Shown piece by piece: positions 1-41,229 of a stretch of DNA of 41,229 nucleotides. This DNA is from a virus, in the IMG/VR virus record IMGVR_UViG_3300020122_000290, positions 1 through 41,229 of that record, one strand, 5' to 3'. The translations under genes and the position numbers were made by a program. Below the pieces are notes generated by a model. It was not told where the DNA came from, did not search any database, and was given only the letters and a program-made list of their open reading frames with translations. Position 1 is the stretch's first letter. Each line of letters opens with the position of its first letter.

Positions 1-84
1 CGCTTGCAGGTCCTGGGCGACCGGCTCGACGCCGTGAGCTCGGGCAACGTGGTGCACATCCAGGCGCGTCGGAGGCGCGCTTAA
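1..84 (+). CDS. 3' end of the small Cys-rich protein (continues from 40965-41186)
   Basis: This is the last 27 codons plus stop TAA of the gene given in full at 40965-41186, present again because the ends of the window overlap. It is not a separate or broken gene. It is followed one base later by the GTG start of the next early gene. Confidence 0.85.
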   Translation, partial: RLQVLGDRLDAVSSGNVVHIQARRRRA

Positions 85-127
85 CGTGGGCCGCAGGAAG
101 TCGGTGACGTTGGCGGCGATCTCACCG
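1..127. repeat. Terminal direct repeat (left copy); circular-assembly overlap
   Basis: Bases 1-127 are identical to 41103-41229. A repeat of exactly 127 bases, lying inside coding sequence with no special base composition, is what an assembler leaves when a circular or circularly permuted genome is closed at k=127. I read it as redundancy and not as a biological terminal repeat, although a short packaged repeat of T7 type cannot be excluded from sequence alone. Confidence 0.9.
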
Positions 128-319
128 GAGAAGGAGCCGGTGCGGCTGTCGACCGTGCCCACCAAGAGCTACAAGTGGGGCCTGATCGGGTTCAACCCGC
201 TCTCGGGTCTGGACTGGACCTCCCGGCAGCGGTGGTTCCGCACCAGCCGCGAGGCGCGCGACTATGGGCCGGACATCTACGGCAAGGGTCGCTTCGTGGT
301 GGTGCGGGCGCCGCTCTGA
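86..319 (+). CDS. Early phage protein of unknown function, 77 aa
   Basis: I do not recognise this protein. It starts with GTG one base after the stop of the Cys-rich gene and its stop overlaps the next ATG by one base (TGATG), so it belongs to the rightward early operon and is probably translationally coupled. It is basic, has no membrane segment, and has a Trp/Tyr-rich middle (KWGLIGF, DWTSRQRWF) that suggests a small folded domain. The even spacing of aromatic and charged residues supports a real gene. No function is assigned. Confidence 0.7.
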   Translation: MGRRKSVTLAAISPEKEPVRLSTVPTKSYKWGLIGFNPLSGLDWTSRQRWFRTSREARDYGPDIYGKGRFVVVRAPL

Positions 320-555
320 TGGCGTACGCGACGCTCACGCCTGAGGACCAGGAGGCCTTCCGGCACGTGCTGTCGCGGGAGATGACCTGGGGGGAGTTCC
401 GCTTCCTCCAGGTTCTCTTCGCGCAGCTGCCGGCGGCGGAGGAGCGCGACTGGGAGATCTTCCGCGAACTGTACTGGACAACCGCATTTGTGACACCCTT
501 GCAGATGCACAACTACTTGCGATTGATAGGAGGGACTGATGTCGACGGGAATTGA
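319..555 (+). CDS. Early phage protein of unknown function, 78 aa
   Basis: Start ATG overlaps the previous stop by one base. A longer reading from base 175 in the same frame would run over the preceding gene and is less likely. The predicted protein is acidic and helical (LTPEDQEAFRHVL, PAAEERDWEIFREL), with no signal peptide or cysteine motif. Its last 17 bases overlap the start of the next gene, whose Shine-Dalgarno site (AGGAGG near 528-533) lies inside this one. I cannot assign a function. Confidence 0.75.
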   Translation: MAYATLTPEDQEAFRHVLSREMTWGEFRFLQVLFAQLPAAEERDWEIFRELYWTTAFVTPLQMHNYLRLIGGTDVDGN

Positions 556-1231
556 GATGATGGAACCGCAACCGGCGGCGATCCCGGCCGGCGCGCACGA
601 CATCGTGCGCTACGCCCAGGCGCAGGCGGACCAGGTGAACGCGATCGTGATTAGCGATCGCTCGCACTTCCAGCTGGAGAGCCAGCGGCTGCGCGACGTG
701 ATGACGGCGAAGAAGAACCTGGAGGAGATGCGCCTGTCCGCCACCGGGCCGCTCAACCAGGCGCTGCTCGCGATCAACAGCTGGTTCAGGAGCCCGCGCG
801 AGCAGCTGGAGAAGATCGAGCGCGTCATCAAGGGCGCCCTGGGGACGTTCCAGGCGGCCGAGCAGGCCAAGGTCGAGGCCGAGCGCCGGGAGGCGATCCG
901 CAAGGCGCAGGAGGAGCAGGCGGAGCTGCAGCGGCGCGCGGATGCGGCCGCCGCCAGGGGCCGGTCGGAGCGGGCGGCCGAGCTCGCGGCGCGCGCGGAG
1001 GCGGTCGTGGTGAAGGAGCCCGAGGTGCTCGCCCCCAAGGCGCGCGGCATGGGCTTCGGCACGGAGTGGGTCTACGAGGTGACGGACGAGTCCCTGGTGC
1101 CGGCCGAGTACAAGGTCCTCGACCACGCGAAGATCCGCGGCGTGGTGCACGCGCTCAAGGAGAAGGCGGTGATCCCCGGGGTTAAGATCTGGTCGCGACC
1201 GAAGGTATCAGCCCAGGGGAACCGGCGATGA
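539..1231 (+). CDS. Coiled-coil early phage protein, 230 aa
   Basis: Three parts are visible: an N-terminal region to about residue 100, a long Ala/Glu/Arg heptad-like coiled coil at about 100-165 (EAERREAIRKAQEEQAEL), and a compact C-terminal segment containing TEWVYEVTDESLVP and ending in VIPGVKIWSRPKVSAQ. From memory, C-termini of the form PGV-[KR]-[IV]-aromatic-x-x-K/P occur in phage early proteins encoded near ERF/RecT-type recombinases, which fits the ERF gene of this same operon. A supporting role in recombination or replication is an inference only. Good SD (AGGAGG) and GTD/ATG overlap with the preceding gene. Confidence 0.8.
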   Translation: MSTGIEMMEPQPAAIPAGAHDIVRYAQAQADQVNAIVISDRSHFQLESQRLRDVMTAKKNLEEMRLSATGPLNQALLAINSWFRSPREQLEKIERVIKGALGTFQAAEQAKVEAERREAIRKAQEEQAELQRRADAAAARGRSERAAELAARAEAVVVKEPEVLAPKARGMGFGTEWVYEVTDESLVPAEYKVLDHAKIRGVVHALKEKAVIPGVKIWSRPKVSAQGNRR

Positions 1232-1413
1232 AGACGGTGAAGGCATTCCAGCGCAAGGGCGGGAAGGTGAAGGGCCCCACCAAGCGCCGCGGCGATAGCG
1301 AGTACTACCGCGCGCTCGGGCGTAAGGGCGTGGAGGCCAGGCGGGCGCTGCGTGCAACGCGCGGTGCCCAGATCGATCCCGACAACCCGCCCGAGGGCAA
1401 CGGGATCTACTGA
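1228..1413 (+). CDS. Small basic early protein, 61 aa
   Basis: ATGA overlap with the coiled-coil gene shows it is the last gene of the rightward operon. The product is strongly basic with Lys/Gly/Arg-rich stretches (QRKGGKVKGPTKRRG; YRALGRKGVEARR), consistent with nucleic-acid binding, but there is no recognisable domain. Its last 7 bases overlap tail-to-tail with the last gene of the leftward late operon, so the two operons converge with no space between them. Confidence 0.7.
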   Translation: MKTVKAFQRKGGKVKGPTKRRGDSEYYRALGRKGVEARRALRATRGAQIDPDNPPEGNGIY

Positions 1414-3059
1414 GGCGGCACCTTGGGCTTGCGCTGCGACGCGCGGCGCAGGCCCAGGGCGAGCTGCTCCGGCGGGGTGGTGCCGCGGCTGAGGTCGCGC
1501 CCCGCGATCGGGGTAATCATCTGGTTACTGATGATGTCGCGCAGGTGCGGCGGCGTCATCGGGTGGTACATCGGGTGCACCATGCCGAACGGATCCCCGC
1601 GCACGAGCATCTGCCCCGGGCTCACCGTGGTGCCCGTGTACTCGTAGCGTTCCCAGGGGTAGATGCGATCGTTGGGCTGGCGCTTCTGCGCGCGGATCAC
1701 CTCACCGGGCAGCCGCGCGTTCGCTTCCCCCGCCTGGTTGAGGTACGCCTGGAACGGTTCGAGCTGCCCGCTGCGTGGGTCGTAGCCGGCCATGCGCACC
1801 TGGTGCTGGCGCGCCTCCAGGAAGGCGCGGTCGCCCTCCGAGAGGCTCGTGTCGCTCATGAGCGCCTGGGTGATGCGCTTGTCAAAGCCCAGGGCGTGCC
1901 CGAGACCGGCGCCCTGCGGGAAGCCCTCGAAGTCGGCGACACCGTGCGTGCCGCCCTCGTGCAGGAGCGTGTCGACCACGTTGGGCGCGTTCCAGGTCTT
2001 GTTGGACTTGGCGAACATGCCGCCGCCCACGGACATCTCGCCGGCCTGCAGCCCGTGCTGGAAGTGCGGCGCCTGCGCGCCGCCCCAGGCATCAACGAAC
2101 TGGCCGTACTCGGGCGCCCAGGGCGTGACATAGACGGGCTGGTCGCGCAGCCCGGGGTAGGCCTGGAAGCCCTTCCAGTCCGGCTCCAGGAGCTCGCCCA
2201 GGGTGTACCTGGTGCGCGTCACGTTCTGCGGCGCCGAGAGGCGCGCGCCCATGAGGGGCGTGGTGTAGAGGTCCTGCGGCGACTTCAGCGTGCGCGCGTC
2301 CCAGTGCCCCGGATCGTTCTTCTCGGTGAGATCGGAGAGCACGTCGCGCCGCTCGCTGCGGCCGAGCTCGCGCGGGGCGTCACCCGGATCCATGACGACG
2401 GGGCGGCCGCGCAGTACGTTCTCGTGGAACGACTCCGCCTGGCGCTGCGCCTCCGCCTCAAACTCCTTCAGCGTGCCCGGCTGCAGCGCGGCCTCCTTGT
2501 CGGAGATCCACTGCCACGGATCACTCTGCCCCCACTGCGGGGGCGGGTTCCACATGCCCCCACCCAGGGCCGGGTCGTAGGTCGTGTCGTAGATGGAGCG
2601 CTCGGTGTGGCCCTGGTCGCGCATGTCCTTCGCGATCTCCGCCGCCTCGCTGCTGTAGACCGGGGACTTGCGCCCCGCCCAGATGTCACGCGCCGCGGTG
2701 CCCGCGTCCATCAGGCGCGTGGGGGACACGAAGCTGCCGAGCGTCTCGCCGACCTCGGCCGGGTTGCCGCTCGTGACGTGGTGGTAGAGATCGGTGGCGG
2801 CGTTCGCGACCGCCTGGGCGGGGTGCATCGCGGTCTGCGCGAGTCCCTGGCCGGTGGAGGTGAGCATCGCCTCGGTCTCCGGGTCGTCCGGGCGGTAGGC
2901 GGTGTCGGCGATGTTGCCGGCAAGCGTGAAGGCGCCCTTGATCGGGTCCCAGATCATGCCCTTGAGCGCGCCGCCCAGGAACTGCGCGCCCGGAGGTCCC
3001 GGGTCCTGCGGGTCGTGCTGCAGCATCGCCGCCATCAGGTTGGGGTCAATGTCCGCCAT
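1407..3059 (-). CDS. Large virion-associated protein with HExxxH metallopeptidase-like motif, 550 aa
   Basis: Start chosen at ATG 3059 (ADIDPNLMAAML); the frame stays open upstream but only as a shadow of the neighbour. The N-terminal ~110 residues (GGALKGMIWDPIKGAFTLAG) resemble the N-terminal regions of the other large proteins of this cluster. At about residue 363-372 is LLHEGGTHGV, followed some 78 residues later by GEANARL. This His-Glu...His plus downstream Glu pattern recalls the zincin-like large polyvalent protein associated domains of phages and conjugative elements (LLHExxH ... GExxAR). Here there are three residues between Glu and the second His. As the last late gene beyond lysis, it is probably a virion or ejected protein; peptidase activity is inferred. 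Confidence 0.7.
   Translation of the reverse strand: MADIDPNLMAAMLQHDPQDPGPPGAQFLGGALKGMIWDPIKGAFTLAGNIADTAYRPDDPETEAMLTSTGQGLAQTAMHPAQAVANAATDLYHHVTSGNPAEVGETLGSFVSPTRLMDAGTAARDIWAGRKSPVYSSEAAEIAKDMRDQGHTERSIYDTTYDPALGGGMWNPPPQWGQSDPWQWISDKEAALQPGTLKEFEAEAQRQAESFHENVLRGRPVVMDPGDAPRELGRSERRDVLSDLTEKNDPGHWDARTLKSPQDLYTTPLMGARLSAPQNVTRTRYTLGELLEPDWKGFQAYPGLRDQPVYVTPWAPEYGQFVDAWGGAQAPHFQHGLQAGEMSVGGGMFAKSNKTWNAPNVVDTLLHEGGTHGVADFEGFPQGAGLGHALGFDKRITQALMSDTSLSEGDRAFLEARQHQVRMAGYDPRSGQLEPFQAYLNQAGEANARLPGEVIRAQKRQPNDRIYPWERYEYTGTTVSPGQMLVRGDPFGMVHPMYHPMTPPHLRDIISNQMITPIAGRDLSRGTTPPEQLALGLRRASQRKPKVPPQ
1424..1456. other. Long stem-loop at the junction of the two convergent operons
   Basis: Arms at 1424-1434 and 1446-1456 pair over 11 positions (one of them T-G) around an 11-base loop. 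It sits 10 bases after the stop of the rightward operon, inside the C-terminal codons of the leftward gene. There is no T-run on either side, so it is not a classical intrinsic terminator. It could stall polymerase, protect 3' ends, or be a by-product of GC-rich coding sequence. Confidence 0.3.
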
Positions 3060-4638
3060 CGGATGCCCCCTGGGACGCAATAGCAGCCCCGCCAGCAGCC
3101 GCACCGGCGCCCCCACCCAAGAGCAGCAGGAGCTCCGGGTCAATGGAGCCCGCGTGCGCCTGGCCCGCCAGGATACGTTTCAGCGCGTCCTCCGGGGTGG
3201 TGCCCATGCGCTCGGCCGCCTTGCCGACCTGCTGGGCGATGAGCTCCAGCTTGGGCGCCCCCAGGGACGTGCGTACGCCCGTCTGCGGGCCAAAGAGTCC
3301 CCAGGCGCTCGCCTGGCCGGGGACCGCCTGCAGGTCCGCTTGGGACGCCACGTCCTGCCACCAGGGGCGCAGCGTCTGCAGCTCCGGCGTCGTCACGCTC
3401 TCGGCGAACTTGCCCGGGCCGGAGGTGCGCGTGTCCGCCAGGCCCACGCCGCGCGCAAAGTGCGCATCGCCGATCGGCGTGTCGGTCTGGAAGCCCAGGT
3501 CCGGCACCGAGCTCGCCTGGATGTACGGCGGGACCTTGGGCGAGTCCATCTGGATCGCACCCGAGCGCAGGTACGCATCCATCGCCGGCCCGGTGGTCAT
3601 CCGGTGCCCGACGCTGCCGGGCACGCCCTCGTAGCCAGGCATGCCGCGCTCGGCCGCCGGCAGCCCGCCCAGGCGCAGCCAGTCCTGCCAGTCGCCCTGG
3701 TGCAGCGCCATGTTGGCACCGGTGCCGCGCGTGATCTCCGTCGTCACCGGGGAGTTGGGCGAGTTCATGCCCATCAGGTGGTTCATGATGTCAAAGCGCC
3801 GCTTGCCCTCGTCCTCGCCAAATTCGCCGACCAGCTTCTGGTAGAGCGGGTCGAGCACGTACCAGCCCTTCATGCCCTGCATGAGCTGCGGTGCGCGCTC
3901 CTGCCCCGCCTGTAGCACGTTCACCAGGCGGCGGGTGTTGCTCGGCGTGATGATGTTGGAGGCGGCCTCCGAGCCCTTCGGATTCACCGCGGCGTTGGGG
4001 ATGCGTCCGGGCACGTTGCCGGCGCGGTCGGCGATCGAGGCAAGATCGCTGCGGCCGACACCGAAGAGGCGATCGAGCAGCGGGTCCTGGGGGCCGACCT
4101 GCGCCTCGGCCTCGTCCGCGATCTGGCGTGGGTCCTTGTAGATCCCCGGAAACTCGCTGCGCTGCTGCTCGCGCACACTCGGGTACACGCGGCGGAACTT
4201 CGGCTCCTGGGGCCCTGGGATGCGCTCCAGGGCGCGCTCCAGGCTGCTGCGCTCCTCACCCCCGGGGCCGGCGACTCCGGCGATCCCCGCCAGGGCGGCA
4301 GCGGGTGCCGGGGCGCCACTGCTCACCCGGTCCCACATCTCGTGGAAGCGCTGGCCCTCCGTGCCGAGCTCGTCCTGGGCCTCCCGGGGCAGGAGGTGCG
4401 TCGGATTGAACGCATCCGCGAGCGCGGGGAGCGAGCCGGCGAGCGCCTGGCCACCGGGGCTGCCGCGGTAGCTCTTCTCCTGGATCTTGCGCACCGCCGC
4501 CGCCGCCTTCGCCGCATTGCGCGTGCGCACGAGCTCCTCGATGCCGGCGAGGCCCCCACCGATGTCGTGCCCGATGCTGGAGGCGCCCATGTGGGCCAGA
4601 TCCACCAGGTCGGCGAGCGACTCGAACCCGCGCGGCAT
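3046..4638 (-). CDS. Large virion-associated/internal protein, 530 aa
   Basis: Its stop overlaps the start of the next gene by 14 bases. The protein has a Gly/Ala-rich N-terminus, a folded middle (LDPLYQKLVGEFGED; FDIMNHLMGMNSPNSPVT) and a C-terminal hydrophobic Leu/Gly/Ala run (residues about 500-522) that could insert in a membrane. The SPxxxV segment in the middle looks like a region I have seen in very large phage polyvalent proteins, but I cannot name the family with certainty. Position beside the HExxxH protein and composition like the internal proteins at 9609-13157 suggest a protein carried in the virion and ejected with DNA. Confidence 0.7.
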   Translation of the reverse strand: MPRGFESLADLVDLAHMGASSIGHDIGGGLAGIEELVRTRNAAKAAAAVRKIQEKSYRGSPGGQALAGSLPALADAFNPTHLLPREAQDELGTEGQRFHEMWDRVSSGAPAPAAALAGIAGVAGPGGEERSSLERALERIPGPQEPKFRRVYPSVREQQRSEFPGIYKDPRQIADEAEAQVGPQDPLLDRLFGVGRSDLASIADRAGNVPGRIPNAAVNPKGSEAASNIITPSNTRRLVNVLQAGQERAPQLMQGMKGWYVLDPLYQKLVGEFGEDEGKRRFDIMNHLMGMNSPNSPVTTEITRGTGANMALHQGDWQDWLRLGGLPAAERGMPGYEGVPGSVGHRMTTGPAMDAYLRSGAIQMDSPKVPPYIQASSVPDLGFQTDTPIGDAHFARGVGLADTRTSGPGKFAESVTTPELQTLRPWWQDVASQADLQAVPGQASAWGLFGPQTGVRTSLGAPKLELIAQQVGKAAERMGTTPEDALKRILAGQAHAGSIDPELLLLLGGGAGAAAGGAAIASQGASDGGH

Positions 4639-4639
4639 G

Positions 4640-4723
4640 TCAGGGACTCACGAGCCACACGAGCACGAGCGTCACCGCCGCGGCGATGACCGCCAGGACT
4701 ACGTCGGTGGCGGCGCGTGCCAT
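4640..4723 (-). CDS. Tiny single-span membrane peptide, 27 aa
   Basis: ATG at 4723 overlaps the end of the upstream secreted-protein gene by 25 bases and the stop lies one base before the next start, so it fills the gap exactly. The sequence is a short charged head (MARAATD) followed by an almost uninterrupted hydrophobic helix (VVLAVIAAAVTLVLVWLV). No strong SD is visible. The perfect fit and composition support a real gene; function unknown, conceivably an accessory to lysis given the neighbours. Confidence 0.45.
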   Translation of the reverse strand: MARAATDVVLAVIAAAVTLVLVWLVSP

Positions 4724-5031
4724 GGCGCGATGTCCACACAGACCGGGGCGGCGAGCGGGCTCTCCGTGGCGGCCGGCGTGTAGAGCACGCGGCTCACCCG
4801 GAAGCAGCGGTAGGCGGTGATCGTCTGCTGGCTGCTCAGGCCATGCACGTAGCCGAGGAACCCGAGCACGCCGCTCGCGTTCACCTGGTAGAGCTTGTAG
4901 CTCGTGTCGGCGGGGTAGCCGTCCGCATTCCAGGAGACCGTGGCGACGTAGCCCGGGCACACGACCACATCGGTCTGCCGGGGAGCGGCGACCGCGGTGC
5001 CCAGGAGGAGCACCAGGAGCCAGGCGCGCAT
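4699..5031 (-). CDS. Small secreted protein, 110 aa
   Basis: Start at ATG 5031, coupled to the upstream stop by a TAATG overlap. A clear Sec signal peptide (MRAWLLVLLLGTAVAAP, cleavage near residue 15-16) precedes a short beta-rich domain with three or four cysteines (VVVCPGYV, AYRCFRV, APVCVDI) that could form disulfides in the periplasm. It is the second of two consecutive secreted proteins just after the spanin genes. Exported phage proteins of this size can act at the host envelope, for example in superinfection exclusion, but nothing in the sequence proves that. Confidence 0.75.
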   Translation of the reverse strand: MRAWLLVLLLGTAVAAPRQTDVVVCPGYVATVSWNADGYPADTSYKLYQVNASGVLGFLGYVHGLSSQQTITAYRCFRVSRVLYTPAATESPLAAPVCVDIAPWHAPPPT

Positions 5032-5402
5032 TAGGTGACCTTCAGGCCGGTGGGCGGGGTCGGCACGCACTGCACGCCGGTGGCGTAGGGCACGAGCGCA
5101 CTGTGCCCGCTCATCGCGTTCGGGTAGCGCGCGGTCGCCGTGGTCGTCACCTGGATGTCGAAGCTGGTGCTGCCGCAGTTGACCGTCACGACCGCGGAGG
5201 TGGTGCCGGCGGGGGCGGTCTGCGACTGGCTGATGCCGCCGAGCGTCCAGTTGATCGTGTAATGGTCGATCTCGCTCGGCGTGAGCGTGGTGCCATCGGT
5301 GTAGAGCACCGGGGCCACCCAGGACACATTGGCGGTTGTGCCGGCCGATTGCGCGACGGTTGCGAGGAGCGCGAGCAGGAGGGCAGAGATCAGACGCTTC
5401 AT
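5031..5402 (-). CDS. Secreted fibronectin-III/Ig-like beta protein, 123 aa
   Basis: ATG at 5402 overlaps the Rz stop (ATGA). Signal peptide MKRLISALLLALLATVAQSA with a good A-x-A-like cleavage site near residue 20. The mature part reads like one fibronectin type III-type beta sandwich (VSWVAP, IDHYTINWTLGG, SAVVTVNCG, SFDIQVTTTA) and ends with a PPTGLKV tail typical of linkers between such domains. Two cysteines may form a disulfide. Likely periplasmic or exported. Follows the lysis cassette and precedes a second secreted protein. Confidence 0.8.
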   Translation of the reverse strand: MKRLISALLLALLATVAQSAGTTANVSWVAPVLYTDGTTLTPSEIDHYTINWTLGGISQSQTAPAGTTSAVVTVNCGSTSFDIQVTTTATARYPNAMSGHSALVPYATGVQCVPTPPTGLKVT

Positions 5403-5923
5403 GGAGGACTCCCTGGCAGTGGTTGCGATTGCTTCAAGGCCCAGTCGACGGTGCGCTGGCGGTAGATAGCGAGGACGACACCTGCTCCCGCAAGCGCTTG
5501 CACGTCGGCCGCGATGTCAGGACCTGGTTGATCTCCGCCCAGCACCCCTGGATCGTCGCCTGGTCGGGCAGGTTGGGCGGGTTGAGCTCGGGCGGGAGGG
5601 TCGAGCGCGGGGCGTCCCGGGTCGCTACTGCGTGCGACGCACACGCGCAAAGGACGAGGAGGGAAAGGCAGCTGAGGCTGCAGTTGCGCACGGGCGCCCG
5701 CCAGGTCCTTGCCCAGCTGCGTGATGATGGTCGCGGCATCGGCGTGGTCCTTCTTCAGCTGCGCGCTCACCAGGCGGTCGTGCGCGGTGACGGCGGCAAG
5801 ATCGGCGCGCAGCTGCGCCTTCTCCCCGTCGTGGTAGACGCGCCAGAGCAGCACGCCCTCGGCGATCGCCAGCAGCAGCACGACGCCCAGGATGACGTAC
5901 GCGCGCAGCGGGATCGGGATCAT
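5399..5923 (-). CDS. Rz: i-spanin (Rz-like), 174 aa
   Basis: Start at ATG 5923, overlapping the holin-like stop by 4 bases. Residues 9-27 form an N-terminal signal-anchor helix (YVILGVVLLLAIAEGVLLW), followed by a charged helical periplasmic stretch (residues 33-78: GEKAQLRADLAAVTAHDRL) as in Rz inner-membrane spanins. The C-terminal 90 residues are rich in Pro/Arg/Ala because the same bases encode the lipoprotein partner in another frame. The pair bridges inner and outer membranes in the last step of lysis of Gram-negative cells. Position after the holin-like gene matches. Confidence 0.85.
   Translation of the reverse strand: MIPIPLRAYVILGVVLLLAIAEGVLLWRVYHDGEKAQLRADLAAVTAHDRLVSAQLKKDHADAATIITQLGKDLAGARAQLQPQLPFPPRPLRVCVARSSDPGRPALDPPARAQPAQPARPGDDPGVLGGDQPGPDIAADVQALAGAGVVLAIYRQRTVDWALKQSQPLPGSPP
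5434..5691 (-). CDS. Rz1: o-spanin lipoprotein (Rz1-like), nested in Rz, 85 aa
   Basis: Lies entirely inside Rz in a different frame, the lambda-type arrangement. I chose GTG 5691 because it gives a short normal signal peptide (VRNCSLSCLSLLVLCAC); ATG 5739 in the same frame would add 16 residues. The lipobox LCAC supplies the lipidated cysteine, followed by a Pro-rich segment (PPELNPPNLP) typical of Rz1 proteins. It would sit in the outer-membrane inner leaflet and bind the C-terminus of Rz. Confidence 0.8.
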   Translation of the reverse strand: MRNCSLSCLSLLVLCACASHAVATRDAPRSTLPPELNPPNLPDQATIQGCWAEINQVLTSRPTCKRLREQVSSSLSTASAPSTGP

Positions 5924-6318
5924 GGGGACTCGACGACGGGGGGCTCGGCCGGCGTCGGCGGATCGGTGGTGGGCGGCTTCTTGTAGGCAGTCAGCCAGGG
6001 CAGGAAGTGTCCGGCCGCGCGGCTCACGTAGATGTACGCCCAGGGCGAGGACAGGCCGGTGACCAGGCTGATGGCGAGGTTCAGGCGGCTCGGGTCCTTC
6101 GGGGTGAGCGCGTTCCAGATCGTCGCCGAGACGACCGTGCCCACCAGGAAGTTGGTGAGCAGCGCGAGCTGGCGCTGGAAGCGGATGCTCCAGGTGAGCG
6201 GGGTGAACGCCTCCAGGAAGCCCGAGGCGCTCCAAGAGGCGATGTAGCCGAGCACGACCGCGACCCCTTCGGGGTAATCCTTGGCGTACTGGGCGATGGT
6301 CTGGAAGATGGCGTTCAT
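5920..6318 (-). CDS. Holin-like membrane protein, 132 aa
   Basis: ATG 6318 overlaps the DUF5675 stop (ATGA), and its stop overlaps Rz. Three hydrophobic segments are visible at about residues 17-35, 51-70 and 80-98, followed by a hydrophilic Pro-rich tail (KKPPTTDPPTPAEPP). Size, membrane spans and position directly before Rz/Rz1 make it the best holin candidate of the genome. I do not recognise a named holin family, so the role rests on context. Confidence 0.7.
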   Translation of the reverse strand: MNAIFQTIAQYAKDYPEGVAVVLGYIASWSASGFLEAFTPLTWSIRFQRQLALLTNFLVGTVVSATIWNALTPKDPSRLNLAISLVTGLSSPWAYIYVSRAAGHFLPWLTAYKKPPTTDPPTPAEPPVVESP

Positions 6319-6857
6319 GTGGTGGTGGCTCCCTCCCCCATGATGGTGAGCGTGTGCCCGTCGACCCACGGGAGGTTGGCCCTCAATTGCTCGAAGGCCT
6401 TCTGACTCGACAGCACCCCTGGTGTCGTGAAGAGGTGCGTGCGTTCTAGGCCCAGCAGTATGCAGCCCTTGGAGTCGAGCGCGGTGTTGCCGGGGTGAAT
6501 AAGAATTTCGGAGCGGCCGCTCTGCCCATCGGGCACATCGGTCGGGGCGTGCCACACGCCCAGCAGCGGGTTGACGAGCGCCCAGGTGAACGGGTGCGTC
6601 GGGGTGTTGTGGCGCTCCAGCTGGTAGATGCCCGGCGGCACGCAGCTCCTCCCCGGCATCCCACCGGCGTGCACGACTTCGATCGTGCCGTCGCCACCGT
6701 AGTCCGGCGGCGGCGTGCCGCTCGCCCAAACCACGTCCTGGCGCTCCGTCCACGGGACGAAGGGCAGCTCCAGCGTCTGGAAGCCGCCCAGGGAGAGCAC
6801 ACCGAAGGTGACGAAGCCGTGCTGGCTCGGGTCGCGGCGCAGGATGAGGTCGGTCAT
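6315..6857 (-). CDS. DUF5675 family protein, candidate murein-acting lysis enzyme, 180 aa
   Basis: Start ATG 6857 (ATGA overlap). The protein has the hallmarks of DUF5675: an N-terminal LILRRD..HGFVTFGVLS strand pair, CVPPGIYQLERHN at residues 72-84, and the signature ILIHPGNTALDSKGCILLG at 118-136. The last motif (His121, Ser129, Cys132) resembles the H...S-x-G-C catalytic signature of YkuD L,D-transpeptidases. No other endolysin is visible, and this gene occupies the endolysin position beside holin and spanins, so a cell-wall role is a reasonable inference, not an established fact. Confidence 0.8.
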   Translation of the reverse strand: MTDLILRRDPSQHGFVTFGVLSLGGFQTLELPFVPWTERQDVVWASGTPPPDYGGDGTIEVVHAGGMPGRSCVPPGIYQLERHNTPTHPFTWALVNPLLGVWHAPTDVPDGQSGRSEILIHPGNTALDSKGCILLGLERTHLFTTPGVLSSQKAFEQLRANLPWVDGHTLTIMGEGATTT

Positions 6858-7165
6858 GGCGTGGCGGCCTTCTGCTTCGCGCGCTTCGCATCGCGCTCGC
6901 GACGGCGATCCTCCGCGGCCTGCAGGCGCTCCTGGTCCTGCTTCGCCTGCACGTCGAGGTAGGCGCGGCGCACGGCGAGCGTCTGCTCCCGGGTGAGCCG
7001 CTCGATCTTCTCCAGCAGGCGCCGGGAGTGTTTGGCCGGGATCTCCCCGAGCGCCTGGACGACGATGCCGAGCTCGTTGCCCTCCAGCTGGATCACGAGC
7101 GCCTTGGGGTCGCACGGCCAGGTGGCGTTCAGGTCCGCGATCGTCGCCTCCGAGAAGTCAGTCAT
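6854..7165 (-). CDS. Small helical protein of unknown function, 103 aa
   Basis: ATG at 7165; its stop overlaps the DUF5675 start. Not recognised. The N-terminal half has mixed helix/strand character with one cysteine (WPCDPKALVIQLEGNEL), the C-terminal half is a highly charged helix (residues 60-103: RRAYLDVQAKQDQERLQAAE) that could form a coiled coil. It sits between the fibre-associated genes and the lysis cassette. Confidence 0.7.
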   Translation of the reverse strand: MTDFSEATIADLNATWPCDPKALVIQLEGNELGIVVQALGEIPAKHSRRLLEKIERLTREQTLAVRRAYLDVQAKQDQERLQAAEDRRRERDAKRAKQKAATP

Positions 7166-7168
7166 GTG

Positions 7169-7522
7169 TCAGTCCCCTAGTGGAAAGGTCAGCTGCCGAA
7201 GCGGCACCTGAGCATAGCGCTCGGTGATGTCCGCGTATGCGCGCGGCTTGCCGTTTGGGTAGCGATGCAGGCTCACGCTCCCCGGGTCGAGCGCGGTGAC
7301 CTCGTGCGGCTCACCGACCTTGAGCGCCATGTCCATCCCGGTGATGAGCACCCAGCGCGTGCCGCCGGCCACCGTCACCTGGATGCGCCCGGTGAGGCAG
7401 GCCACGTTGTGGTGCTCGTCGGCGTTGTGCGCATGCAGGCCGAGGGTGTCGCCGCGCTGCTCGAACACGTAGAGCATCGCGAAGCGCTCGTGCGTCTGTT
7501 CGAGCCAGTGCTGGTGGATCAC
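7169..7522 (-). CDS. Cupin-fold protein, 117 aa
   Basis: GTG start at 7522 coupled to the upstream stop (GTGA). Residues 28-52 read GLHAHNADEHHNVACLTG..., a cupin motif 1 with His30, His32 and Glu36 as likely metal ligands; GEPHEVTALDPGSVSLH at 70-86 supplies the second motif with His73. It is a single-domain cupin of about the minimal size. It follows the glycine-rich adhesin and tail-fibre genes, so it may modify, bind or decorate the fibre, or be a carbohydrate-related enzyme; no specific substrate can be read from the sequence. Confidence 0.7.
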   Translation of the reverse strand: MIHQHWLEQTHERFAMLYVFEQRGDTLGLHAHNADEHHNVACLTGRIQVTVAGGTRWVLITGMDMALKVGEPHEVTALDPGSVSLHRYPNGKPRAYADITERYAQVPLRQLTFPLGD

Positions 7523-8265
7523 ACGTAGCTGAAGACCGCGGCGCCGACGTTGCCGGCGTTGCCATTGCCCGTGGTGCCCGAGCCGTGACCGTTGCCACCG
7601 GCGCCCCAGAGGTTGCCCGGCTGCCCATCCCCGGTGACGATGCCGGCGATCGAGGCCCCGCCGGCCGTGCCCGCGCCGCCCCCGACGTTGCCGGTGGTGT
7701 TCGTGGCGCCCGCGTTCGCGTTGGTGACCGTGCCGCCTGCGGCCGCCGCACCGCCGCCGGTGATGCCGCCACCGCCGCCGACGCAGCTGATGTTCGACCA
7801 GCCGGTCATCGTGCCGGCGTTCACCGTGTTGGTGGCGCCCGTGCCCCCGTTCGCGCCCCCGGCGATGCCGGCCGTGCCGACCGCGCCGATCGTCACCGTC
7901 CAGGTGAGCCCGCCCTTGGTCGTAACGGTGAAGTTACCGCGCGCCTGGCCGCCGCCGCCGCCCCCGCCCCCGGCGGAGATCGCGCAGCCGGAGCCGAGCG
8001 TGCCGCCTCCGCCCCCGCCGTTGCCCCACACCTCGTAGGTGAGCGTGGTGGCCCCGAGTGCGCAGGTCTCCGTGCCCGAGACGCTGCGGATCGAGATGAG
8101 CGGCTTGAAGGCGGCGTTGTAGCCAAGCTGCGCCCCGGTGGCACCGCCGCTGCGGATGCGGCGGATCCGGCGCTGCTCACGGCGCACGGGCCCGCGCAAC
8201 CAGGCGGGGAGCTGGGCGCGGCGCGCAATGCGCCGGCCGTCCAGCTGCAGGCGGACCGCGATCAC
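7519..8265 (-). CDS. Glycine-rich tail tip/adhesin protein, 248 aa
   Basis: GTG 8265 overlaps the tail-fibre stop. After a basic N-terminus (residues 1-40, RRIARRAQLP), the rest is a beta-rich domain dominated by Gly/Ala/Asn/Thr runs, including GGGGGG-type tracts at about 82-105 and 163-175, and a hydrophobic end (VGAAVFSYV). Poly-glycine arrays of this kind occur in distal adhesins of phage tail fibres (the gp38 adhesin of phage S16 is the structural example), where loops between glycine helices read the receptor. Being the gene immediately after the tail fibre supports a receptor-binding or fibre-tip role. Confidence 0.7.
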   Translation of the reverse strand: MIAVRLQLDGRRIARRAQLPAWLRGPVRREQRRIRRIRSGGATGAQLGYNAAFKPLISIRSVSGTETCALGATTLTYEVWGNGGGGGGTLGSGCAISAGGGGGGGGQARGNFTVTTKGGLTWTVTIGAVGTAGIAGGANGGTGATNTVNAGTMTGWSNISCVGGGGGITGGGAAAAGGTVTNANAGATNTTGNVGGGAGTAGGASIAGIVTGDGQPGNLWGAGGNGHGSGTTGNGNAGNVGAAVFSYV

Positions 8266-9500
8266 GTGATGCCGACGCCCGTGATGAACCAGTCCGTGGC
8301 GGTGATCTTGAACAGCGTCGCCGCCGCCCCGGTCGTGGCGAGCACGCGCGCACCGGTGGTGTTGGTGGGCATCCAGTGCAGCGTGTCGGTCGTGATCGCG
8401 ACGTTCTGCACGCCCGTCACGCCCGGGAACACATTCAGCAGGATCACGGTGCCGATCGGGAAGGCGACCGAGGCGTTCGCCGGGATCGTCCAGGTGAAGG
8501 GCCCGGTGGCGCCCGTGCGGTTGATGCTCTTGCCGCGATCGGTGAGCGCCAGGGTGTAGTTGGCGTTCTGCGTGTTCGGCGGCGCATCCACGTAGCCGAT
8601 CTGGAAGGTATTCGCGGGACCGGCGGCGACCGCGCTCGGCTGCAGCACGTAGCTGGACCCATCGCCCTGGATGAGCACCTGGGCGACGCCGGCCTGGTTG
8701 TTGAAGCGCGCCGAGTAGTCGGTGGCGTTCGTGCCGGCGTTGACGGTCATGCCGAAGGACTGGCTGGCCGTGGCAATGCCGTTGATGACGATGCCGACGC
8801 CATTGGCGGCGGTTGCGATCGTGAGCGCGGTGACTGCGGACGTGGGCGCAACAATCGACCAGGCGCCCGTGGAGCCGATGGTGCCGCGCTGCACCGTGTT
8901 CGTGGCGAACGCCAGGGTATTGGCCGCCGAGAGGTAGATACCGTTCGCCGGCACCGTGGCGCCCGTGACCGCGAGCGTGGCGGCGACCACCGCACCGGTG
9001 ATCGTCATCGTGCCGCTGCCCTGGAAGTTGAAGGCGGGGTTGTCGGTGGCGTTGCCGAAGGCGTAGGTCGCGGTCAGCAGATCAACGGCGCGGTTACCCG
9101 ACTGCGCATTGATCTGCAGCTCTTTGCTCGTGAGGATCGCGAGGATCCCACTGCCGCCCACCGCAAGTGACAGGCCGCCCTGGTTCGCCGAGAGCGACAT
9201 GCCGGTGGCATCGGCATTGACGAAGGCCAGCGTGGGGTTGTTCGCGCCCGCGGTGCGCGAGAGCTGGAAGATCGTCCCATCGCTCGCCCGGGAGAAGTTA
9301 GCGACGATCGAGGCGGTCTGGGACCAGTTAAGCGTGCCCGTAGGGACGTTTAAGCCATCTTTCGTCAGACAATTGTTAAGTCCGGTCGCGAAGTCGTTGT
9401 CTTCTAGGTCAAACTTGGTTGCCGAGATCGGCAGGTTCGAGGCGGCATCGTTCGACCAGGACGGGTAGCCGCGCGTATAGACACCACCAGCCCATGGCAT
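8262..9500 (-). CDS. Tail fibre protein, 412 aa
   Basis: ATG 9500 with SD GAGGAG. N-terminal ~60 residues (SNLPISATKFDLEDNDFATG; NCLTKDGLNVP) match the virion-attachment region common in podophage tail fibres. The middle is a Ser/Thr/Ala/Gly/Asn-rich repetitive beta region typical of a trimeric shaft. The C-terminus (YTLALTDRGKSINRTGATG, TIPANASVAFPIGT) is a frequent fibre-end module. No pectate-lyase-like or peptidase signature is visible. Cys46 is the only cysteine. Followed directly by the glycine-rich protein and cupin, forming a host-recognition cluster. Confidence 0.85.
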   Translation of the reverse strand: MPWAGGVYTRGYPSWSNDAASNLPISATKFDLEDNDFATGLNNCLTKDGLNVPTGTLNWSQTASIVANFSRASDGTIFQLSRTAGANNPTLAFVNADATGMSLSANQGGLSLAVGGSGILAILTSKELQINAQSGNRAVDLLTATYAFGNATDNPAFNFQGSGTMTITGAVVAATLAVTGATVPANGIYLSAANTLAFATNTVQRGTIGSTGAWSIVAPTSAVTALTIATAANGVGIVINGIATASQSFGMTVNAGTNATDYSARFNNQAGVAQVLIQGDGSSYVLQPSAVAAGPANTFQIGYVDAPPNTQNANYTLALTDRGKSINRTGATGPFTWTIPANASVAFPIGTVILLNVFPGVTGVQNVAITTDTLHWMPTNTTGARVLATTGAAATLFKITATDWFITGVGIT

Positions 9501-9501
9501 T

Positions 9502-9511
9502 AGGAGCTCCT
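9502..9511. promoter_or_regulatory. Palindromic AGGAGCTCCT giving SD sites on both strands
   Basis: The 10-bp palindrome AGGAGCTCCT places an AGGAG Shine-Dalgarno sequence 4-6 bases ahead of the tail-fibre ATG (9500, minus strand) and, on the other strand, 6 bases ahead of GTG 9513. Both readings are visible in the sequence; only the tail-fibre use is certain. Confidence 0.5.
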
Positions 9512-9512
9512 C

Positions 9513-9641
9513 GTGATCTTCTTCGACGTGTTGATAGGCATCGCGCTCATCCGGGCCCTCTGGGCCCTGCTGGAATCAGGGTTCGTGCAAATCGTCGGCG
9601 GCGTGCTCTTACTGGGCTGGGTTGCCGGGCATCTGATCTAA
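9513..9641 (+). CDS. Candidate small plus-strand membrane protein, 42 aa
   Basis: Reads GTG ... TAA on the strand opposite to the late operon, in the only notable gap (about 108 bases) of the late region. The product has two hydrophobic helices (VLIGIALIRALWALL and VQIVGGVLLLGWVAGHLI) joined by ESG. It has an ideal SD (AGGAG, 6-base spacing) and a possible -10 box TATAGA at 9476-9481. Its last 33 bases run antisense to the end of the gene at 9609. It would be the only plus-strand gene inside the late region, so it may be an independently expressed membrane protein or a chance ORF. Confidence 0.4.
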   Translation: MIFFDVLIGIALIRALWALLESGFVQIVGGVLLLGWVAGHLI

Positions 9642-11348
9642 CTGCGAGTCATCAATCTGTCCCTGGCGGCGCTTCGCGCGGATGAGCGCCTGCGCCATCC
9701 CGACCTGGCCGGCGCGATCGACGCCCTCCTTCACGAGCGGCGGGGTCAGCTTCCCCACCCGATCCATGGCCGCCTGCGCGTAGCGCTGCAGCGGCGTCGT
9801 GCCGCGCATGAACGGGCGCCCGAACGTGTACATGCCGGCGGCCGCACCGAGTGCAGGGATCCCCAGGTGCGGCACCGCGGCCGCGCCTGCTCCGCCTGCG
9901 GCGAGCGCGCCGAGCGTGCCCAGGACCGCGCCGGTCTTCGGGTTGCGCTCCGTGAAGATCTCCTTCCCCGGTGCGGACCAGTCGCGCATCAGGCCGCCGC
10001 CGGCTGCGTACTCGCCCTTGTCGGTCGCCGTGCGCACCGCCTGGCTGAACTGGCTCGGGGTGAAGCCGCCCACCTGGTCGCCGCCGGCCTTCATCGCATC
10101 GCGCACGATCGCGAATTTCGGGTAGTTGCGCGTGGCGGCGCGCAGCGTGGCCGAGGCATCCGGCGGCAGCTGTGATTCGAGCGCCTGGGTGACGTTGTCA
10201 CGTGCGGCCTGCAGGAGCTGGCGGTACTTCATGCCCGACTGATCCGCACCCGCGGAGCGCATCTCTTCCGAGATCGCTGAGCGCAGGTCGAGCAGGTCGT
10301 CGGACTTCCAGCCCCCGGCCGCCTTCGCCTTCGTCGCAAACGCATCGAGCTGCCCGCTCAGGAAGTCGCGCGCGCTCTCGCGCACGTCGGCCGTGGCTCC
10401 GACACCGGCGCGCCGCGCGGCCGCATCGAACAGATCCTTGAGCGGCACGTTGGCGCCCGGGTTCCAGATGTGCGGCGTAACCGGGAAGCCCTTCGCCGCA
10501 TCAAAGTGCGGCCCGTAGCTTTGCTGCGCGGCGTGGAACATGTCCTTGACGGTCATGCCCTTCGTGTTGGGCATCTGGAAGCCCGGCGCACCGGCCTCCT
10601 CGATCGCGCCGCGCTGGAAGTCCGTCCAGGCCTGCTGCCGGCCGCGCTCGACCGTGTTGCCGATCACGGGGATCGAGCGCACGTTCTCCTCGATCTTGTT
10701 CCACACCGAGTCCGGGTTCATCTGCCCGGGCATCAATCGCACGCCGCGGTCGATGAGCTCGCCCGCTGCGGGGGTGCGCGGCAGCCCGCGCGCGAGCATC
10801 GAGGCGGTGCTCTTCATCCCCGGCCACATCATGCCGCCCACCGCGCCGAAGGTCGTGCCGGCGGTGCGGTGCCCGGGGTCGGAGCTCAGCAGGCCCTGCA
10901 GGCCGCCCTGGATCGCGCCCTTGCCCGCGGCGCCGAGCTCGGCGATCGCCGGCACGCCCTCCGTGGCAAGCGTGGCGGGGAGCACCGCGGCGCTCTCACC
11001 CGCGAAGCTGCCGAGGTTGCCGGCCGGGGTCTCGGTGAGTGGCTCCATCAGGTGCTGCCAGTCGGCGAGCTCCTGGTCGGACTCGTGCCCGAGGAGGTTG
11101 GAGGTGTGGTGGTAGATGTTGGCCACGCCTTCACCCAGGCCCGCGGCCGCCTGGGCGCCGCCGCTCATGTCGCGCGCCGGGTCGTACTCACGCCAGGGCG
11201 CGGTGTCGCCCTGCTGGTAGTGCGTGCCGGCCGCGGCATTCGCCTGGCGCTGCGCGGCGCGCATGTGGAGCGCCGCATCGAGCGCGTCATCGCTCAACAT
11301 GCTCGGGTCCGGGTTCGGATTGACCGGGCTGGGCTGGTCGTCACCCAT
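9609..11348 (-). CDS. Internal virion / DNA ejection protein, 579 aa
   Basis: Start ATG 11348, abutting the stop of the preceding gene. The N-terminal 150 residues are Ala/Gly-rich and helical (GLGEGVANIYHHTSNLLG). A conserved-looking stretch at about 200-245 (DRGVRLMPGQMNPDSVWNKI ... SIPVIGNTVERGR) matches the LTPGQ...E...S.P..G...R motif that I associate with internal or ejected proteins of podophages. A C-terminal Gly/Ala hydrophobic region (about 500-540, GTLGALAAGGAGAAA) may interact with membrane. With the next two genes it probably forms the ejectosome; precise protein not named. Confidence 0.7.
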   Translation of the reverse strand: MGDDQPSPVNPNPDPSMLSDDALDAALHMRAAQRQANAAAGTHYQQGDTAPWREYDPARDMSGGAQAAAGLGEGVANIYHHTSNLLGHESDQELADWQHLMEPLTETPAGNLGSFAGESAAVLPATLATEGVPAIAELGAAGKGAIQGGLQGLLSSDPGHRTAGTTFGAVGGMMWPGMKSTASMLARGLPRTPAAGELIDRGVRLMPGQMNPDSVWNKIEENVRSIPVIGNTVERGRQQAWTDFQRGAIEEAGAPGFQMPNTKGMTVKDMFHAAQQSYGPHFDAAKGFPVTPHIWNPGANVPLKDLFDAAARRAGVGATADVRESARDFLSGQLDAFATKAKAAGGWKSDDLLDLRSAISEEMRSAGADQSGMKYRQLLQAARDNVTQALESQLPPDASATLRAATRNYPKFAIVRDAMKAGGDQVGGFTPSQFSQAVRTATDKGEYAAGGGLMRDWSAPGKEIFTERNPKTGAVLGTLGALAAGGAGAAAVPHLGIPALGAAAGMYTFGRPFMRGTTPLQRYAQAAMDRVGKLTPPLVKEGVDRAGQVGMAQALIRAKRRQGQIDDSQLDQMPGNPAQ

Positions 11349-13157
11349 CTAGGGCCCTCCTCCGGGTGGCGCGCTCACGGCCGGCGGGGGCGGGGCGCGC
11401 ATACGGCGCGCCTTCTCCGCCTGGAGCTGCTCGAAGGTCGGCGGGTGCAGGAAGTGCAGGATCGACTGCAGCGCCGGGTTGTGCGTGGCGTAGAGGGACT
11501 CGAAGCGCGCCGGGTCCTTGTTGTTCGCGATCGCCCAGTCAAAGTCCGCCGCGCGCTGCTTCTGCATCGTGGCGAGCTGCATGTCGATCTCGGTGAGGCG
11601 CTTGATCGCAAGCGCGGTCATCTCCGGGCTCGGGTTCGCCTCCTCCTTCAACACCTGGAACTCGCTCGCCGCCGGGCGGCCGCCGAAGTTGGGCTTGAGC
11701 GTCACGATCGCGTTGCGCACGAGCGCCTTGCGCATCTCGATCGTCGGCGCCGCGGTCGCCCAGCCCGGGATGATCGAGGTCGGCACCCCGAGCTGCGCCG
11801 CCTCCGCGCGGATCGTGGTGAGGAAGTCCGCGAGCGGGCCGGTCTCGGCGCGCGGCAGGTTCTGCAGCACAATCTGGTTGAAGGCCATGCGCTGGTCGGC
11901 GAGATCGGCCTCCGCCCCGTACTTGTCCTGCAGCTCGTTCGCCTTCTGCGCCTGGTACTCGATGCGCTTCTCCGCGAACGTGTCGTGCCCGAGGCCGACG
12001 TTGAGATCCTGGCGCACCGGCAGCTTCGCCACCCAGGGCGACACATTCGCTGGCACCGGCTCGTTGGGTGCGTTCGGCGCGGCCGGCGGGGCGAACCACC
12101 GGCGGCTGCCAGACCCCCCAGGCCCCGTGCCGGCCGCACCCGTCGCACCTGTGGGCAGGTTCTCATTAGGAGCCCCAGGAGGTCCGGCAGGGGTTACCGG
12201 GGCGGGTGCGCCGGGGATGCCGCCCAGGCCGAACTGCGGGCGGCTGCCGCCGGGCGTGGGCAGGTCGTGGATCGACCCTTCCGCCTCGCCGGTGTGCTTG
12301 GCCGACTCGATCGCGCGCTCCGCGGCCTGCATGCCCGGGATGACGAAGGAGCCGGTCACCTGGCCCTGCGGCCCGTAGGTGGGCTCGACGCCGTTGATGA
12401 GGTTCGGGTTGCGCAGCCGGGTAATCGTGCCGTCCGGGTTGTGGATGATCGCCTCCCCACCCTGGCGCAGCTCGATCGTGCCGTCCTTGATGAGCTTCGC
12501 GACGACCAGGTGCTGCGCCTGGGCGACGTTGCCATTGGTGCCGGCGAGCGCGGTGCGCCACTCCGGCGTGCCCGCCACGAGCTCGGCGTACTTGGCCGGG
12601 TCGCGCATGTAGGTCGCCGCGGCGAGCGCGGGGTGCAGGTTCAGCGGGTTCAGCCCCTGGAACGGACCAGGCGGTGGGGTCACCCCACCCCCGGGCATGT
12701 TTGGCGCGGCACCAGGTACCGGGGCCGGAGGGGGTCCGGGACTCGGGGCTGGGGGCGGCGGCATCTGGTCCGGGGGCAGGGCGATGTTGGGTGGCGGCTC
12801 GGGTGAGGGAGCGGGAGGCGGGCTTGGAGCACCACCATCAGGGACTGCCGACGAAGGATCACCGCCTCCGCCCCCCGCGCCGTTCGAGAACGCATTGAGC
12901 ATGCCCAGCTGGTTCTTGGTCCCCAGCTGCGCCATCTCATCGAAGTTTTTCCCCGCTAGCTTCGCGGCAAACATCTGCGCGAGCGGCGTGACCGCGGTGA
13001 GGCGCGAGCGGATCGGCCCGTAGTTCACCGGCTGCGGCGGGCTGAGCGAGAGCTTGGTGAGCGCCTCCGCCATCATCTGCTTGCGCATCTGCGCGTAGTA
13101 GTCCGCCGGGTCGACGCCCGGGGGCAGCATCGGCAGTGCAGTGGGTGAGTCAGGCAC
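11349..13157 (-). CDS. Large Pro-rich internal virion protein, 602 aa
   Basis: Abuts the preceding and following genes. N-terminal helical part (DPADYYAQMRKQMMAEALTK) with LTAVTPLAQMFAAKLAG, then a very Pro/Gly-rich spacer at about 100-165 and another at about 310-355, a globular part between them, and a C-terminal helical domain with NFGGRPAASEFQVLKEEANP. The N- and C-terminal features resemble virion proteins found between tail hub and fibre genes in podoviruses. The Pro-rich linkers suggest an extended protein that passes a narrow channel. Function inferred from composition and place. Confidence 0.7.
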   Translation of the reverse strand: MPDSPTALPMLPPGVDPADYYAQMRKQMMAEALTKLSLSPPQPVNYGPIRSRLTAVTPLAQMFAAKLAGKNFDEMAQLGTKNQLGMLNAFSNGAGGGGGDPSSAVPDGGAPSPPPAPSPEPPPNIALPPDQMPPPPAPSPGPPPAPVPGAAPNMPGGGVTPPPGPFQGLNPLNLHPALAAATYMRDPAKYAELVAGTPEWRTALAGTNGNVAQAQHLVVAKLIKDGTIELRQGGEAIIHNPDGTITRLRNPNLINGVEPTYGPQGQVTGSFVIPGMQAAERAIESAKHTGEAEGSIHDLPTPGGSRPQFGLGGIPGAPAPVTPAGPPGAPNENLPTGATGAAGTGPGGSGSRRWFAPPAAPNAPNEPVPANVSPWVAKLPVRQDLNVGLGHDTFAEKRIEYQAQKANELQDKYGAEADLADQRMAFNQIVLQNLPRAETGPLADFLTTIRAEAAQLGVPTSIIPGWATAAPTIEMRKALVRNAIVTLKPNFGGRPAASEFQVLKEEANPSPEMTALAIKRLTEIDMQLATMQKQRAADFDWAIANNKDPARFESLYATHNPALQSILHFLHPPTFEQLQAEKARRMRAPPPPAVSAPPGGGP

Positions 13158-13166
13158 GGAGCGCTC

Positions 13167-13439
13167 CTACGGTGGGCCCATCTGACCAGGCGGCGGTGCG
13201 CCACCGAGCGCGACGCCACCCGCATCGATGCCGAGCGCCTGGGCGGGCGTGGGCACCGGCGGCGGCGCGCGTTTCTTCGCGGCAATCATCGCCTGCACGA
13301 GCTTCATGAGACCGGGGTTGCTCGCCATGCTGGCAAGCCCGCTCCCACCCATGGCCGCCGGCTGCGCGGTGCCGGGACCGACGCTCGTGGCCGGGATAAC
13401 ACCGCCCGCAGTGGGGGCGGGCAGGTAACTCACGGGCAT
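13167..13439 (-). CDS. Small Pro/Ala-rich protein, 90 aa
   Basis: ATG 13439 overlaps the end of the PP-loop gene by 10 bases. The sequence is low in complexity, rich in Pro, Ala and Gly, with one basic helix in the middle (LMKLVQAMIAAKKRAPPP). No domain recognised. Composition like the Pro-rich proteins on both sides suggests a minor virion component. Confidence 0.6.
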   Translation of the reverse strand: MPVSYLPAPTAGGVIPATSVGPGTAQPAAMGGSGLASMASNPGLMKLVQAMIAAKKRAPPPVPTPAQALGIDAGGVALGGAPPPGQMGPP

Positions 13440-14149
13440 GTCAGCTCCTTCAGACGCTCGTGCAAATGCGGCGCCTCCGCATCCGTCGCACGTTCGAGAT
13501 CGCGGAGCACGTCGCGCACGTGCTCGAACTTCGCCGGGTGGTGTTGACGCAGGTACGCAAGTTTGCCCTGGTTCTCATAGAGGTAGGCCGTGCAGTTCCA
13601 ACAGTCGAGGCCGGTGTTCATCGTCGCGTAGTGGTCCGGGAGCTCGATGCCGTTCGCGTCCAGGTACTCGCGCACCTGCGCGTCAGTCCACTCCCAGATC
13701 GGCAGCTCGTAGCGGATGCCCAGGAAGGTCGACCCGGGCTCGATCGGTGAGTGGAAGCCGTCGCTCTTCTTGCTGCCGCGGATGATGCACTCCGCGCCGA
13801 GCTCGACCATCGCCGCGTGCAGCGGATAGCTGATCGTCGTGAGGCAACAGTCCCACTTCGACTGGAAGCGGTGCTGCCCGGGCGCGAGCGGATGCAGCAG
13901 CGCGGCCTCCTTCGTGCGCGCGCTCGGCACCAGGTCCGCCGGGTAGCCGCGCTCGGCGATCGTCTGCCGGCCGCGCACCACCAGGAAGTGCGGCACGATC
14001 GCCTCGATGTCGCGCATGTACTCCACCGTCTCCGGGAGCGCCGCATCGGTGCAGAGCCACACGACGGTGAGCTTGTCCCAGTGCGCGCGCAGCAGGTGCA
14101 GCACGGCGATCGAGTCCTTGCCGCCGGAGAACTGCAGGAAGGTCTTCAA
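13430..14149 (-). CDS. PAPS-reductase-like PP-loop protein, 239 aa
   Basis: Residues 8-13 are SGGKDS, the pyrophosphate-binding PP-loop of the PAPS reductase / ATP pyrophosphatase superfamily, followed by VVWLCTDAALPETVEY as in the family. Cys101-Cys102 and a later C-W-N-C (183-186), with RGSKKSD at 124-130, could coordinate an Fe-S cluster as in reductases and DndC-type sulfur-transfer proteins. Phages often carry such genes within structural modules. True substrate (PAPS, DNA sulfuration, or another adenylation) cannot be decided. Start ATG 14149 overlaps the upstream stop by 4 bases. Confidence 0.85.
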   Translation of the reverse strand: MKTFLQFSGGKDSIAVLHLLRAHWDKLTVVWLCTDAALPETVEYMRDIEAIVPHFLVVRGRQTIAERGYPADLVPSARTKEAALLHPLAPGQHRFQSKWDCCLTTISYPLHAAMVELGAECIIRGSKKSDGFHSPIEPGSTFLGIRYELPIWEWTDAQVREYLDANGIELPDHYATMNTGLDCWNCTAYLYENQGKLAYLRQHHPAKFEHVRDVLRDLERATDAEAPHLHERLKELTCP

Positions 14150-15120
14150 ATGACCGCCGCGGCGATCGTGGCGGCCGTGCCGAGTGCGGCATCGGTCGTG
14201 CCGGCGTTGGCGTTGTACTGCGCCACCTGGCCGGTGTAGGCGTTCTGGAAGGCCGACATGATGTCCGGCGTCGCCGTGCTCGCCGAGGGCAGGCCGGCAG
14301 AGCCGGGGATCTGCACCGAGCTCCCACCGAAGAGTCCGTTGATGAGGTTCGCGATCGAGCTGCGCTGCTCGATCTGCGCCTGGGCGGCCTTGATCGCCGC
14401 ATCCTGGGACATGCCGCTCGCCTGGTTCTGCGCCACCAGGGTGTTCAGGTCCTGGCCGTAGATCTGGCTGTTCGAGTTGGCCGCCTCGTTGTAGCGCTGA
14501 TTCTCCAGGCTCGACCCGGTGGTCACCGCCTGGCCGCCGGCCTGGGCCTCCGCGCTCGCGCGCTGGGCGCTGAACTCGCGCATGGCGTTGTCGTAGGCCG
14601 GCGTGCCGGGTCCGTTGCCCGAGTTGACCAGCTGCGCCTTGAGCTGCTCCTCGCGGTTATCGAGCGAGGGCTCGATCGCCGCCATGTTGCCCGCGAGCGC
14701 CTTGCTGTAGGCGGTGTCGCCGAGCTGATCGAGCGAGGCGCCCGAGGGCAGGCCCGGCACGTTCGACGTGTTGAGCGTCGTGTTGATCTTCGCCGCGGGC
14801 CCGGTGCTGTAGAGCGGCTGGCCGGTGATCGCGTTCAGCTGGGCCGACTGGTTCTGCCCGATCGCCTGCTCGGTGAGCCCGCCCTTCTGCTGGCCGGTGA
14901 GCAGCTGCTGCTCGGGCGCCGTGAGGCTCGTCACCTGTGCGTACTGCGGGGCGCCCGTCACCGGGTCGTAGCCGGTGATCGTGTTCGTGGTCGAGCCGGT
15001 GGGCCCGTAGGTGTTCGTGGCGTTCAGTGCCTTGTTGAAGGCGGCCGCCTCCGTGCCGTACTGGTACTGCGCTCCGGCGCTCTGGTACGGATCGGGTGCG
15101 CTTGGCGCGCTCTTGCCCAT
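14146..15120 (-). CDS. Podophage tail/ejection-associated structural protein, 324 aa
   Basis: Begins MGKSAPSAPDPYQSAGAQ, the typical opening of a family of podophage virion proteins (M-G-K-S-x-P-x-x-P-D...), continues with NATNTYGPTGSTTNTITGYD and a long Ala/Gln/Asn-rich helical domain (EQLKAQLVNSG, GTPAYDNAMREFSAQRA), and ends in a hydrophobic tail (AALGTAATIAAAVI). Such proteins lie between tail hub and ejection proteins and may be part of the ejected set or the tail knob. No enzymatic motif. Abuts its upstream neighbour directly. Confidence 0.75.
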   Translation of the reverse strand: MGKSAPSAPDPYQSAGAQYQYGTEAAAFNKALNATNTYGPTGSTTNTITGYDPVTGAPQYAQVTSLTAPEQQLLTGQQKGGLTEQAIGQNQSAQLNAITGQPLYSTGPAAKINTTLNTSNVPGLPSGASLDQLGDTAYSKALAGNMAAIEPSLDNREEQLKAQLVNSGNGPGTPAYDNAMREFSAQRASAEAQAGGQAVTTGSSLENQRYNEAANSNSQIYGQDLNTLVAQNQASGMSQDAAIKAAQAQIEQRSSIANLINGLFGGSSVQIPGSAGLPSASTATPDIMSAFQNAYTGQVAQYNANAGTTDAALGTAATIAAAVI

Positions 15121-15507
15121 CTAGATTCTCCTCGGTGCCGCGGCGGCGATCGGCGGCCCGCTCGTCATCTGCCCGTTGACCATGTAGCGCGTGTTCGCCA
15201 GGCCCTGCGCGTACTGCTGCGGGCTGGGCCGGGGGGCGGCTGGTGCGGCCGCGGCGGCCGGCACACCAGGCGGGGCGACCGTCGGCACCGCGCCTGGCGG
15301 CAGTGGCGCCGGACCGGGATTCGGTGGCCGGTTGCCGCCAGGCGGCAGCGGGTGCGGGCCGCTCGGGTTGAACGAAGGCTGCACCGGTCCCCACCAGGGC
15401 GGCCGCGAGCCGGAGAAGTCGTTCGAGGGCCCCTGGGGAAAGACTGCGTTGTGGACCGCCGTGTCGAGCGGGTCGAACTTGCGCACCTTGTCCAGGAACC
15501 CGCCCAT
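15121..15507 (-). CDS. Pro-rich minor virion protein, 128 aa
   Basis: Starts MGGFLDKVRKFDPLDTAVHN, a short amphipathic N-terminus, then a long disordered Pro/Gly/Ala stretch (residues about 25-100) and a folded-looking tail (QQYAQGLANTRYMVNGQ). Abuts genes on both sides with no spacing. Not recognised; likely a structural protein. Confidence 0.65.
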   Translation of the reverse strand: MGGFLDKVRKFDPLDTAVHNAVFPQGPSNDFSGSRPPWWGPVQPSFNPSGPHPLPPGGNRPPNPGPAPLPPGAVPTVAPPGVPAAAAAPAAPRPSPQQYAQGLANTRYMVNGQMTSGPPIAAAAPRRI

Positions 15508-16122
15508 CTAGCGGTACCCCCCGTAGTTCTGCAGCCCGCGCGCGAGCATCGGGCCGCTCGGGCGCATACCGGGCCCTGGGGCGGGCTGTGGGAGGACACC
15601 GGCGCCAGGGGCGGGCACGGGGGGCCGGGGCACGGCCGGGCCGCCTGGGCGCATGGCCGAGCCCGTGGCCTGCGCCATCGGCGCATTCGCGGCGCCCATC
15701 GAGGCGGCCATCGCGCTCGGGCCCTGGTTCTGCGCCTGGGCGGACATTGCGCCCATGGCGGAGGGGGCGCTCTGGTTGGGCGCCATCCCAGGGAGGGGTC
15801 CGCTACTGGGTGCGGCCCCGGGCGGCTGCCCGGGCGAGGCTGGCGGCGGCACGACCGGGGACCCGGCCGGCTCCTGGGCGGATCCCATTGCCCCCGGCAT
15901 CGCCGCGTTCGGCGCCTGCGCCATCGGCGCGTTCGCGTTCGGGTTCAGGCCGCCGAGGGACTGCAGGCCCTTGAGCAGCGCCGCCATGTTCGGGGCTGTT
16001 CCCGGGGCCGCGTTCGCGCCCATCGCTGGCGTCGCCGTGCCCGCTCCCGGCATCGGGGTCCCGGGGGCCGGCAGGCCCCCGCCCGTCGGTGGCGGCGGTC
16101 GCCCGCCCGTTGAATTGCCCAT
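15508..16122 (-). CDS. Low-complexity Pro/Ala/Gly-rich protein, 204 aa
   Basis: I chose ATG 16122 because GGAGA lies 8 bases upstream and the frame further upstream is only a shadow of the GNAT gene. Almost the whole protein is disordered Pro/Ala/Gly/Met with a short helix (MAALLKGLQSLGGL, residues about 45-58). Over 320 bases it overlaps, in another frame, the C-terminal extension of the GNAT gene. Either this protein or that extension must be the less constrained reading; the SD and the abutting downstream gene favour this one. Confidence 0.65.
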   Translation of the reverse strand: MGNSTGGRPPPPTGGGLPAPGTPMPGAGTATPAMGANAAPGTAPNMAALLKGLQSLGGLNPNANAPMAQAPNAAMPGAMGSAQEPAGSPVVPPPASPGQPPGAAPSSGPLPGMAPNQSAPSAMGAMSAQAQNQGPSAMAASMGAANAPMAQATGSAMRPGGPAVPRPPVPAPGAGVLPQPAPGPGMRPSGPMLARGLQNYGGYR

Positions 16123-16564
16123 CTGTGCTTCTCCGCGGTCGATTGATGGTGTGCCAGCGGCACTCCCGTTTGAGCATCCCGAACACGATTGCGTCCTGCC
16201 CGTCGGCATACCACTCGCGCAGCGTGCCCTCGTACTTGAAGCCGATCGCCCGGCAGAACTTCTGGCTCACCTTGTTGCGCCGGGTGATGAGCGCCGAGCA
16301 GCGCTGGCAGCCGAGCTGCCCGAACACGTACTTGAAGACCGTCACGATGAACCGCCGGGTGATCGAGCTCTTGTCGCGCAGCCGGATCGAGAGGATCACG
16401 TCCGGGCCGGTGTAGGTGTTGAACACCACCCCCGCGTGCAGGTAGCCGGCCGCATCCACCAGGCCGATCGCCGTGTACGCGTTGTCGCCCAGGTCCATCA
16501 TCGGGATCCCGGCGGCGACCCACTTGGCCACGAGCTCGCTCTGGTCGCCGATCACGTGCTTCAT
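15803..16564 (-). CDS. GNAT-type acetyltransferase-like protein with out-of-frame extension, 253 aa
   Basis: Residues 1-139 read as a GNAT domain: VFNTYTGPDVILSIRL, then GCQRCSALITRRNKVSQKF (acetyl-CoA-binding type helix) and the C-terminal IGFKYEGTLREWYADGQDAI...GMLKRECRW, which is how many phage GNAT proteins end. The frame then stays open for 114 more residues of Arg/Gly/Pro/Ala that overlap the low-complexity gene at 15508-16122. A lost stop or frameshift near 16147 is possible. ATG 16564 is coupled to the upstream stop. GNATs in phage head-tail clusters may acetylate a virion or host protein; substrate unknown. Confidence 0.7.
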   Translation of the reverse strand: MKHVIGDQSELVAKWVAAGIPMMDLGDNAYTAIGLVDAAGYLHAGVVFNTYTGPDVILSIRLRDKSSITRRFIVTVFKYVFGQLGCQRCSALITRRNKVSQKFCRAIGFKYEGTLREWYADGQDAIVFGMLKRECRWHTINRPRRSTDGQFNGRATAATDGRGPAGPRDPDAGSGHGDASDGRERGPGNSPEHGGAAQGPAVPRRPEPERERADGAGAERGDAGGNGIRPGAGRVPGRAAASLARAAARGRTQ

Positions 16565-18225
16565 GTCGCGTTCCCGTAGAACACGCCGCCCCGCTCATGC
16601 AGATACGTCGCGCTCATCCACTGGCAGGTGAGGTTCGAGGCGCTGATGCGCATCTGCACCGCACCATAGCTGCCTTCCCCCGCCAGGCCCAGCCAGGGCT
16701 TGAGGATGATGGTCGCATCGCCCCAGAAGGTCGGCGTCGACCACAGGCTCGTGTTCCAGGGCGAGAGGTTGCCGGCCGACAGCGGGATCGTGGAGGTCGG
16801 CGCGGTCGGGTCAAAGTCGACGTTGAGCTTCAGCGAGAGCTGCATCGAGCCGTTCACGCGGAAGATCGGCTGAAACATCGTCCAGCGCTTGTTCTGCCCG
16901 GGCGCGCCGTGCTGGCTGAAGGCCGGCTGCACCCAGAAGGTGATCGCACTGCCGTTGTCATCCAGGCCGGTGTCGACCTGGTTCACCGCGCCCGCCTGGC
17001 CGGCGTAGAGGTTGTCGCCGAGCATCTCCAGGCAGAAGGTGTTCCAGCTGGAGCTCTTCAGGCCGTACGTCGACCAGGCGCCCGAGAGTGTGTTCTGCAC
17101 CCACAAAAAGCTGGTGCCGAGCGTATTGCTCGTCGGGTTCTGCAGCAGGATCTTCGTGCCGAACGGGTACAGCTGCAGCTGCCACCCCTGCGCGTTGCCG
17201 TAGATCTGGATCTGCTCCGAGACCCCCAGGCGGATCTTGTCCGTCACCGCCTGCCGGGTGGTCGAGCGGTCCGTGAGCATCGCCTGGCTGATGAGCACGA
17301 CGCCATCGACCGTGAGCAGCAGCGCATCGGCGCCGACCTTCGTCCAGCCCTTGCGACCGGGCGCCAAGAGGCGGCCCATGACGAAGTGCGCGGAGATCGA
17401 CCAGGTGGTCACGCTCGCCGGGTCGTAGCCCTGGTAGACCACGACCTCACCCATCGAGGAGCAGAACGCCATGAAGTCCTGCAGGCCCGCGCTGTTGTCG
17501 ACCGACACCGCGACCATCGCGATGATGTAGCCGCCGAGCTTGAAGTCCGCCGCCAGGTTCAGCTGCGTGAGCGCGCCGCTTGCCTGCAGCTGCGGCAGGT
17601 ACCACACCTGGAAGGTGCCGTCCTGGAGGAACCACAGGCGCTGCTTGTAGACCGCGGCCTGGCTCAGGGTCTTCAGGCCCGCATCGGTGCCGCCGGCCGG
17701 TCCGCCGGTGAGCTGATAGGTGCCGCCGACACTGGCGACGGCGTTCCACGTGGAACCGTCGAACAGCGCCGGCAGGTCCTGGCCGCTCGCATTGAGCGCC
17801 CAGAGGAACTCCTGGCTGCCGCTGCCGAATTGGTTGTAGTCGAAGTACGCCGAGTGCAGCTGCTGCAGCGTGTTGCCCGGCCCACCCATCACGGCCGCGC
17901 CCGGTGAGCCGCCCCCGGCGTTGTCGACGCGATAGATCCCGTACGTGCCGCCATTGTTGATGGCGGCGAAGAGGAACTGGCCGACGGTCTTGATCCCTGA
18001 GTAGCCCATCACCGTCTCAGCGTTGCCGCTGAAGGTGGCGAGCATGTTCTCGCCCTTGCGGAACTCCACCCAGGTGGGCTGGCAGAACCAGTTGTCCAGG
18101 ATGATCGCGTCCTTCTCGTCCATGTTGGCCAGCGCGTCGCGCGCGTTCAGGCCACCGATGGGCGAGGGGAGCTGGTAGGGCGTCGCCTTGTTCTGGCTGC
18201 GCTGCCCGGGCGCGTCGACTTTCAC
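16561..18225 (-). CDS. Tail hub/stabilization protein (P22 gp10-like), 554 aa
   Basis: GTG 18225 overlaps the gp4-like stop (GTGA). The N-terminus (SPIGGLNARDALANMDEKDA, LDNWFCQPTWVEFRKG) is the characteristic opening of podophage tail nozzle/stabilization proteins, followed by a beta-propeller-like series of strands (GTYGIYRVDNAG, LFDGSTWNAVASVG, KQRLWFLQDG). It would bind below the gp4-like adaptor to close the portal and carry the fibres. P22 gp10 has 472 residues, this one is longer. Order gp4-like then gp10-like matches P22. Confidence 0.8.
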   Translation of the reverse strand: MKVDAPGQRSQNKATPYQLPSPIGGLNARDALANMDEKDAIILDNWFCQPTWVEFRKGENMLATFSGNAETVMGYSGIKTVGQFLFAAINNGGTYGIYRVDNAGGGSPGAAVMGGPGNTLQQLHSAYFDYNQFGSGSQEFLWALNASGQDLPALFDGSTWNAVASVGGTYQLTGGPAGGTDAGLKTLSQAAVYKQRLWFLQDGTFQVWYLPQLQASGALTQLNLAADFKLGGYIIAMVAVSVDNSAGLQDFMAFCSSMGEVVVYQGYDPASVTTWSISAHFVMGRLLAPGRKGWTKVGADALLLTVDGVVLISQAMLTDRSTTRQAVTDKIRLGVSEQIQIYGNAQGWQLQLYPFGTKILLQNPTSNTLGTSFLWVQNTLSGAWSTYGLKSSSWNTFCLEMLGDNLYAGQAGAVNQVDTGLDDNGSAITFWVQPAFSQHGAPGQNKRWTMFQPIFRVNGSMQLSLKLNVDFDPTAPTSTIPLSAGNLSPWNTSLWSTPTFWGDATIILKPWLGLAGEGSYGAVQMRISASNLTCQWMSATYLHERGGVFYGNAT

Positions 18226-19217
18226 GTACCGAAGCCGGTATCCGGTACCTGCTGCGAGCTAAGGAGGCGCAGCTGCCCGGCGCGCGCATTGAGCGGGAGG
18301 TTGCGCGGCGCGGTCTCCCGGCCCGTGCGGCGGTTCATCGCGCGCTGGTACTCCTCGAACTCCTCCGCGTAGCTATTGCCAATGGCGCGCAACATGCGCC
18401 ACTTGAGCGACAACGTGATGAGATCCTCGGGGAATGCGACGCACACGTCCGTGTCCGCCTGGAAGAGCGCCTGGCTCGCCACGGTCGGCGTCGCCACCGG
18501 CGCCACCCAGTTCACCCCGGCGTACTCCATCACGATGAGGTCGGTCACCGGGGCGATGTTGCCGGTCTGGATGAAGGGGGAGGGGTTCAGGTAGATCTGC
18601 CCCGCCATCAGGCGGTAGCGGATGCGCGGGCCCACCGGGCTGATGCCCGATTTCAGCACCTGCCACTCCTGCGCGTTCACCGGTCCCAGCAGCTGCCAGC
18701 GGAAGTTGCGGTCCCAGTCGGTCGAGGGGATGAAGTAGTTGAGGTCGCTCGGCAGCGGGTAGGCCTCCTGGCCGAACGCGAGTGCGGTGTCCACGGCCGT
18801 GGTGAAGACCGAGCCGTTGAGCGTGTTGGCGTTCTGGTTCATGAGCGCGGTGCCGGCGCCCACATTGACCGAGACGATCGCCGTGTCCGGCAGCACGTAC
18901 TGCGAGCTCACCTGCCAGCCCGGCTGCACCGCTGACAGGCCCGCCCCGGCGCCGGTGAAGACGATCCCGGTGATCGTGGGCGAGCCGTACGTGAAGGTCC
19001 CCGTGAAGGGCCCTTGCCCCGCCAGGTTGAACAGGAATTGCTTGCGGATCACCGGCCAGTAGTCGGCCGCATCGGTCGCATCGCGCAGCTCGATGCCGGC
19101 GCGGTTGGCGAGCGCGAGGCCCTTGACCACGTTCTCGTCCCCGTTGCCGACCACCTGGGCGACGACACCCAGGCCGATCTCGGAGAACGCCTGGCTGACC
19201 AATGTGAGCAGTGACAT
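18222..19217 (-). CDS. Tail accessory factor / head-tail adaptor (P22 gp4-like), 331 aa
   Basis: Start ATG 19217 with SD GGAGGT. The N-terminus (MSLLTLVSQAFSEIGLG, VKGLALANRAGIELRD, WPVIRKQFLFNL) matches the gp4 tail accessory family that docks on the portal. A Gly/Thr/Val-rich beta insertion (about 80-150) makes it about twice as long as P22 gp4 (166 residues). The C-terminal helical part (YAEEFEEYQRAMNRRTGRE) is also family-like. Directly followed by the gp10-like gene. Confidence 0.8.
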   Translation of the reverse strand: MSLLTLVSQAFSEIGLGVVAQVVGNGDENVVKGLALANRAGIELRDATDAADYWPVIRKQFLFNLAGQGPFTGTFTYGSPTITGIVFTGAGAGLSAVQPGWQVSSQYVLPDTAIVSVNVGAGTALMNQNANTLNGSVFTTAVDTALAFGQEAYPLPSDLNYFIPSTDWDRNFRWQLLGPVNAQEWQVLKSGISPVGPRIRYRLMAGQIYLNPSPFIQTGNIAPVTDLIVMEYAGVNWVAPVATPTVASQALFQADTDVCVAFPEDLITLSLKWRMLRAIGNSYAEEFEEYQRAMNRRTGRETAPRNLPLNARAGQLRLLSSQQVPDTGFGT

Positions 19218-19230
19218 GGAACCTCCGTCG

Positions 19231-20103
19231 TTACGCGGCCGCCTCGTCCTCGCGTGGCTCCGCGGCCACCTGGGCACGCGCGGCGGCGCGGGCCTTGAGC
19301 TGCTTGCCCTTCTGCACGGACAGCTTCTTCAGCTGCGGCGCCACCTGGGCGGCGCGGCTGCGCGTCTCTTGGGTGAGTGCGTCATCGTGATCGACGCCGC
19401 CGCGCTCGCGCTCCACGGTCAGCTTGTCGACCATGAGCTGCAGCGCCTCGACCTTCTTGGTGAGCTCGTCCGCGCGCTCCTCGGCCCGGCGGGCGTTCTC
19501 CTGCTCGCGCGACACGATGCGGTTGCGGTCACGCTCGGAGAGCGCCGCCTTCGCCAGGTCGCGGTACTTGATGCCGCCCATGATGTTCTGCGCGTTCACA
19601 TCCGACAGCCCGGCGAGCATCTCCACCGTGTGGATGTTCTGCGCCTTGAGGCTGAGGGCGTAGGTCTTCGTGACCACGCCCCACTCCTCGATCGGGAAGC
19701 CGTCCATCGAGCTCGCGTTCTTGCGCATGAAGCGCGCCCAGGCCTTCGGGTACTTGGTGGGCTCCGGGACGTCGCCGTTCTCGCACTGCTCGCGCACGCT
19801 CCACGTGGTGTGGATCTCGCCCGAGTCCGGGTCGACCGCCATCTCGTAGTCGAGGCCGGTGGTGGCGTGCACCCAGGTCGTCTTGGTGTTGCCGGGGGCG
19901 ATCAGCGTGGTGCGGATCTCCGTGCGGTAGATCGGGTAGCCGGCGTCCTTGGACATCGCCTCCATGAAGAGCGCGGCCTCCTCGAAGGTCACCATGAAGC
20001 CGGCGCCCTCATCATCGGGCCCGTAGCTGACGGTGCCGACGCCGGAGGCGGGGATCTTGCCCTCGCGGATGTGGTGCGGGGTGGAGAAGCTGGGAATATC
20101 CAT
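19231..20103 (-). CDS. Conserved phage protein with C-terminal coiled coil, 290 aa
   Basis: Start ATG 20103; longer reading upstream is a shadow of the fusion enzyme. The first 110 residues contain TTWVHATTGLDYEM and WSVREQCENG. Residues about 110-190 (FMRKNASSMDGFPIEEW, LSLKAQNIHTVEMLAGLSDV) are a motif I have seen in capsid-neighbour proteins of podoviruses, with no known role. Residues about 195-290 form a highly charged coiled coil ending in basic Ala-rich sequence. Probably structural or assembly-related. Confidence 0.75.
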   Translation of the reverse strand: MDIPSFSTPHHIREGKIPASGVGTVSYGPDDEGAGFMVTFEEAALFMEAMSKDAGYPIYRTEIRTTLIAPGNTKTTWVHATTGLDYEMAVDPDSGEIHTTWSVREQCENGDVPEPTKYPKAWARFMRKNASSMDGFPIEEWGVVTKTYALSLKAQNIHTVEMLAGLSDVNAQNIMGGIKYRDLAKAALSERDRNRIVSREQENARRAEERADELTKKVEALQLMVDKLTVERERGGVDHDDALTQETRSRAAQVAPQLKKLSVQKGKQLKARAAARAQVAAEPREDEAAA

Positions 20104-20105
20104 GG

Positions 20106-22232
20106 TCAGTCCCTCGTGAAGATGACGTCGCGGTGCGCGGTCCCGCGGATGGTGTAACCCCTGGCCTTCAGCCAGGCGATCGTGAAGTCGTCGGTGTAAC
20201 CGTAGCGCACGCCCAGGCCCTTGAGCTCCAGCACGATGACCGGGTGATGGCGCTCGATCGTGGCCGCGGCGCCCTCTAGCGCCAGCTGCTCGTAGCCCTC
20301 GATGTCGAGCACGAGCAGATCCAGGTGCGGCAGGTTCATCGCATCGATCGTGCGGATCGACACGCCGCCTTCTTCCCGCACCACGTACGTGGCGCCGGGG
20401 TTGCCGACCGCCTGCTGCAGCTTGACGTGCTCGACCGCGGCGCCCAAGCCCTCCTGGAGCGCGACGATGTTCTCGCGCCCGGGCCGCAGCGCGAGGTTGC
20501 GCGTGAGGCACTCCCAGTTCTCCGGGTCCGGCTCGAACGTGTACACACGCTCGAAGTGCGCGGCGAGCTCCAGCGGCCACACGCCGACGTTGCCGCCCGC
20601 CTGCACACAGACGCGCCGATGCTTCGGGAGCGTCGCGTAGAGCCGGCAGTCCGTGATCGTGCCCAGCACCGCCTGGCGCGTCTCCAGGTCGCGCGCCGGC
20701 CACCAGGTGCCGTCGATCTGGATGAAGCCCTCGTCCGGCTCGCGCATCGAGGCGGCGATCCAGGGGACGAGGCCCTCGCCGAACACGTAGAGCTCGGCGC
20801 CCGAGTTGAGCATGAGCGCCGCGAGCTCGCGGAACTCACTCGCCTGCTGCACCATCCAGGCGGCGCACTTGAAGTGCCGGCCGCGGTGGATCGCATCGAG
20901 CACGCGCTGCCCGTCGTTCTCCGGCTGCGGGTAGGCGTGGTGCTGCCCGTCCTGGTAGGACGAGTCGAAGCCGAAGAGCGCGAACTTGCGGAAACCCATC
21001 CCCCAGGCGAGCGCGATCGCGCGCATCCCGACCGTCGAGCCGCCGCCGACGAGCGGCACGCCCTCGGGCAGCACCCCGGGGGCGCCTTCCGTGAGCGGGT
21101 GCCACACGGTGAGCTCCGCGTCCGGGTCCGCCTGGGCGAGCTGCAGCAGCACCGGGTCGACCATCGAGGCGAAGAGCTTCTTGCCGCCGGGCTGGTAGAA
21201 GCGCACGCACTCGGGCTTCGCATCACAGATCACCTGCGCGTCTTCCCGCATGCCGTGGGCACGCAGGAAGCCCGCCGTGGCGTTGGTGGCGAGCACGATG
21301 CCCCCGTCGCGCTGCATGGCGAAGACCTGCGGGAGCGCGAGCTTGAGCGACGGGCCGCCGCCCAGGATGACGGCGAGCTGATCGTGCGGCGCGCTCGACT
21401 CCAGGAAGTCGAGCTCCGGGTTGGCCGCGCAGGAGGTGATGCGCGCGAGGATCGTCTCCTGGGGCATGTTCGGGACCATGACGAGCTCGGCCGCGATCCC
21501 GCCGCCCACCTTCCACACTGCCGGCACCCAACCATCGAGCACCTCGTGCGGGCGCGGGTGCCCGTGGAAGTACACGACACTCGTGCCCTTGGGCGGATCG
21601 GCGACGCACTCGACCTTGTACGAGCGCAGCACGCCCGGCAGCAGGTCCTGCAGGATCTCCGGCGGCCAACACTCCCCACCGATGCGGCGCGCGTTGTAGC
21701 CGCTGCGCGCAAAGAACTTCTCCAGGTACTCCTGGTCGCCACCAGGCCAGTGCGCGGCCGGATCCCACCGGTGCGCCTGGTCGGGCTGGAAGATCGGGCC
21801 GATCACGCGCAGCTGGAACTCCTCCCAGATCGCGGTCGTGAGCTCGGTGTCCGCGGCGAAGGACATGACCGAGCTCTGGAACCCATCGTGCCGGTACGCA
21901 TCGCGCAGGATTGCGAACGCGGGCCGCAGCGCGGCGAGCTTGTCGAGCGTGCCGCACACGAGCGTGTCCAGGTCGAAGTAGAGCACCTGGTCACCAACAT
22001 TGAACGTGCCGGGTGCGAACAGCGCGAGCTTGTTCCACCAGCCAGTGAGCCCGGCGGGGAGGAGCTGGGTCTCCACCCCCGCCAAGCCACGTAAGGCCTC
22101 GGGGTCGTCGGTGAGGCACACAAAGCGCCCCACCGTCCCATCGGCCAAATTGCGTCGCACCATGTCGTGCAGGCGCTCGACGTACTCGACGCCGAACGCC
22201 TTGCCCCAGCGAACACAGGCGACCTGGAGCAT
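20106..22232 (-). CDS. Three-domain fusion: glycosyltransferase - DUF115 - FkbM methyltransferase, 708 aa
   Basis: Residues 1-~250 look like a glycosyltransferase: VACVRWGKAFGVEYVERL, WWNKLALF at 65-72 and a D-x-D motif Asp87-Leu-Asp89 in LYFDLDTL. Residues ~280-500 look like DUF115 (MptE/Maf-type): AVILGGGPSLK at 287-297, LATNATAGFLRAHGM, ALFGFDSSYQDG at 418-429. Residues ~535-708 are an FkbM-type SAM methyltransferase: VQAGGNVGVWPLELA at 543-557, FEPDPENWECL at 566-576, LVLDIEGYEQLALEGA at 640-655. Together this is a one-polypeptide glycan builder/modifier. It lies in the head module between capsid and tail genes, so it may modify virion glycoprotein or host surface glycan. Confidence 0.85.
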   Translation of the reverse strand: MLQVACVRWGKAFGVEYVERLHDMVRRNLADGTVGRFVCLTDDPEALRGLAGVETQLLPAGLTGWWNKLALFAPGTFNVGDQVLYFDLDTLVCGTLDKLAALRPAFAILRDAYRHDGFQSSVMSFAADTELTTAIWEEFQLRVIGPIFQPDQAHRWDPAAHWPGGDQEYLEKFFARSGYNARRIGGECWPPEILQDLLPGVLRSYKVECVADPPKGTSVVYFHGHPRPHEVLDGWVPAVWKVGGGIAAELVMVPNMPQETILARITSCAANPELDFLESSAPHDQLAVILGGGPSLKLALPQVFAMQRDGGIVLATNATAGFLRAHGMREDAQVICDAKPECVRFYQPGGKKLFASMVDPVLLQLAQADPDAELTVWHPLTEGAPGVLPEGVPLVGGGSTVGMRAIALAWGMGFRKFALFGFDSSYQDGQHHAYPQPENDGQRVLDAIHRGRHFKCAAWMVQQASEFRELAALMLNSGAELYVFGEGLVPWIAASMREPDEGFIQIDGTWWPARDLETRQAVLGTITDCRLYATLPKHRRVCVQAGGNVGVWPLELAAHFERVYTFEPDPENWECLTRNLALRPGRENIVALQEGLGAAVEHVKLQQAVGNPGATYVVREEGGVSIRTIDAMNLPHLDLLVLDIEGYEQLALEGAAATIERHHPVIVLELKGLGVRYGYTDDFTIAWLKARGYTIRGTAHRDVIFTRD

Positions 22233-22236
22233 CGAC

Positions 22237-22914
22237 TTACAGGCCTTCCAGGACCGGGCGACCGTTCAGGTAGATCAACACGCACGAGCTCGTGGTGGTG
22301 ACCGTCGCGACGTTCGCCTGGCGGCTGCCCAGGACCTGGCCCTTGGTGGACGGCGTGAAGTAGATGCGCCCGGCGGTGCCGGAGACATACACGCCCACCG
22401 TACCGGGGGCCACCTGGACGGCGGTCTTCAACGCCTGGCACACGCCGCCACACTGGAACCAGGCGTACTGGACCTGCGTGGTGTTGCTGGTGATGCCAGC
22501 ACCGGAGTTGTAGACCGTGGAGGCCACGCAGACCGCGAGCGGAACGCCCGTGCCCTGCGAGGTGCCCTTGGCCGGGACCGCCACGACCTGGTACTGATTG
22601 GCGCCCTGCAGCGTGTAGCTGACAACGGTGCCCAGTGGGATCGCGGTGGAGGTCGGGACGGCCAGGTAGATGAACTCGCCGGCACCGAGCGTGGGCTCAG
22701 TGGCAGCGCGCACCTGCCCGAGGAACGGCTCGAACACCGCCTTCGGGAGGACCGAGGTCGCCACGTTCTGCAGGCCGGTTGCGGCCGGACCGGGGCCAGG
22801 TGCATCGGTGCTGACGTAACCGATGTCCAGGAGGCCGATCGTCGGATCGGCGAAGCCCCAGTTGTACGTGGGTGCTGCGGGAACCTGTGCAGCCAGGAAG
22901 GAGATCTTGCCCAT
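22237..22914 (-). CDS. Capsid decoration-like beta protein, 225 aa
   Basis: Lies immediately downstream of the major capsid gene, with SD GGAG ahead of ATG 22914. The sequence is almost all beta: FIYLAVPTSTAIPLGTVVSY, YQVVAVPAKGTSQG, VQYAWFQCGG, GRIYFTPSTKG. This pattern is common in small head proteins encoded next to capsid genes. Cysteines at CVAS, CGGVC and SSC are unusual in a virion protein but no zinc motif is evident. Likely cements or decorates the capsid surface. Confidence 0.7.
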   Translation of the reverse strand: MGKISFLAAQVPAAPTYNWGFADPTIGLLDIGYVSTDAPGPGPAATGLQNVATSVLPKAVFEPFLGQVRAATEPTLGAGEFIYLAVPTSTAIPLGTVVSYTLQGANQYQVVAVPAKGTSQGTGVPLAVCVASTVYNSGAGITSNTTQVQYAWFQCGGVCQALKTAVQVAPGTVGVYVSGTAGRIYFTPSTKGQVLGSRQANVATVTTTSSCVLIYLNGRPVLEGL

Positions 22915-22927
22915 GGTGGTGGTCTCC

Positions 22928-23911
22928 TTACGCGAGCAGGGCGCCCTGGAGGAAGCGGTTCGAGGTGGTCAGGTTGCCGGCAAAGCCTACGAGCTTCACC
23001 ATCGCGTCCTGGTTCACCGCGAAGCGCTCATCGCCCAGGGGAGCCATGTTGCGGTCCGAGTGGGGGCGGAAGAACAGGTACTTGGTGTTGAGCATGTACA
23101 TGCTGTTCACCGGCGCACCGCCGCCGAAGCCGCCATCGAGCACCACGTCGCAGTTCATGTACTTGAGCGTCTGGAAGCCCAGCTGCGCAAGCTCATTCCC
23201 CTCGACGCGCTGGATCGCCTGGAGTGACTCCAGGTAATAGCGGTAGAAGTTGTTGTCCGCAACGATCAGATCCGGCGCGTCAGCACCGCGGACCAGCTGC
23301 AGATAGACCCGGTTCATGTAGGTCTGGATGTTCGCGGTCGAGGCCGCGGTCCCACCGTTCGTCACGGCGCTGAAGGCGACGTTGCGCCAGAAGGACAAGA
23401 CCGACGGGTCGATGCCGCCCACGATGCCGGAGGTGGGCGTGGAGCTGACCAGGAGCTGAATGCCCCCGATCTGCCGTCCGCCGTCCGCCGTGCCGTTCGA
23501 GTAGGTATCGAGGGCGATGTTGTTGGTGAGGGTCTGCTCGGCGTTCTCGATACGCGAGTCGAGCAGGTCGATGATCGCCTCCTCGCCGCTGTTCTGCAGC
23601 ATCTCCAGTCCCGAGATCGAGACGGCGACCGCTGCCTGGGCGTAGTTGTACTCCGCGCCCGTGAACACGTCGGAAGGGCTGATGTTGAGCGTCTCGTACC
23701 CGGAGTAACGCTTGTAGGTGCCGTTCTCCTGGTAGTTGAGCTCCTGCACGATGGTGCGACCGCCCGAGACAGGCTTGACACGGTTCTTGGAACGCAGCCG
23801 GTAGAGCAAGGCGTTGTTCTTCGTCACGTTGTCAGCGAGCTTCCCGGTGCGATTGCGCAGCGTGGTCGTCACGATCTCAGGGATCGTGGACGACGGGTTG
23901 GGCAATGCCAT
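22928..23911 (-). CDS. Major capsid protein, 327 aa
   Basis: ATG 23911 with SD GGAGA. The sequence follows a podovirus HK97-fold coat family: TTTLRNRTGKLADNVTKNNA at 16-35, GGRTIVQELNYQENGTY, YSGYETLNISPSDVFTGAEY, VSISGLEMLQNSGEEAIIDL, and a C-terminal segment MYMLNTKYLFFRPHSDRNM with GDERFAVNQDA. It follows the scaffold gene and precedes the decoration-like gene, the usual head order. No protease gene is adjacent, in line with scaffold-directed P22-type assembly. Confidence 0.9.
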   Translation of the reverse strand: MALPNPSSTIPEIVTTTLRNRTGKLADNVTKNNALLYRLRSKNRVKPVSGGRTIVQELNYQENGTYKRYSGYETLNISPSDVFTGAEYNYAQAAVAVSISGLEMLQNSGEEAIIDLLDSRIENAEQTLTNNIALDTYSNGTADGGRQIGGIQLLVSSTPTSGIVGGIDPSVLSFWRNVAFSAVTNGGTAASTANIQTYMNRVYLQLVRGADAPDLIVADNNFYRYYLESLQAIQRVEGNELAQLGFQTLKYMNCDVVLDGGFGGGAPVNSMYMLNTKYLFFRPHSDRNMAPLGDERFAVNQDAMVKLVGFAGNLTTSNRFLQGALLA

Positions 23912-23938
23912 TGAGAGGTCTCCTGAAGTGGATAGGGG

Positions 23939-25171
23939 TTACATGCGGGCCCTGGCTTCCGCCATGTTGGCCGCGATCTCCTCCCTCAGCGTTCGGTCCT
24001 CGGGTGCCTTGGGCGTGGAGCTACCACTGCCGCCACGCACCGAACCTCCGCGAGAGCGCGCCACGTTTGCTCGCTGGCGCCTATCGGCCTCGGCCCTCTG
24101 ACCTTGCGTGCGCTCCTGGTCGAGGATCGCGCGGATGTCAGGGCGGGCGTGAATGGCCTGGTCGTACGCTTCCTCCAGAGTCGCTGCCAGACCTTGCGCG
24201 AGGAGAACCGTCATGTGGTCCCTCACGTGGTCAAAAAAGCGCGACTCGGGCTTCGACCGGAAGGCGTCGATCTCGGTCATCACCTGCTGCTCCATCTGCG
24301 CCTCGACCGCGCGCGCTTCCTGTTGCTGCCGAGCTGCCAGGGACTCCTGTTGCTGACGGAACCCACCCAACCATCGGGTGAGCTCGACGAGCTCGGGAGG
24401 TACTGCTGGCTGGGCTGGTGGAGCGCCAGGTGTAGTCGCGCCGTTGCCGGGCGCAGGAGAAGGCCCCGGCTGGACACCAGCCAGGGCGCGATAATCAATG
24501 CCCTGTCGAGCGGCGATCTGGCGAAGCATGCCGATGCGCTCAGACATGGGCGCGGTCTGCAGGAACCGCATCACCTGCAGCACGTCCTCGAAGTACTTGA
24601 TCGGGTGCACGCCGCCCTGCCCGATGACGTCGCGGTACTGATTCGCGATGTGCACGAAGCCGCGGCCGACCTGGCGCTCGCCGTCCTGGGCGGTGACGAT
24701 GCGGTGGATGTCGGTCTCGCGCCGGCTGATCTCGCCGCGGATCTCCGGCGGCAGCTTCGCCCACTGCGCCTTGGCGCTCTGGCTCCAGCCCTGCGGGGCT
24801 ACATCGACCGATGGCGGAGTAGCTTGAGCTCCTTCGCCGGGCACCGGCGCGGCACCTGGTGCAGGCGCGGCCGGGGCACCGCCGGGAGGCTGCTGACCGT
24901 CGGCGGGCGGCTGCGCGCTGCGTGCACCAGCATCCGCTCCAGCTCGTCCACCACCCGCCGGATCCTCGCCAGCGCGTCGTCCCTGGAAACGTCCCCTGCC
25001 ATCACGAGGCGCAGCGCCCTCACCGCCGCCGCGTTCCGGCGCTGTCGGCTCCTCGCCTGCGCGTTCGAGTACTTCATCGCGTGCCTCCAGCAGGCTCTCG
25101 CGCACCGTTGGTTCGTGTTCGGATTCGAGCTCCTCGTCATCGATGACGGGGGCAGCAGCGGCTCGTGGCAT
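23939..25171 (-). CDS. Scaffolding protein, 410 aa
   Basis: Acidic N-terminus (IDDEELESEHEPTVRESLLE), a disordered Pro/Gly/Ala region at about 45-120, then the segment PQGWSQSAKAQWAKLPPEIR with SRRETDIHRIVTAQDGER that is characteristic of phage scaffolds. A second Pro-rich linker (about 232-258) precedes a helical C-terminus rich in Gln/Glu/Arg with a basic end (RRQRANVARSRGG) suitable for coat binding. Order portal - (two small genes) - scaffold - coat is canonical. Confidence 0.85.
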   Translation of the reverse strand: MPRAAAAPVIDDEELESEHEPTVRESLLEARDEVLERAGEEPTAPERGGGEGAAPRDGRGRFQGRRAGEDPAGGGRAGADAGARSAQPPADGQQPPGGAPAAPAPGAAPVPGEGAQATPPSVDVAPQGWSQSAKAQWAKLPPEIRGEISRRETDIHRIVTAQDGERQVGRGFVHIANQYRDVIGQGGVHPIKYFEDVLQVMRFLQTAPMSERIGMLRQIAARQGIDYRALAGVQPGPSPAPGNGATTPGAPPAQPAVPPELVELTRWLGGFRQQQESLAARQQQEARAVEAQMEQQVMTEIDAFRSKPESRFFDHVRDHMTVLLAQGLAATLEEAYDQAIHARPDIRAILDQERTQGQRAEADRRQRANVARSRGGSVRGGSGSSTPKAPEDRTLREEIAANMAEARARM

Positions 25172-25182
25172 GGGTCAGTCCC

Positions 25183-25572
25183 TCAAGTCGTTCTACGAAG
25201 GGTCGCGAGCGGCACCCTCTGGCGCAGCACGCGGCGGATGGTCTCACGGCGCTCGATGACGTACTCGCGTGTCTTCGGCGGCGGCACAAAGGGCAGGCGC
25301 CCGGCGGGCAGCTTCTTGTCGGCGGCCTCGTGCAAGCCGTTGCGCGCCAGGAACTCGCGGTGCTCGCGGCGCGATGTTATCGGTTTGCCCGCACGATCCC
25401 CGGCCACCGCGATGTACGGGCGGATGTCCGGCTGCCCCATCGGCGCGGTGAAGATTCCGCGCACCGCGATCGCGCCGCACTTGCACTGCGCCGGGTCGTT
25501 GCGGTTGGCGATCGGGCGCACCTCATCGAAGCGGCGCCGACACTTGGCGCACTCGAACTCGTACGTCGGCAT
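25183..25572 (-). CDS. FmdB-type zinc-ribbon protein, 129 aa
   Basis: Start ATG 25572 overlaps the preceding stop by one base. The opening MPTYEFECAKCRRRFDEV followed by CKCGAIAVRG is the FmdB-type zinc ribbon (Cys-x2-Cys ... Cys-x-Cys). The rest is basic (SRREHREFLARNG; REYVIERRETIRRVL). Phage homologues sit between portal and scaffold; the role there is unknown. A regulatory function known for the name-giving family should not be transferred. Confidence 0.8.
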   Translation of the reverse strand: MPTYEFECAKCRRRFDEVRPIANRNDPAQCKCGAIAVRGIFTAPMGQPDIRPYIAVAGDRAGKPITSRREHREFLARNGLHEAADKKLPAGRLPFVPPPKTREYVIERRETIRRVLRQRVPLATLRRTT

Positions 25573-25748
25573 CAGTGCAGGGTCAGGCCGTGGCTCGCGA
25601 CGTAGTTGTAGATCGTCACCAGGGCGGCGAGGCCGAGGATGACGAGCACGACGGTCTTGATCGGCTCCGGCACCGCCAGGCGGCCGATGCCCCACCACAC
25701 CAAGGCGAACGCGGCGAGGATGATGAAAATCAGGACGAGCGTAATCAT
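25572..25748 (-). CDS. Small two-span membrane protein, 58 aa
   Basis: ATG 25748 overlaps the portal stop by 4 bases, and the stop overlaps the zinc-ribbon start by one (TGATG), so it fits its slot exactly. Two hydrophobic helices (residues about 2-20 TLVLIFIILAAFALVWWGI and 30-49 IKTVVLVILGLAALVTIYNY) are joined by a short loop with charges. Size and topology are holin-like, but the location in the head module argues against the main lysis function. Function unknown. Confidence 0.75.
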   Translation of the reverse strand: MITLVLIFIILAAFALVWWGIGRLAVPEPIKTVVLVILGLAALVTIYNYVASHGLTLH

Positions 25749-28357
25749 GCGTGTGCTCCTTTACCGTTCTTGGGCTTCTGCTGCGCCTTGGAGTTGGCCA
25801 CGAGGCGCGTGTTGGCGCGCTCGCTCGTGCCCTCGCGCGTGGCATGGGTGAGCTCGCGGCTCTGCTGGGCGGCCTCGAAGTGTGACTTCAGCCGCAACAT
25901 GCGCTCCTCGTGTGCCGCCTCGAACTCGGTCTTCTGCGCCTCGAACGACAGCTCCATCTCCTTGAGGTGCGTCTGCACCGCGGCATCCAGGCGCGCCTTC
26001 ATGCTGGCGACGCGCTCATCGAGCGCGGCCTGCTCGCGGGCCTGCATCGCCTGGGCCTGCTGCTCGGCGGTGTTGCGCTGCGTCTCCGCGGCGATCTCCG
26101 CCTGGCGGCTCTGCGCCTCGATCTGGGACTGGCCCGCGGCGATCTTGAGCTTCGTGTCCGCTTCCAGCTGCGCCTTCTGTGCCTCCGGGTCGGGCTTGGG
26201 CTGCTTCGAGCTCTGCTCCAGGGCGTGCATCATGTCCTCGAACGTCTGCTCGACCGAGCGCGCGGTGGTGAAGCCGCGCACGACGAACATGAGGAGCTCG
26301 GCGAGCATCGGCACGATCGCCGGGTTCTGCGACCCGGCCTCCATCGCCTGGGACATGTAGCCCCCGACCGCGGTCATGAGCTCGATGCGGCTCTGCTTCT
26401 CCGCGTCCTCGTCCATGCGGATGGTCGAGTCGGTCTCGATGTCGAGCTTGAACTCGCGGATCACCGGGTTCTTGAGCAGCGCCTCGACGTCCTCCCAGGT
26501 CGGCAGCTCCAGGAGCTGCATCTTGTCCGGCGAGAGCGGGGCCTGGCCGGGCGCGGGCGTCTGCGGCGTCGCGGGTGCGGCGGCGTTCATGCCGCCACCC
26601 ATCGGGGGTGCTACCGGAGGCTGTCCAGGAGCGCCTGGAGGCGGCGCACCAGGCGACGGTGCTGGTGCCGCGCCAGGCGTGCCCGCAGGCGCGCCAGGGT
26701 GGGGCGCGGTGTCGCCGGGGGCACCTGGAGCGCCTGGGGCCGGAGGCTGGCCGGGAGGTCCGGGTGGCGGTGCAGCGGCTTGCTGCTGGGCGAGCTGGAA
26801 CTGGAGCTGCTGCTTCTCGGGCGCCGTGAGGAGCTTGACACCGCTGATCGCCTTCAAGGTGTTGATGTCGTACTTGGCGATGATCTCGCCGATGATGTGC
26901 ACCTGGTCGCGGCAGAACCGCTGCACGTCCTGCTGCGCGTCCTGGATGCGCAGCACCGAGAAACGCCCCTTGATCTGCTGCGCGGTCGCGGTCTCATCCG
27001 GGTCGGTCATGCCGCGCACGATGTCGGCGATGCCGGTGAGCTGGTAGATGTCGTCGATCACCGCCGAGCGCTGGTCGCGCAGGAAGCCGAGCGTCTCGGC
27101 GATCTCCCCCATGGGCAGGAGCTCGAAGCTGCCCTTCAGCCCGCCCTTCTCCTTGAGCGCCGCCCAGCCGTTGACCGGCACGAGCTGATTCTCCGTGCCC
27201 TCCGCGAGCAACCGGTCGAGGCCCTCGGCCGAGGTGTCGCGCACACCCGCCACTTTCAACGCCTTGGTGATGGAGGTGATGCGGCTGGAGAGCTCGTCGA
27301 CCTCGTTCGCCTGGTCCTGGTAGTGGACGATGTTGGGCGTGGGGATGAGGTCATCGTTCGCCAGGTTCGCCAAGAGCGGCGCCGGGCACGGGAAGAAGTC
27401 CTTCAGCTGCTCATCGTCGCCGCGCTCATCGAGCACGCGCGGGTAGTTCTTCACCAGCCAGATGCGCTTGCGCTTGTGCTTGTCGTGGATCTCGTAGACC
27501 ACGGCCTTTTTGCGCGTGATCGGGATCTTCACGTCCGAGAGCTGCCGCGGGGAGTAGTCGAGCGGGATCTGCATCACCTGGCTCTTGGTGAGGCGCCCGC
27601 CGGGCTTCACGAAGCGCTCCAGGAGCTCCTCGCGGTCGAGGTACACCTTGCGCCAGACCCCATTCACCTCGTCCCAGGTGCGCGCCCAGGTGTGCCCGAA
27701 GTCCTCCCAGTTCACAAAGTCGATCTTCGTCTCTTCGTGCTCGATGAGGTCCTCGTCCCCCTCCGAGTCCGCGTCATTGGTGGTGCCGGCGCCCTGCGTC
27801 GCGAGCTCGTCCGCCGGTGCGTGCGGGGCCTGGACGTCATCCGCGGTCGGGCCGCCCATCATCGGGCCGGAGCTCGTGTCGGCCGTCACCGAGCGATCGT
27901 CGCCGTCCTCGGGCGTGTCCCGGGCGGGCTTGTGCGCGAAGTGCGGCACGTAGCGGATCCAGGTGGTGCCGCGGCCGACGAGCTCGAAGTCCAGGATCGC
28001 CTGGCGGTTCAGCCGCATGGTGTCGTTGACCGCATCGAGCGTGTACTGGATCGCGCGCTCCAGGATCTCGGAGGTCACCCGGCCGATGGGGTCGCGGTCA
28101 CGGAAGCGGCGCTCGACGACCGCCTTGGGGTTGCGCGCGTAGAGCGCGGCCATGCGGATCTGCACGTTCGCCCAGAAGAGGTTGAAGCGGGTGATCGCCT
28201 CCTCGCGTGGCGTGCGCTCGTCCTTGTAGCGTTTCTTGATCTTGCGCCCGCGGCGCAGCCACTTGTCGGTGAGGCGCTCGTAGTCCTCGATCTCCGCCTT
28301 CCACTTGCGGACGGTGGGCTCTTCCAGCCCACCCATCATGCGGATCTGGTCAGCCAT
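25745..28357 (-). CDS. Portal protein (P22-like), 870 aa
   Basis: N-terminal half has portal features: RKWKAEIEDYERLTDKWLRR, FNLFWANVQIRMAALYARNP at 58-77, WIRYVPHF, FVNWEDFGHTWARTWDEV, GLKGSFELLPMGEIAETLGF, ITDIVRGMTDPDETATAQ-type lipped segment. About residues 525-620 are a long disordered Pro/Gly/Ala linker, then a second folded stretch (LPTWEDVEALLKNPVIREFK) and a ~170-residue Ala/Glu/Gln coiled coil to the end, as a barrel-type C-terminus. P22 portal has 725 residues. It forms the dodecameric packaging vertex. ATG 28357 overlaps the previous stop by one base. Confidence 0.9.
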   Translation of the reverse strand: MADQIRMMGGLEEPTVRKWKAEIEDYERLTDKWLRRGRKIKKRYKDERTPREEAITRFNLFWANVQIRMAALYARNPKAVVERRFRDRDPIGRVTSEILERAIQYTLDAVNDTMRLNRQAILDFELVGRGTTWIRYVPHFAHKPARDTPEDGDDRSVTADTSSGPMMGGPTADDVQAPHAPADELATQGAGTTNDADSEGDEDLIEHEETKIDFVNWEDFGHTWARTWDEVNGVWRKVYLDREELLERFVKPGGRLTKSQVMQIPLDYSPRQLSDVKIPITRKKAVVYEIHDKHKRKRIWLVKNYPRVLDERGDDEQLKDFFPCPAPLLANLANDDLIPTPNIVHYQDQANEVDELSSRITSITKALKVAGVRDTSAEGLDRLLAEGTENQLVPVNGWAALKEKGGLKGSFELLPMGEIAETLGFLRDQRSAVIDDIYQLTGIADIVRGMTDPDETATAQQIKGRFSVLRIQDAQQDVQRFCRDQVHIIGEIIAKYDINTLKAISGVKLLTAPEKQQLQFQLAQQQAAAPPPGPPGQPPAPGAPGAPGDTAPHPGAPAGTPGAAPAPSPGAPPPGAPGQPPVAPPMGGGMNAAAPATPQTPAPGQAPLSPDKMQLLELPTWEDVEALLKNPVIREFKLDIETDSTIRMDEDAEKQSRIELMTAVGGYMSQAMEAGSQNPAIVPMLAELLMFVVRGFTTARSVEQTFEDMMHALEQSSKQPKPDPEAQKAQLEADTKLKIAAGQSQIEAQSRQAEIAAETQRNTAEQQAQAMQAREQAALDERVASMKARLDAAVQTHLKEMELSFEAQKTEFEAAHEERMLRLKSHFEAAQQSRELTHATREGTSERANTRLVANSKAQQKPKNGKGAHA

Positions 28358-28626
28358 CAGACGACGACGAACGTGACCTGGGCGCCCACGTTCACGGCAA
28401 GCCCATTGAGCAGGTCAACCGGGAAGGCGTTCCAGCCGACCGCGCACGCGCTCAGGCTGACGATCTGGTTCAGGCCGCCGGTCGTGCTGTCATCGTAGAG
28501 CACGATCGTCGTGGTGGCCGGGGCGTAGAACCCGAGCAGCTGCCCCGAGCGCGCGAGCACGCTCTTGATCGAGCCCGTGGCCGGGGTAACGGGGCGGCCG
28601 ACGGACAGGGCGCCAGGTGCAGGCAT
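28357..28626 (-). CDS. Small beta-rich structural protein, 89 aa
   Basis: ATG 28626 with SD AAGGAGA inside the end of the previous gene. The sequence SGQLLGFYAPATTTIVLYDD ... VGWNAFPVDLLNGLAVNVG is a compact beta fold with a short length, repeatedly seen among small head or fibre proteins. I expect a virion component such as a decoration or head completion factor; no specific assignment. Confidence 0.65.
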   Translation of the reverse strand: MPAPGALSVGRPVTPATGSIKSVLARSGQLLGFYAPATTTIVLYDDSTTGGLNQIVSLSACAVGWNAFPVDLLNGLAVNVGAQVTFVVV

Positions 28627-28627
28627 T

Positions 28628-28834
28628 TCACTTCTCCTTGGGCGGCGCGAGCAACGCGTCCGCGGTGTGTCGAATCGTCCAGCCCTTGGGCAGCGCCTTG
28701 ACGACCTGGCGCGCGCGCTTCAAGCCGAACACGGTCTGCGCGCCCTCACTGTGGCGCACGTAGGTGCCGTCGCGCGCGAAGCGCACGATCTGCCACTGCA
28801 CCAGGTGCGGCTCAAAGCTAGCGGGCTCCGCCAC
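28628..28834 (-). CDS. Small protein of unknown function, 68 aa
   Basis: I chose GTG 28834 (AEPASFEPHLVQW) because GAGG lies 9 bases upstream; the frame upstream of it overlaps the next gene and looks like shadow. Residues include WQIVRFARDGTYVRHSEG and ARQVVKALPKGWTIRHT, a small alpha/beta fold with a basic character. It lies between portal-side and terminase-side genes. No family recognised. Confidence 0.6.
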   Translation of the reverse strand: MAEPASFEPHLVQWQIVRFARDGTYVRHSEGAQTVFGLKRARQVVKALPKGWTIRHTADALLAPPKEK

Positions 28835-28988
28835 GCTGCGCGGCCTCGTGCGCGGTGCCGGGGATCGCCTTGGCCGGCGGGACATTGTTCTCGGGCAGGT
28901 GACCGCCCTGGGCTTCATTCACGCGTTGCATCTCCACCTCCACCATTCCCGGGCGCGCCCAGGTCGGCTCGATTGGGTCATCGGTCAT
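28818..28988 (-). CDS. Small acidic/hydrophilic protein, 56 aa
   Basis: ATG 28988 (TDDPIEPTWARPGMVEVEMQ) starts one base after the stop of the fibre-like gene; the end overlaps the next gene by 17 bases. Hydrophilic and probably partly disordered (VNEAQGGHLPENNVPP). Not recognised; the overlap pattern argues for a real coupled gene. Confidence 0.6.
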   Translation of the reverse strand: MTDDPIEPTWARPGMVEVEMQRVNEAQGGHLPENNVPPAKAIPGTAHEAAQRGGAR

Positions 28989-28989
28989 G

Positions 28990-29652
28990 TCAGATCGCCT
29001 GTGTGAGCTGCAGGTAGCTGCCGGCCGTAAAGTGCGTCGGGTTCGCGCTGACACCGTGCTGCGCGGCCAGGAAGCCGAATGTGCCGGGCCCGCTGAAGGT
29101 CACAAAGCCTTGCACGCGCCAGGGGTTCGGATTGCCGATGCCCGTGGTCACCCCCGCGAAGTCCCAGGTCGTCATCGCCAGGACGATCGAGGATATGTCG
29201 GTGAAGGTGCCATTAATGAGCCCGTTGCCGTTCACCGCGAACGCGCTCACCGGCGCGCTCCCGGCGTTCATGTTCCACTTGGCGCCCCCGGTGCCGGCCG
29301 TGGGCTCGTACACCATCAGCAGCGCATCGATCAGGTAGGTGCCCGGGCCTGGCACCGTCACGATCGGCATGTTGCCGCTCGTGTTGCCCGCATTCGCCAG
29401 CGTCGTCGAGCTGGTGTAGATGCAGTCGGCGGTGAGGACGTTGATGATCGCCGAGCCGACGCCGCCCCCGCTCACCGGCACCGCCCAGGTGCCATCCGCG
29501 CGCAGGAACTGCGTCGTGCCCCCGGGGCTGGCCGGCACCGCGCCACTCGCGCCACCGAACACGGAGATCAGCGGCGTCAGGATCGCCTGCTGCTCGCTCT
29601 GCGGCGCGCCGTACTGGAACGCGGCGCGCACCAGGTCCGCGAACGTGCCCAC
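28990..29652 (-). CDS. Fibre-like virion protein, 220 aa
   Basis: GTG 29652 starts one base after the terminase stop. Residues 44-57 (GGTTQFLRADGTWA) are the short repeat module common in phage fibres and baseplate-attached proteins. The C-terminal 150 residues are beta-rich with a jelly-roll-like pattern (YLIDALLMVYEPTAG, RVQGFVTFSGPGTFGFL) and end in a typical GSYLQLTQ. Position between terminase and portal suggests a head fibre or decoration protein rather than the main receptor-binding fibre. Confidence 0.7.
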   Translation of the reverse strand: MGTFADLVRAAFQYGAPQSEQQAILTPLISVFGGASGAVPASPGGTTQFLRADGTWAVPVSGGGVGSAIINVLTADCIYTSSTTLANAGNTSGNMPIVTVPGPGTYLIDALLMVYEPTAGTGGAKWNMNAGSAPVSAFAVNGNGLINGTFTDISSIVLAMTTWDFAGVTTGIGNPNPWRVQGFVTFSGPGTFGFLAAQHGVSANPTHFTAGSYLQLTQAI

Positions 29653-29653
29653 G

Positions 29654-31162
29654 CTAGAGCCGCTCCAGGGCGCGCGGCTTCACGCCGCTGTCGCTCGGGA
29701 AGAACACCTCGTCCGCGGTCACCTCGTGCAGGAACTTCGGCCGCGTCACCTTCGGGGGCTCGGCGGGCATGTCCCAGGACTGGCTCACGATCTCGTACGC
29801 ATCGGCCGGGTGCGAGCTCCAGTCATGGTGGGGCTTCTCCTTCAGCTGCCGCAGCTTCTCGTCCCACTCGTAGTGGTAGCTCTCCAGCGCCTCGATGCCG
29901 CGCGCGCACCGCACCGCATCGAACGTGCAGTACTCCAGGCTCTTCCTGGCGGTCGCGATCTGGTCGCGCTGGTTCACCTGCCCCAGCACCTCCAGCGTGA
30001 TGCCAAAGTCGTACATCTGGTCGCCGAAGCTGCGCCCGTTGGCCGCGATCGTGTGGTGCGCCGCATCGTGCGGGGCGAAGTGCCGACCATACACGTAGGC
30101 CTGGCGGTGCTCGTGCCCCTCGTAGTCACCCTCGAAGTCCCAGCGCTTGCTGCCCTCGCGCACCTTGATGCGCTTGCCGGTGAGGATCTCCGCGTAGTGC
30201 TGCGCGCCCTGGCCGCTCGTGGTGTAGAAGTCCACCAGGCGCACCTCCGGGCCCGGTAGCAGCTGGTACCACCAGATCGCCGTGTGGTCCGCGTAGCCGA
30301 TGTCCCAGGCGGTGTGGATCTCGTACCCGGGCACCGGCGGGAAGGCGCCGATGCGCTGCGCGCGCTCCAGGGCACGCATCCAGGGGGCGTAGATCGCGCC
30401 CAGCACCGCTGCGTCAAAGCTGCAGTAGTACTCTTGCTGGATCCAGGCGGCGCCTAGATCCGGTCCGTACTCCGCCTGCTTCTCAGCCAGTTCGTTGGCA
30501 ATCTCCTCCGCGGTGAAGACGCCGGTTTGCTCGACCGTGAGGAGCTCGTAGAACCAGGTCTCGCTCCGGGACTTGGCCAGGCGCGCGGTGTTGAACCCGT
30601 GGTTGCGTCCGCGCGGGGTGTACAGGAAGAGCGCCCAGCCGTCGTTCTCCAGGAGGATCGGGCTGATGTACGCCCAGCTGGCAGGGTCAGCGAGTGACCA
30701 TTCGGAGAAGACCACACCCACCGGTGGAGAACCCACGAGGGCGTTGTAGTTGTCACTGCCCACCACCTGCCAGATCGAGCCGCACGCGAGCTCGATCATC
30801 ATCTCGTTGTTGCGCGTGCGCTTGCGCATCCCCGGCGGGAACGCCTCGTCGATGCGGCGCTTGCCCGTGTGCGGGTTGACCGCCTCCCAGATCGCCTTCC
30901 TGGCCTGCTCCGCCTGCGGGAGCATGTGCCAGTAGTTGCCGATGCGCTTGTGCGCGGCCTTGCACGTCCAGCGCAGCGCGATGTCGTCCTTGCCGGCACG
31001 CCGGTGCCACACCGCACACGCCCGCTTGCCTCCGGCCTCCAGGTAGCGCCACAGGTTGTCCTGGTGCGGCTGGCAGTACCAGCTGCCGAAGGCGCGGACC
31101 TTAGTGCGCGGTCGGCGCGGGCGGCTTGCGCTCGTAGCCAGCCGGACGTTGGGTCGGGTCAT
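29654..31162 (-). CDS. terL: Terminase large subunit, 502 aa
   Basis: ATPase motifs: HRRAGKDD at residues 53-60 (Walker A-like deviant P-loop), VGVVFSEW at 148-155 (Walker B with catalytic Glu), YTPRGRNHG at 181-189 (coupling motif). Nuclease domain: AWDIGYADHTAIW with Asp287 as metal ligand, and later acidic residues near SSHPADAYEI. It cuts and pumps DNA through the portal. ATG 31162 lies 62 bases inside the small-subunit gene; no better start is seen downstream. Walker A with Asp in place of Thr/Ser at the usual KT/KS position is a variant that deserves note. Confidence 0.9.
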   Translation of the reverse strand: MTRPNVRLATSASRPRRPRTKVRAFGSWYCQPHQDNLWRYLEAGGKRACAVWHRRAGKDDIALRWTCKAAHKRIGNYWHMLPQAEQARKAIWEAVNPHTGKRRIDEAFPPGMRKRTRNNEMMIELACGSIWQVVGSDNYNALVGSPPVGVVFSEWSLADPASWAYISPILLENDGWALFLYTPRGRNHGFNTARLAKSRSETWFYELLTVEQTGVFTAEEIANELAEKQAEYGPDLGAAWIQQEYYCSFDAAVLGAIYAPWMRALERAQRIGAFPPVPGYEIHTAWDIGYADHTAIWWYQLLPGPEVRLVDFYTTSGQGAQHYAEILTGKRIKVREGSKRWDFEGDYEGHEHRQAYVYGRHFAPHDAAHHTIAANGRSFGDQMYDFGITLEVLGQVNQRDQIATARKSLEYCTFDAVRCARGIEALESYHYEWDEKLRQLKEKPHHDWSSHPADAYEIVSQSWDMPAEPPKVTRPKFLHEVTADEVFFPSDSGVKPRALERL

Positions 31163-31568
31163 CGAACGAGTACATCACGTCGCCCGTGACATCGTGCTCG
31201 ATCTTGTCGCGCCACTCCTCGCGGCGCCGGTTCTTCAGCCAGAAGATCTGCGCGGTCACATCCGGCGGCACGTGCTCGGTGGTGGCCACGCGGGTCACCA
31301 GGCCGTCCTTGGAGCAGAAGATCTTCTCGCTCTCGAACGAGTAGCCCACGGCGCGCTCGTAGAGGCAGCGCTCCACCCGGTCATCCGCGACACTCGTGCC
31401 CGCGTTTAGGGCGTCTGAGAATGGCCGGTAGGCCAGTGTCCAGCGGTACAGGGTGTCGCGGCAGATCTGCAGCACCTCCGCGATCTCCGCCCGGGTCATG
31501 CCGCGCATGGCGCACTTGCGTGCGATCTTCGCGTACACCGGGTCGTACTTGGTCGGTCGTCCAGCCAT
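31101..31568 (-). CDS. terS: Terminase small subunit, 155 aa
   Basis: Begins AGRPTKYDPVYAKIARKCAM, followed by an HTH (TRAEIAEVLQICRDTLYRW, residues 25-43), a mid region VERCLYERAVGYSF, and PPDVTAQIFWLKNRRREEWR at 102-121, all typical of phage small terminases of this type. It recognises the packaging site and recruits the large subunit. SD AGGGG ahead of ATG 31568. The last 62 bases overlap the large subunit start. Confidence 0.88.
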   Translation of the reverse strand: MAGRPTKYDPVYAKIARKCAMRGMTRAEIAEVLQICRDTLYRWTLAYRPFSDALNAGTSVADDRVERCLYERAVGYSFESEKIFCSKDGLVTRVATTEHVPPDVTAQIFWLKNRRREEWRDKIEHDVTGDVMYSFDDPTQRPAGYERKPPAPTAH

Positions 31569-31624
31569 CGACAGTCCCCTTTGCTCCCCACGTCTGAGGT
31601 GGGCGAAGCCGTAATCGAATCAGA

Positions 31625-32056
31625 TCAGGCCGACAGGTCCGCGGCCCAGGTCTCCACCCCGCTGATGATGCCCATGTACGTGAACTGGGCCTGCTTGTTG
31701 TTGGCCACGCTGAAGCCCACGCCCGCACCGGCGCCCTGCACCTTGCCGGTGGAGGCGTTCGGGTAGACCAGGACAGCGTTGCCGCCCTGGTTGTTCACCT
31801 GGAAGGAGTCCCCGGGGCTGATGGTGCCGCCGGAGGCGTTGTCGATGCCGCGGGGCAGCACGTAGCCGGTGCCCGAGCCGACACTCGTGCCCGCGAGCAG
31901 CATCATGTCGGAGGGGATCGCCTTGGAGTTGGCCTGGGTGGTGCCGGACGGTGCGTTCGCATCCGTGCTCAGCGTGACGAGGATCGGCGTGCCCATGAGC
32001 GCGTTGGCCTGCTGGGCAGGCGTGCCGGCGGCCATGGCGGCGGAGCGGATTGGCAT
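31625..32056 (-). CDS. Small beta-rich head/decoration protein, 143 aa
   Basis: Start ATG 32056 with SD AGGGAGA; the open frame upstream is shadow of the next gene. The C-terminal half FQVNNQGGNAVLVYPNAS ... VGFSVANNKQAQF is a widespread phage structural motif (strand-Asn-Gly-strand with VYP). N-terminus is Ala/Ser/Thr-rich. Likely a surface protein of the head or a neck component. Between its stop and the small terminase there are 56 bases with a weak hairpin (CCCAC/GTGGG) and the next SD. Confidence 0.7.
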   Translation of the reverse strand: MPIRSAAMAAGTPAQQANALMGTPILVTLSTDANAPSGTTQANSKAIPSDMMLLAGTSVGSGTGYVLPRGIDNASGGTISPGDSFQVNNQGGNAVLVYPNASTGKVQGAGAGVGFSVANNKQAQFTYMGIISGVETWAADLSA

Positions 32057-32090
32057 CGAGATCTCCCTGGGTGAGGTGAGCGCCAGGCGC

Positions 32091-32477
32091 TCAGTACATG
32101 TTCGACTTGCTGCCCTTGCGCTCCCCGAAGGCCTTGGCGGTCCCCGCGAGCTTCTCCATCTTGCCGGCGCCGCGCGTGAACCAGGCGGAGCGCGGACCCA
32201 TCGTGCCGCCGCTCTTGCCCTGGAGGCGCTTGGCGTTGTGGGCGTGCCCGCTGTTACCGATGTTGCGGTTGCCGACGGGCTTGTTCGGCATCGCCTTGCC
32301 GCCCTTGATGCCGCCCGTGCCCGATCCCAGCGAGGTGCGGATCGCACCAGGCATGCCGGGCATCGTGGAGCCGGACTTGAGGTAGTTCGAGCGGGTGCGC
32401 GGTTCGGCGACCTTGCCCTTCTGGCTGGTGCGTGAGGTGGTTGCCATCGTGTCGCCACGGGTGAAGCGGGCTGCCAT
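32091..32477 (-). CDS. Basic small phage protein, 128 aa
   Basis: ATG 32477 overlaps the preceding stop (TAATG), SD AGGAGA. Very rich in Lys, Arg, Gly, Ser and Thr (TSRTSQKGKVAEPRTRSNY; AKAFGERKGSKSNMY) with no hydrophobic core, so probably disordered and nucleic-acid or capsid binding. An inner ATG eleven codons downstream is an alternative start. One of three consecutive small basic genes at the start of the late operon. Confidence 0.65.
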   Translation of the reverse strand: MAARFTRGDTMATTSRTSQKGKVAEPRTRSNYLKSGSTMPGMPGAIRTSLGSGTGGIKGGKAMPNKPVGNRNIGNSGHAHNAKRLQGKSGGTMGPRSAWFTRGAGKMEKLAGTAKAFGERKGSKSNMY

Positions 32478-32677
32478 TAGCGTGATCTCCTGAAGGTGCC
32501 GGCGCCGTAGCGCTCGTGGCGGGTTTTCGCTTTGCCCTTGAGCGACTCCATCTTGCCGGTCACCGGGGCACTCGGGTGAGCGGCGTTGTAGATCCGGGCG
32601 GCGTGGCTCTTCGCGTCCTTGAGGTCCATGCCACCGCTGGCGAGCTTGTCGCGGATCGCTTCGTACTGCTTGGGCAT
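32477..32677 (-). CDS. Small basic protein, 66 aa
   Basis: Start ATG 32677 with SD GGGGGAAG. Helical N-terminus (KQYEAIRDKLASGGMDLKDA) and AARIYNAAHP, followed by a basic tail (KGKAKTRHERYGAG). Small Lys-rich proteins with this KSHAARIYNA pattern are frequent near phage head genes; role unknown. Stop coupled to the next ATG. Confidence 0.7.
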   Translation of the reverse strand: MPKQYEAIRDKLASGGMDLKDAKSHAARIYNAAHPSAPVTGKMESLKGKAKTRHERYGAGTFRRSR

Positions 32678-32678
32678 C

Positions 32679-32888
32679 TCACTTCCCCCGACTGGCGAGT
32701 TTCGCCTTGGCGCGCGCCACGATCGCCTCCATGGTGGTCGTGCTGATGTTGCCGGCGTTGCGGCTCTTGGGCGCCAGGCGTTCCGCGGCGATCGCGTGCG
32801 CCTTGTCCTCGATCGGGAAGCTGCGCCCCGGACCGGCGAACTTCGAGCTCGGGATCTTGGCGCGGGCTTTGCGTGTGAGGCGTGCCAT
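32679..32888 (-). CDS. Small head-module protein (FAGPGRSFPI motif), 69 aa
   Basis: Contains IPSSKFAGPGRSFPIEDKAH (residues 12-31), a motif that occurs in many phage head-module proteins (often FALPGRRYPI..RAH), plus a C-terminal helix with AIVARAKAKLAS. It is the first gene of the late operon after the terminator. No Shine-Dalgarno is visible: the T-run of the terminator ends only 6 bases before the ATG, so translation depends on an unusual leader. Confidence 0.75.
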   Translation of the reverse strand: MARLTRKARAKIPSSKFAGPGRSFPIEDKAHAIAAERLAPKSRNAGNISTTTMEAIVARAKAKLASRGK

Positions 32889-32894
32889 AAATGC

Positions 32895-32923
32895 AAAAAG
32901 CCCGGGTTTTTAAGGCCCGGGCT
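32895..32923 (-). terminator. Rho-independent terminator ahead of the late genes
   Basis: On the minus strand AGCCCGGG, a 9-base loop, CCCGGGCT and a run of five T (32899-32895). The 8-bp stem is perfect and GC-rich. On the plus strand no T-run follows, so it works leftward only. It separates the Q-like gene from the late genes with no room for a new promoter between it and the first late ATG, so late expression must read through it. Confidence 0.85.
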
Positions 32924-32986
32924 GAGGTCTTGCTGTGGAAGAAACGTAGCGGGCTGCCCTCGGGGGACAGCTCGACGCATGCGCAA

Positions 32987-33013
32987 GCTATACGGTTTTA
33001 ATGTTCACATCAA
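32987..33013 (-). promoter_or_regulatory. Possible late promoter at the end of the Q-like gene
   Basis: Minus strand TTGATG (33013-33008) and TATAGC (32992-32987) separated by 15 bases, in an AT-rich island overlapping the last codons of the Q-like gene. The spacer is short and matches are partial. The location, about 65 bases before the terminator, is where a Q-dependent promoter would be expected. An 8-bp palindrome CGCATGCG at 32976-32983 lies just downstream. Confidence 0.3.
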
Positions 33014-33419
33014 CGTCGAAGCGCACTTCCAACACCGCGAGCGCGTGCCGGATCGAGTGCAGCGCGCGGTCCACGTTGCGCCGGAACGCGCTCTCGCTCT
33101 GCCCGCAGTTGCGCGCCTTGGTCTCCAGGGGCGCGTAGGTGAAGTACTGCTCGCACAGCGCATCATGTTGCGGATGCTCCAGCTTGCCGACCAGGCGGTC
33201 GATAAGCAGCACCCCGTCCGGGCAATCGATGTTCGCGCGCAGGCTGTTGTAGCTCTCGGGGGCGACCCCGATGCGGTGCCACTCGATGAGCTTCTGCGAC
33301 ATCGACTTGCCGTGCCCCAAGCGCTCCAGCTCCCCGCGGCTCCAGGCGGCCCAGCGATCCAGGAGCGCATCGACCATCCGCATCGTGGGCGCCAGGCGCC
33401 GCCGTGACTCACTCGGCAT
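32988..33419 (-). CDS. Q-like late antiterminator candidate, 143 aa
   Basis: Start ATG 33419 with excellent SD AAGGAGA. Residues 16-32 (VDALLDRWAAWSRGELE) and the C-terminal HTH-like region (residues 85-122: HDALCEQYFTYAPLETK, NCGQSESAFRRNVDRA) recall the phage 82-type Q antitermination family, with an LIDRLV mid-segment. It is the last gene before a strong terminator that precedes every late gene, the lambdoid Q position. Family assignment is from pattern, so moderate confidence. An alternative is a sigma-like or terminase-related HTH protein. Confidence 0.55.
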   Translation of the reverse strand: MPSESRRRLAPTMRMVDALLDRWAAWSRGELERLGHGKSMSQKLIEWHRIGVAPESYNSLRANIDCPDGVLLIDRLVGKLEHPQHDALCEQYFTYAPLETKARNCGQSESAFRRNVDRALHSIRHALAVLEVRFDVDVNIKTV

Positions 33420-33582
33420 CGAACTTCTCCTTGCGCACCACCCGCAACACCGGTGCGAGCTGGTAGGGACAGCGGACACAGAACTGCGTGAACCAGTGCG
33501 TGCGGTGGGTCGGGGTCTCGCGCACCACCGGGCTCCACAGGTGCGACATGCGGTGCCCGAGGAGCCAGCACAGCGCCCTCAT
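33409..33582 (-). CDS. Small Cys-containing protein, 57 aa
   Basis: ATG 33582 overlaps the nuclease stop (ATGA); its end overlaps the Q-like start by 11 bases. MRALCWLLGHRMSHLW then CVRCPYQ: one Cys-x2-Cys pair plus Cys5 and histidines could bind a metal. Such mini-proteins (LCWLFGHR...C..C) are common in phage early regions. Function unknown. Confidence 0.65.
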   Translation of the reverse strand: MRALCWLLGHRMSHLWSPVVRETPTHRTHWFTQFCVRCPYQLAPVLRVVRKEKFDAE

Positions 33583-34055
33583 ACCCAGCCCTCCGGCGGC
33601 TGCCCGCCGCTCGTGAGCACCGGCCAGGGCGAGTCGCGCAGGTAGCGACCGACGATCTCGCGCGCCTCCTCCCAGCCCCTGGCGATCCGTGCGGCGTAGC
33701 CCAGGTGTGCCATGCGCAGCAGCCACACCGCCTGTTCATCGGACGTGCGGCCGCCCTTCAGGCGCTTGAGCTCGATCCAAAGTCCCGCCGCGCCGCCGTT
33801 ACCGACCTGGCCGATCGGGATCGGCAGGAAGTAGTCGCTTACGCCGACCTGGAAGCCCTGGCGCTTGAGCCGCACCATCGCGAAGTTGCGCTGCCGCTCG
33901 GTGCCGCCGAGCTTCTGCCCGTTCGGGATCATGACGAGCACCTGGGACAGCGGGATGCCGTTCCAGCGCGTCACCGTGCACCAGGTGTAGAACGCGACCG
34001 CCTCGGCCTCCTCCAGCGGCACGGGACGCGGCTTGGGGACCGCCCAGGAGCTCAC
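33579..34055 (-). CDS. VRR-NUC domain nuclease, 158 aa
   Basis: Residues 44-58 IPNGQKLGGTERQ, 62-76 RLKRQGFQVGVSDYF with Asp74, 92-98 LWIELKR with Glu95 and Lys97, and Gln109 form the PD-(D/E)xK core of VRR-NUC. In phages these nucleases are thought to process branched DNA during replication or packaging. I chose GTG 34055 (GTGA overlap with a tiny ORF); ATG 34109 in the same frame would add 18 unconvincing residues. Located between replication and Q-like genes like lambdoid nin-region nucleases. Confidence 0.8.
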   Translation of the reverse strand: MSSWAVPKPRPVPLEEAEAVAFYTWCTVTRWNGIPLSQVLVMIPNGQKLGGTERQRNFAMVRLKRQGFQVGVSDYFLPIPIGQVGNGGAAGLWIELKRLKGGRTSDEQAVWLLRMAHLGYAARIARGWEEAREIVGRYLRDSPWPVLTSGGQPPEGWV

Positions 34056-34105
34056 GGTGGCACCGCATCGATGCGCCACTGCCCGTGGCCCTCGACCGTC
34101 ACCAT
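34052..34105 (-). CDS. Possible 17-aa leader peptide upstream of the nuclease
   Basis: ATG 34105 preceded by an AGGGGG SD, reading MVTVEGHGQWRIDAVPP and stopping in a GTGA overlap with the nuclease start. It may exist only to carry ribosomes to the weak nuclease start, or may be accidental. Confidence 0.25.
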   Translation of the reverse strand: MVTVEGHGQWRIDAVPP

Positions 34106-34293
34106 CCATCCCCCTGGCGGCTGGTGAGGTGCCAGGCGCGGCAGGCGCACTTGTACGGGCGCAGCATCGGGCGCTTCGGATCGCGGGCCTGCTGCCGCGC
34201 GGCGACCATCAACGCGAAGCGTCGATTCGGGTAGGCGCGTTTCAGGGGAAACGGACACCCGAGGTGCGCGCGGTTGACGACGCCCAGAGCCAC
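34099..34293 (-). CDS. Small basic protein with Cys pair, 64 aa
   Basis: GTG 34293. Residues KRAYPNRRFALMVAARQQ and the C-terminal RPYKCACRAWHLTS match the small phage protein type in which a basic helix is followed by a Pro-Tyr-x-Cys-x-Cys-x-x-Trp-His-Leu end, a half zinc knuckle. SD is weak. It lies between a helical protein and the nuclease; function unknown. Confidence 0.65.
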   Translation of the reverse strand: MALGVVNRAHLGCPFPLKRAYPNRRFALMVAARQQARDPKRPMLRPYKCACRAWHLTSRQGDGW

Positions 34294-34299
34294 CGGCGA

Positions 34300-34641
34300 T
34301 CACAGCTGATACAGACGCTGCACGAGCGTCCGCAGGCCACGGTGGGTGAGTCCCTCCAGGCGATTGAGCGCGTCCTCGATGCGGCGGATGTGCGAGCTGT
34401 CCTGGGGGACCTTGTGCAGCAGACGCGCATCGGGCGGGCCGCCCTCGATGGCGCCCGTGGTCTCCGCCGGGCCGGCGAACACATCGACGCGTGTGTGCCC
34501 GGCCAGGAGCATCTTCTCCAGCTCATCGACGAGCGCGGTGACGCGATTGGCCGCGCGCTCCAGGCGGGGAACCTCAGCCGGGCGCTCGGCCTGGGCCAGG
34601 TTGTTCGCGATACCGCTATGGCCAGTGTTGAAATCTTGCAT
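34300..34641 (-). CDS. Helical early protein of unknown function, 113 aa
   Basis: ATG 34641, SD AGAGGA. Predicted all-helical with VPRLERAANRVTALVDELEK (residues 24-43) and a C-terminal RRIEDALNRLEGLTHRGLR. Hydrophilic, no cysteines, no recognised domain. Might be a small coiled-coil adaptor of the replication module. Confidence 0.65.
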   Translation of the reverse strand: MQDFNTGHSGIANNLAQAERPAEVPRLERAANRVTALVDELEKMLLAGHTRVDVFAGPAETTGAIEGGPPDARLLHKVPQDSSHIRRIEDALNRLEGLTHRGLRTLVQRLYQL

Positions 34642-34662
34642 GGTGGCAGTCCTCTTCGGTGG

Positions 34663-34926
34663 TTACGGGGTGAACAGGTGAACGAGCGCGAACGCCCACA
34701 GGCTACCGGCGGCGAGCGCGACGAGGAGCACGAGCGGCAGGCGCAGGTGCTCCCACAGGATCAGCGTGCGCAGGGCGCGGCTCTGCTCGTCCGCGCTCCA
34801 GGCGCTTGGCGATGATGCGGGCGTGGGTGAGTCCGCGGGCGGCGAAGGCGGCGTAGCTGCGGTAGATGGCGAGGTCGAGTCGCTCGCGCGCGTCATCGTG
34901 CACAACCAGCAGGGGCAGCTCGGCAT
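34663..34926 (-). CDS. Frame with C-terminal membrane helix, start uncertain
   Basis: Only the last ~40 residues look real: ALRTLILWEHLRLP then LVLLVALAAGSLWAFALVHL, one transmembrane helix, stop at 34663. From ATG 34926 the first ~45 residues are a Ser/Thr/Pro-rich shadow of the gene at 34703-34945. No convincing inner start was found. It may be the frameshifted C-terminus of that gene (helical N-part plus anchor), or a separate membrane peptide starting at a rare codon. Confidence 0.4.
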   Translation of the reverse strand: MPSCPCWLCTMTRASDSTSPSTAATPPSPPADSPTPASSPSAWSADEQSRALRTLILWEHLRLPLVLLVALAAGSLWAFALVHLFTP

Positions 34927-34945
34927 GGGGGCTCTCCTCGCTCAC
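34703..34945 (-). CDS. Small early protein, possibly frameshifted into a membrane anchor, 80 aa
   Basis: GTG 34945 overlaps the replication-gene stop (GTGA). The first ~55 residues look folded (PLLVVHDDARERLDLAIYRS, GLTHARIIAKRLERGR). From about residue 56 it becomes Pro/Ala/Arg repeats, which look out of frame, while the frame at 34663-34926 becomes protein-like exactly there. One indel near 34770-34790 would join both into a ~95-residue membrane-anchored protein. Confidence 0.5.
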   Translation of the reverse strand: MSEESPHAELPLLVVHDDARERLDLAIYRSYAAFAARGLTHARIIAKRLERGRAEPRPAHADPVGAPAPAARAPRRARRR

Positions 34946-35535
34946 GTGGTGGGTTTGCCGATCCCGGTCATCAGCGCCGCCAGGCGCTCCAGGTTTTTCG
35001 CTCTTTTCCCGTACCGTCGCCTTTTGGCGGTCGGGGCCCCCTCGTCTGAGGGGGTTGGGGGAGTCTTAAAAAGGGCAGGGGAGGGCAGGGCAGGGCAGGG
35101 CAGGGAGGTGGCGCCTGAGCGTTGCACCATGTCACGCACCTGCGTTTCATCTTGTAACGCTACTGCGTTACGATGCTTTTCCTGGCGCGCGGCGGCGCGT
35201 GCCTGTTTCTTCGCGAGGCCCCCGTTATGGTCAAGCCAATTCGGAAGGCGTACGCAGTTCGCGTCGAGGATCTCAAGGTAGTTCGGCCCGAGGAGCTGCG
35301 CGATACCCTGGACCCCGAGGAGCTCGTCTACGTCATCGGCGCCGAGGTCGAGTGTGTCGTCGCTGCGGATGTGCGAGTCCGCTACAAGCCACAGCTTCGT
35401 CAGGTAGCCTAGCGCCTGCGATTCGGCGGCCGCGCGCGACTCGGCGTGGGCGAGCTGTATGCGCTTGACCAGCTTGAGGAAGTCAGGCTTGGTGAGGAGG
35501 CTCTTCCAGAGAAGGATGTAGCCGCCGTTCTTCAT
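34942..35535 (-). CDS. Replication initiator-like protein (winged-helix N-terminus), 197 aa
   Basis: Start ATG 35535 (ATGA with the regulator). Residues 1-~105 read like the winged-helix replication domain of many phages: GGYILLWKSLLTKPDFLK, LGYLTKLWLVADSHIRSDDT, LLGVQGIAQLLGPNYLEILD, LPNWLDHNGGLAKKQARAAAR. The C-terminus is basic (AKRRRYGKRAKNLERLA). Function as origin-binding replisome organiser is inferred from this and from its place after the regulator, like lambda O. Codons ~143-155 are made of the G-rich repeat described separately, which gives PCPALPSPAL. Confidence 0.7.
   Translation of the reverse strand: MKNGGYILLWKSLLTKPDFLKLVKRIQLAHAESRAAAESQALGYLTKLWLVADSHIRSDDTLDLGADDVDELLGVQGIAQLLGPNYLEILDANCVRLPNWLDHNGGLAKKQARAAARQEKHRNAVALQDETQVRDMVQRSGATSLPCPALPSPALFKTPPTPSDEGAPTAKRRRYGKRAKNLERLAALMTGIGKPTT
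35037..35107. repeat. G-rich tandem repeat plus hairpin inside the replication gene (possible origin)
   Basis: From 35072 to 35107 the plus strand is seven G-tracts of three or four separated by CA or A, mostly a repeated AGGGC unit. Just before it (35037-35054) is a 7-bp hairpin CCCCCTC-GTCT-GAGGGGG and an AT-rich stretch CTTAAAAA. Such G-tracts can fold as a G-quadruplex. Lambda-like phages hold their origin as repeats inside the initiator gene, so this may be the origin; that is inference. Confidence 0.45.
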
Positions 35536-35807
35536 GCCGATTCCGCCCACTGAGCAGCCTTGCGCTGGCGCGCGCGGTAACGCAGCGGGTGACAATCGGG
35601 CACACCGTTCTCGGTGAACCAGGAGGAGATCTTCTCCAGGGCTTCGGCACGCGGGTCGAGGCCGTGCTGCGCCATGGCGCGCAGCGTGAGGTAACTGACG
35701 CCGGTCTCGCGACTGATCTCGCGCAGCCAGCCCTTCGCAATCCGCAGCGCGGTGACTGCGTTGGCATGCGACATGGTCACCGGCTCCGTCAGTGAGTCGA
35801 AATTCAT
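35532..35807 (-). CDS. Small HTH transcriptional regulator, 91 aa
   Basis: First gene of the leftward operon. ATG 35807 with SD GAAGGG; ATG at residue 12 is an alternative. Residues 20-62 (ALRIAKGWLREISRETGVSY, TLRAMAQHGLDPRAEALEKI) form a helix-turn-helix of the type seen in many phage Cro/CII-position regulators. It lies next to the overlapping divergent promoters and inverted repeat, so it most likely binds there and balances the two operons. Whether it activates or represses is not visible. Confidence 0.8.
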   Translation of the reverse strand: MNFDSLTEPVTMSHANAVTALRIAKGWLREISRETGVSYLTLRAMAQHGLDPRAEALEKISSWFTENGVPDCHPLRYRARQRKAAQWAESA

Positions 35808-35818
35808 TACGGTGGCCC

Positions 35819-35846
35819 TTCAAATTTGCGGCGGCGCGGTTATAGT
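35819..35846 (+). promoter_or_regulatory. Rightward early promoter (sigma70-like)
   Basis: TTCAAA at 35819-35824, 16-base spacer, TATAGT at 35841-35846; predicted start about 35853, about 32 bases before the ERF-gene ATG. The -10 differs from consensus in one position, the -35 in two. It is one of very few AT-rich spots in the genome. Confidence 0.6.
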
Positions 35847-35867
35847 GTCGGTTGATCCAGACACCAA
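35839..35867 (-). promoter_or_regulatory. Leftward promoter (sigma70-like), overlapping the rightward one
   Basis: On the minus strand TTGGTG (35867-35862), 17-base spacer, TATAAC (35844-35839). The -10 box shares TATA with the rightward -10, so polymerase cannot use both promoters at once. It would drive the HTH regulator and the replication genes. Confidence 0.55.
35845..35864. promoter_or_regulatory. Inverted repeat, candidate operator
   Basis: GTGTC at 35845-35849 and GACAC at 35860-35864 are inverted around 10 bases, one helical turn centre to centre plus half, and lie between the two promoter cores. Outer GGTT/AACC bases (35838-35841 and 35869-35872) are also inverted. Suitable for a dimeric HTH protein such as the neighbouring regulator. 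Confidence 0.5.
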
Positions 35868-35884
35868 GAACCGGAGCGTAGGAC

Positions 35885-36904
35885 ATGGCTGACGAGTCGA
35901 CAAGCCCCGCGAGCGCAAACCCCGTAAAAATCAGCACCGATCTATTGCCGGCCCAGTGGCTGGCGCAGATGGACGAGACGAAGCGCCTGCGCGAGGAGGA
36001 GCGCGCCGGTCTCTTCGCCGTGCAGCTCGCCGCGGCGCAGGCGCAGTTCACCCCGATCAAGCGCAACCGCACCGTGCGCGTGCGCATGAAGAGCGGGGGC
36101 GAGTACGAGTTCGCCTACGCGACGCTCGACGTGATCTTCGAGGCGACGCTCCCGGCGCTGAACGCCGCCGGCCTCGCGCTCACCCAGGCGATCGTGAAGG
36201 GCGAGAAGGCCGACTACGTGCGCACCACGCTCCTCGGGCAGCATGGCGAGCGCTTCAACATGACGCCGATCTTCCCGGCCGAGGCGGGCCCGCAGGCGTA
36301 CAACTCCGCGCTCACCTACGCGCGGCGCGCAGGTGCGACGCTCCTGCTCTCACTCGCCGCCGAGGAGGATGACGATGCGAACCGGGCGGAGGGGCACGAA
36401 GCGGAGCAGATCCGCGGCAAGAAGGGCGGCGCCGCCAAGCAGCCCGCCCCCGCCGCGCCTGCAAAGGGCACACGCCTGGTGCTCGATCCTGGCGAGACAA
36501 GTCACCTCCAGTCGGCGGAAGACCAGCTGGCTGAGCGAGCCGTGGTCGGTGCGACGCGCGATGCCTTTCCTGGCAACGGAGCTCATGGACGCCCTCGGGA
36601 TGCCTACGGACGACGCGCCGAGCAGCCCGCCGCCGAGCCCACCGGGGAAGCCCTCGTAATCGCGGAGGGCAAGATCGCCGACGCCATCCAGGAGTTCCAC
36701 GAGGCGGCGATCGAAGGCCGCCGGGGCGGCATCGAGTCGATCTGGGAGGAGATCCGGCACGATGAGTTCCTGGCCACCGAGACCTGGAACCGCCTGAAGG
36801 AGCAGTTCCCGGATAGCTTCGCCACGGTCTCCGCCGTCCTGCGCCCGAAGCGCGACCCGCAGCCCCCGCCGCCCAAGGCGCCGGCCGGCAAGGCGCGCAA
36901 GTGA
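35885..36904 (+). CDS. erf: ERF-family single-strand annealing protein, 339 aa
   Basis: ATG 35885 with SD CCGGAG. Residues ~40-165 carry the ERF signature: GEYEFAYATLDVIFEATLPA at 72-91, LNAAGLALTQAI, and PQAYNSALTYARRAGATLLL at 136-155, followed by the acidic EEDDDANRAEG. The protein anneals complementary single strands in phage recombination. After a Pro/Ala-rich linker, the C-terminus (HEAAIEGRRGGIESIWEEIR ... VLRPKR) is a separate helical segment. First gene of the rightward operon; no exonuclease partner is apparent next to it. Confidence 0.88.
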   Translation: MADESTSPASANPVKISTDLLPAQWLAQMDETKRLREEERAGLFAVQLAAAQAQFTPIKRNRTVRVRMKSGGEYEFAYATLDVIFEATLPALNAAGLALTQAIVKGEKADYVRTTLLGQHGERFNMTPIFPAEAGPQAYNSALTYARRAGATLLLSLAAEEDDDANRAEGHEAEQIRGKKGGAAKQPAPAAPAKGTRLVLDPGETSHLQSAEDQLAERAVVGATRDAFPGNGAHGRPRDAYGRRAEQPAAEPTGEALVIAEGKIADAIQEFHEAAIEGRRGGIESIWEEIRHDEFLATETWNRLKEQFPDSFATVSAVLRPKRDPQPPPPKAPAGKARK

Positions 36905-37224
36905 CCGTCGCGGTGGGTCCCGAGGCGCTCTTCGCGATCGGCATCCGCGCGGTCGGGCAGCCCAAGTCGACCGCGGGGATCCACTACGAGGCGGTGCTCG
37001 TGCCGCCCCCGAGCGTGGCCGCCGATGCACGCGTGCGCGGGGAGCCGCCGGAGCTGATCCTCTCGACCATCCCGTGCGGGGTGGCGGACTCGTACCCGGC
37101 GCTCTTTGAGCGCTGGCAGGCGCTCGTCATCGAGCTCGCCGGCACGCTGCTCGCCGAGATGATGGGCTGCAAGCGTGAGGAGCTCGTCATCGAGCCCGGC
37201 CCGCTGCGGCACCTCGACTCATGA
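36901..37224 (+). CDS. Early protein of unknown function, 107 aa
   Basis: GTG 36901 overlaps the ERF stop (GTGA). Mixed alpha/beta with ALFAIGIRAVGQPKSTAGIH, ILSTIPCGVADSYPALFERW and a C-terminal LLAEMMGCKREELVIEPGP. No motif recognised. ATGA overlap with the next gene shows coupling. Confidence 0.7.
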   Translation: MTVAVGPEALFAIGIRAVGQPKSTAGIHYEAVLVPPPSVAADARVRGEPPELILSTIPCGVADSYPALFERWQALVIELAGTLLAEMMGCKREELVIEPGPLRHLDS

Positions 37225-37508
37225 CCACCGTGAGCGTACGCATTGGTGACACACCGGCAACCGTGGGGCAATTCCGCTCCCTCTTGCGCCGCGGCTGGTA
37301 CTTGCCGCGGCTGACGAAGGCGCCCCCGCGGTGTGTGTTTGAAATCGCCAACGGGCGCGTGTACTACGGCACGGGCGGCCTGCGCAAACGCGAGTGCCTC
37401 GACAAGACGTTCCGCAACTGGATGCGCTCAACCGCCGCCGTGCGCGGCCGGAGACAACTCAAATGCCAAGACCTGGGGATGACACCCGACAGCCCGCTCC
37501 CGGAGTGA
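37221..37508 (+). CDS. Early basic protein, 95 aa
   Basis: ATG 37221, coupled. Basic, compact, with GQFRSLLRRGWYLPRLTKAP, CVFEIANGRVYYGTGG and a Cys-containing C-terminus (KRECLDKTFRNWMR, LKCQDLG). May bind nucleic acid. No family recognised. Its last 46 bases overlap the zinc-ribbon gene that follows. Confidence 0.65.
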   Translation: MTTVSVRIGDTPATVGQFRSLLRRGWYLPRLTKAPPRCVFEIANGRVYYGTGGLRKRECLDKTFRNWMRSTAAVRGRRQLKCQDLGMTPDSPLPE

Positions 37509-37639
37509 AGCCACAGCATGCCTGGCCGGCGCTCGTGTGCTTCAAGTGCGGCTGCCGCTCGTACTGCGTCGAGCACCGCGAGGAGAGCGAGCCGATCGTC
37601 ACCTGCTACCGCTGCGGGGAGAAGATCAGTGGACCGTGA
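37463..37639 (+). CDS. Zinc-ribbon mini-protein, 58 aa
   Basis: Start ATG 37463 (SD GGAGA); a longer frame from 37394 is overlap shadow. ALVCFKCGCRSYCVEHREE and TCYRCGEKI give a Cys-x2-Cys ... Cys-x2-Cys zinc ribbon, with an extra Cys pair. Typical of small early phage proteins; probably binds nucleic acid or a host protein. Confidence 0.65.
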   Translation: MPRPGDDTRQPAPGVKPQHAWPALVCFKCGCRSYCVEHREESEPIVTCYRCGEKISGP

Positions 37640-37877
37640 CTTTGCCGACCTGCTCTGGGGCTGGGGCGCCGCGCTCGTCATCGTGCTCGTGTTCGTGATC
37701 GGCGGCATCCTCACGACCTCGGCGAGCTGCCACCAGAAGTGGGCGCGCTCGGGCTACCAGGTGGAGTGGGGCCTGTTCGAGGGGTGCGTGATCTCCGCCG
37801 ACCAGGGGCACGTGTGGATCCCGGCGGATGCGTACAAGGAGCTCAAGCACGTGCCGGTCGAGGTGGAGGATCGATGA
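37629..37877 (+). CDS. Membrane-anchored early protein, 82 aa
   Basis: GTG 37629 with SD GGGGAGA overlaps the zinc-ribbon stop. Short acidic N-terminus (DRDFADLL), one membrane helix at residues ~9-33 (WGAALVIVLVFVIGGILTT), then a small domain with two cysteines (SCHQKWARSG; FEGCVISAD) that may be periplasmic. Looks like a signal-anchor protein; host-envelope role possible. Confidence 0.7.
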   Translation: MDRDFADLLWGWGAALVIVLVFVIGGILTTSASCHQKWARSGYQVEWGLFEGCVISADQGHVWIPADAYKELKHVPVEVEDR

Positions 37878-38131
37878 GCTGGAAGGAGAACAAGGCGCTC
37901 CAGACCTGGCTCGCGACCCGTCCGCCGGCCATCCGCGCGCTCGTCGAGGAGTTCCCGCCCGGCACCGGGATCGAGATCAACGGCGTGCACCACTGGGTCG
38001 TCGCCTACGACGAGGACGTGCTGCACGTCTCGCTCGTGAACCCGTTCAACGACTACGACAAGGCGGTCGCCGAGCGCATGCCGATCTGCGTCGAGCACGT
38101 GCGCCGCGCCACGCGCATCAAGGCGCACTGA
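37874..38131 (+). CDS. Early protein of unknown function, 85 aa
   Basis: ATG 37874 (SD GGAGG), coupled by ATGA. Acidic alpha/beta with KALQTWLATRPPAIRALVEE, GIEINGVHHWVVAYDEDV and VNPFNDYDKAVAERMPIC. Not recognised. A TGATG overlap leads to the next gene. Confidence 0.7.
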   Translation: MSWKENKALQTWLATRPPAIRALVEEFPPGTGIEINGVHHWVVAYDEDVLHVSLVNPFNDYDKAVAERMPICVEHVRRATRIKAH

Positions 38132-38358
38132 TGGGCACCACCTGGGGCGAGGCCACCCTCGCGTCGCACCGCGCGCGCATCAGCCACTGCCGCTCGTGCC
38201 AGGACCCGATCATCTGGCTGCCGATGCCGGGCAGCGGCAAGATGAACCCGGTGAACGCGGACACGGTCGAGCCGGATGACGAGGAGTTCAAGTGGGGCAA
38301 GCACATCAGCCACTTCGCCACCTGCAAGCAGGCTAACGAGTGGCGGCGCAAGCGATGA
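38131..38358 (+). CDS. Zinc-ribbon mini-protein, 75 aa
   Basis: HCRSCQDPIIWLPMPGSGKM ... NPVNADTV ... HISHFATCKQANEWR: a Cys-x2-Cys pair, a Gly-Lys-x-x-Pro-Val turn and a distal His...Cys, a pattern widely found in small phage proteins (C..C...W....GK..PV...SHF..C). Zinc binding is likely; no function is known to me. Confidence 0.75.
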   Translation: MGTTWGEATLASHRARISHCRSCQDPIIWLPMPGSGKMNPVNADTVEPDDEEFKWGKHISHFATCKQANEWRRKR

Positions 38359-38543
38359 TCTGCCCGCTGCTCAAGCGCTTTCTGATGGAGCGCCATGAGT
38401 GCCCCATCGCGGTGCCCTGCGATGGGGTGAAGATTTGCTTCTGGGCGCGGTTTCACCAGCTGGACCCGCTCACCGGCAAGCCCCTGGGCCACGGGCAACC
38501 AAACCCGACGCCGCCCCCGGAACGTCAACTGGAGCTGCTGTGA
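38355..38543 (+). CDS. Small Cys-containing early protein, 62 aa
   Basis: ATG 38355 in an ATGA overlap; an in-frame ATG 15 bases earlier is possible. ICPLLKRFLMERHECPIAVP with CDGVKICFWARF, four cysteines that may bind a metal, then a Pro-rich end. No family recognised. Confidence 0.6.
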   Translation: MICPLLKRFLMERHECPIAVPCDGVKICFWARFHQLDPLTGKPLGHGQPNPTPPPERQLELL

Positions 38544-38929
38544 GCTGGGTCTACGCCCTGGCGATCGGCGCCGGCTGCTTCGTCCTGGGGGCGGAGGTCG
38601 CGCTGCTCCTGTTCTGGAACCGCCGCTACCAGGCCGGCAAGTACTACGCCGAAGCGCTAGCCAAGATCGACCACGACCAGCAGGAGGCCCGCCAGGCCGC
38701 CCTGGGCCGCGAGCTCGCCACGTTGACCGTCCAGCTGCACCAGGCGCACCACCACGGCCTCCTGGCCCGCCAGGCGCTCCTGGCGGCCCGCTATGCCGCC
38801 CACGGGGGTTCGCTCGCCCCCGAGGGCCAGGCCGCCCGCAAGGCCGCCTACGAGGCCTGGGCGGAGTACCAGCGCCAGGGGGCCTGGCAGTGGCTGCAAC
38901 AGGCTGAGCCCCCAGACAAAAAGCACTAG
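38540..38929 (+). CDS. Membrane-anchored coiled-coil protein, 129 aa
   Basis: GTG 38540 (SD GGAG, GTGA overlap). One N-terminal membrane helix (residues ~3-24, VYALAIGAGCFVLGAEVALL), then a long Ala/Gln/His-rich helical tail (ALGRELATLTVQLHQAHHH, ARQALLAARYAAHG) that would lie in the cytoplasm or periplasm as a coiled coil. No spanin or lysis features. Unknown function. Confidence 0.7.
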   Translation: MSWVYALAIGAGCFVLGAEVALLLFWNRRYQAGKYYAEALAKIDHDQQEARQAALGRELATLTVQLHQAHHHGLLARQALLAARYAAHGGSLAPEGQAARKAAYEAWAEYQRQGAWQWLQQAEPPDKKH

Positions 38930-38934
38930 CCAAG

Positions 38935-38948
38935 CGCAAGTACTTGCG
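38935..38948. promoter_or_regulatory. Perfect 14-bp palindrome CGCAAGTACTTGCG
   Basis: It lies in the 63-base gap between two early genes, the first real gap of the rightward operon, and is followed by a small hairpin (GGGGC-AATTCC-GCCCC, 38964-38979) just before the SD. Candidate operator or RNA hairpin; no good -10 box follows. Confidence 0.4.
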
Positions 38949-38992
38949 GTTATCCTTGGGGCTGGGGCAATTCCGCCCCGAGGAGATGACCG

Positions 38993-39574
38993 ATGACCAA
39001 GAACGCCACCACCCTCACCCCCGCTGACGCTGCGCTCCTCGCGCCGCTCGGCGACCCGCCGCGCGCCTACTTCCAGGCCTGGCAGAAGTACGACGTGATC
39101 CAGTCGAAGAACGGGCCCGCCGAGCGCCCCTGGCTCGACTACTGCACGATCAAGGACGAGGAGGACGCGCGCCTGGCGGCGCTGCACGTGAAGCGCGGCG
39201 AGACCACCGACGGGCGCAAGATCGAGTTCCGCATCGTGCGCCAGGTGCCCGGTGTGGGCTTGACCGTGGTCCTCGACAACGAGAGCTGCCGCGCCGCGTA
39301 CGGCATGCCGATGCAGCTGATCGAGATCCGCACCAACTGCCTCGCGTTCCTGCACATCAGCGGGCAGCTGCCGCTCGATCGCCTGCTCGCCATCACCGCG
39401 ATCCTCGCCAACACCAACATCGACAACGCCGAGATCGACATCCGCCTGGACGCGATCCGCGTGCGCGGCGGCTGGGACTCGGACCCGAACGAGAACCCGC
39501 GCGCCGAGTGGACCGGCTTCGACTACGAGTCCCAGGCGTGGGTGAAGGTGCAGCGCCGCGGAGGTGCCCTGTGA
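38993..39574 (+). CDS. Early protein of unknown function, 193 aa
   Basis: ATG 38993 with SD GAGGAG. Acidic alpha/beta protein: PPRAYFQAWQKYDVIQSKNG, CTIKDEEDARLAALHVKRGE, VLDNESCRAAYGMPMQLIEI, ITAILANTNIDNAEIDIRLD and WTGFDYESQAWVKVQ. Well-formed hydrophobic pattern but no family I can name. Preceded by the 14-bp palindrome, so it may be the first gene of a sub-operon. Confidence 0.75.
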   Translation: MTKNATTLTPADAALLAPLGDPPRAYFQAWQKYDVIQSKNGPAERPWLDYCTIKDEEDARLAALHVKRGETTDGRKIEFRIVRQVPGVGLTVVLDNESCRAAYGMPMQLIEIRTNCLAFLHISGQLPLDRLLAITAILANTNIDNAEIDIRLDAIRVRGGWDSDPNENPRAEWTGFDYESQAWVKVQRRGGAL

Positions 39575-39978
39575 GCAACGTACCGAGCTTCCCGACCGAG
39601 CGCCGCATCCTCGATGCGCTGCTCAACAAGTTGCGCGTCGCCGGGTTCCTGCCGGCCGCGGTGTGGACGGGCGAGAGTTACGTGCTCGCCACGAGCGCCG
39701 AGCCGGACGGCACCGTGCTCGAATGGACGACGCGCCAGCCGCCCAAGGCGATTGCGCGCGGGCTGACCAACGACGAGGTCCACAAGATCTTCGCCGACTA
39801 CGACATGTACGCGCCCACGGTGCACTTCACGCGCCGACACAACATCACCTGGGGCAACCACGGCGTGATGGTAGTGCCGGGCAACGGGATCGACTTCATC
39901 AGCGACTGGCACTGCGGCAATGCGGACTTCGATGCGATCGTGGACAGCGTGTCGAGCGCCCAGGAGGCCTTCGCCTGA
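39571..39978 (+). CDS. Early protein of unknown function, 135 aa
   Basis: GTG 39571 overlaps the previous stop (GTGA), SD GGAGG. SFPTERRILDALLNKLRVAG, YVLATSAEPDGTVLEW, NDEVHKIFADYDMYAPTVHF and GVMVVPGNGIDFISDW. Looks like a folded alpha/beta protein with a possible metal site in DWHCGNADFD, not assigned. Followed by the structured leader of the next gene. Confidence 0.75.
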   Translation: MSNVPSFPTERRILDALLNKLRVAGFLPAAVWTGESYVLATSAEPDGTVLEWTTRQPPKAIARGLTNDEVHKIFADYDMYAPTVHFTRRHNITWGNHGVMVVPGNGIDFISDWHCGNADFDAIVDSVSSAQEAFA

Positions 39979-39988
39979 GTGCCGCTCC

Positions 39989-40026
39989 GGGCGCGTCGCA
40001 GCGCGCCCTGGGATGCACTTAGCATC
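39989..40026 (+). promoter_or_regulatory. Two-hairpin structured leader, copy A
   Basis: Hairpin 1: GGGCGCG (39989-39995), loop TCGCAG, CGCGCCC (40002-40008). Hairpin 2: GATGC (40012-40016), loop ACTTA, GCATC (40022-40026). The SD AAGGAG follows two bases later and the ATG is at 40041. A second copy with the same loop and changed but still paired stem bases is at 40912-40950. See findings. Confidence 0.75.
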
Positions 40027-40040
40027 GAAGGAGAATCACG

Positions 40041-40901
40041 ATGGCTGTTGAGAAGAAACGCGGCTGCGGCTACCGCAAGGTGGGCGGCCTGTACATGGTG
40101 AGCGGGAACCTCGGCCGCCCCTGCGGCCGCCTGCCGCTGGAGCTGCACGTGTGCCCGGTGTGCACGGCCGGCATCAAGCAGACGCGCGGCTGGCAGTGGG
40201 TGAAGCCCGCGCAGCTGCTGGCCGATGCCAAGCCCTGCAGCGAGCTCGGCAAGGTCACGACGCTGGACGTGGTCATGGACCGCAGCTGCGTCAGCTGTCC
40301 GGCCGGCAATCTGGCCGCGCTCGGCGAGAAGTGCGGGCTGATCTGGGTCGGCGGCACGTTCTACCCGGAGGCGGATGACTTCATGCGCGAGGCGGCGAGC
40401 ATGGGCGTGAGCCGGCGGATCCCCGCCGTGCCCAAGGACTTCAAGCTGGGCGAGACCTGGGTGCTGGTCGCGCATCCGAAGGCGGTGACGCGCACGGTGC
40501 CCTGGGGCGAGTGCACGGACGAGGAGCGCACGGAGTACCGCGCGCTGCTGGAGGCCGGCGGCTTCCCGGTCCCCGAGGCGTTCGATGACTTCCACCCGGT
40601 GCAGGTCACCCGCAAGGGCGTCATCACCATGTTCAAGCCGATTGCGATCGAGAAGATCGTCACGGTCAGCCAGTCGGCCGACTTCGAGGCGATGAAGGCG
40701 CTGGAGGCCAAGGGCATCACCCCCGTGGTCGTGCCGGATGACGACCCGGACCACCAGGGGAGCGTCCACAAGAAGGCCGCGAAGGTGGACGACGAGCCGC
40801 CCCAGGCGGTGCTGTTCGAGGAGGAGGACGCGGACGGCTACCGCACGGGCGACATCGCCCGGGATGAGCCCCCGGCGGAGGACAGCTGGTTCAACAGCTG
40901 A
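40041..40901 (+). CDS. Cys-rich conserved early phage protein, 286 aa
   Basis: ATG 40041 after the structured leader. N-terminus KRGCGYRKVGGLYMVSGNLG, CGRLPLELHVCPVCTAGIKQ, RGWQWVKPAQLLAD, then SCVSCPAGNLAALGEKCGLI and GGTFYPEADDFMREAASMGV, SRRIPAVPKDFKLGETWVLV. The Cys pattern suggests zinc binding. I recognise the type as a frequent early-region phage protein without known function. The C-terminal 60 residues are acidic and disordered (DDDPDHQGSVHKK, VLFEEEDADGY), ending SWFNS, a possible protein-contact tail. Confidence 0.75.
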   Translation: MAVEKKRGCGYRKVGGLYMVSGNLGRPCGRLPLELHVCPVCTAGIKQTRGWQWVKPAQLLADAKPCSELGKVTTLDVVMDRSCVSCPAGNLAALGEKCGLIWVGGTFYPEADDFMREAASMGVSRRIPAVPKDFKLGETWVLVAHPKAVTRTVPWGECTDEERTEYRALLEAGGFPVPEAFDDFHPVQVTRKGVITMFKPIAIEKIVTVSQSADFEAMKALEAKGITPVVVPDDDPDHQGSVHKKAAKVDDEPPQAVLFEEEDADGYRTGDIARDEPPAEDSWFNS

Positions 40902-40911
40902 GTCCAGCTCC

Positions 40912-40950
40912 CTGCGCGTCGCAGCGCGCAGTGGGATGCACTCATGCATC
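40912..40950 (+). promoter_or_regulatory. Two-hairpin structured leader, copy B
   Basis: Hairpin 1: CTGCGCG (40912-40918), loop TCGCAG, CGCGCAG (40925-40931). Hairpin 2: GATGCA (40935-40940), loop CTCA, TGCATC (40945-40950). SD GGAGGG and ATG 40965 follow. Compared with copy A, the two outer base pairs of hairpin 1 are changed on both arms so that pairing is kept. Confidence 0.75.
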
Positions 40951-40964
40951 GATTGGAGGGACTG

Positions 40965-41186
40965 ATGACGAAGAAACGCGAAGTGTGCTCGATCGGCAGC
41001 TGCACCAACGAGGCGGCCGTCCGCGGCGTGTGCAAGCAGTGCTACTCGGGCATGCGGTACTGGGTCAAGCGCGGCCTGGGTGCAATCCTGCACCGCCAGG
41101 GGCGCTTGCAGGTCCTGGGCGACCGGCTCGACGCCGTGAGCTCGGGCAACGTGGTGCACATCCAGGCGCGTCGGAGGCGCGCTTAA
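40965..41186 (+). CDS. Small Cys-rich zinc-finger-like early protein, 73 aa
   Basis: ATG 40965 with SD GGAGGG; an in-frame ATG at 40944 would put the start inside hairpin 2 and is less likely. KREVCSIGSCTNEAAVRGVC, KQCYSGMRYWVKRG: Cys-x4-Cys ... Cys-x2-Cys zinc finger, then a basic C-terminus (IQARRRRA). Typical of small phage DNA-binding or regulatory proteins. This gene crosses the circular junction. Confidence 0.75.
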   Translation: MTKKREVCSIGSCTNEAAVRGVCKQCYSGMRYWVKRGLGAILHRQGRLQVLGDRLDAVSSGNVVHIQARRRRA

Positions 41187-41229
41187 CGTGGGCCGCAGGA
41201 AGTCGGTGACGTTGGCGGCGATCTCACCG
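41103..41229. repeat. Terminal direct repeat (right copy)
   Basis: Identical to 1-127. It holds the end of the Cys-rich gene and the first 14 codons of the gene at 86-319. Confidence 0.9.

Follow-up and report, generated by a model that had tools for sequence, protein, structure and literature searches.

What an enzyme that appears to transfer sugars as well as methyl groups might be doing among the head genes of a phage is the question raised by a single frame on an IMG/VR virus contig of 41,229 bases, analysed here at its full length and referred to as the window. The frame lies on the minus strand, begins with ATG at 22232, terminates with TGA at 20106 and comprises 708 codons for a protein of 708 aa. 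A plus-strand gene over the same interval was ruled out, as the plus strand carries stops there. The first-pass annotation had read three domain signatures in this one frame (a D-x-D glycosyltransferase, a DUF115 domain and an FkbM methyltransferase) and had suggested profile searches of the separate parts, a structure prediction of the full chain and a search for the same domain order elsewhere. Profile searches as well as an AlphaFold model bore out the three signatures, and the motifs were located exactly where they had been placed (D87/D89, GGGPSLK 291-297, FGFDSSY 420-426, GGNVG 546-550, FEPDP 566-570 and LDIEGYE 642-648). Coordinates of the domains and of the neighbouring genes are given in Table 1.

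Table 1. Features of the head region of the window and the evidence for each.
Feature	Position	Strand	Evidence
Major capsid protein (Mx8-like)	22928..23911	-	phrog_9953, E 5e-124
Capsid cement/decoration protein, 225 aa, Mx8 p49 homologue	22237..22914	-	phrog_29386, fold match
Proposed acceptor loop, cement residues 204-210 (TVTTTSS)	22285..22305	-	Ser/Thr columns, predicted strands
Whole enzyme, GT8 glycosyltransferase + Maf-type DUF115 + FkbM methyltransferase by homology	20106..22232	-	Profiles, model, independent contigs
N-terminal domain, residues 1-245, GT8-like GT-A glycosyltransferase	21498..22232	-	Profiles, Foldseek
Middle domain, residues 258-496, DUF115/MptE-like, Maf-type	20745..21461	-	Profiles, Foldseek
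C-terminal domain, residues 505-708, FkbM SAM-dependent methyltransferase	20109..20720	-	PF05050, TIGR01444, 2py6
p50-like gene, 290 aa, directly downstream of the enzyme	19231..20103	-	phrog_20268; Mx8 p50 homologue by position and profile
SU10-type head-tail adaptor, next gene after p50	18222..19277	-	PF24175, phrog_6013

The full-chain AlphaFold model had a mean pLDDT of 91.6 and a pTM of 0.61; the domains are confidently modelled, and their mutual placement in the model is uncertain. Foldseek matched all three domains in the PDB, the best matches being Maf (5mu5, 8e-9), glycogenin (5.7e-8), GlyE (9e-8) and FkbM (2py6, 1.8e-7). Profile searches likewise matched each part of the chain to the expected family. 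Residues 5-241 fell into phrog_1962, a family of phage glycosyltransferases (E 9e-27), and a profile of the N-terminal domain retrieved from the PDB the GT8 enzymes Skp1 galactosyltransferase (6mw5, 1.6e-8) and glycogenin (1.8e-7). The D-x-D (D87xD89), GGDQ (164-167) and F-H-G-x-P-K/R-P (FHGHPRPH, 222-229) stretches aligned with GT8 enzymes including glycogenin, and Foldseek comparison with glycogenin, GlyE and Skp1 galactosyltransferase (5.7e-8 to 6.5e-7) pointed to a GT-A fold. In 22 aligned rows D87 was invariant and D89 nearly so, the second Asp of D-x-D being missing from L008 and L012. The glycosyltransferase claim was thereby narrowed to a GT8-type enzyme, as judged by homology; kinship with glycogenin and Skp1 galactosyltransferase leaves donor and acceptor unfixed. 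The phage domain has in common with glycogenin, Skp1 galactosyltransferase and GlyE the GT-A fold, D-x-D, GGDQ and a C-terminal F/H-x-G-x-x-K/R-P, but unlike them it falls in phrog_1962 and is fused to DUF115 and a methyltransferase.

The middle domain matched PF01973 (MptE-like/DUF115) over residues 267-428 with E 2e-12, over the curated cut-off. If the Pfam name were taken literally, this domain would be a pterin pyrophosphokinase, and a weak profile as well as fold match to the MptE-type protein 8sd5 was indeed obtained. Maf (5mu5) matched far better, both by profile (6.8e-15, against 8e-5 for 8sd5 and 0.05 for the Cst-II family) and by fold (8e-9, the top Foldseek match, against 3.8e-4). 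On the strength of the profile scores we take the middle domain to be of Maf type and no pterin kinase, which upholds and sharpens the link between DUF115 and Maf drawn in the first-pass annotation. Fusion to GT8 and methyltransferase domains would, moreover, make no sense for pterin synthesis. We therefore rejected identity with MptE 6-hydroxymethylpterin diphosphokinase, a function to which we give practically no credence. Maf enzymes O-glycosylate surface Ser/Thr residues, and their central pfam01973 domain, which resembles Cst-II, is preceded by a Rossmann-like domain and followed by a helical one (PMC11339370). For M. magneticum AMB-1, see also PMC9298399. The phage protein and M. magneticum Maf (PDB 5MU5) have in common the PF01973 domain, the GxGPS motif and a GxT...LGF..L.LFGxD stretch, whereas in place of the flanking domains of Maf the phage enzyme has GT8 at the N-terminus and FkbM at the C-terminus.

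The third claim, that of an FkbM methyltransferase, also held. Residues 561-694 matched PF05050 FkbM (3e-13; 50.6 bits against a curated cut-off of 22.7) and TIGR01444 fkbM_fam (3e-18; 66.5 against 37.7), and the profile of the domain retrieved 2py6 from the PDB (3.6e-10). SAM-site residues G42, V45, G46, E63, P64, D139, E141 and G142 (domain numbering) were invariant in 16 rows. Homology thus establishes three enzyme classes in one chain, namely GT8, Maf-type DUF115 and FkbM. All three domains are under purifying selection, with dN/dS of about 0.15 (GT8), 0.19 (DUF115) and 0.13 (FkbM) in comparison with the 95%-identical L002.

Two successive searches for relatives, the first with the complete protein as query and the second with an alignment of residues 1-500, collected some 60 loci of viruses plus a single contig (39 kb) from a Rhodopila MAG. 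Of the carriers, L089 hints at Acetobacteraceae with kinship to Rhodopila. The same three-domain order recurred in other contigs (L002, L003, L029, L039, L040, L050, L089, L100, L101 and L117). Since independent contigs show an identical order, and split versions exist as well, fusion during assembly was excluded. Most relatives are 640-680 aa long and end in PF13578 Methyltransf_24 in place of FkbM, the closest solved relative of this type being 6g7d, which we take to be the mannoside 1-O-methyltransferase MeT1. On a tree of 58 rows built from the shared first 500 residues, FkbM (10 rows) and Methyltransf_24 (39 rows) were interleaved; about 6 swaps are needed by the data, of which 5 are forced by well-supported branches (the third-domain type of L004 was read from 29 residues at a contig end). 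Wherever it was recognised, the third domain was a methyltransferase, though from unrelated subfamilies. That unrelated methyltransferase domains have repeatedly replaced one another at a single position suggests selection on the methyl cap itself.

The same activities were also found apportioned differently among genes, a Rosetta-stone pattern when set beside the three-domain fusions. GT-DUF115 proteins had FkbM as an adjoining gene in L063-L067, L132 and L206, a DUF115-FkbM fusion had GT in the adjoining gene in L070, and all three were separate genes in L217. In L068 and L069 a Methyltransf_13/23/14 gene, an architecture presumably that of sugar C-methyltransferases, lay between DUF115 and GT and replaced the usual methyltransferase. 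In the majority of the 80 nearest phage FkbM loci a GT8-like gene accompanied the FkbM gene, and 45 of the 80 had a portal gene nearby; the pair is a second form of the same chemistry, made of two genes and placed elsewhere in the morphogenesis module. Outside the Mx8 lineage the GT8-like gene commonly overlaps or abuts the FkbM gene (L180-L257, e.g. L193:3415-4603 and L235:3415-4603). A copy of the enzyme gene in L021 (10013-11361) is broken into several short frames, as is the capsid frame of that contig, reflecting either a decayed element or sequencing errors.

The head module of the window follows the Mx8 order portal-p46-p47-capsid-p49-p50-p51-p52, and its capsid protein shows 61% identity with that of Bradyrhizobium phage ppBjS10J-1 and 49% with those of Mx8/Mx9 and of Stenotrophomonas phage BUCT555. 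The cement gene stops 4 nt ahead of the enzyme ATG, and the p50 ATG sits 2 nt past the enzyme stop. The enzyme had been described as lying between a decoration protein and gp4-like genes; this agrees with the cement gene upstream and with the SU10-type adaptor downstream, beyond p50. Among 54 distinct loci found via the enzyme itself, 51 could be tested for their neighbours; 50 of these had the capsid gene just upstream, and all 51 had p50/adaptor downstream. DUF115 or GT was absent from the homologous place in the five named relatives examined (Mx8, ppBjS10J-1, BUCT555, 45A6 and ctMlz233), and no DUF115 match was found among the named phages of the phage record collection. When 80 contigs selected by their capsid gene, which as nearest relatives form no random sample, were surveyed together with the five named phages, GT or DUF115 was found in 28 of the 66 with a visible slot; the slot also held DUF115 alone or two DUF115 genes. 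The slot is an accessory insertion of varied content between the cement gene and p50 of Mx8-like podoviruses, with DUF115 as the common member. Paired DUF115 genes were seen in L164, L167, L168, L171-L173, L175 and L177, the first of each pair measuring about 540 aa and ending in a region with weak glycosyltransferase likeness (phrog_7162, tested on L164). DUF115 also occurred fused to N-terminal parts of about 200-335 aa that had no Pfam or PHROG match (L151:8828-9425 and L134:8548-9553), and some proteins of the slot, L140:7702-8478 and L137:7806-8975 among them, had no family match.

Genes for maf are often found near flagellin genes. The phage enzyme gene likewise adjoins the gene of a surface protein, though that protein is a capsid cement protein and not a flagellin. 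The AF2 model of the cement protein (pLDDT 81.7) matched capsid cement proteins of Pam3, Sf11, T1, TW1 and XM1 in Foldseek. Over one shared set of 82 loci, the presence of DUF115 required 4 changes on the cement tree, as compared to 12 (capsid), 14 (p50) and 15 (adaptor) on the other three trees. With all Ser/Thr masked the cement tree still required 4, thereby refuting the possibility that carriers group together merely by Ser/Thr convergence. Thus, the enzyme is co-inherited with the cement protein, unlike with capsid, p50 or adaptor. Closeness alone cannot explain this linkage, because p50 adjoins the enzyme equally (2 nt against 4 nt).

The composition of the cement protein also differed with carriage. 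Its Ser+Thr fraction was 0.210 in carriers and 0.148 in non-carriers, and no such difference was found in portal, p410, p50 or amid554. On the capsid tree 10 of the 11 pairs showed the cement excess (Wilcoxon 0.003), and regression gave t 7.6. Given the joint inheritance of cement and enzyme, the excess was downgraded as independent evidence; the cement tree offers just 3 independent carrier/non-carrier pairs, 2 of them in the expected direction. Ser/Thr frequencies in carriers and non-carriers, respectively, were 0.98 and 0.08 at T204, 0.83 and 0.07 at T207, 0.71 and 0.25 at T208, and 0.94 and 0.04 at S210. The strongest of these columns (T204, T207 and S210) fall in a predicted loop between strands 193-199 and 211-222, and we infer that the loop T204-S210 is most likely the glycosite of the cement protein.

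The enzyme might instead glycosylate and methylate another virion protein, such as capsid, p50, adaptor or tail, the link with cement reflecting recombination breakpoints. Capsid and tail-tube subunits of mycobacteriophages are reported to bear glycans ascribed to phage glycosyltransferases (Freeman et al. 2023, as cited in PMC12619734 and PMC11256854), and in our data the capsid showed a small Ser/Thr excess in carriers (0.156 against 0.142; phylogenetic regression +0.013). In addition, no recognisable cement homologue was found in the carrier group L063, L064, L066, L067, L132, L152 and L158, so the acceptor may differ there. Such a target appears unlikely in view of the mismatch between carriage and the capsid, p50 and adaptor trees, which extends to p50 in spite of its equal closeness.

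Modification of a host cell-surface glycan, by which re-adsorption or superinfection would be blocked, had been offered as an alternative target. Surface sugars are among the possible substrates of FkbM-type enzymes. Glycosyltransferases of temperate phages do change host surface glycans (PMC12619734). The present enzyme, though, has no hydrophobic or membrane segment (maximum 19-residue hydropathy 1.35), its gene is packed into a structural operon by the short gaps on either side and always adjoins head genes, and it follows the tree of the cement protein. These features make a host-surface target the less likely one, and we consider it improbable, more so than another virion protein. Since phage glycosyltransferases often act on DNA (PMC12619734), synthesis or glycosylation of a hypermodified DNA base was also considered. 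This is very improbable, given that the DUF115 domain is closest to a protein glycosyltransferase, Maf, and that the gene is situated in the head operon; nor were the required base-modification genes seen among the scanned genes of the window, many of which had no match.

We consider it reasonably probable that the enzyme acts late and in the cytoplasm, O-glycosylating the cement protein and then methylating the sugar. Cytoplasmic action is suggested by the lack of a hydrophobic segment; the donor, the acceptor, the order of transfers, methylation on the sugar and the benefit are likewise what we infer. The cement protein would be translated just before the enzyme from the same operon, and the Maf-type DUF115 domain would attach a sugar to its surface Ser/Thr, most likely in the loop T204-S210. 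The window has no nucleotide-sugar genes of the epimerase (PF01370), NeuB (PF03102) or NTP_transferase (PF00483) type, and the nucleotide-sugar donors are for this reason presumed to be made by the host. The GT8 domain would add a second sugar, or the roles of GT8 and DUF115 in priming and extension may be reversed. The C-terminal methyltransferase would then O-methylate the sugar and so cap or disguise it. As a conjecture, the resulting coat of methylated glycans on the capsid might protect the particle or alter its surface and recognition. Three results support the proposal in the first-pass annotation that the protein makes a glycan and methylates it, perhaps on virion proteins: the methyltransferase swaps, the conserved position among head genes and the co-inheritance with cement.

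Glycosylated mycobacteriophage virions and glycosylation of flagellin by Maf are already known. Our literature search found nothing on DUF115/MptE-like proteins in phage capsid glycosylation. The first-pass annotation knew of no described phage enzyme of this architecture; we too found no paper describing GT-DUF115-methyltransferase, although it is not unique to this phage. As far as searched, no description exists of the combination, of this lineage, of cement as acceptor or of the interchange of methyltransferases. It is an evenly balanced proposition whether this is a single-protein machine that transfers, extends and methylates a glycan on the cement protein, the first Maf-type O-glycosylation in phages, with a methyltransferase slot refilled by unrelated enzymes. 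Such refilling would be expected if phages were selected to change the chemistry of their capsid glycan. As in known virion-glycosylation systems, a phage glycosyltransferase gene is here linked to the gene of a virion surface protein. Unlike the glycosylated mycobacteriophages, the present case concerns another phage group, a proposed cement acceptor, a Maf-type domain and a built-in methyltransferase. Reports of glycosylated virions cover few phages; this family of genes would add a large lineage of environmental podoviruses to them and would name a likely acceptor, the loop T204-S210 of the cement protein. If true, Maf-type glycosylation would occur outside flagella. Being a single polypeptide, the enzyme is testable in E. 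coli with the product of the neighbouring gene as substrate, and it is a possible tool to attach methylated sugars to particles.

Two further phage genes of phrog_1962, P1 PmgQ and P7 HdmD, are homologous to the GT domain at about 29% identity; unlike the present enzyme they match that domain only. PmgQ (AF234172 81542-82120) is annotated as 'putative morphogenetic function', and the homology suggests possible virion glycosylation in P1. Deposited proteins that have the GT-DUF115 part go under the name MptE-like. One of them, A0A6J5PVH5 (UniProt, uncultured Caudovirales, 700 aa), aligned over 499 columns at 34% identity, as would fit that part; it is annotated just as 'MptE-like', and no functional description was found. 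Elsewhere in the structural region of the window, positions 13433-14149 (minus strand) encode a phosphoadenosine phosphosulfate reductase-like protein (phrog_424). The gene at 16561-18225 (minus strand) carries the PHROG label amidase (lysis), which may be wrong, as its homologue in the corresponding position of ctMlz233 bears the annotation 'phage stabilization protein'. Acetyltransferase genes lie at one place downstream of the amid554 homologue in several Mx8-like phages (L094:12784-13068, L096:13917-14363 and L098:12838-13251), those of L094 and L096 being of GNAT type, and this place is possibly a second site for modifying enzymes.
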